Shown: positions 1-24,114 of the stretch, in pieces
Layout: every line of letters starts with the position of its first letter
How positions within the stretch are numbered: position 1 is the stretch's first letter
Origin: a virus
IMG/VR virus record: IMGVR_UViG_3300000553_000334
Location: 1 to 24,114 of that record
DNA length: 24,114 nt
Strand: one strand, 5' to 3'
The notes under the pieces: generated by a model
What the model saw: the letters and a program-made list of their open reading frames with translations, nothing else
The model's database searches: none
Told to the model about the DNA's origin: nothing
Made by a program: the position numbers and the translations under genes

Positions 1-792
1 ACCAAGAATCAAAAAGAAATGGCCGATGAGTTGATGAAGGTGGTCGAAGCTCGAAACAAAGCCTTAAACGACATTGACAAGCGCGAATCAGGCGTGGACA
101 AAACCACCGAAAGCGGCAAAGCATTGTTAAAAGTTTTAGAAGAACAACGCGCCAAAATTCAAGATGTGTATTCGGTGATGATTGCTAAAAGCCAAGAAGC
201 CGTTGAAGCCAATCAAAAGCTGCAAGAAAGTTTTATGTTTGGTTGGGACAAAGCATTTGCCCAATACAAAGAAAACGCCGACACAATGGCAAATGTGGGC
301 AAACGCGCCTTTGACGATGTTTCATCGGCATTGGAAAAGTTTGTCACCACAGGCAAATTGAACTTCAAGTCTTTAGCGCAAAGCATCATCCAAGACATTA
401 TCAAAATTCAGATTCAAGCACAAATCAGCAAAATGATTAGTGGCTTTAGTTTTTCCAGCTTGTTTAGCGGTGGCAGCGTCAACATGGGAACGGCCACAGG
501 CGCGGACCTTGGCGCGGCATTTGCAGACGGTGGCGACCCGCCCGTCGGCAAGGCGTCATTGGTCGGCGAGCAAGGCCCGGAATTGTTTATCCCCAAAACA
601 TCGGGAACAATTATCCCCAACAACAAATTGGGCGGCTTGGGCGGTGCAACCACCAACAACGTGACGAACAACTACATTCAAGCCATTGACACCCAATCGT
701 TTGAACAACGGCTTTATGGCAGTTCACAGGCGATTTGGGCGGCTAACCAATACGCCACCAAGAACTTGGCAACCAACCGCGCAAGGACATAA
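1..792 (+). CDS. Tail tape-measure protein, C-terminal part (partial, cut by window edge)
   Basis: The frame is open from the first base, so the gene starts outside the window and the ATG at 19 is internal. The visible end matches the C-terminus of lambda-type tape-measure proteins, which set tail length and are threaded through the tail tube. It has a charged helical stretch, then an amphipathic segment (FKSLAQSIIQDIIKIQIQAQ), a Gly/Ser-rich linker and the characteristic GEQGPELFIP motif followed by GTIIPNN. It is followed after 2 bases by the next tail gene. The family call is confident from these C-terminal motifs. Total length and the N-terminal chaperone-binding region cannot be judged. 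Confidence 0.85.
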   Translation, partial: TKNQKEMADELMKVVEARNKALNDIDKRESGVDKTTESGKALLKVLEEQRAKIQDVYSVMIAKSQEAVEANQKLQESFMFGWDKAFAQYKENADTMANVGKRAFDDVSSALEKFVTTGKLNFKSLAQSIIQDIIKIQIQAQISKMISGFSFSSLFSGGSVNMGTATGADLGAAFADGGDPPVGKASLVGEQGPELFIPKTSGTIIPNNKLGGLGGATTNNVTNNYIQAIDTQSFEQRLYGSSQAIWAANQYATKNLATNRART

Positions 793-794
793 AA

Positions 795-1445
795 ATGGCT
801 TTCCAGCAAATCTTTGAAATTCAACAAAAGATGACGGTGAACAATCGCCGCATTGTTGGGCAACAAGTCACACGCGCTGGCTACATGAACACCGCGCAAT
901 ATCTGACCGCCGTTCCGTGGCAATTTACAGTTATTCCGCACAATTTTCTGTATTACCCCAAGGTCCGAAACATCATCCAAGGTATTGACAACTTGGACCG
1001 CCAATTGCCGGAAACAATCATTTTCAATTCGTCCTTGCTGTCGTGGTTTACGTCTTATCAAGGCGACTTGAACTTGTCGGACGCGCAAGCCTTGACCCTT
1101 GCCGCGGTTCCAGCGGCCAATAGTCAAACCATCACCGTGGGCAATTTGCCGAGCGTTTCATCAACCGCGGCGGTTTTCCGCGCTGGCGATTTCTTGCAAT
1201 TGGGTTCGTATTCCTACAAAGTCTCCGCGGACGTTTTGCGTGGTTCGGGAAGCACCGTCAGCGTAAACTTGAATCGCCCCGTGATTGGTACGGTCACGAC
1301 CGGAACTTTGACCGCGGTTGCAAATAATTGCACCTTTACCGTGGTGGCCGAGCAATGCCCGACCTATACTTTGAACCCAATGACAAACGGCGCTTTTGTC
1401 GAATGGTCCGGCCCGTTTGTGTTCCGCGAATATGTAACAGGATAA
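795..1445 (+). CDS. Putative minor/distal tail protein
   Basis: This 216-residue protein has no signal peptide or membrane segment. It begins two bases after the tape-measure stop, with AAGGA seven bases before its ATG. No catalytic motif is visible. The sequence is rich in beta-strand-forming stretches and Thr/Val/Asn, with two central Cys (CTFTVVAEQCPTY). A position directly after the tape measure and before the J-like fibre is where lambdoid phages encode tail-tip proteins (gpM/gpL positions), so a structural role in the tail tip is inferred from context. I do not recognise the family from sequence alone. Confidence 0.6.
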   Translation: MAFQQIFEIQQKMTVNNRRIVGQQVTRAGYMNTAQYLTAVPWQFTVIPHNFLYYPKVRNIIQGIDNLDRQLPETIIFNSSLLSWFTSYQGDLNLSDAQALTLAAVPAANSQTITVGNLPSVSSTAAVFRAGDFLQLGSYSYKVSADVLRGSGSTVSVNLNRPVIGTVTTGTLTAVANNCTFTVVAEQCPTYTLNPMTNGAFVEWSGPFVFREYVTG

Positions 1446-1449
1446 AAAA

Positions 1450-2106
1450 ATGTCAACAACAATCGCCGCGCTAAGTGCAAACGCAATTCGATATGTTGAA
1501 TTTGTAAAGCTGTCCAATTCCAGTTTCACCGATACTTTTTGCAACGCGCCAGCACCAATAACCGTCAATGGCGTCACTTATGTCGGCATGGGTTCGTATA
1601 TGGGCGTTTCCGAAATTCAATCGGACATGAAGGCCACCAGCACCGATGTAAAACTGACGATTTCGGGGTTGAACCCTGCCAACATTGCTTTGGTTCTTGG
1701 TGCAAATATTAAAGGTTCAACCCTGACAATTTGGCGCGGATTCACCGATTCAGACAATCAGCTTTTGACCATTGGCGGCGTTTTGCAGTTTTTCCAACGC
1801 TACCAAGGCATCATCAACAACATAAACATCACCGAAAACTTTGATGAAAAGTTACGCGAACGGGTCGCCACTTGCATCATGTCATCGGCATCGATGCGCT
1901 TGGTTTTGGATAGTCGTATTGCTGGCATTAAGACCAACCCATCAAGCTGGCGTTTTTTGTATCCAAACGACACTTCAATGGACCGCGTACCCGCGATTGC
2001 ATCAACTTATTTCAATTTTGGCAACACCGCCAGCACAGGCAGCACTTCCAAAGTAATTGGTTCCACCAGCACCGTTCCGGCGCAAATCGTTAAATTTGGG
2101 AATTAA
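1450..2106 (+). CDS. Tail-tip protein, DUF1833/DUF2163-like (gpL-like position)
   Basis: This 218-residue protein starts four bases after the previous stop, with AGGA upstream. The N-terminal half (YVEFVKLSNSSF, then VTYVGMGSYMGVSEIQSDMK and LTISGLNP) has the layout of phage tail-tip or hub proteins of the DUF1833/DUF2163 kind: a short beta domain followed by a statement-like TISGL segment and a segment describing a ring-shaped beta sandwich. It lies between the distal tail protein and the J-like fibre, the place of lambda gpL. The family assignment is from pattern memory. The tail role is supported by context. Confidence 0.55.
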   Translation: MSTTIAALSANAIRYVEFVKLSNSSFTDTFCNAPAPITVNGVTYVGMGSYMGVSEIQSDMKATSTDVKLTISGLNPANIALVLGANIKGSTLTIWRGFTDSDNQLLTIGGVLQFFQRYQGIINNINITENFDEKLRERVATCIMSSASMRLVLDSRIAGIKTNPSSWRFLYPNDTSMDRVPAIASTYFNFGNTASTGSTSKVIGSTSTVPAQIVKFGN

Positions 2107-2108
2107 AA

Positions 2109-5100
2109 ATGGGCGGTTTTTTCAAATCATTGCTAAGTCTTGCGGTCATTATCACCGCGGCATACTTTACTGGCGGCGCTACATTGGCCTATGAAATGGC
2201 CGCTACATTTGCCGTTTCGATGGTGGTGTCTCGCATCTTTGCCCCCAACGTTCCGCAATCTCAACAGAACAACATTCGCCAGCAAGTTCCGCCCGACCCA
2301 ACCGCTGGCATCCCTTTGGTTTACGGCGACGCCTTCACCGGGGCGCGTTTCGTTGATGCGGTCTTGACCACCGACCAAACAAAAATGTATTACGTCATGG
2401 CGATTTCGTGCATTTCGCCCAACGGTCAATTTTTCTATGACACGACAAAGTTTTATTATCAAGACCGCCTGATTACGTTTGACAGCACCGACCAAACCAA
2501 AGTCGTTAGCTTGACCGATGCGGCTGGCAACGTGGACACCACCATCAGCGGCCATTTGTATATTGCGCTTTACACATCCAGCGCCACGGGAACGATTACG
2601 CCCGTAAACACATCGAATCTGCCATCGGCCATCATGTCCACGGCCAACGGCGTTCCATCGGGCCAACAATGGGCATCGAGCGGTCGTCAAATGAACGGCA
2701 CAGCGTTTGCGGTCGTCACCTTGGTCTATAACGCCAATTCCGCGGGAACGACAAGCCTTCAACCCATCACCTTCCACGTCAGTCATTATTTGAATGGCAC
2801 AGGTTGCGCGAAACCCGGTGATGTTTGGTATGACTACCTTACAAATACCGTATACGGCGGCGCGATTGACCCGTCTTTTGTGGATTCGACATCGGCCACC
2901 GCGCTGAATACTTATTCGGACGTCTTGATTCCATACACCGATTACAACGGTTATTCTCAAACCATTCCGCGCTATCGGTTCAACGGCGTCTTGGATACCG
3001 GGCAAACCATCCTCAACAACGTGGACATCATGATGACTTGCTGCGATTGCTGGCAAGCCTACAATTCGCCAACAGGTTTATGGTCCGTGGTGATTAACCA
3101 AGTTATATCGCCATCTTTCAGCTTTGATGACACCAACATCATTGGCGCAATTACTGTCGGTGCATTGGACATCACCCAACAAGCCAACCAAGTCGAGGCC
3201 AAGTTCAACGATGCCACGAACCGCGACCAACCCGGCTATGTGAATTTACAAACCCCGAGCGGTTTGCTGTATCCCAACGAACCCGTCAACAAATACACGG
3301 TTTCTTATGACCTGATAAATTCCAGCGTCACCGCCCAATACCTTGCAAACCGTGTTTTGGAACAAAACCGCCAAGACTTGATTGTCAGTTTTGAATCAAC
3401 CTATGCCGGGATTCAAGTTCAAGCTGGCGATGTCGTCACCGTCACCAATTCAAATTACGGTTGGACCAATCAGCAATTCCGCGTGACGCAAGTCAAGGAA
3501 ATCGCGCAAGCCGATGGCACTTTGTCGGCTTCATTCCAAATGAATGCCTACAATCCGGCGGTCTACGCCACGGGCAACATCACGCAATTCACGCCCACGC
3601 CCAACAGCGGCTTGGCAAATCCGCAATACTTTTCGGCGCTGTCAGCGCCCACGGTTACCAGCACAAGCCCAACGGCCACCATCCCGTCGTTCAATGTGGC
3701 TTGCACTATTCCCGCCAGCGGCCAAGTCACCGAAGTCACGTTGTTTTATACGACCTATTCAAGCCCATCCGCATCCCAATGGGTGGCATGGGGTTCGCAA
3801 ACATCGTCCAATTCGTTGGCATTCACGCCATCGTCCACGGTGTCGTTCATCGATATTAGTTTGCCGACCCAAACTTATTACTTTGCATTCATTGTCTCGA
3901 ACAACAACAGTTCGTCACTTTTGTCGCCTTTGTCGGCATCTTTGAATTGGAACCCAAACCCGACAACGTCGGCGGTGGCTGGCACGTTCTTGGGTACGTT
4001 TTCGCCCGTTGTTACGCAAGTGCCACGAACTGGCGGCGTCACGCCCGTTTTCACAGGGATTGTTCCAAAACTTTACGGTTCGGCTGCTGGCGGCGGAATT
4101 GACTTTGTTACATCGCAAACCGACACCGATTCAGCTTTTGTGAATAACACTTGGCGCATTGGCGGTTCGGCCACGACAGGTTATGGCGACATCACCACCA
4201 CGGGCGGCTTAACCCTTGGTTCAATCACCGATGGCGGCACATACGCGCAATGGGCATCCGTCACGGCCATGTCGTCGTCCCCCGCGTTGCTTAACGTTCC
4301 AATTCGCTACAAATCGGCATTGGGCGTCATTACTCAAGCGGCCACGGCCAGCACTCAATTTATCTTTTTGGACCCCGGCCCACAGGGAACCAGCGGTTCA
4401 AACGGCAATCAATACGCCACGGTTTATTTGTATCAATGGAACACCACGACGCCTTCCAACCCGTCTGGCACGTCGTCCTATAACTGGTCCACGGGCGTCA
4501 ATTCGTCTTATACCGGAACGGGCGGTTGGTCAACGACTATTCCGACAAACCCCGGCACACCGTTGATTCAGCTTTGGACCGCGGCCATTCAAATCGTTGC
4601 GGTTGGCGGCACGTCCACTACATCGGTAAGTTGGGCCAGCGGTTATTCAATTTCGGCTTTGACGCTGAACGGCGCTAATGGTGCAAACGGAACAAACGGT
4701 TCACCCGGCGCAAATGGCTTGCAAACTGCATCGCCTACCGTTTACCAATGGGCAATCACCATCCCAAGCGGTCCGACGGGTTCATCAACCTACACTTGGG
4801 CAAGTGCATCGTTTACGCCTACCCCAAGCGGCTGGACGCAAACACCCGGTGCATCGCCAAGTCCCGGTTTCACTTTGTGGGCGGCAAAGGTCAACATTTC
4901 TGATTCGGCCACGGCCACCACAACTTCAATCAATTGGACGCTGGCAAGCATTCTTGGCGCTGGTTATGCCGGAACAAACGGCTCAAATGGAACAAACGGT
5001 ACAAATGGCACAAACGGAACGAACGGCATCAATGGCACTCGAACCGCAGTCATCACCATGTATCAATGGGCGGCGTCTGCTCCGTCTTTGTTCCCGTCCG

Positions 5101-6551
5101 GCACATCAACCTACACTTGGGCAAATGGAACGTTTACCGCGCCAGCAACGCCCAATGGCTGGACAATTTACCCCGGCGCACCCGTGGCGGGTTACATCCT
5201 TTACGCCACCGACATGGTTTACGCTGACACCAGCACCAGCGCAACATCGTCGATTGTTTGGTCATCCACAATTGCTTACCCAAGCGGCGCGGCCGGAACA
5301 AACGGCGCTAATGGTTCACCCGGCGCACCCGGCACAAACGGAACCAATGGCACGAACGGATTAAACGGAACCCGCACAGCGTTCTTGCAGCTTTACCAAT
5401 GGGCATACAGCACCCCCACGGTGTTTCCAAGTGGTTCATCGACATATACATGGTCAAACGGAAGTTATAACCTGCCAAGTTCGCCCAACGGTTGGACATT
5501 GCTGCCCGGCGCACCCGTTGTCGGTTATACGCTGTACGCTTGCGCGGTCAGTTATGCGGACACCAACACCACGTCCACTTCAACGGTCGGCTGGACCACT
5601 TCCACGGCTTACGCCTTGGGCGCATCTGGCACAAATGGCGCAAATGGAACAAACGGCACGAACGGGACAAACGGCACAAATGGTATTGATGGATTGTCGG
5701 CTCGGATTGCTTACGCCGTTTCCAATTCATCGTCGCTGAGTTCAAGCCCTTCAACCTATACGACCACAGGCGCTGGCGCTTTTCCACCCTACAACACATG
5801 GGGCGGCGCTGAAACATGGCAAGCCACACCTGCAACGTATGGCGCTGGACAAGCCCTATTCCAAACAAACGGCATATATAACCCCGGCACATCCCAAACG
5901 GTTTGGACCGCGCCTTATTTGTCGAATTTGAAAGTCGGTTCGCTGTCGGCCATCACCGCTAACACGGGCAATCTGACGGTCACAGGCACATTCCAAGCAA
6001 ACACCGCCGCAATCAGCGGCACGTCCATGACGGGTTCGGGTATGTATCTGGACCAAACTGGTGACTTTGCATTAGGCAATTCCAGCACCAACATTTCGTT
6101 CAATGGTTCGCAAATGACCTTGAACGGGAACGTGGTTGCTACCAACAACATCAATTCAAATGCGGTAACAAACATTTTAGGCAACTCAACTGCTGGCAGC
6201 GGCACTCTTACGACCACGCCAACCACTTTTGTTTCTTTGCCTTTTACAACTTCCGGCGGTAATGTTGTTGTGACACTTAGCGCCATTGCCACGTTGCAAA
6301 ACACATCCTTATCATCCATTAGCGATGAAATTGTAGTGTCGGTTTATAGAAATTCAACTTTATTGTATTCGGCTGGCATTAACATGAATGCTCAACCTAG
6401 TCAATCTACGTCATCAGTTCCCGGAGCAACTTTTGTTGACAACCCGCCATCAGGAACCAATACTTACGTTTTTAAAGCCAACAGTATCTACGGCTCATAT
6501 CCTTTTACTATTAGTGGATGTTATTTAGTTTTGCAAGAATTTAAGCGGTAA
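2109..6551 (+). CDS. Central tail fibre / host-specificity protein (J-like) with collagen-like modules
   Basis: This 1480-residue protein has a hydrophobic N-terminus (residues about 5-40), then a J-like hub region. It includes a stretch around residues 420-490 (RVLEQNRQDLIVSFESTYAG, then VQAGDVVTVTN) typical of the phage-tail_3 / tip attachment family. A fibronectin-III-like segment follows at about 505-620. Residues about 768-1197 hold four related modules of about 105 residues, separated by Gly-Xaa-Asn runs. The last about 130 residues form a beta-rich tip ending in YLVLQEFKR, like trimeric fibre head domains. Such proteins sit at the tail tip and contact the host receptor. The tip region has looser codon use than the body, which suggests domain exchange. 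Confidence 0.85.
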   Translation: MGGFFKSLLSLAVIITAAYFTGGATLAYEMAATFAVSMVVSRIFAPNVPQSQQNNIRQQVPPDPTAGIPLVYGDAFTGARFVDAVLTTDQTKMYYVMAISCISPNGQFFYDTTKFYYQDRLITFDSTDQTKVVSLTDAAGNVDTTISGHLYIALYTSSATGTITPVNTSNLPSAIMSTANGVPSGQQWASSGRQMNGTAFAVVTLVYNANSAGTTSLQPITFHVSHYLNGTGCAKPGDVWYDYLTNTVYGGAIDPSFVDSTSATALNTYSDVLIPYTDYNGYSQTIPRYRFNGVLDTGQTILNNVDIMMTCCDCWQAYNSPTGLWSVVINQVISPSFSFDDTNIIGAITVGALDITQQANQVEAKFNDATNRDQPGYVNLQTPSGLLYPNEPVNKYTVSYDLINSSVTAQYLANRVLEQNRQDLIVSFESTYAGIQVQAGDVVTVTNSNYGWTNQQFRVTQVKEIAQADGTLSASFQMNAYNPAVYATGNITQFTPTPNSGLANPQYFSALSAPTVTSTSPTATIPSFNVACTIPASGQVTEVTLFYTTYSSPSASQWVAWGSQTSSNSLAFTPSSTVSFIDISLPTQTYYFAFIVSNNNSSSLLSPLSASLNWNPNPTTSAVAGTFLGTFSPVVTQVPRTGGVTPVFTGIVPKLYGSAAGGGIDFVTSQTDTDSAFVNNTWRIGGSATTGYGDITTTGGLTLGSITDGGTYAQWASVTAMSSSPALLNVPIRYKSALGVITQAATASTQFIFLDPGPQGTSGSNGNQYATVYLYQWNTTTPSNPSGTSSYNWSTGVNSSYTGTGGWSTTIPTNPGTPLIQLWTAAIQIVAVGGTSTTSVSWASGYSISALTLNGANGANGTNGSPGANGLQTASPTVYQWAITIPSGPTGSSTYTWASASFTPTPSGWTQTPGASPSPGFTLWAAKVNISDSATATTTSINWTLASILGAGYAGTNGSNGTNGTNGTNGTNGINGTRTAVITMYQWAASAPSLFPSGTSTYTWANGTFTAPATPNGWTIYPGAPVAGYILYATDMVYADTSTSATSSIVWSSTIAYPSGAAGTNGANGSPGAPGTNGTNGTNGLNGTRTAFLQLYQWAYSTPTVFPSGSSTYTWSNGSYNLPSSPNGWTLLPGAPVVGYTLYACAVSYADTNTTSTSTVGWTTSTAYALGASGTNGANGTNGTNGTNGTNGIDGLSARIAYAVSNSSSLSSSPSTYTTTGAGAFPPYNTWGGAETWQATPATYGAGQALFQTNGIYNPGTSQTVWTAPYLSNLKVGSLSAITANTGNLTVTGTFQANTAAISGTSMTGSGMYLDQTGDFALGNSSTNISFNGSQMTLNGNVVATNNINSNAVTNILGNSTAGSGTLTTTPTTFVSLPFTTSGGNVVVTLSAIATLQNTSLSSISDEIVVSVYRNSTLLYSAGINMNAQPSQSTSSVPGATFVDNPPSGTNTYVFKANSIYGSYPFTISGCYLVLQEFKR
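4411..5700 (+). repeat. Four tandem fibre modules separated by Gly-Thr-Asn collagen-like runs
   Basis: Within the fibre gene the modules start near 4411, 4726, 5041 and 5371. Each shares YQWA, S-T-Y-T-W, GWT, PGAP and a final W, and each is preceded or followed by repeated GTN/GAN triplets (about 4672-4713, 4972-5038, 5296-5370, 5626-5691). At the DNA level the triplet runs are near-repeats of aacggcacaaatgg. They are expected to fold as short collagen-like triple helices joining globular modules. They also offer homology for expansion, contraction or swapping of modules. Confidence 0.8.
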
Positions 6552-6660
6552 AATTTCGCAACACTACACGACAAGATTCGTAGCCGCGCGAGACAGCGTG
6601 GAGCGTCACTACCAGAGTTTTGGGAACATTGCATAAACGCAGAAAGTGTAGGGTAAAGCC
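6552..6660 (+). other. Intergenic segment without gene, with short hairpin
   Basis: These 109 bases between the fibre stop and the next tail gene contain no ATG on the plus strand. A small hairpin is visible, CCGCGC (loop GAGACA) GCGTGG, at roughly 6584-6601. It has no T-run, so it is not an ordinary terminator. The composition is unlike the flanking genes. It may be the relic of a recombination event at the fibre tip end or a regulatory leader. No function can be assigned. Confidence 0.4.
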
Positions 6661-7149
6661 ATCGCTGCCTTCAATCAAAATACAATTTATCAAGTATCGG
6701 GTTTTTCTAATCCTTGCATATCCGGCGAACTTGTCTGGAATCAAGCGACATACTGGAATCTAGCATTCACCAACCAAGCTGGCGGCGCAGTCGATTTGAC
6801 AGCGGCCACAATCAATGCCCAAATCGTTCGGCGCGAGGTTTCCAACCTGCAAGACACCCGCACAGGCTTGTCTTTTAGCATCGCGGACTATTCGCCCACG
6901 CCCACGCCCATCACTTTGAACATTGTCAATTTGAACGCATCGGCTGGCACGTTTACGCTGGTGATTGACGATTCCACATGGTCTTTGGTGTCAAGCGACC
7001 CTGAGTTGGAAATCAACGCACAGAATCCAGTTTGTTTTTCTGGCCGCATCATGGTGAATTTCCCCGCAATTTCCGGCGGTAATCCCGCTGACGATGCCGT
7101 GATTTTTCTTTTGTTCTTGGTCCGTTCCGACGGTATCGTGGTGGTCTAA
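6661..7149 (+). CDS. Small tail-associated protein with non-standard start (ATC) or lost start codon
   Basis: The clear coding part covers a 117-residue frame that could start at TTG 6796. However, the same frame upstream continues as protein-like sequence (AAFNQNTIYQVSGF and onward) back to 6661, preceded by an in-frame TAG at 6649. No ATG, GTG or TTG occurs between that stop and 6796. ATC GCT GCC TTC at 6661 sits exactly where an ATG-Ala-Ala start would be expected. I therefore extend the gene to 6661 and treat the start as ATC, or as a mutated ATG. The product is beta-rich (residues such as TLVIDDSTWSLV) and ends at TAA directly before the next fibre gene. It is probably a fibre-associated or structural protein, of unrecognised family. 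Confidence 0.55.
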   Translation: MAAFNQNTIYQVSGFSNPCISGELVWNQATYWNLAFTNQAGGAVDLTAATINAQIVRREVSNLQDTRTGLSFSIADYSPTPTPITLNIVNLNASAGTFTLVIDDSTWSLVSSDPELEINAQNPVCFSGRIMVNFPAISGGNPADDAVIFLLFLVRSDGIVVV

Positions 7150-9384
7150 ATGCAATTAAATTTAACAGTCCAAAACGCAAACAGCATCGTTTGCCAAGTT
7201 GTTCCCACGCCCACGCAAACCATCAACATTGACCGCGGCGTCACGGGCAATGGCATTGCGTCCATTGTTCCCGTCACCATCGCAACGTTCCAATACTTGC
7301 AAATTACTTACACCAACGGAACGGTGGTTGACGTTGGGCCATTGACATCCACGGCTTACACAGCCACATCGCCCATTGTTATCACGGGCAACACCATTTC
7401 GCTGTCTACGGTTCAACCGCAACAAGGCGGCACAGGCGCGGCGGGAACGCTGACGGGTTACGTTTACGGCAACGCCACGGGCGCGATGACCGCATCGACC
7501 ACAATTCCGACCACGGCTTTGAGCGGGACGGTGACAAATGCACAATTGGCGAATTCAAGCCTGACAGTCAATGGCGTTTCGATTGCCCTTGGCGCGTCGG
7601 GAACCGTTACGGCGGCGGCTGGCACTTTGACCGGAACAACCTTAAATTCCACGGTGACGGGTTCGTCATTGACAAGCGTCGGCATTATCACGACGGGAGT
7701 TTGGAATGCGACGCCAATCACCAACAGTTTCTTGGCGAATTCTTCTATTACGGTCAATGGTACTAGCATTGCTTTGGGTGGCAGCGGAACGATTACTGCC
7801 GCGACTACCAGTACCCTTACTATTGGTTCTGGATTATCTGGCGGCTCATTCAACGGCTCTGCCCCTGTAACCATCGCAAACACGGGCGTTTTGACGTTTT
7901 CCGGTGGAACAACAGGGCTAACCCCCAATACGGCCACAAACGGCGCGATAACCCTTGCTGGAACGCTTGCAGTCGCCAACGGCGGAACGGGCGTCACATC
8001 CTCGAGCGGCGCGAATTCGGTTGTTTTGCGCGATGCCAACGGCAACGTCACTACCAATTGCTTGTTTGAAGGTTATACAAGTCAAGCGGCGGGAACGACC
8101 ATCACGCTGACGGCATCGTCGGTTCAGAATTGGGCCATCACGGGTTCTGGCGGTCAAACAATCCAATTGCCCAATGCGACCACGCTACCCGCTGGCGCGA
8201 CTTTCACGTTCAACAACAATCAATCGAGCGGCACAATCGTTGTCCAAAACAATTCGGCCACTACCATCGCCACGGTGCAATCGGGTTCGTATATCACGGT
8301 TGTTTTGCTGAATAATTCCAGCGCGGCGGGTTCGTGGGATTTCCACAATTCGCCACCTTCCAATGCCTCTTGGTCTACCAACACCTTGAATTGGGCTGGT
8401 TCATATACAAACGGCACATGGAACGGCAACGCTGTCGGCGCAATTTACGGCGGCACAGGTCAAACCGCAGTCACCACAGGTGATTTGCTTTATGGTTCGG
8501 CATCAAACACTTGGTCGCGGCTTGGCGTTGGTTCTACGGGTCAAATCTTGCGCGTTGCTGGCGGTGTTCCGACTTGGGGCGTTGACTACACGGGAACCGT
8601 CACCAGCGTTGCGGCCACCGTTCCGTCATTCTTGTCGATTTCTGGTTCGCCTATTACAACCAGCGGCACATTGGCAATCGGTTATTCCGGGACAGCTTTG
8701 CCCACGGCCAACGGCGGGACGGGTTTAACCAGCTTCACGGCAAATCAGGTTTTCTACGCTTCCAGCACATCGGCATTTGCACAATCGTCCAACCTGACAT
8801 TTGACGGCACGAACTTGGGATTGTCAGGCGGCACAGCCAACGGTGTAGCCTATTTGAACGGCTCCAAAGTGCTTACTACTGGTTCTGCGCTGACGTTTGA
8901 TGGGACGAATTTAGCTGCCACAGGTTCAATCTCAACAACCATTTCTAGCAAAACTGCTCAATTCAATGCGGCTGGCGGAAGTATTTACGCACAATTTGCT
9001 GATGGCACTACAACTTGGCGTCTTGGCACAGGAATTCAGGCGGCTGGTCAATTTAACTTGTATGACGTAACTAATGCACAAACAGCATTAACTTTTGTGC
9101 CTGGAGCTTCCGGTTACACAGCATTTTTGCAAAATAATTCCGAACAAATGCGCCTGACCAGCACAGGTCTGGGTATTGGGACAAGTTCGCCTTCAACAAA
9201 ACTTGACGTTTCTGGTCTTGGTAGATTTGGAGGATATACAGTTGCCACACTACCTGCTGGGGTGGTTGGAGCAAAGGCTTATGTTACTAATGCACTTGCA
9301 CCTGTTTTTGGCTCTACTGTTTCTGGTGGTGGCGCTGTAACAGTACCAGTTTTTTACAATGGTTCTAATTGGATTGTTGGCTAA
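7150..9384 (+). CDS. Large Gly/Thr/Asn-rich phage fibre or structural protein
   Basis: This 744-residue protein starts immediately after the previous stop. It is low in charge and built from repeated elements. There are four GGTG motifs (near residues 96, 278, 436 and 520). There is also a duplicated segment, LANSSLTVNGVSIALG and later LANSSITVNGTSIALG, about 60 residues apart. The C-terminus (LGIGTSSPSTKLDVSG, then VTVPVFYNGSNWIVG) matches a widespread ending of phage fibre proteins that describe beta-helical shafts. No intramolecular chaperone (S74) catalytic domain is seen. It is likely an adhesion or decoration fibre. From about 8935 onward the DNA is more AT-rich than before, which suggests an exchanged tip. 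Confidence 0.7.
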   Translation: MQLNLTVQNANSIVCQVVPTPTQTINIDRGVTGNGIASIVPVTIATFQYLQITYTNGTVVDVGPLTSTAYTATSPIVITGNTISLSTVQPQQGGTGAAGTLTGYVYGNATGAMTASTTIPTTALSGTVTNAQLANSSLTVNGVSIALGASGTVTAAAGTLTGTTLNSTVTGSSLTSVGIITTGVWNATPITNSFLANSSITVNGTSIALGGSGTITAATTSTLTIGSGLSGGSFNGSAPVTIANTGVLTFSGGTTGLTPNTATNGAITLAGTLAVANGGTGVTSSSGANSVVLRDANGNVTTNCLFEGYTSQAAGTTITLTASSVQNWAITGSGGQTIQLPNATTLPAGATFTFNNNQSSGTIVVQNNSATTIATVQSGSYITVVLLNNSSAAGSWDFHNSPPSNASWSTNTLNWAGSYTNGTWNGNAVGAIYGGTGQTAVTTGDLLYGSASNTWSRLGVGSTGQILRVAGGVPTWGVDYTGTVTSVAATVPSFLSISGSPITTSGTLAIGYSGTALPTANGGTGLTSFTANQVFYASSTSAFAQSSNLTFDGTNLGLSGGTANGVAYLNGSKVLTTGSALTFDGTNLAATGSISTTISSKTAQFNAAGGSIYAQFADGTTTWRLGTGIQAAGQFNLYDVTNAQTALTFVPGASGYTAFLQNNSEQMRLTSTGLGIGTSSPSTKLDVSGLGRFGGYTVATLPAGVVGAKAYVTNALAPVFGSTVSGGGAVTVPVFYNGSNWIVG

Positions 9385-9397
9385 TTAGGGAAATATT

Positions 9398-9748
9398 ATG
9401 GCTACTATTAACTGGACTATTGATTGGCTTAATCAATCTACCCAAATGATTAACGGATTTGAACAAGTAGTTTTGACCGCTGGATGGCGTGCTACCGGCA
9501 CAGAAACCGCTAACGGCAAGGAATACAGCAACTCTATATACGGCACTTGCTCGTTTACAGAACCTCCTGCTGGTGACCTTAACTTTGTGCCTTTTGCCAA
9601 CCTGACGCAAGATATTGTGAACGGCTGGGTGTGGGCATCTGGTGTTGACCAGACTGCTACTGAGGCTGCTATCAACGCCAACCTTGCATCACAAATTAAC
9701 CCCGCAACGGTTCAACCACCATTGCCTTGGGCCACACCTGCGGCATAA
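9398..9748 (+). CDS. Small conserved phage protein of the tail/lysis boundary
   Basis: This 116-residue protein is preceded by AGGGAAATATT before ATG. It has an N-terminal beta-rich half (MATINWTIDWLN), a middle with SFTEP and NFVPFANLTQD, and a C-terminal helix plus Pro-rich end (NPATVQPPLPW). Proteins with this layout (NWTI at the start, a DLTQ..V.GW segment and a terminal PPLPW) are common just downstream of phage tail-fibre genes. I know of no defined function. It may be a fibre assembly partner. It is the last gene before an intrinsic terminator. Confidence 0.6.
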   Translation: MATINWTIDWLNQSTQMINGFEQVVLTAGWRATGTETANGKEYSNSIYGTCSFTEPPAGDLNFVPFANLTQDIVNGWVWASGVDQTATEAAINANLASQINPATVQPPLPWATPAA

Positions 9749-9755
9749 TACTCAC

Positions 9756-9776
9756 GCCAACTTTTTGGCATTTTTT
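9756..9776 (+). terminator. Intrinsic terminator after tail genes
   Basis: GCCAA (9756-9760), loop CTTT and TTGGC (9765-9769) form a 5-bp stem followed by A and six T. The stem is short but the T-run is directly adjacent, which fits a rho-independent terminator separating the tail transcription unit from the lysis cassette. Confidence 0.6.
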
Positions 9777-9792
9777 AACAGGAAAATACATC

Positions 9793-9984
9793 ATGACCGA
9801 ACAAACCCAACCCGCATCCAAAACCCAAGCCTTCATCTATTCCGCCGACTTGGTGAATGCAACTTTGCAATACTTGGCGACTAAGCCTTACGGCGAAGTG
9901 GCGAACCTGATTGCTGGTTTTAATCAACCAATCGACCCTTCCACCATTCAACAAGCCGCCGCCGAAGCGCCGCCCGAAAGCTGA
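9793..9984 (+). CDS. Small hypothetical protein upstream of the holin candidates
   Basis: This 63-residue acidic/neutral protein has no membrane segment. ATG 9793 is chosen because AGGAAA lies about nine bases upstream. An earlier in-frame TTG at 9727 would overlap the terminator hairpin and the previous gene. The sequence holds a helical stretch (ADLVNATLQYLATKPYGEVA) and a Pro/Ala-rich end. It is the first gene after the terminator and lies three bases before the next. Similar small proteins are often found at the head of lysis cassettes of related phages, but no role is known to me. Confidence 0.6.
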   Translation: MTEQTQPASKTQAFIYSADLVNATLQYLATKPYGEVANLIAGFNQPIDPSTIQQAAAEAPPES

Positions 9985-9987
9985 TAA

Positions 9988-10215
9988 ATGGACAATCCAG
10001 TTACGCACGAACAAATTTATGCGCGTCTTTGCGCGATGGAATCCAAGGTTGACACAATAGAGTCAAACACTAAGGACATCATTGAGGCATTCAAGGCGGC
10101 GCAAGGCGCGGTGAAAGTGTTGAACTGGATTGCGTCCCTTGCAAAGCCAATCGGCATCATCACTTTGGTGACGGGCGCGATTATGGTGGGATGGCATAAC
10201 CTGACGGGGAAATAA
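9988..10215 (+). CDS. XhlA-like holin-associated membrane protein
   Basis: In this 75-residue protein, residues about 5-35 form an amphipathic coiled coil (HEQIYARLCAMESKVDTIES) and residues about 43-68 one membrane helix (WIASLAKPIGIITLVTGAIMV). A coiled coil followed by a single C-terminal membrane span is the architecture of XhlA-type proteins, which work with holins and bind the inner membrane. It starts three bases after the previous stop, and its TAA overlaps the next ATG by one base. It could be the holin itself or an accessory protein. Confidence 0.6.
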   Translation: MDNPVTHEQIYARLCAMESKVDTIESNTKDIIEAFKAAQGAVKVLNWIASLAKPIGIITLVTGAIMVGWHNLTGK

Positions 10216-10730
10216 TGTTTGACCCAGTAAGCATCGGCCTTGCGCTATCGGGCATTCAGAAAGCGGTAAAACTTGTCAAACAGGCAAGCCAAACCGTCGA
10301 TGATGTGTCGGCGCTTGGCCCGGTATTGGGCAAGTATTTCACCGCAAAAGATGTCGCGGTAAAAACGTTAACCGCCGCCAAGAACTCGGGCAACGCCAGC
10401 AACATGGGCGCTGCAATCGAAATCGAAATGGCGCTGGAACAAACCCGCCAATTTGAATCCGAACTTCAAATGTTGTTCATGCAAGCTGGCAAGGTTGACG
10501 TTTGGAACAAAATTAAAGCTCGCGCTGGCGACATGGACAAAGCGGACAAGTTTGCCGAACAAGCCGCCAAGGACCGCGCAAAAAAGCAAAAGCAAGAACA
10601 AGAGGAATTTTTCATCATTGGTTTGGTGATTGTTTTGGTTATCGTTCTTGGCGCTGTTGGTTATTTCTTCATTCAAGAATCCATAGACTATGCTAAAAAG
10701 AATAGCCATCCTGTTCACCATCGCAATTAG
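10215..10730 (+). CDS. Membrane-anchored hypothetical protein of lysis cassette
   Basis: In this 171-residue protein, residues 1-110 are soluble and helical with many Ala and Lys. A highly charged segment (KDRAKKQKQEQEE, about 120-131) follows, then one strongly hydrophobic helix (IIGLVIVLVIVLGAVGYFF) near 133-152 and a short basic tail. This C-terminally anchored layout would leave most of the protein on one side of the inner membrane. Its C-terminal 41 bases overlap the start of the next, lipoprotein gene. Proteins of this form occur in the lysis region of environmental phages. Its function is unknown. Confidence 0.55.
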   Translation: MFDPVSIGLALSGIQKAVKLVKQASQTVDDVSALGPVLGKYFTAKDVAVKTLTAAKNSGNASNMGAAIEIEMALEQTRQFESELQMLFMQAGKVDVWNKIKARAGDMDKADKFAEQAAKDRAKKQKQEQEEFFIIGLVIVLVIVLGAVGYFFIQESIDYAKKNSHPVHHRN

Positions 10731-10908
10731 TGGATGTTCGGACCGTTACAGGTACGTTTGTCAAGACTTTGACCATTTTCAAGACCCTGAATGTCAGCGT
10801 CCGCGCTGCCTTTTCACGCAAACCTGCCCGGACTATTTGGTCGCGCCCGTTCTGGAGAAACAAATTGATGCTATTCAGCAACCACCCGGACCACAAACTA
10901 ACCGCTGA
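10690..10908 (+). CDS. Small Cys-rich phage lipoprotein
   Basis: This 72-residue protein has a lipoprotein signal: basic start MLKR, hydrophobic core IAILFTIAI and lipobox ISG followed by Cys16. The mature part contains four further Cys (YVCQDF, PECQRPRC, QTCPDYLV), suggesting disulfides in the periplasm. The motif order (YRY.CQD, then C..P.C and TCP.YL) resembles small lipoproteins found in lysis or late regions of aquatic phages. This is from memory and no role is established. It overlaps both neighbours (41 bases each side), which argues for translational coupling. Confidence 0.65.
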   Translation: MLKRIAILFTIAISGCSDRYRYVCQDFDHFQDPECQRPRCLFTQTCPDYLVAPVLEKQIDAIQQPPGPQTNR

Positions 10909-11362
10909 AGAAATCGAGGTCCGCATTTGGGCCATCGTTGTCTTGGCGATTACGGGCATTTTGTTTTTTATCGTCATTTGCCTTTTGTATTCGGTGACTT
11001 TTGTGGTTCAACCAATCAAGGCAATGGCTCCCATCGACCAAGCCTACACCAAGATGCTGAACGACATCGTTTTGTTGTTGGTTGGCGGGATAGGCGGCAT
11101 TGTGGGCAAACGGGTCGCTGGCGGCGTTGCTGGCACATTGGCAGGGGTCAAACAAGCCACAGCACCAACAGCGCCTTGCGTGGCTCAAAATCAGTTTGTG
11201 CAACCACCGCAAAGTTCGGCATTTGGTGCAATGCCTGTTTTTGTTAATCCCGAACTTGACGAATCTTGGCGTCCACCACCACCGCCGACAACACCGCCCG
11301 AACATTTGGAATCGGACGATTTCCGGCAAGAAATAGCCGCGGCACGATTGGGAGCGTCATGA
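10868..11362 (+). CDS. Putative holin-like membrane protein
   Basis: ATG 10868 is chosen because GGAGAAA lies about eight bases upstream. The frame is open further back to a GTG at 10730, but that N-terminus reads as a shadow of the lipoprotein gene. The 164-residue product has a strong membrane helix near residues 20-45 (WAIVVLAITGILFFIVICLL) and a second hydrophobic, Gly-rich one near 67-95 (DIVLLLVGGIGGIVG). A Pro-rich cytoplasmic or periplasmic tail (RPPPPPTTPPE) follows. Two spans and location just before the spanins suit a class II holin, although the tail is longer than usual. It ends in an ATGA overlap with the i-spanin gene. Confidence 0.6.
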   Translation: MLFSNHPDHKLTAEEIEVRIWAIVVLAITGILFFIVICLLYSVTFVVQPIKAMAPIDQAYTKMLNDIVLLLVGGIGGIVGKRVAGGVAGTLAGVKQATAPTAPCVAQNQFVQPPQSSAFGAMPVFVNPELDESWRPPPPPTTPPEHLESDDFRQEIAAARLGAS

Positions 11363-11940
11363 CTTGGATTCTTACGTTTTTTAGCGACCTTTTCTACATT
11401 CTGGCAATGCTGGCGCTGGTTGGGGGCATTGCCCTATACGGCGTCAGTTATGTGGCGAAATGGCTTCCGGTGATTGCCACTTACGCTTTGCTGATGCAAG
11501 TCGGCGGCATTGTTTTGGCCTTGGGTGGTGGCTACTTTGTGGCCGAACACAAAGGTTATGAAAAACGCTTGGCCGAAGATAAAGCCGAAATTGACCGCCT
11601 AAATGCTGAAGCGCGGCAAAAAGAAGCTGAACTGGCCCAAACCTTGAAAGAAAAAACCGCGGCATTACGAAAGGCAACAAATGCAATTTCTCAAAAACAA
11701 GTTGTTACTAATCAGCGCATTGATGCTGGCGAGTTGCGGTTCCCAACCAGTTGTCCCGTACAAGCCAGTTCAGATGCCGGAACTCCCGCCGGAAATCCAG
11801 AAAATGGAACCCAATCTGAACGAGAGATTCTTAAAACTATTAACGACATCACCACCCAAGGCGACACCGCCATCGTCAGACTTAACGCCTGTATCGACCA
11901 ATACAACGAAGTGAAAGGAAAGGTAAATGCTCAACAATGA
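11359..11940 (+). CDS. i-spanin (Rz-like) with N-terminal membrane segments and coiled coil
   Basis: ATG 11359 overlaps the upstream TGA by four bases, so it is preferred over a more upstream in-frame start at 11266. The 193-residue protein has two hydrophobic stretches (about 5-30 and 35-60), then a long charged coiled coil (residues about 68-110, EIDRLNAEARQKEAELAQTL) and a C-terminal periplasmic region with two Cys. Rz-type inner-membrane spanins join inner and outer membrane in the last step of lysis in Gram-negative hosts. The o-spanin gene is completely nested in it, which strongly supports the call. It overlaps the endolysin gene by 14 bases. Confidence 0.8.
   Translation: MTWILTFFSDLFYILAMLALVGGIALYGVSYVAKWLPVIATYALLMQVGGIVLALGGGYFVAEHKGYEKRLAEDKAEIDRLNAEARQKEAELAQTLKEKTAALRKATNAISQKQVVTNQRIDAGELRFPTSCPVQASSDAGTPAGNPENGTQSEREILKTINDITTQGDTAIVRLNACIDQYNEVKGKVNAQQ
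11681..11914 (+). CDS. o-spanin lipoprotein (Rz1-like), nested inside the i-spanin gene
   Basis: This 77-residue frame lies in the +1 frame and wholly within the i-spanin gene. It starts with a basic N-terminus, a hydrophobic core (LLLISALML) and a clear lipobox LASC (Cys19), then GSQPVVP. The mature part is Pro-rich (VPYKPVQMPELPPEIQ), the hallmark of Rz1-type outer-membrane spanins. Complete embedding is the lambda Rz/Rz1 arrangement. Both the lipobox and the Pro content would be very unlikely in a random shadow frame. It would pair with the i-spanin across the periplasm. Confidence 0.85.
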   Translation: MQFLKNKLLLISALMLASCGSQPVVPYKPVQMPELPPEIQKMEPNLNERFLKLLTTSPPKATPPSSDLTPVSTNTTK

Positions 11941-12523
11941 CCAATTAGCAAAGTTGGGCATCAATCCTTCATGGTTGGATGGCTTAAACGAAACATTCCA
12001 GCGGTTCAACATTGCCACGCCGCACCAGCAAGCCATGTTCATTGGTCAATGCGGCCATGAATGCAACAACTTTAAAACGCTGGAAGAAAACCTAAACTAT
12101 AAAGCCGCAACCTTGATGCGTTTGTGGCCGAAACGTTTTCCAACACAGGAAATCGCCAACGAATACGCCGGGCAACCACGCAAAATTGCGAATAACGTTT
12201 ACGCCAACCGCATGGGAAACCGCGATGAAGCGTCGGGCGATGGGTATCGTTTCCGTGGCCGTGGCTGCGTTCAATTGACGGGTCACGCCAATTACTATCA
12301 TGCCGGACAAGCCCTTGGCGTTGACTTTGTGATGAACCCCGACATGGTGGCAACGCCGCATTACGCCGCATTGACCGCGGGTTGGTTTTGGGATACGCAC
12401 AAACTAAACGCACCCGCTGACGCATGGGATTTCGTGAAATGCACCAAGATTATCAACGGCGGTTCAATTGGCCTTGCTGAACGCCGCCAACACGCTGAAC
12501 ACGCCTTGAACGTCTTGTCCTAA
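11927..12523 (+). CDS. Endolysin, glycoside hydrolase family 19 (chitinase-like muramidase)
   Basis: This 198-residue protein is the usual size for a single-domain GH19 endolysin. Motif FIGQCGHECNNFKTLEENLNY spans residues 38-58. Glu45 aligns with the catalytic acid and Glu54 is the candidate second acidic residue. Later, YRFRGRGCVQLTGHANY (about 105-122) is the conserved substrate-cleft segment. There is no signal peptide, so export would depend on the holin upstream. It cleaves the peptidoglycan glycan strand. The gene is the last of the plus-strand late cluster and is followed by convergent genes. The Ser usually seen after the catalytic Glu in HES motifs is Cys here. Confidence 0.9.
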   Translation: MLNNDQLAKLGINPSWLDGLNETFQRFNIATPHQQAMFIGQCGHECNNFKTLEENLNYKAATLMRLWPKRFPTQEIANEYAGQPRKIANNVYANRMGNRDEASGDGYRFRGRGCVQLTGHANYYHAGQALGVDFVMNPDMVATPHYAALTAGWFWDTHKLNAPADAWDFVKCTKIINGGSIGLAERRQHAEHALNVLS

Positions 12524-12552
12524 AAGGTGGAAGCCCTCAATTTGGCCTTTTA
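12521..12552. terminator. Candidate bidirectional terminator between convergent genes
   Basis: TAAAAGG (12521-12527) and CCTTTTA (12546-12552) are perfect complements, so either strand can form a stem ending in a short T-run. It begins on the endolysin stop codon and lies between the endolysin (plus) and YqaJ (minus) genes. The loop is large (18 bases) and the stem AT-rich, so efficiency is uncertain. Confidence 0.4.
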
Positions 12553-12621
12553 AATTCCATGCGAGAAAGCCAAAAAACCGCATGGTTCAGCATCCTTGAG
12601 CGTTGGCTTAACAGGCTTCCA
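12528..12621 (+). ncRNA. Possible structured RNA with pseudoknot in the convergent gap
   Basis: Three separate perfect pairings fit together. TGGAAGCC (12528-12535) pairs with GGCTTCCA (12614-12621) and closes the whole element. CCATGCG (12557-12563) pairs with CGCATGG (12579-12585). AAGCCAA in that hairpin loop (12567-12573) pairs with TTGGCTT (12603-12609), giving a pseudoknot. The same loop can alternatively pair with TTTGGC (12541-12546). The outer stem competes with the terminator-like pairing at 12521-12552. Transcription is not shown, and short pairings can arise by chance. Confidence 0.35.
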
Positions 12622-12636
12622 AAAGACAACTGCGGG

Positions 12637-13266
12637 TCAAATCATAAGCAAAGATTGGATTTTTTGTTCCAGTTCTTGCAAAAATAATTTGACTTCAGTT
12701 TCTAATTCGGCCACATACACCGGGTCAAACGGGACGCGCTGAATGTAAAGCTGCAATCGTTCTGGAACTCGCGGGTCATACGAAACAAAATCCACCCATT
12801 TTCGTCCGGTACAGGCCATTTGCCATTGCATTTGGTCATGATACTTTTTAGGGTATTTTTTGTTGATGATTGTCTCGAAGTGATTGGCCGAATTCGGACA
12901 CTTGATTTCTATCGCGCCATCATCCCCGACAAGGCCATCAGGCGAAGCGCCAGCGCGTTCAATTGTTGGGTGGCATATATAGCCCACTTCATCGACCATC
13001 ACGTCCTTGGCTTGCTCATACGCGGCCCGAGCAAATGGTTCTTGCATCGTTCCCCATTTCATGGCGTCGTTGGTAAAAGATTCTTCAACCGTCCCGGTCA
13101 ATCTTTCGCAAAGCAATTGAGACAAATAATTGGCGCGGGATGTGGAATAACCCGATTTGGTTTTGGCTACGATGTCCGAAATGCGCGAAGCCGTGACGTT
13201 GCCGCAACGAATTTGCTTCCATTCATCAGTCCCTTGAATCACTTTTGAGTAATCTGCGACATCCAT
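12637..13266 (-). CDS. YqaJ-family viral recombinase / exonuclease
   Basis: This 209-residue protein is of the lambda-exonuclease-like YqaJ family, a 5'-3' double-strand exonuclease that makes single strands for the annealing protein. The N-terminal GTDEWKQIRCGNVTAS (12-27) is the family start. WGTMQEPFAR (71-80) gives Glu76. The PD-(D/E)XK core is SPDG (Asp110) with EIK (Glu120, Lys122), followed by HDQMQWQMACTG (143-154). Start 13266 has GGAGTGGAAAAG directly upstream and is preferred to an ATG at 13311. It overlaps the HNH gene by 41 bases and is the last gene of the leftward operon with the ERF annealing protein. Confidence 0.9.
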   Translation of the reverse strand: MDVADYSKVIQGTDEWKQIRCGNVTASRISDIVAKTKSGYSTSRANYLSQLLCERLTGTVEESFTNDAMKWGTMQEPFARAAYEQAKDVMVDEVGYICHPTIERAGASPDGLVGDDGAIEIKCPNSANHFETIINKKYPKKYHDQMQWQMACTGRKWVDFVSYDPRVPERLQLYIQRVPFDPVYVAELETEVKLFLQELEQKIQSLLMI

Positions 13267-13888
13267 CTTTTCCACTCCATGTTTTGTTTCGTCGTTTGTC
13301 AAAATAACCATCCACCCATTTCACAATGGTTTGCTTGCTGACGCCATATTGATTGGCCGCATCTTGCAATGATTCATAAATTTTTCCATCAATTTCCCAA
13401 CGCCAAGCAATTCGTTTGTTTCTTTGTTGTTCGGATGCGGTGGCCCATCGACAATTTTCTTTTGAATAATTGCCATTGACATCGATGCGGTCCAACGATG
13501 TCCCTTTGGGTTTTTCCCCCATGTCCTTATAAAACGCTTCAAACGAATCTATCCATTGTTGGCAAATTTTGATGCCACGGCCACCATAAGACGGGTAATC
13601 TTTGCTTTTTTCGTTCAAGCAACGGTCTTTCATTGATGTCCATGTGTTGTATGTCCCGGTGTTTTTCATCCCGTGTTTTGTGTTCAAAACTTTCATGGAT
13701 TCAAAAGCGCACCGTGGACATTTTGTTTTTTTGCCGTTGCGGATTCTTGTTGCTTCATACACCCCAATGTTTCCGCAATCGCATTGACATTGCCAAAGGA
13801 CGTGATTGTCTTTGGTTCTTTCTTTCAATTCGCAAATAAATTTCAACATCTTGGCCTTTGCTGTAATGGTTTGCCAATCGTAAACCAT
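13226..13888 (-). CDS. Homing-type HNH endonuclease inserted between ERF and YqaJ genes
   Basis: This 220-residue protein starts from ATG 13888. ATG 13849, with AAAGG upstream, is an alternative. It has an N-terminal zinc-ribbon-like part (WQCQCDCGN and KCPRC, residues 32-60). The nuclease core follows: YNTWTSMKDRC, YGGRGIKIC, and SLDRIDVNGNYSKENCRWAT (131-150), which carries the D-R-I/N-Y/N-C-RW pattern of phage HNH/AP2-type homing endonucleases. The C-terminal SLQDAANQYGVSKQTIVKW (173-191) resembles a NUMOD-type helix-turn-helix used for DNA contact. Such genes spread by cutting intergenic sites in uninfected relatives. It is wedged into the recombination operon and overlaps the yqaJ start. 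Confidence 0.85.
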   Translation of the reverse strand: MVYDWQTITAKAKMLKFICELKERTKDNHVLWQCQCDCGNIGVYEATRIRNGKKTKCPRCAFESMKVLNTKHGMKNTGTYNTWTSMKDRCLNEKSKDYPSYGGRGIKICQQWIDSFEAFYKDMGEKPKGTSLDRIDVNGNYSKENCRWATASEQQRNKRIAWRWEIDGKIYESLQDAANQYGVSKQTIVKWVDGYFDKRRNKTWSGKDGCRRLLKSDSRD

Positions 13889-13891
13889 TAC
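13863..13891. repeat. 10-bp inverted repeat over the HNH start
   Basis: GTAATGGTTT (13863-13872) and AAACCATTAC (13882-13891) are perfect complements around a 9-base loop. On the minus strand the first ATG of the endonuclease gene (13888) lies inside one arm, and the second ATG with its AAAGG site lies just after the other arm. In RNA, the hairpin could hide the first start codon. Confidence 0.6.
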
Positions 13892-13907
13892 GGCAATGTA
13901 GACAAGA

Positions 13908-14507
13908 TTAAATTGCTGCTTTTTTGCGGTCTTTAAGGTCGAGAATTTGGTTTTGAAGCTGGATGTTACCGCCAGCAAACTTTAGCGCGGCAAAGTAAGC
14001 GGTTTTCAGTTCATCGTGCGTTCGGGCGTTTTCCATATTGGCAAGATATGGCGTCAAGTCGGCCAATGATGGGCCACCGCTGACTTGGTGGTTGTCGATT
14101 TCCACATCAATGGCTTCCGTCGGGATGCTGAACGCTTGGAAACAGGCGTATTTGTAAGCCGTGGACATTGCTTTGTTGGTGGCTTTGTCGGACGAATCCA
14201 TTGCTTCACCAAACGTTTTTACGATGTGTTTTGACCCATCTTCCACGCTGACGAAATCGAATTCGGCTTCCACGGTGACGTAAAAAAGAACCTTATTGCT
14301 GGCGCTGACCCGTTCCGCACAGGTTCGGTTTAAAACACGGGGCAAAATGCAAAGCCCATGTTTTGGCAGCAATTCGGCCAAGGCGTTATAAACGTCATCG
14401 ATGCCCCGAAAATGATAGATTGACCCGGAATCCGTCTTGCGGTTTTTGGCGATTCCACGCACCGACAAAGCGGCTTGAACGTCGCTGATTGCTTTATAGA
14501 CTTTCAT
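13908..14507 (-). CDS. erf: ERF-family single-strand DNA annealing protein
   Basis: This 199-residue protein has clear ERF-superfamily motifs: IYHFRGIDDVYNALAELLPKHGL (30-52), LFYVTVEAEFDFVSVEDGS (74-92) and GEAMDSSDKATNKAMSTAYKYA (100-121), followed by SIPTE. These proteins form rings on single-stranded DNA and anneal complementary strands in phage recombination and end circularisation, together with the exonuclease encoded downstream. Start 14507 is chosen over 14531 because it forms an ATGA overlap with the upstream stop. The C-terminal 50 residues are variable. Its natural partner YqaJ is now separated from it by the HNH gene. Confidence 0.9.
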   Translation of the reverse strand: MKVYKAISDVQAALSVRGIAKNRKTDSGSIYHFRGIDDVYNALAELLPKHGLCILPRVLNRTCAERVSASNKVLFYVTVEAEFDFVSVEDGSKHIVKTFGEAMDSSDKATNKAMSTAYKYACFQAFSIPTEAIDVEIDNHQVSGGPSLADLTPYLANMENARTHDELKTAYFAALKFAGGNIQLQNQILDLKDRKKAAI

Positions 14508-14722
14508 TTTTTGTAGAACTCCGATTCGCAAAGGTCATCCAAGCGCATGAAAGCGTCCATCAATGGGTCTTTTGTGGCCTTGACCACATCGGCGCTGGAT
14601 TGATTCAACAAGCTCATTGTGCTGGCGATAAGCTGTCGGGCCACGAATGGCGTGATGTCTGAATCTTCAATTTGCCGAAGTTGGCTTAAAACGCCATAAA
14701 GCGTTCGGTTTGTGTGGTCCAT
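14504..14722 (-). CDS. First gene of leftward operon, small hypothetical protein
   Basis: This 72-residue, helical and mildly acidic protein (VLSQLRQIEDSDITPFVARQ, QSSADVVKATKDPLMDAFM). ATG 14722 has AGGA seven bases upstream. A longer frame reaching 14872 would run through the divergent promoter and across the Cro-like gene. It is coupled to the ERF gene by ATGA. I do not recognise a family. The position at the head of an ERF/YqaJ operon suggests an accessory factor for recombination or host nuclease control, which is inference only. Confidence 0.6.
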   Translation of the reverse strand: MDHTNRTLYGVLSQLRQIEDSDITPFVARQLIASTMSLLNQSSADVVKATKDPLMDAFMRLDDLCESEFYKK

Positions 14723-14774
14723 TGTCATGTCCTGTTTTGTTGATGGGACGTTCATTGTATAGTAAACTGAACGG
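14723..14774. promoter_or_regulatory. Divergent control region with overlapping promoters and a dyad
   Basis: These 52 bases separate the leftward recombination operon from the rightward early operon. TATAGT (14758-14763) could serve as the rightward -10, and the complementary strand reads TATACAAT for the leftward one. An inverted repeat, CGTTCA (14749-14754) and TGAACG (14768-14773) with 13 bases between, is centred on this -10 and could be an operator for the Cro-like protein. The -35 elements are poor matches on both strands. Confidence 0.5.
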
Positions 14775-14927
14775 ATGACAAAAGAAATTGCAATTAAATT
14801 GGCAGGTGGGTCGAACGCATTGGCGCGACTGTTGGGCATCACAAACGGCGCGGTTTCGCAATGGAAGGCCATTCCAAAGGGTCGGCTTTACGACTTGCGG
14901 AATTTGCGGCCAGAATGGTTTTATTGA
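14775..14927 (+). CDS. Cro/YdaS-like helix-turn-helix regulator
   Basis: This 50-residue protein begins MTKEIAIKLAGGSNALARLL. Residues about 11-31 (GGSNALARLLGITNGAVSQW) form a textbook helix-turn-helix, with the ALARLLG first helix and AVSQW recognition helix typical of YdaS/Cro-type regulators. The end IPKGRLYDLRNLRPEWF is also typical (YDLRNLRPE). It lies divergently from the recombination operon, directly beside the dyad at 14749-14773, exactly where a Cro protein would be encoded. No partner repressor gene is present next to it. It probably represses its own and the leftward promoter. Confidence 0.85.
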   Translation: MTKEIAIKLAGGSNALARLLGITNGAVSQWKAIPKGRLYDLRNLRPEWFY

Positions 14928-14935
14928 TATATAAT
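14904..14935 (+). promoter_or_regulatory. Possible promoter for the replication genes
   Basis: A T/A-rich TATATAAT (14928-14935) follows the cro-like stop codon. TTGCGG (14904-14909) is 18 bases upstream of TATATA. The match is partial and the site may simply be AT-rich spacer. Confidence 0.3.
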
Positions 14936-14963
14936 TTTTTGAAACACGGCTAGGTTTGAAGTC

Positions 14964-15032
14964 ATGAGCAAACCGAAAAGGGTTACACCTTCCCCTGCCG
15001 CCGTTTCTATCAAAGGTGCGTTAAAAAGGTAA
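14964..15032 (+). CDS. Possible 22-residue basic peptide
   Basis: ATG 14964 opens a 22-codon frame, MSKPKRVTPSPAAVSIKGAL plus two basic residues, ending four bases before the DUF1376 gene. Its composition (six Lys/Arg, no acidic residues) is protein-like, and the TAA is at the normal spacing for coupling to the next start. There is no strong ribosome site (a GGTTTGAAG stretch lies upstream). It could be a leader peptide for the replication gene or chance. Confidence 0.3.
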   Translation: MSKPKRVTPSPAAVSIKGALKR

Positions 15033-15036
15033 AACA

Positions 15037-15837
15037 ATGGGCAAAAAAGTCGATATATGGATGCCGCTATATGTGGCCGATTACATTTCCGCAACTTCAC
15101 GGTTGACCACCGAACAACATGGCGCGTATTTGTTGTTATTGATGGACTACTGGAAGAACGGCGCGCCACCTGACAATGACCAAGTTTTAGCGCAAATAAC
15201 CAAGTTATCAAATGATGCTTGGAGTAATGCTAGGACTATGCTTGAGGGATTCTTTGACGTATGCGATGGGCATTGGTTCCAACATCGTTTGGAATCCGAA
15301 ATGGTCAAGGCCAATCACAATAAAACCGCCAACTCAAAGCGTGGAAAAGCTGGCGCTGCAGCAAGATGGGGTAAGAAAGATGCTTCAAGCATACCTGACG
15401 CATCCTTGGAGGTATGCTTGGCTGATAGCACATCACCATCACCTACACCTTCAAATAATAAAAGAAAAGAAAAAGCCCCTAGCGTGGCTTGTCCTGATTC
15501 TGTAACTCAACAAGTTTGGGATGATTGGATGACCGTTCGCAAAGGAAAAGGCGCAAAAACGCTGACGCAAACAGGTTGGACAAAATTTTTAAACCAAGTC
15601 GATAAAGCTGGTTGGACTATTGAACAAGCAATAAGTCATTGCTGCATGAAAAATTGGGTAAGTTTTGAAGCTGCATGGATTGAACAAAAATTAACAAATT
15701 CAGAAAAACGTCAAAATCACATGGCCCAATTGACACGCGGTTTGTCAACACCAAAACTAAAACCGCAACCATTCTGGGCTAAGTCAACAACCATTCTGGA
15801 GGAAATCCCAAATGTGGAATCAAAACGACTTTTGTGA
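15037..15837 (+). CDS. DUF1376 (YdaU-like) replication initiation protein, O-like
   Basis: This 266-residue protein has the DUF1376 domain in its N-terminal 100 residues. The signature is WMPLYVADYISATSRLTTEQHGAYLLLL (8-35), followed by LEGFF and a basic KRGKAGAAARWGKK segment (101-114). A polar linker (about 115-150) precedes a C-terminal domain with W..F...V.KAGW. In many phages DUF1376 proteins occupy the place of lambda O and are followed by a helicase-loader gene, as here. It likely binds the origin, and a repeat cluster lies within its own linker-coding DNA. The next gene overlaps it by 26 bases. Confidence 0.8.
   Translation: MGKKVDIWMPLYVADYISATSRLTTEQHGAYLLLLMDYWKNGAPPDNDQVLAQITKLSNDAWSNARTMLEGFFDVCDGHWFQHRLESEMVKANHNKTANSKRGKAGAAARWGKKDASSIPDASLEVCLADSTSPSPTPSNNKRKEKAPSVACPDSVTQQVWDDWMTVRKGKGAKTLTQTGWTKFLNQVDKAGWTIEQAISHCCMKNWVSFEAAWIEQKLTNSEKRQNHMAQLTRGLSTPKLKPQPFWAKSTTILEEIPNVESKRLL
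15379..15475. other. Candidate replication origin inside the O-like gene
   Basis: CAAGCATACC (15386-15395) and GGTATGCTTG (15411-15420) are a perfect 10-bp inverted repeat. A third related half-site, ATGCTTC (15380-15386), makes ATGCTT/AAGCAT around C86. This cluster is followed by an AT- and purine-rich stretch (15451-15474) that could unwind. Lambdoid origins lie in the middle of gene O with this order, iterons then AT-rich DNA. The position coincides with the linker between protein domains. Confidence 0.45.
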
Positions 15838-16189
15838 TGCCGACGCTGGATTTGATTATATTTTCACCAAAATGAACGCTATTTATGGCGCAAGGTTTGA
15901 ATCAAACTGGCAAAACGTCGATGTGGACATTGTGCGCGAGGTTTGGAAAGAACAATTGGGTCGGTTTTTGACCTATAAGCCAAGCATGGACCACGCCATT
16001 CGAATGTTGAAAGGCGAATTCCCGCCCAGCGCCATCACATTTCGCGAATACTGCAACACAGGCCCGGACATTCCGGAAAAACCAGTTCCGCAAATCGAAC
16101 GGCAATCGACGGTTCACGAACAAATCAAAGCCGCCGAAGCCAAAGCAAAATTGCGGGAATTGGTCCAACAAATGAAAATGAAGGTATGA
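15812..16189 (+). CDS. Putative helicase-loader-like protein (lambda P position)
   Basis: This 125-residue protein starts inside the O-like gene (26-base overlap). The middle (VREVWKEQLGRFLTYKPSMDHAIRMLKGEFPPSAITFREYC) has the W..L..F, A...L and FPP..  F...C pattern seen in phage replication protein P and related short proteins that bring the host DnaB helicase to the origin. The C-terminus is a charged helix (IKAAEAKAKLRELVQQ). It is much shorter than lambda P (233 residues), so it may be only the N-terminal module of that family. Position after the O-like gene supports the call. Confidence 0.55.
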   Translation: MWNQNDFCDADAGFDYIFTKMNAIYGARFESNWQNVDVDIVREVWKEQLGRFLTYKPSMDHAIRMLKGEFPPSAITFREYCNTGPDIPEKPVPQIERQSTVHEQIKAAEAKAKLRELVQQMKMKV

Positions 16190-16380
16190 CCCGCCAAGAA
16201 GCCAACCGTATCTTGGACAAGCTCAAGGACGGGCAACCAATACCCCAACACATGATTGAAATTGCACTTTTAGAAACTGAAGACTATGGACAACACGGAA
16301 TTGGAATTTATGAGGCAATCGGAAGCGCGGGAATGGAAAGCGCGATTCGACAAGAAGGCCAAGGAATTAGGCCGCAATGA
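16186..16380 (+). CDS. Small hypothetical phage protein
   Basis: This 64-residue protein is joined to the previous gene by an ATGA overlap. The start MTRQEANRILDKLKDGQPIP followed by IEIALLETED is a familiar pattern of short proteins in the early region of Burkholderiales phages (EANRIL, then a short linker and I..AL..T.D). After residue about 33 the sequence overlaps the next gene by 95 bases and looks like a shadow of it, so a functional protein may be just the first half. Its function is unknown. Confidence 0.5.
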   Translation: MTRQEANRILDKLKDGQPIPQHMIEIALLETEDYGQHGIGIYEAIGSAGMESAIRQEGQGIRPQ

Positions 16381-16492
16381 GGCGATTGCTTGGTGGAAGG
16401 ACACAATAAGGGAAATCGAAAAAAAGCGCGGCAAAACCGAAGCTAACGCCCTTGTTGAACGAATCACGCAATTAAGGACGCGCCGGATATGA
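16286..16492 (+). CDS. Small highly charged phage protein (EAREW family)
   Basis: This 68-residue, basic, helical protein includes EAREWKARFDKKAKELGRNE and AIAWWKDTIREIEKKRGKTEA. The EAREW...R...K..ELGR..A..WW...I..IE..RG pattern recurs in small proteins of early phage operons, as I remember it. No function is known to me. It overlaps the previous gene by 95 bases in another frame and joins the next by ATGA. The pattern of conserved Trp and charged residues makes this frame the better supported of the two. Confidence 0.6.
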   Translation: MDNTELEFMRQSEAREWKARFDKKAKELGRNEAIAWWKDTIREIEKKRGKTEANALVERITQLRTRRI

Positions 16493-16707
16493 CTTTTTAC
16501 GTTGGACAGGTTAAAAAGAAGTGGTCGAAAGATTGGCGAACCGTGGTCATGAATGCCGAATTGTTGGATGCCGCCGTATCAAAAACGCTGGCGCTGGCAA
16601 TCAAGGACGAAACAATGGCCCGTGTTTTCCAAGCCAGCGATGAACGTTGGGACGAAATCAAAGTGGTTTTTTTAAAAGGAAACAAAGATGGACGATTGGA
16701 CGCCTGA
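16489..16707 (+). CDS. Small hypothetical protein
   Basis: This 72-residue protein starts at an ATGA overlap with the preceding stop and ends overlapping the next gene by 20 bases. The sequence (YVGQVKKKWSKDWRTVVMNAE, then ALAIKDETMARVFQASDERW) alternates short strands and helices. No recognised domain, signal or membrane segment is visible. Its place in a tightly packed early operon supports it being expressed. Confidence 0.5.
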   Translation: MTFYVGQVKKKWSKDWRTVVMNAELLDAAVSKTLALAIKDETMARVFQASDERWDEIKVVFLKGNKDGRLDA

Positions 16708-16960
16708 AATGGACGAAGCAATGAAAAACATTTCCGCAAAAGCCAACAAAGGCCAAGTCGGTGGCATTCATTACGTCGCCATGAAAATTCAACCTTGGGA
16801 AGTGATGGAATCCGTTTTGACCCGTGACGAATTTATTGGGTTTCTCAAAGGCAACGTAATCAAATACAGCATGAGACAGGGACGCAAACCCGACGCGCTG
16901 GATGACGCCGAAAAAGCCCATCATTACCGCATGAAGCTGAAAGAAATGTTGGACCAATGA
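16688..16960 (+). CDS. DUF3310 (SaV-like) protein
   Basis: This 90-residue protein carries the DUF3310 signature: IHYVAMKIQPWEVMES (27-42), then FIGFLKGNVIKYSMRQGRK (about 49-67) and DALDDAEKAHHYRMKLKEML (69-88). DUF3310 proteins are common in phage early operons and are thought to be nucleotide-kinase-like or nucleotide-binding accessory proteins, but no reaction is established. AGGAAAC precedes its start by about eight bases. It is followed by the VRR-NUC gene with an ATGA overlap. Confidence 0.8.
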   Translation: MDDWTPEMDEAMKNISAKANKGQVGGIHYVAMKIQPWEVMESVLTRDEFIGFLKGNVIKYSMRQGRKPDALDDAEKAHHYRMKLKEMLDQ

Positions 16961-17256
16961 GACGCGCCGCCAAAGTCGATGCGAACCAAAACCGCATTAT
17001 TGACGCTTTGCGTTACGCTGGCGCTACCGTTCAATCACTTGGGCAAGTTGGCGGTGGTTGCCCTGATTTGCTTGTTGGCTATAAAAGGGTCAACATTTTG
17101 ATGGAAGTCAAGGACGGTGACAAAGTTCCAAGCGCCCGCACGTTACGCGAAAGTCAAATGACTTGGTGGTCCGAATGGTCCGGCGCACGACCGTTTTTGG
17201 TCGAATCCGTGGATGATGCCTTGCAAGTTTTGAAGAAAATTAGGGAAAACGCCTAA
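16957..17256 (+). CDS. VRR-NUC-like endonuclease (possible Holliday-junction resolvase)
   Basis: This 99-residue protein has the restriction-like nuclease fold of the compact VRR-NUC type. GGGCPDLLVGYKR (32-44) supplies Asp37, and NILMEVKDG (46-54) supplies Glu50 and Lys52. Gln67 in RESQMTWW fits the conserved Q of the family. Small stand-alone VRR-NUC proteins of phages cut branched DNA and may act as RusA-like resolvases during replication. It is the last gene of the early operon, and its stop codon lies within a terminator stem. Confidence 0.75.
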   Translation: MRRAAKVDANQNRIIDALRYAGATVQSLGQVGGGCPDLLVGYKRVNILMEVKDGDKVPSARTLRESQMTWWSEWSGARPFLVESVDDALQVLKKIRENA

Positions 17257-17275
17257 ATTTTTTTGATTTTTTTTT
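17240..17275 (+). terminator. Intrinsic terminator of the early operon
   Basis: TTAGG (17240-17244) and CCTAA (17252-17256) form a short stem with loop GAAAACG. Two T-runs (seven at 17258-17264, then nine) follow directly. It includes the TAA stop of the VRR-NUC gene. The stem is weak but the T-tract is exceptionally long. Confidence 0.5.
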
Positions 17276-17284
17276 AAAAAACTC

Positions 17285-17314
17285 TTGAAAGTGTTTAGAA
17301 ATCTAAACTAGAAT
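17285..17314 (+). promoter_or_regulatory. Sigma70 promoter with a palindromic operator in the spacer
   Basis: TTGAAA (17285-17290) and TAGAAT (17309-17314) are separated by 18 bases. The spacer contains the near-perfect palindrome GTTTAGA-AA-TCTAAAC (17293-17308). A 7-bp dyad between -35 and -10 is a classic repressor site. Downstream, AGAGGAAAC gives the ribosome site of the gene starting at 17346. Confidence 0.7.
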
Positions 17315-17345
17315 CACACATCGACAACACAAAAGAGGAAACGAT

Positions 17346-17606
17346 ATGACTACTTTTAACAATATGCTGGAAACTTGGGTTGGTTCCGGTAAGTTTGATT
17401 CCAAGGGACGCGAAATTGGTTTCATTGTTGGCACAAACGACAATGGCACAGAATTCGCCGCATGGGTTCAATCTGGCCGCAAATTTAAACATGATTTTGT
17501 CGATTTTGGTGTTCGACAACGTTCAAAAATTTTTGCTACTCAAAAAGCCGCCACCACATGGGCTTACAGCACCGCCAAACAACGCATTGCAAAGTTGGTC
17601 GCATGA
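17346..17606 (+). CDS. Small hypothetical protein, first gene after the regulated promoter
   Basis: This 86-residue, basic, soluble protein. AGAGGAAACGAT precedes ATG 17346, and the promoter at 17285-17314 lies just upstream. The N-terminal half reads as beta strands (IGFIVGTNDNGTEFAAWVQS), and the C-terminal part as a basic helix (QKAATTWAYSTAKQRIAKL). It has no recognisable motif. Being the promoter-proximal gene with the best ribosome site in its region, it is likely well expressed. A role in host takeover or regulation is possible but is inference. Confidence 0.65.
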   Translation: MTTFNNMLETWVGSGKFDSKGREIGFIVGTNDNGTEFAAWVQSGRKFKHDFVDFGVRQRSKIFATQKAATTWAYSTAKQRIAKLVA

Positions 17607-17764
17607 ACACACAAATGCTTCAACGCGCACGTCGCAATTTTGACCGCCCAGACATCGAGCGCCACTTGGTTCGGCACAATATTCGCGCATGGGTTCGGTC
17701 CGTCCGAATCCTTGGCGACAAATGGTTATTAGCACATCAAATCACACGATTGGAAACAAAATGA
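17603..17764 (+). CDS. Small basic conserved phage protein (WVRSVR family)
   Basis: This 53-residue, strongly basic protein begins at an ATGA overlap with the previous gene, so it is chosen over a longer in-frame start at 17558. The segment ARRNFDRPDIERHLVRHN followed by AWVRSVRILGDKWLLA is a pattern I recognise from short proteins of Burkholderiales phages (N...WVRSVR.LGD.WLLA), though without a known function. Its size and charge would suit a nucleic-acid or protein binder. Confidence 0.6.
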   Translation: MNTQMLQRARRNFDRPDIERHLVRHNIRAWVRSVRILGDKWLLAHQITRLETK

Positions 17765-17847
17765 TTTTGGAAAAAATCTTGGACTATGGGTTGGCGGTTG
17801 TTATCGCCGTTTTGTTGGCTTGGTTTTTGGCGGTGGCTTTAGTATGA
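17761..17847 (+). CDS. 28-residue single-pass membrane micropeptide
   Basis: It begins with ATGA overlapping the previous stop and ends with ATGA overlapping the next start, so it sits perfectly in the coupled chain. The product is MILEKILDYG followed by an 18-residue hydrophobic helix (LAVVIAVLLAWFLAVALV). A single span with a charged N-terminus suggests an inner-membrane micropeptide. Both-side 4-base coupling is the main support for it being real. Confidence 0.6.
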   Translation: MILEKILDYGLAVVIAVLLAWFLAVALV

Positions 17848-18110
17848 CTGACGAACAAATCATTGAGTTGGCTAGACAGGTTGGCATAAAACGGCGCACT
17901 GATGAGTTTTTCTCAGAATATTGTGACGGTATTTATGATGATGATCTTAAAGCCTTTGCCGAACTGGTAGCACAACATGAGCGTGAGGCGTGTATTGAAA
18001 TTGCTGAAAAGCAACGCTATGCAATGCACATAAGCTTGACTTCTCACCCACCTCAAAACGGCACAGCAGTTGGAATTGCAAATCAAATCAGAGCAAGAGG
18101 TGAAGCATGA
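17844..18110 (+). CDS. Small acidic phage protein, copy 1 of a MTDEQI family
   Basis: This 88-residue protein starts MTDEQIIELA and contains FAELVAQHEREACIEIAEK (about 45-63), then ends with GIANQIRARGEA. The same N-terminus, AxLVAQHER core and RGEA ending appear in the next gene, so the two are tandem paralogs. The family is frequent in small-gene cassettes of Burkholderiales phages, and its function is unknown. Codon use (CAG, GAG, AGG) differs from the CAA/GAA style of the early operon. Confidence 0.65.
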   Translation: MTDEQIIELARQVGIKRRTDEFFSEYCDGIYDDDLKAFAELVAQHEREACIEIAEKQRYAMHISLTSHPPQNGTAVGIANQIRARGEA

Positions 18111-18338
18111 CTGACGAACAAATTGCAAAACTGTATGACCAAGCCTTGATTATTGAAAACAATGGTGACTATGTTGCTGGCGAATTAGACCCCGTAAAGT
18201 TTGCCAAACTGGTAGCACAGCATGAGCGAAAGGTGTGCGCTCAGTTAGCGGTGGATGCAATAGCGTTTAATGGCGGAACAGTACAAATGGAATCCCATGT
18301 TCGACAAGCAATTGAAGCCAGAGGTGAAGCATGACTGA
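18096..18338 (+). repeat. 19-base direct repeats at successive gene junctions
   Basis: AGAGGTGAAGCATGACTGA occurs identically at 18096-18114 and 18320-18338, each spanning a stop/start junction (ribosome site, ATGA overlap and first codons). The start of the gene at 17844 shares the downstream part (ATGACTGA and on). The repeats mark the seam of a tandem duplication and would permit unequal recombination. Confidence 0.7.
18107..18334 (+). CDS. Small acidic phage protein, copy 2 of the MTDEQI family
   Basis: This 75-residue paralog of the preceding gene is linked to it by ATGA. It shares MTDEQI, FAKLVAQHERKVCAQLA and the RQAIEARGEA end, while the middle has diverged and is shorter. The first 17 bases of the two genes are identical, and the AxLVAQHER stretch is nearly identical at DNA level (ctggtagcaca.catgagcg), which indicates a fairly recent duplication. 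Its function is unknown. Confidence 0.65.
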   Translation: MTDEQIAKLYDQALIIENNGDYVAGELDPVKFAKLVAQHERKVCAQLAVDAIAFNGGTVQMESHVRQAIEARGEA

Positions 18339-18492
18339 AGAACAAATACTCGCTGAGATGGAAAAGATTAAAGAGGCACAGGCACATTGGCAGAGCGCAC
18401 AGGATGGCTCTTATGAGATGGCCCTGCACTACGCAGGCTACACACGCCTGAGAAATGAACTTAAAGCATTAAGGGAGGCTAAGAATGAGTAA
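18331..18492 (+). CDS. Small helical protein, MTEEQI type
   Basis: This 53-residue protein (MTEEQILAEMEKIKEAQAHW, then YTRLRNELKALREAKNE) is almost wholly alpha-helical with a heptad-like pattern. It begins at the third copy of the repeated gene junction (ATGACTGA.GAACAAAT), so its first codons derive from the same duplication while the remainder is different. It is linked by ATGA to the gene before and overlaps the following ATG (18485) by eight bases. Confidence 0.55.
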   Translation: MTEEQILAEMEKIKEAQAHWQSAQDGSYEMALHYAGYTRLRNELKALREAKNE

Positions 18493-18577
18493 CTGGCCTT
18501 TCCCCCTCGCACCCTTGCCTGACAAACCTGGCAGAGTCCCCTTCAACCCTGATAACTTTGAGGATGCACCGCTATGA
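18485..18577 (+). CDS. 30-residue Pro-rich micropeptide
   Basis: The product is MSNWPFPLAPLPDKPGRVPF followed by NPDNFEDAPL. It has seven Pro in 30 residues and no hydrophobic span. Its ATG is within the previous gene, with GGGAGG eight bases upstream, and its TGA overlaps the next ATG by four bases. The coupling and the good ribosome site argue for translation. The function is unknown. Confidence 0.5.
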   Translation: MSNWPFPLAPLPDKPGRVPFNPDNFEDAPL

Positions 18578-18630
18578 CTAAAGACGAAGCCCTACGCATG
18601 GCGCTGGATGCAACAGGAGAAACAGAATGA
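18574..18630 (+). CDS. 18-residue micro-ORF, possibly a truncated remnant
   Basis: It reads MTKDEALRMALDATGETE and is linked on both sides by ATGA. The opening EALRMAL matches the start of longer phage helical proteins (for example the next gene, which has ALKMALRALNA), so this is probably a truncated copy retained because it keeps the chain of coupled translation intact. Confidence 0.4.
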   Translation: MTKDEALRMALDATGETE

Positions 18631-19058
18631 ATGAAGTAAAGGCCCTGAAAATGGCGTTACGTGCCCTCAATGCAACTATGACTACACATGGAACAAAGGA
18701 AGCGATTGATGAGGCTAGACAGGAGGCGGCCAAAGCCTGCGAAGAGATATTGGATCAACCCACCTTCTGGATGAATTGCCAAACATTGGCTGATTCAATC
18801 CATTATCCGAAATGTTGGGATATTGCAGCCTATCCAACACTTGACGATGCTTTAGATGAGATGGTTGCTTGGTTTGAAATTAGCGAGTGCAGCACTTGCG
18901 AAGAAGAACTGGCACAACCAGAGCGTGAATGGGTTGGGCTGACGGATGATGATGTGGACTACATCGCAGATGAATATGCCTCTTTGCAAGGCGCTATCAG
19001 AGCCATCGAAGCCAAACTCAAGCAAAAGAACGGCTACGCCGAGGAGAAGAACACATGA
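18627..19058 (+). CDS. Hypothetical acidic phage protein
   Basis: This 143-residue acidic protein opens with a helix (VKALKMALRALNATM) and has a middle with scattered Cys and Trp (FWMNCQTLADSIHYPKCWDI). A further pair, ECSTC, lies at about 92-96, followed by GLTDDDVDYIADEYASLQGA, a phrase (WVGLTDDDV) common in small Burkholderiales phage proteins, and a basic helical end. The four Cys could bind a metal, but spacing does not match a known finger. Its function is unknown. Codon use is unlike the early operon. Confidence 0.6.
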   Translation: MNEVKALKMALRALNATMTTHGTKEAIDEARQEAAKACEEILDQPTFWMNCQTLADSIHYPKCWDIAAYPTLDDALDEMVAWFEISECSTCEEELAQPEREWVGLTDDDVDYIADEYASLQGAIRAIEAKLKQKNGYAEEKNT

Positions 19059-19207
19059 ACAATGAAACGCAACGCATCATGGAAGCACTGATGCTAATTT
19101 ACGGCAGTGATTTGCAAGCCGCAACAATCACGGTGTTACTCAAGGACGGCGACACAGCTTTTCGCTTTATTACACAAACTTTGCCACAGAAGGAGGCAGA
19201 AAAATGA
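19055..19207 (+). CDS. 50-residue hypothetical protein
   Basis: The product begins MNNETQRIMEALMLIYGSDL and continues QAATITVLLKDGDTAFRF, giving a predicted helix followed by two strands. It is coupled to both neighbours by ATGA. AGGAGAAGAACAC upstream gives a strong ribosome site. No family is recognised. Confidence 0.55.
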   Translation: MNNETQRIMEALMLIYGSDLQAATITVLLKDGDTAFRFITQTLPQKEAEK

Positions 19208-19542
19208 GCGACCCAACCATTGCCGCATGGAGCCGAGAAAGTGATTTGCTTTTTCAGTTGCGCCAGTTGCGTGAAGAAAATGAACGGCTACGAAAAGACC
19301 AGCAGGGAGTTGATGCTGTAAATACATTAACTGAAGAAGGCTGGATATGGGACGGCGACCAGTGGCAACGACCACCAGTAGGCGAAATACGGGCCTTGAA
19401 GCATCGCATCCATGAGCTTGAGGGTGAGTTGCTCGGCTACAAGAAAATCGTGGCTAACCAAGACGCAATGCTGGAGCGCCAAACTGCCCGCATCGTTGAC
19501 TTGCAGACACACATTGAAAACTTTGATGGAGAAGACAGATGA
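19204..19542 (+). CDS. Coiled-coil hypothetical protein
   Basis: This 112-residue protein has two coiled-coil stretches, residues about 15-32 (LLFQLRQLREENERLRKDQQ) and about 65-108 (LKHRIHELEGELLGYKKIVA and on). They are separated by a WIWDGDQWQRPP loop. The second coil, with its leucine heptads, suggests a dimer. AAGGAGG lies just upstream of its start. It could scaffold other early proteins. No function can be named. Confidence 0.6.
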   Translation: MSDPTIAAWSRESDLLFQLRQLREENERLRKDQQGVDAVNTLTEEGWIWDGDQWQRPPVGEIRALKHRIHELEGELLGYKKIVANQDAMLERQTARIVDLQTHIENFDGEDR

Positions 19543-19694
19543 GTATTGTTGGACAAACATATTTAAAAGACTTTAAACCGCATCAATGCCCACGTTGTTT
19601 TGGGTTGTTTGCAGTTGGGGACAGGTATTGGAATGATGAAGGAACTGTTTATCACTGGATTTGCTGGGTAAATAAATCAAAGGAGAACACATGA
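19539..19694 (+). CDS. Small zinc-ribbon-like protein
   Basis: This 51-residue protein carries CPRC at residues 17-20 and HWIC at 39-42, which gives a CxxC-x18-HxxC arrangement suited to bind one zinc ion. The intervening part (FGLFAVGDRYWNDEGTVY) looks like beta strands, as in treble-clef or zinc-ribbon micro-proteins. It is linked by ATGA to genes on either side. It may bind nucleic acid or a host protein, but this is inference. Confidence 0.55.
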   Translation: MSIVGQTYLKDFKPHQCPRCFGLFAVGDRYWNDEGTVYHWICWVNKSKENT

Positions 19695-20053
19695 ACGTCA
19701 TCAATACAATACAAAACTTTTTTGCCAAAGAAATGCTAAACGCCCGCGCATCCGACCCCATCACATCACATCAAGCCGCCGCACAAGCGCCAGACGTAAC
19801 CGCAAACCACATTCCGCGTATCTTGGAAGCCTTGGGCGAATACGGACCAATGGGCGCGTCAATGATTTGCTATGTTGCCAACCTAGACAAAAACCAAATC
19901 AGTCGCCGCCTTAAAAAAATGCAAAAGATGGGTTTGATTGAACTGACCGGAAACATCGTCAAGTCACATTCCAACCGCAACGAACGCGAATGGCAACTTG
20001 CCAACGACATTGACCGGGTTCAAATCAAAAACTTGGGCTTTGGGAATGCGTAA
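19691..20053 (+). CDS. Winged-helix DNA-binding phage protein
   Basis: This 120-residue protein has a phage-typical segment near the N-terminus, ARASDPITSHQAA (residues 18-30), often seen in regulators of early regions. Residues about 44-90 (ILEALGEYGPMGASMICYVA, then LDKNQISRRLKKMQKMGLIE) form a winged helix with the recognition helix KNQISRRLKKM. ATG 19691 is preceded by AAGGAG. The previous stop overlaps by four bases. It may regulate this operon, for instance through the palindrome at 17293-17308. Codon use returns here to the CAA/GAA style. Confidence 0.7.
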   Translation: MNVINTIQNFFAKEMLNARASDPITSHQAAAQAPDVTANHIPRILEALGEYGPMGASMICYVANLDKNQISRRLKKMQKMGLIELTGNIVKSHSNRNEREWQLANDIDRVQIKNLGFGNA

Positions 20054-20504
20054 ACGGACGAATCGCAAGCATTACGCGTTGATTGACCCGATTGCCCACG
20101 CTATCGCTGGCGCTGCCATCACGACCAAGGACGCATTGGACAAATTGCGGGTTTTGGAACTGTCGGCGCTTGAATCACTCAGCAAAGGCAAAGCAACCGT
20201 GGCCGATTGGCGAGCGTTGACCGATATGCTGAACTTGGCCCAAACAATGGGACTAAACGGCATCGGACCCGAAGTTCTGCCGATTTGTGATGTGGCGCAA
20301 GCCGAACTGTTGGCCGCGGCGCAACGTTATGAAAAAACCAAATCAATGGTGACTACTGCAAAAGGTTTACAAGCATTGCGTGATTTGTATGAATACCACG
20401 ATTTACAACGTTCAAGTGTTTCACGCGCTGAATACGAACGCATGATTAAAAAAACCCGCGATTATATTATTTCAAATAATCAATATGTGGTCGAGGTGGT
20501 ATAA
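20046..20504 (+). CDS. Conserved hypothetical phage protein
   Basis: ATG 20046 is chosen because a longer frame from 19998 would only re-read the end of the previous gene. The 152-residue product begins MRKRTNRKHYALIDPIAHAI, then AGAAITTKDALDKLRVLEL and TVADWRALTDMLNLAQTMG. It has a helical C-terminus with a basic patch. I recall proteins with the start RTNRKHY.L..P in Burkholderiales phages located next to ninB, without known function. The TAA overlaps the NinB ATG. Confidence 0.55.
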   Translation: MRKRTNRKHYALIDPIAHAIAGAAITTKDALDKLRVLELSALESLSKGKATVADWRALTDMLNLAQTMGLNGIGPEVLPICDVAQAELLAAAQRYEKTKSMVTTAKGLQALRDLYEYHDLQRSSVSRAEYERMIKKTRDYIISNNQYVVEVV

Positions 20505-21178
20505 TGAAAGTAATTCTGCATGACCCAAAACAGGCGCATGAATTTTTATTAAACATTTGGCCGAAAATCAAAGACGCATTATCTAACAACAGGCGATTGG
20601 AAATGATAATACAAGACGAAAAACGGACGAATGACCAAAATGCGTTATTTCACGCAATCATTCACCAGATTGCCAAAGAAGCCGAACATATGGGCGCAAG
20701 ATGGGACACCGAAAGCTGGAAGCGGTTTTTGGTGGACCAATTTTCAAGTGAAGTTTTCCACAAATCTGGCCGTGTTGTTCCAAGCCTAGACAATCAGCGC
20801 GTGGTACAGCTTGGACTACAAACCAGAGACTTCAGCAAACAAGAAGCCACCGAATTCACAGAATGGTTGCTTGCATGGGCCGCAAACGCGGGAATTGATG
20901 TTGTCATGCAGGCGCCGGAATTGAAGGATTCATATTCCACCTACATGCAAAGCAAGAATTTTCCGGTTGAAGCCATTTTCAAGGACATCAGCGAGGTCAA
21001 AAGTGCCTTGCGCGACCGCAAAGTCACATTTACCGGCAACATCCGATTGACTGGACCAGTGGAGCAATTCCAAGATCGAGTGAGGATGCGATCCATTGAC
21101 GGGGAAGCATTACCCAATGGCTCGGTACCCAAATGGACGGAGATCATCGTGCGAGACCAAATTAGAGATCAAGAGTGA
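20504..21178 (+). CDS. ninB: NinB-family recombination protein fused to a foreign C-terminal segment
   Basis: Residues 1-131 are a typical NinB: KRTNDQNALFHAIIHQIAKE (40-59), WKRFLVDQF (72-80) and FTEWLLAWAANAGI (118-131). NinB proteins bind single-stranded DNA and act in phage recombination, and usually end about ten residues later. Here the frame continues in register for another 93 residues with unrelated sequence (TFTGNIRLTGPVEQFQDRVR, then DGEALPNGSVPKWTEIIVRD). That segment has a different codon style and ends in an overlap (GAGTGACC) with the RelA/SpoT gene. The added part is therefore the C-terminus of a foreign protein, of no family I recognise, joined to NinB at about 20888-20905. 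Confidence 0.75.
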   Translation: MKVILHDPKQAHEFLLNIWPKIKDALSNNRRLEMIIQDEKRTNDQNALFHAIIHQIAKEAEHMGARWDTESWKRFLVDQFSSEVFHKSGRVVPSLDNQRVVQLGLQTRDFSKQEATEFTEWLLAWAANAGIDVVMQAPELKDSYSTYMQSKNFPVEAIFKDISEVKSALRDRKVTFTGNIRLTGPVEQFQDRVRMRSIDGEALPNGSVPKWTEIIVRDQIRDQE

Positions 21179-22161
21179 CCGAAGCCGAATTCCGTGATCG
21201 ATGGCGGACTGAGCGCCCCATCTACGCGGCGTGGGGTGACTTCGTGCGGCAAAAAATCTGCGAGAGAGTTGGCGAGGTGGTGGCACCAGTGTCACTCGAC
21301 TACTTTTTGAAAGTCCCGGTCAAGCCAAGACTGAAAGAGGAAGCCACACTTGTAGACAAGGCCTTCCATCGGAAGAAGCCATACACCGATCCGTATGGTG
21401 ACATCACTGACAAGATCGGCATGCGCTTTGTCGTGCTGCTGACAACCGACATCACCACTATTTGCAATGCCCTTGAAGAATTGGGCACTTTTTGGACTCA
21501 CTCCAAGGATCGGGACTATGAAACTGAGCGGCTGGAAAAGCCTCTCGAATTTTCATACCAATCCATGCACTACGTCGTGCGTGCAAACTCCAATGTTCAG
21601 CATAACGGCATCATCATTCCAGCTGGCACGCCCTGTGAAATTCAAGTCCGCACGCTGTTGCAACATGCACATAGCGAACTGACCCACGACACCCTATATA
21701 AACCGAAAACAACGGCTCAGCCGGCGGTCAAACGCAAGATTGCAAAAAGCATGGCCCTAATTGAGGCCACTGATGAGTTCTTCACTCAGGCCATGGCGCA
21801 GCTGAAACATGCAACTGCGCCACAGACAGATTTGCTGACCGCCCTTGGTCAGCTCTACACAAGCGAGATTGGCATCGATCCCGAGGTCGAGAGATCGAAT
21901 CAGCTAGTGATCGACACCTTCGCAGACAGGCTCCCGGACAATCCGTCCACCACAATCGCGGATTACCTCAAAAACAATTCGTTCGTCTTCAACAAGATCA
22001 AAGAGAGGCGCACGGACAATCATTTCTACCGCCAGCCGCTATCAATGCTTGCCTACTATTTAGTGCATGCGATGCCTTCGCAGACCAAAGACCTTTGGCC
22101 GTTGGAAGTCACTGACTTGGCCCAAGTATTCAGCGATCTGGGCAAGAAGTTCGAGCACTAA
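21175..22161 (+). CDS. RelA/SpoT-domain nucleotide pyrophosphokinase-like protein
   Basis: This 328-residue protein starts at GTG inside the upstream stop (GTGA overlap). The RelA/SpoT synthetase fold spans about residues 30-180: basic segment VKPRLKEEATLVDKAFHRKK (49-68), DITDKIGMRFVV (76-87), YQSMHYVV (128-135), EIQVRT (155-160) and HAHSELTHDTLYK (164-176). These match the synthetase core that transfers pyrophosphate from ATP to GDP/GTP, or in toxic relatives to other substrates. No HD hydrolase domain, TGS or ACT is present. Residues about 185-328 form a helical domain unknown to me. It might be an alarmone synthetase, or a toxin of the small-synthetase type whose partner would be the upstream gene, of which only the end survives. 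Confidence 0.75.
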   Translation: MTEAEFRDRWRTERPIYAAWGDFVRQKICERVGEVVAPVSLDYFLKVPVKPRLKEEATLVDKAFHRKKPYTDPYGDITDKIGMRFVVLLTTDITTICNALEELGTFWTHSKDRDYETERLEKPLEFSYQSMHYVVRANSNVQHNGIIIPAGTPCEIQVRTLLQHAHSELTHDTLYKPKTTAQPAVKRKIAKSMALIEATDEFFTQAMAQLKHATAPQTDLLTALGQLYTSEIGIDPEVERSNQLVIDTFADRLPDNPSTTIADYLKNNSFVFNKIKERRTDNHFYRQPLSMLAYYLVHAMPSQTKDLWPLEVTDLAQVFSDLGKKFEH

Positions 22162-22793
22162 CGCCCAACGCCAAAGGACCTTGCCAAAATGGCGTCAAAG
22201 GCCGCTTGCGCTACTGCCTTTGCAGATGACTGTTGCAAAGAAATCGCGCGAGCATTGGAAGCCTGCTCCGCGTATCGCTTCTGATGTTGATATGGAGCAA
22301 TCGGCAAGACGAGTTGAAATAGCTTGCCCTGAGAAATGTTTCGCATTGACGCACTGGTACCAGACGAAAGTGCTCCCAACTCTCGCCGAACATGACGCGA
22401 TTGGAAGAGAGCATGCATGTAAAGTGGTTCCACCTTCTCCGCCCATACAAAGCGCCATAACTTGTCTGGTAGCAACGTTTGACCGTTGGTGGCGTCAACA
22501 ATTGCAGTTGCGCCAACCAACTCCTCAGTATTGGCGCGAGAGAACAGCATGTCGCCCGCGCGAACCAAGTGAGACTGCGGCGGTTTGTAGCCATCTGGTG
22601 AGGGTTTACTTTCCGATTCGCGATACTGACCAGAAGTAGCGGCACTCACTTTAAGAATTCGATATGGCGAGCCATCTTCGGAACCTGCTTGCAGGTTTTT
22701 GCCACCTTCAAATCGGCTTACAAAGTCTGAAACCTTGCGCGTCGGCCACCCCTTCGGATTCGTCGCCGGATCGCCAAACATGTCCAGAAAACT
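22158..22793 (-). pseudogene. C-terminal half of a type I restriction specificity subunit (HsdS), truncated
   Basis: About 211 residues begin at the junction with SFLDMFGDPATNPKGWP, the usual entry to the second target-recognition half of HsdS. They continue through RILKVSAATSGQ, HLVRAGDMLFSRANTEELVG and the C-terminal PYQHQKRYAEQA region. A whole HsdS has about 400 residues, two recognition domains and central coils; only the distal half is here. HsdS selects the DNA site for a type I restriction-modification complex. The frame runs on into phage DNA to an ATG at 22892, but this N-terminus is antisense phage sequence. No hsdM or hsdR is visible. Its stop (22158-22160) overlaps the RelA/SpoT stop. 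Confidence 0.75.
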
Positions 22794-23122
22794 ACCCGAA
22801 ACGTAATTACATCCGTTCCAAGCGCCTATTGATGGCCGTGGCAACGCTAAATTGTCAACATTGCGGACAATACGGCGAAACGCAAGCCGCACACACCAAT
22901 TGGGGATTTGGAAAAGGTCGTTCCATCAAAGCCGACGACAACATGGTCGCCGCACTTTGTCAGACTTGCCATTCTATGATTGACCAAGGTTCAAGACTAT
23001 CAAAAGCCCAAAGAATGGAAATTTGGGAAAATGCACACATCAAAACCGTAAAAAAACTACAATTGCTTGGATTGTGGCCTAATGATGTGAAATTACCGGA
23101 AATGAACGATGCACTACGCTAA
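22664..23122 (+). CDS. HNH nuclease (DUF968-like), original start lost to the insertion
   Basis: The recognisable protein begins at about 22796 with NYIRSKRLLMAVATLNCQHCG. CQHCG, then AAHTNWG, KADDN and ALCQTCHSMIDQGSRL show a zinc-bound HNH fold (Cys64, Cys67, His77, Cys99, Cys102, His103 when numbered from 22664). Family members normally start a few residues before NY. Here the region upstream is the antisense of hsdS, and the frame is open through it to ATG 22664, which adds 43 foreign residues. ATG 22832 is an internal alternative that would lose the NYIRSKRLL part. Phages encode such nucleases in the ninB-region recombination cassette. It overlaps the next gene by 14 bases. Confidence 0.7.
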   Translation: MASHLRNLLAGFCHLQIGLQSLKPCASATPSDSSPDRQTCPENYPKRNYIRSKRLLMAVATLNCQHCGQYGETQAAHTNWGFGKGRSIKADDNMVAALCQTCHSMIDQGSRLSKAQRMEIWENAHIKTVKKLQLLGLWPNDVKLPEMNDALR

Positions 23123-23516
23123 AAAGCCTGACGGTTGGTATAAAGACGAACATGGCCCATTCTCAACCATGTTTGAAGCCCAACAATTCGAAGTCAACGA
23201 AAAAAAGCAAGGCAAATTGACGTTTGCGCTTGACTATCACAAAACATACAGCGCCGACCCAAAGTTCTGGAACGTGTTTATCCAATTGGTTTGGTTGCGT
23301 AAAGACAAGGTTTATTGTGTAACGCACAGCACAGACCCCGATGAACTGGCCAACCTTTACGATTCAATCGGCAAAATCATTGGTAAGGATTGCGTAATCG
23401 AAACCAAAGGTGAAGCCAAGTTGCCTTATTGCGAACGCAACGGGATTGACATTGACATTTGGATAGACAACAACCCAATCCATATCATTGAATCGCCGCC
23501 GCCATCGGACAATTAA
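23109..23516 (+). CDS. Hypothetical phage protein
   Basis: This 135-residue protein starts in the HNH gene with a 14-base overlap. The opening HYAKKPDGWYKDEHGPFSTM reads like a short binding domain. The central part (FWNVFIQLVWLRKDKVYCVT) is beta-rich with several aromatic residues. The end is acidic and Pro-rich (ESPPPSDN). There is no signal, membrane segment or catalytic motif. Codon use is of the phage type again, showing that the foreign block has ended. Its function is unknown. Confidence 0.55.
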   Translation: MHYAKKPDGWYKDEHGPFSTMFEAQQFEVNEKKQGKLTFALDYHKTYSADPKFWNVFIQLVWLRKDKVYCVTHSTDPDELANLYDSIGKIIGKDCVIETKGEAKLPYCERNGIDIDIWIDNNPIHIIESPPPSDN

Positions 23517-23600
23517 CTTACGGGGAAAAGCGGATGCTGGTTACTTGTTCTAGACAAGGCATATAAAGAGACACCAGACGCAGCGAGTACCCCACCACAT
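23517..23600. other. Gap of 84 bases before the last HNH gene
   Basis: This segment has no convincing gene. It contains CTTGT-TCTAG-ACAAG, a 5-bp dyad at 23544-23558, and TATAAA (23562-23567) that could serve as a -10 without a good -35. A 10-codon frame starts at ATG 23534 after GGGGAAAAGCGG. Composition differs from the flanks. It may hold a promoter for the downstream packaging-end genes. Confidence 0.3.
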
Positions 23601-24065
23601 ATGCCAACACTTCCATCAAACACTAAATGCGCTTCACTTGGCTGCAAAGAAAACCGCAGTCGGTTAAGCACATTCTGCATTGGACACGGTGGCAAAGACA
23701 CATACAAAGCCAAAGCAACGCAAGACAGACGCCAGTTCAACGCAATGTACGACGCCGCCGCATGGAAGCGGATTCGCGCCGCGCAATTAAGTCGTGAACC
23801 TTTGTGCGCTGGATGCGTTACCCAAGGTCGCATAGTGCAAGCGGTCCAAGTTGACCACCTATTCAGTTGGAACGACATCGGCAAAGAAGCGTTCTATGAC
23901 AACATCTTTCAATCCTTATGCACAAGTTGCCATAGCCACAAGACAGCTTTAGAACATCAAGGCATATACAGGCACTACACAGGCGGCAAGGCCATCGACT
24001 ACGCCCTGACCCAATGGCGAACTGCCACGTCCGCGCAAACAAAAAGCGTGCCAACCCCTGCCTAA
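23601..24065 (+). CDS. HNH endonuclease of the terminase-adjacent type
   Basis: This 154-residue protein has an N-terminal zinc-like part (KCASLGCKENRSRLSTFCIGHGG), followed by a helix YDAAAWKRIRAAQL. The HNH core follows: PLCAGC (68-72), VQVDHLFSW (82-90, with Asp85-His86), AFYDNIFQSLCTSCHSHKTALE (97-118, with Asn101 and His111). This arrangement is that of phage HNH endonucleases encoded just before terminase genes, which can assist packaging-site cleavage. The gene has no clear ribosome site, but no other ATG, GTG or TTG is available in frame upstream. The window ends 49 bases after its stop without a recognisable next gene. Confidence 0.85.
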   Translation: MPTLPSNTKCASLGCKENRSRLSTFCIGHGGKDTYKAKATQDRRQFNAMYDAAAWKRIRAAQLSREPLCAGCVTQGRIVQAVQVDHLFSWNDIGKEAFYDNIFQSLCTSCHSHKTALEHQGIYRHYTGGKAIDYALTQWRTATSAQTKSVPTPA

Positions 24066-24114
24066 AAATTAAGCAAATTTCGAGAAACTTAAAAAAAATC
24101 GAGGCCAAATCAAG

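Follow-up and report, generated by a model that had tools for sequence, protein, structure and literature searches.

The question raised by this locus is whether a phage DUF1376 gene carries a replication origin within its own coding sequence. The window analyzed here is the whole stretch of 24,114 nucleotides from IMG/VR virus record IMGVR_UViG_3300000553_000334. An earlier note on this DNA had placed a candidate origin of the lambda type at 15379-15475, inside the DUF1376 gene. The features of the locus are as follows.

14775 to 14927, plus strand: cro-like repressor gene (PF14549, P22_Cro, E=8e-11), upstream of the DUF1376 gene and in the same direction
15037 to 15837, plus strand: DUF1376 gene, 266 aa, a predicted initiator with an N-terminal winged helix, a linker and a C-terminal O/DnaT-like primosomal domain
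15214 to 15246, plus strand: iteron block R1, with the half-site ATGCTYGG in direct orientation at 15215, 15227 and 15238 (spacing 12 and 11 bp), in codons 59-69
15379 to 15420, plus strand: iteron block R2, half-sites at 15380 (+), 15388 (-), 15400 (-, the imperfect GCATCC) and 15414 (+)
15433 to 15453, plus strand: tandem hexanucleotide-like tract, TCACCA TCACCT ACACCT TCA, coding for SPSPTPS and appearing as (TCACCT)n in relatives
15454 to 15475, plus strand: A-rich purine stretch, a candidate unwinding element, AT-rich in relatives although its letters are not conserved
15812 to 16189, plus strand: downstream gene that overlaps the DUF1376 gene and weakly matches a P-like helicase loader (phrog_109, E=1.7e-4)

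DUF1376 (PF07120) was matched by residues 8-88 of the window protein with E=1.5e-22 and 80.2 bits against a gathering score of 30.1. It was the only domain found in the Pfam search, which returned neither a lambda O DNA-binding family nor a replisome organizer family of the Phage_rep_org_N type, and the NCBIfam search gave no match. In PHROG the protein matched phage primosomal protein families, with the match to an O-like initiation family confined to the C-terminal part (aa 105-249). The earlier description of an O-like protein therefore holds for the C-terminal part but not for the DNA-binding part, where Pfam recognizes DUF1376 and no lambda O homologue. Residues 117-147 were predicted by AF2 to be disordered, with pLDDT below 50, in agreement with the claim that the repeats lie in a linker-coding region. 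The N-terminal domain was modeled with a pLDDT of 86.5 and contains helices at 13-19, 25-41, 48-55 and 59-72 and strands at 74-76 and 79-81, an order of elements predicted to form a winged helix. Helix 59-72 would occupy the position of the recognition helix, and R1 would thus lie within its codons. Fold matches of this domain in the PDB were weak (best E 0.06) and were mostly MarR-type winged helices, along with the DnaD N-domain. A Foldseek search of predicted viral structures matched the replisome-organizer N-domain of C9WB95 from Streptococcus phage Abc2 (probability 1.0, E 0.01), and N-domain entries of the Lin1244/Lin1753-like type were also among the predicted-structure matches. A sequence search for solved structures returned none for DUF1376 relatives, and a literature search found no study on the function of DUF1376. 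The protein is predicted, with near certainty, to be a phage DNA replication initiator.

The inverted repeat described in the earlier note is perfect, but it is 11 bp long rather than 10, with arms CAAGCATACCT (15386-15396) and AGGTATGCTTG (15410-15420) separated by a spacer of 13; both arms fall within R2. Among perfect inverted repeats with spacers up to 40 it is the longest in the 24-kb window. Since shuffling the DUF1376 gene synonymously gave an equally long one in 49 of 2000 trials (about 2.5%), the repeat by itself is moderately significant, and the window alone is weak proof. The third half-site (ATGCTT at 15380-15385) and the AT-rich purine tract (the A-rich stretch at 15454-15475) are both present. 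Three further half-site copies, at 15215, 15227 and 15238, had been missed. Of the 22 copies of ATGCTT in the window, five lie inside the 205 bp from 15215 to 15419, where 0.19 are expected; the probability of such a cluster is about 2e-4 with the number of windows allowed for. R2, the hexanucleotide tract and the purine stretch do lie at 15379-15475, the extent first given for the origin region, but a second block, R1, lies upstream of it inside the DUF1376 domain. A scan of the window for repeat clusters of any kind did not pick out this place, which ranked 62nd of 1194, and was dominated by the collagen-like tail gene. A tail-type protein of 1480 aa with collagen-like GTN repeats (PF01391) is encoded at 2109-6551 (+).

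Relatives were then compared. From 58 fetched loci, 33 distinct genes with the N-domain of the window gene were aligned by codon, and synonymous differences were counted against expectation per gene pair and per amino acid. Synonymous changes were nearly absent from two stretches, codons 59-69 and 113-139, and were near or above expectation (a ratio of 1) in the rest of the gene. In a set of 24 less redundant genes of this family (family A), observed over expected values were 0.45 for R1 (codons 59-69, p about 5e-3), 0.29 for R2 (codons 113-128, p<=5e-5) and 0.21 for the tract (codons 129-139, p<=5e-5), against 1.14 outside these three parts. R1 in the family reads GATGCTTGGAGYAATGCTCGGACTATGCTTGA, with three half-sites in direct orientation at spacings of 12 and 11 bp, and R2 reads AATGCTCCAAGCATAgttGAAGCATACTCGGAGGTATGCTCGG, four half-sites in both orientations followed by (TCACCT)n; both blocks carry one word, ATGCTYGG. 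The perfect palindrome was confined to the nearest relatives of the window and was ruled out as the functional unit; the conserved unit is the half-site. Of the earlier expectation that the repeats would be conserved despite protein divergence, the half-sites under synonymous constraint bear out one part, but the perfect palindrome was not kept. Absence of the repeats from close relatives, which would have spoken against an origin, was not what the alignment gave, the half-sites being present and conserved there.

A Pseudomonas-type subfamily, whose N-domains are about 40% identical to that of the window, served as an independent test. The dips fall at the same two places, with observed over expected values of 0.38 (R1), 0.36 (R2) and 0.08 (tract) against 1.14 elsewhere, and the word is a different one, CGTTGAACG instead of ATGCTYGG, with about three copies at a 12-bp period in R1. 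The pattern in family A and in the Pseudomonas-type subfamily suggests that the half-sites inside the gene are preserved by selection on the DNA. Enteric YdaU departs from it in part and counts against an origin of this kind: R1 was unconstrained and R2 weakly constrained (0.55), with the tract strongly constrained. In enteric YdaU (L140), synonymous variation also falls near zero at codons 295-322, just before the end of ydaU, which may reflect either an overlap with ydaV or another signal.

The two blocks share their words beyond what coding explains. Sharing of 12-mers between R1 and R2 exceeded that in synonymous shuffles in 17 of 56 non-redundant genes at p<0.05, and Fisher's statistic was 253 on 112 df compared with 45-70 for five control pairings. 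More distantly related genes carry other words in the two blocks, namely ACGTTGGACAG/ACGTTGAAC in L150, AACGAATCG in L152 and AACGAACGTT in L151, with R1 of L151 placed further upstream in the gene. Inspection by eye also shows R1 and R2 of L150-L152 sharing a word, there altered to ACGTTG or AACGAATCG. Word classes, which were defined after inspection of the sequences, track the N-domain: one class was found in 66 of 66 genes of a single N-domain cluster spread over seven C-domain clusters, and genes with a common C-domain cluster carry differing words. DNA of the window and L016 is 100% identical at codons 175-215 and about 40-48% identical before them, and L014 and L040 have 92-98% DNA identity as far as the tract and are unrelated beyond it; the junctions of these C-domain swaps lie directly behind the tract. 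Because the word follows the N-domain and not the C-domain, the site array and the N-domain make up one module. In L057 and L058 the C-domain of the window's family is fused to an unrelated N-domain through a TCA/TCT-rich linker; a Pfam search of the L058 N-domain gave no match, and these two genes probably represent another initiator family with the same C-domain.

Widely differing DUF1376 genes have a tandem hexanucleotide tract immediately after the iterons, as (TCACCT)n, (GATACA)n, (GAAGAG)n, (AACCAG)n, (CCTAAC)n and (TCACAT)n. A period-6 test was run across the families, and for the window gene itself it gave p=0.11. In the Pseudomonas-type subfamily, two hexanucleotide tracts interchange behind identical iterons. 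Slippage in a disordered linker could contribute to such tracts; their low synonymous variation across genes and their fixed position nevertheless call for a function. The tracts at 15433-15453 of the window and in L137, L141, L150-L154, L333 and L336 code for SP, DT, NQ, PN or SH dipeptides. In 43 of 56 genes the least stable 60-bp segment of the gene had its start within codons 105-150, and in the window gene at codon 204 instead; low duplex stability has other causes too, among them the codons of the linker.

The gene order at the locus is cro, initiator and P-like gene, in which cro is clear and the P-like match weak. At the place of the downstream gene, relatives carry DnaC-like, DnaB-like or DnaA-like genes. 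Cumulative GC skew, suggested earlier as a check, gave a mixed result that weakly favors an origin at the gene. Its minimum in the window is at 13891, more than 1 kb upstream of the DUF1376 gene and next to a change of transcription direction, but in six of eight relatives no more than 2 kb separate the gene from the minimum of the detrended skew. Skew was set aside as weak proof of an origin, since transcription direction shapes it as well. Other genes in the window include those for the YqaJ exonuclease and the ERF annealing protein of recombination (12637-14531, -) and, adjoining a NinB gene, a gene with a RelA/SpoT domain (21175-22161, +; PF04607, 3e-13; phrog_32462), for which an alarmone-related function is possible. 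An ORF of 244 aa at 22158-22892 (-) resembles by eye the target-recognition part of a type I restriction specificity subunit and had no Pfam match.

Taken together, the comparative evidence strongly favors the proposal of a candidate origin in the DUF1376 gene, in the form of an origin-type array of predicted initiator-binding sites within the gene for the initiator. This reading is favored because blocks of synonymous constraint occur in two independent subfamilies, iteron words are common to R1 and R2, the array is co-inherited with the predicted DNA-binding domain, duplex stability is predicted to be low directly behind the array in most genes, and the gene order runs from cro through the initiator to a loader-like gene.

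The half-sites might instead be operators through which the DUF1376 protein or another regulator controls transcription through its own gene, with replication starting elsewhere. Clustered half-sites of a winged-helix protein would fit a regulator too, the PDB fold neighbors are mostly of the MarR regulator type, and cro is adjacent. However, the sites are 180-380 bp into the coding sequence, a search of the plus strand there gave no promoter-like match, most relatives have an unstable tract behind the sites, and the protein has a primosomal, O/DnaT-like C-domain, so that operators are considered improbable. The swapping of C-domains just behind the tract raises the question of whether the conserved stretch is a recombination joint, kept or homogenized by recombination and not by binding. 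This is very unlikely, as R1 falls within the domain and is flanked on both sides by high synonymous divergence, and the linker word differs among genes with a common C-domain (L016 and L049 versus the window and L005). Because the word differs between genes that share a C-domain, the linker is not the common homology in those swaps.

Another possibility is that what is under selection is not the DNA sites but a second reading frame, an RNA structure or the linker peptide, and for this the window offers a 97-aa ORF at 15212-15505 that overlaps in the +1 frame and a palindrome that could form an RNA hairpin. The ORF was rejected, since the +1 frame is closed by one to five stops in 28 of 29 family members outside the window's close group. 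The palindrome is not conserved and R1 consists of direct repeats; the linker is disordered, and its codons are conserved, not its residues alone. Such selection is hardly credible as the source of the pattern.

An intragenic origin bound by the DUF1376 protein has its closest functional parallel in lambda, whose origin lies inside the initiator gene between the parts for DNA binding and partner binding, with an AT-rich unwinding region after the iterons and with cro on the upstream side and the loader on the downstream side (PMC7466680, PMC5043065). In the window, likewise, R2 and its predicted initiator sites lie in the linker between the predicted DNA-binding and partner-binding domains, with cro upstream and a weakly matched P-like loader downstream. 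Unlike lambda, the N-domain is DUF1376, with no O-type DNA-binding domain found by Pfam, the half-sites are 11-12 bp apart in two clusters about 130 bp from each other instead of four consecutive 19-bp imperfect palindromes, and a tandem hexanucleotide tract is present. The window origin would thus work like lambda O/ori and yet stand outside the O family, since the O-type domain and the 19-bp palindromic iterons are absent, and the most fitting label for it is a DUF1376-type intragenic origin. Several Gram-positive phage replisome organizers also have the origin inside the organizer gene. With those of the Phage_rep_org_N and Lin1244/Lin1753-like types the window N-domain may share a fold, by the match to C9WB95 in predicted structures, but no Pfam match was obtained and the hosts, iterons and C-domains differ. 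In iteron plasmid origins a replicon-specific initiator binds direct repeats that have nearly helical spacing and adjoin an unwinding region (PMC5043065); the array in the window, with direct repeats in R1 and a candidate unwinding region behind R2, is similar, but the sites in the window are initiator coding sequence and in part codons of the initiator's own predicted recognition helix. The Rac prophage of E. coli K-12 also encodes a DUF1376 protein, YdaU. A DnaT-like C-domain is present in L138 and in the Rac-SA53 allele, which has a GATACA tract as well; enteric ydaU differs in its unconstrained R1. Rac contains oriJ, an active origin that is normally kept repressed (PMC3945230). The MG1655 record has no origin feature at ydaU, and a literature search did not find a paper that places oriJ.

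From the half-site clusters, the synonymous constraint, the common word and its co-inheritance with the N-domain, all read from sequence, we infer N-domain binding, looping, unwinding, helicase loading and origin activity. It is highly probable that this is an intragenic phage origin at which the DUF1376 N-domain binds R1 and R2, the tract opens and the C-domain passes the site on to the loader. The winged-helix N-domain would bind the ATGCTYGG half-sites in R1 and R2, and the two bound blocks may loop out the intervening DNA. The bound array would strain and destabilize the downstream tract at 15433-15475, the C-terminal O/DnaT-like domain would hand over to the helicase loader encoded next, and the loader would put the replicative helicase on the opened strand. 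A bolder proposal, offered tentatively and rather doubtful as yet, is that origins with DUF1376 initiators form a separate type, in which the recognition helix is partly encoded by its own target sites, so that a change in one is a change in the other, and in which the interchangeable hexanucleotide tract might be an element for unwinding or single-strand loading, like DnaA-trios in role and different from them.

These results give DUF1376, which is still of unknown function in Pfam, a testable job. They also predict the start site of replication for many phages and prophages, uncultured as well as isolated, several of whose DUF1376 genes are annotated as hypothetical proteins only. The two subfamilies, with differing words at the same places, would provide natural specificity swaps, and the hexanucleotide tract is a clear and widespread feature beside the iterons.

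Follow-up and report, generated by a model that had tools for sequence, protein, structure and literature searches.

A 1.9-kb block of bacterial DNA with a RelA/SpoT-domain synthetase gene interrupts the overlapping ninB and HNH genes of a phage

The sequence studied is a single linear contig recorded in IMG/VR, a fragment of a virus of metagenomic origin (IMGVR_UViG_3300000553_000334); the window is this whole stretch of 24,114 nucleotides. It harbours endolysin, Erf, YqaJ, primosomal and NinB genes, plus a J-like tail-tip gene. Between ninB and an HNH gene lies a block with three genes of another origin: the end of an NA37/YejK-type gene, a complete RelA/SpoT-domain synthetase gene and, on the opposite strand, the end of a type I restriction hsdS gene (Table 1).

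Table 1. Features of the ninB-HNH region, with positions in the window
Feature	Coordinates	Strand	Description
Phage ninB, codons 1-134	20504..20905	+	PF05772, E 1.9e-17; phrog_72; last 4 codons (LPET) and stop lost
Inserted bacterial block	20906..22791	.	1,886 bp; absent from four close relatives, in which the flanks abut exactly
NA37/YejK-type gene, last 90 codons	20906..21178	+	In frame with ninB; stop TGA at 21176-21178; phrog_1974 match
Complete RelA/SpoT-domain synthetase gene, 328 aa	21175..22161	+	PF04607, E 3e-13; full length compared with its relatives
Type I restriction hsdS, last 210 codons	22158..22791	-	Convergent with the synthetase gene, overlaps its stop; PADLOC Specificity_I, E 3.8e-51, for the 244-aa open frame that continues into the phage
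Phage HNH (DUF968-like) gene	22792..23122	+	Without its first bases ATG TTG TC; open frame extends back to ATG 22664 inside the insert

A NinB scan recovered 33 loci, five of them close to that of the window (94-99% at NinB). In L002, L003, L004 and L006, blastn and reading of the junction showed that base 20905 directly abuts base 22792, with flank identities to the window of 83-97% on the left and 90-98% on the right. The fifth close relative, L005, stops 10 bases short of the site and does not span it. As the site is empty in all four spanning relatives, the 20906-22791 segment is an insertion and the relatives represent the ancestral state. Relative to these four phages, no phage base was lost and none was duplicated at the insertion. 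We detected neither target duplication, deletion nor terminal repeats at the ends of the insert, no inverted repeat between its ends (the inverted repeats listed were eight internal pairs of 10-24 nt) and no transposase gene in the block. The features by which a transposable element is recognized, i.e. terminal repeats, a transposase and a target duplication, are thus all missing, in keeping with an earlier remark that the block has no transposon ends.

In the ancestral arrangement, ninB ends with ...GIDVVLPET and its stop codon, and inside that end lies the start of the HNH gene, ATG TTG TCC TAC. The NinB proteins of L002-L004 and L006 are intact and terminate with ...GIDVVLPET. The insertion point falls within this overlap, and both genes were damaged at once: NinB lost its last four residues, the HNH protein lost its start, and both frames remain open as fusions. 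Codon 134 of ninB ends at 20905, and the in-frame fusion adds 90 codons of the insert, which provide an NA37-type C-terminus. The initial annotation, made from the window alone, had proposed an in-frame fusion of NinB to unrelated sequence at about 20890 and, at about 22793, the truncation of HsdS on its N-terminal side together with an HNH gene devoid of its start. All three are confirmed, and the relatives place the breakpoints at 20905/20906 and 22791/22792 and retain the HNH start, ATG TTG TC, that the window has lost. The uninterrupted ninB-HNH junction that alignment to related phages had been expected to reveal is present in the four spanning ones.

The NA37 fragment matches the end of the L038 locus's NA37 protein at 57% identity, and by itself, at 90 aa, it stays below a Pfam NA37 match. 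The GTG start of the synthetase gene overlaps the preceding stop codon (GTGA). Its RelA_SpoT domain scores 50.5 bits against a curated cut-off of 27. When the window protein is aligned with 68 relatives, drawn from the 71 loci described below after omission of L037, L040 and L054 (split, interrupted or longer frames), 20 columns are invariant across the 69 members. Among these are R52, K54, K62, D79, R84, H132, E155 and Q157, which we take to be the conserved catalytic residues of the synthetase. The AlphaFold2 model, with a mean pLDDT of 93, superimposes through residues 2-212 on small alarmone synthetases (Foldseek, VIA-align), such as RelP (6ewz; Z 19.1, 2.9 A over 196 residues). The fold matches are confined to residues 1-213 of the model, with no VIA-align rows past that point. 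Based on its domain, its conserved residues and its predicted fold, the window gene belongs to the RelA/SpoT small alarmone synthetase superfamily.

A 372-codon frame in genome G075 contains a stretch that matches the HsdS fragment at 78% identity over 208 residues. A complete HsdS has two target-recognition domains, whereas the window holds only the C-terminal 210 residues of such a protein, cut on its N-terminal side. Pfam Methylase_S did not match this fragment, and nothing was found with Rfam at gathering scores or with a tRNA scan. The block had at first been called a piece of a restriction/defence locus. This is apt for the hsdS fragment; the other genes are not restriction genes and constitute a piece of a conserved NA37-RelA/SpoT operon.

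The codon use of the insert is foreign to the phage. GAG makes up 21/40 Glu codons inside the insert vs 1/48 in six phage genes, and CAG 16/33 Gln codons vs 6/40; the GC content is 51.8% vs 46.7% in 3.3 kb of flank. The change from CAA/GAA outside to CAG/GAG inside that had been noted at both edges is therefore real, except that the interior uses a mix of the two codon styles and is not a full switch. The best relatives of the synthetase are found in a Burkholderiales MAG (63%), a Methylophilus MAG (56%), and Hydrogenophaga and Gallionellaceae (55%). The best synthetase relatives that carry a name are betaproteobacterial, and the best HsdS relative comes from the order to which G001, the genome with L038, belongs. 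These bacterial relatives, together with the uninterrupted junction of the related phages, substantiate the initial view that bacterial type I restriction and RelA/SpoT DNA was inserted. In surveys in which G001 and G004 (the genome of L041) were each counted in their own survey, the synthetase was found at E 1e-30 or better in 5/399 genomes of the order of G001 and in 3/187 of the family of G004, and this occurrence indicates a sporadic, accessory gene. The HsdS fragment was matched at E 1e-25 in 3/399 genomes of the order of G001. The exact donor of the block is absent from the sequences searched, and a synthetase-only scan of genome contigs returned no match. Neither a synthetase scan nor a three-member alignment scan found the block in other viral contigs, with the proviso that these scans are pattern-based and may omit records very near the window. 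With the same proviso, neither of the two junction 28-mers was found elsewhere among viral contigs.

In more distant phages the interval between ninB and HNH varies, and adjacency of the two genes is not universal. The HNH gene abuts ninB in 8/33 loci, namely the four close relatives plus L013-L016 (identical junctions as printed), and it lies 1.3-3.3 kb from ninB in 11 others. In the available sequence of the remaining 14 loci no HNH gene was found, L005 being the one that ends there. The ninB-HNH cassette proposed at the outset is thus not a general arrangement. We scanned 38 of the 54 proteins encoded between ninB and HNH in the 11 distant loci, excluding minus-strand frames and the near-copies of L010 and L022, and they include HNH endonucleases and products of queuine-type genes. 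The insertion therefore sits in an interval that also houses accessory genes in related phages.

A virus fragment from a metagenome, known from one contig, might be an assembly or library chimera, with phage and bacterial DNA joined in vitro or in silico. That the pattern-based scans found the block and both junctions in no other viral contig fits this idea, as do the gene-internal ends of the insert and the lack of any known mobile element. On the other hand, the two flanks derive from a single phage and abut exactly in four relatives, an artefact would require two independent misjoins at the identical position, and no exact repeat long enough for a usual k-mer misjoin exists in or around the block. 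Because both phage flanks meet perfectly, we regard a chimera as unlikely. Less probable still, and very unlikely, is that a mobile element that makes no target duplication carried the block, or that short homology guided a recombination. IS200/IS605-, IS91- or IS110-like mechanisms generate no target duplication, and target duplication and deletion are both absent from this site. An imperfect direct similarity, 19/26 between bases 20882-20907 and 20908-20933 and the sole direct repeat of note, also runs across the left junction; its score is reached by ~0.1% of random 40-base pairs, and this was one of seven comparisons. Nevertheless, the block has no transposase gene or end repeats, its ends are inside genes, and both copies of the similar stretch remain, unlike after a crossover there.

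Three specific mechanisms were considered and rejected. The retention of both copies excludes a simple crossover within the 26-nt similarity. A transposon was discarded as there are no ends, and an intron or intein because the block has three genes on two strands and the frame is closed.

We consider it likely that the region records one physical event in which ~1.9 kb of betaproteobacterial DNA was end-joined into the phage, the block being recent, unselected cargo from a probable antiphage operon. A double-strand break would have occurred in the phage genome during infection of a Betaproteobacterium, and a bacterial fragment of ~1.9 kb would have been joined into the break by blunt or near-blunt end joining. 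This type of joining is favoured because end repeats, a transposase and a target duplication are absent and the junctions would share at most one base. The latter point comes from related proteins: 6/7 NA37 relatives read have a Tyr codon immediately ahead of the left end, the seventh being offset by one residue, and the residue before the right end is Leu in the one 78% HsdS relative (G075). If the donor had the same residues as those relatives, this suggests a microhomology of at most 1 bp on the left and none on the right. The capture of bacterial DNA by the phage was probably a chance event.

Phages are known to capture host genes, as morons or by illegitimate recombination. Similarly to such captures, bacterial genes have entered a phage accessory region without extended homology to the site; in contrast with them, the captured DNA is a gene-internal fragment that breaks two phage genes and not a self-contained cassette. 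The window thus offers a nearly scar-free record of bacterial immune genes entering a phage genome, with an intact target site and almost no homology at the joints.

Three side observations concern this reading. Pure blunt joining does not explain the 26-nt similarity at the left junction. Ku genes are present in 56/200 genomes of the family of G001 and in 13/187 of the family of G004; their presence speaks for end joining, their confinement to a minority of genomes against it. For residues 1-800 of the tail tip protein, the nearest phage record is Methylophilaceae phage P19250A (38% over 66%); this match does not identify a host, which also counts against the reading.

Within the phage, the block has most likely arrived recently and is carried without selection. 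The in-frame fusion of NinB to the NA37 tail, whose stop overlaps the synthetase start, would allow co-translation of the synthetase with the ninB operon, and the enzyme may have an effect on the host or on competing phages. In line with the initial suggestion of a use against other phages, the phage might retain this enzyme as a weapon, produced from the ninB operon to block superinfecting phages or the host. The gene is complete and has kept the columns invariant across the 69 members, the frame and the start/stop overlap with ninB are preserved, and the site is a variable slot in related phages. Nevertheless, the NA37 partner is cut to 90 aa, the hsdS fragment has no N-terminal part, and the block is known from this single sequence and was found in no further phage contigs. 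We therefore hold such a use to be improbable.

Of greater interest than the insertion itself is the donor operon, a little-studied candidate for bacterial defence. We surveyed 71 loci, composed of L035-L037 from plasmid records and of L038-L105, the 68 strong loci of 77; the nine weak, partial ones (L106-L114) were left out of the operon counts. A full-length partner, defined as a frame of 200 codons or more on the same strand that ends between 48 bases before and 7 bases after the synthetase start, precedes the synthetase gene in 67/71 loci, 45 of these 67 having the same 4-base overlap as the window. The four other loci are L042 and L063, where the contig ends, L095, with an interrupted NA37 frame, and the gonococcal L037, in which a 346-codon NA37-like frame precedes a synthetase split into two frames. 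Pfam NA37 matches all 54 full-length partners scanned of the 67, and the predicted fold of the L038 partner matches that of Escherichia coli YejK (9be2, E 1.5e-8). The NA37-RelA/SpoT pair is thus a conserved and widespread operon. A gene matching DUF4231/SLATT lies upstream of NA37 in at least 10 loci; 4 of the 10 are above the Pfam cut-off, and two belong to similar Enterovibrio MAGs.

No counterpart of the window hsdS fragment was found beside the synthetase in the 71 loci at E 1e-3. This negative result is weak, because the search likewise overlooked the diverged hsdS of L085, a gene recognized by Pfam that ends 10 bases before NA37. A survey of 139 neighbouring proteins of 100-600 aa from 42 loci, without a control set, did not reveal an enrichment in known defence genes: 227 PADLOC models matched, none with more than two members, the count being of models and not of proteins. 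As this survey excluded proteins of >600 aa and had no control set, we make no claim of a defence island. A phage integrase domain was present in five of the surveyed neighbours.

Several features of the operon recall known systems. SLATT proteins occur in nucleotide-signal immunity of the CBASS type, and SLATT/DUF4231-matching genes accompany the NA37 loci mentioned above; the nucleotide enzyme is here of the RelA/SpoT type instead. The partner belongs to the same family as YejK/NdpA (PF04245, NA37) but differs in being co-operonic with a RelA/SpoT gene. A RelA/SpoT-type synthetase domain is the growth-stopping effector of both CapRel (PMC9712102) and toxSAS (PMC11782079), and the window gene has this domain in common with them; CapRel is also among the fold matches of the synthetase (7ztb, Z 13.8). 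In contrast with these systems, the operon partner is of the YejK type, and ~115 C-terminal residues of the synthetase are not covered by the matches. A YejK nucleoid-associated domain is among the domains newly validated in phage defence, and the main text of that study gives no partner for it (PMC13092281). Among the literature matches listed, none evidently joins NA37/YejK with RelA/SpoT in one system.

From its gene content and genomic context, the NA37-RelA/SpoT operon is probably an antiphage system. In bacteria, we infer that the pair most likely acts by abortive infection, with an effector of the alarmone type. The YejK-like protein may bind or sense DNA, or the invader, and control the RelA/SpoT enzyme, which would make an alarmone or pyrophosphorylate tRNA and so stop growth. 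The SLATT protein, where present, might be a membrane effector. Thus, the make-up of the widespread NA37-RelA/SpoT(-SLATT) operon that the block revealed suggests an alarmone-based immunity regulated by a nucleoid-type protein. A bolder proposal, which we put forward only tentatively, is that (SLATT)-NA37-RelA/SpoT represents an uncharacterised class of immunity, in which a YejK-type trigger would activate the RelA/SpoT enzyme and its product would stop growth or open a SLATT channel; the phage would then have captured the effector half, without its normal partner, under the ninB operon.

The three-gene form was also detected by a DNA search in 2/5,426 E. coli genomes, at an identity of about 65%, and a third genome matched it over 15% only. 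Both E. coli loci harbour relaxase, mobilisation and integrase genes adjoining tRNA-Thr; one of the two integrase genes is annotated as a pseudogene. In these two genomes, NA37-RelA/SpoT looks like cargo of a mobilisable island.

The interval between ninB and HNH is a variable slot in the distant phages, the two genes being separated at those loci (L008-L011, L021, L022 and L025-L029) by 1.3-3.3 kb of small accessory genes that include HNH endonucleases and queuine-type genes. In the window, an imperfect tandem similarity (19/26, positions 20882-20933) crosses the left junction of the bacterial block, and both copies are retained.

Beyond the phages, the hsdS gene of the bacterial locus L085 ends 10 bases before the NA37 gene, an adjacency that is a second link of the NA37-RelA/SpoT operon type to type I restriction loci. 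The three-gene groups of the two E. coli strains are adjoined by relaxase, mobilisation and integrase genes, and their site is a tRNA-Thr adjoining proA. In the gonococcal copy, the RelA/SpoT gene is split across two frames, and the NA37-like frame is open.

Features discussed, with their coordinates
Locus	Positions	Strand	Feature
Window	13226-13978	minus	HNH endonuclease gene, phrog_374
L085	3768-7047		hsdS and NA37 genes, operon of NA37-RelA/SpoT type
L037	7949-9995		Gonococcal copy of NA37-RelA/SpoT
L120	7854-10374		E. coli strain: DUF4231, NA37 and GTP pyrophosphokinase genes
L121	7785-10335		Second E. coli strain: DUF4231, NA37 and GTP pyrophosphokinase genes

Relative to its five close relatives (L002-L006), the window carries a second unique insertion, at 13211-13911. 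Between erf and yqaJ, in place of 32-36 bp in these relatives, the window has an HNH endonuclease gene, which looks like one of the homing type.
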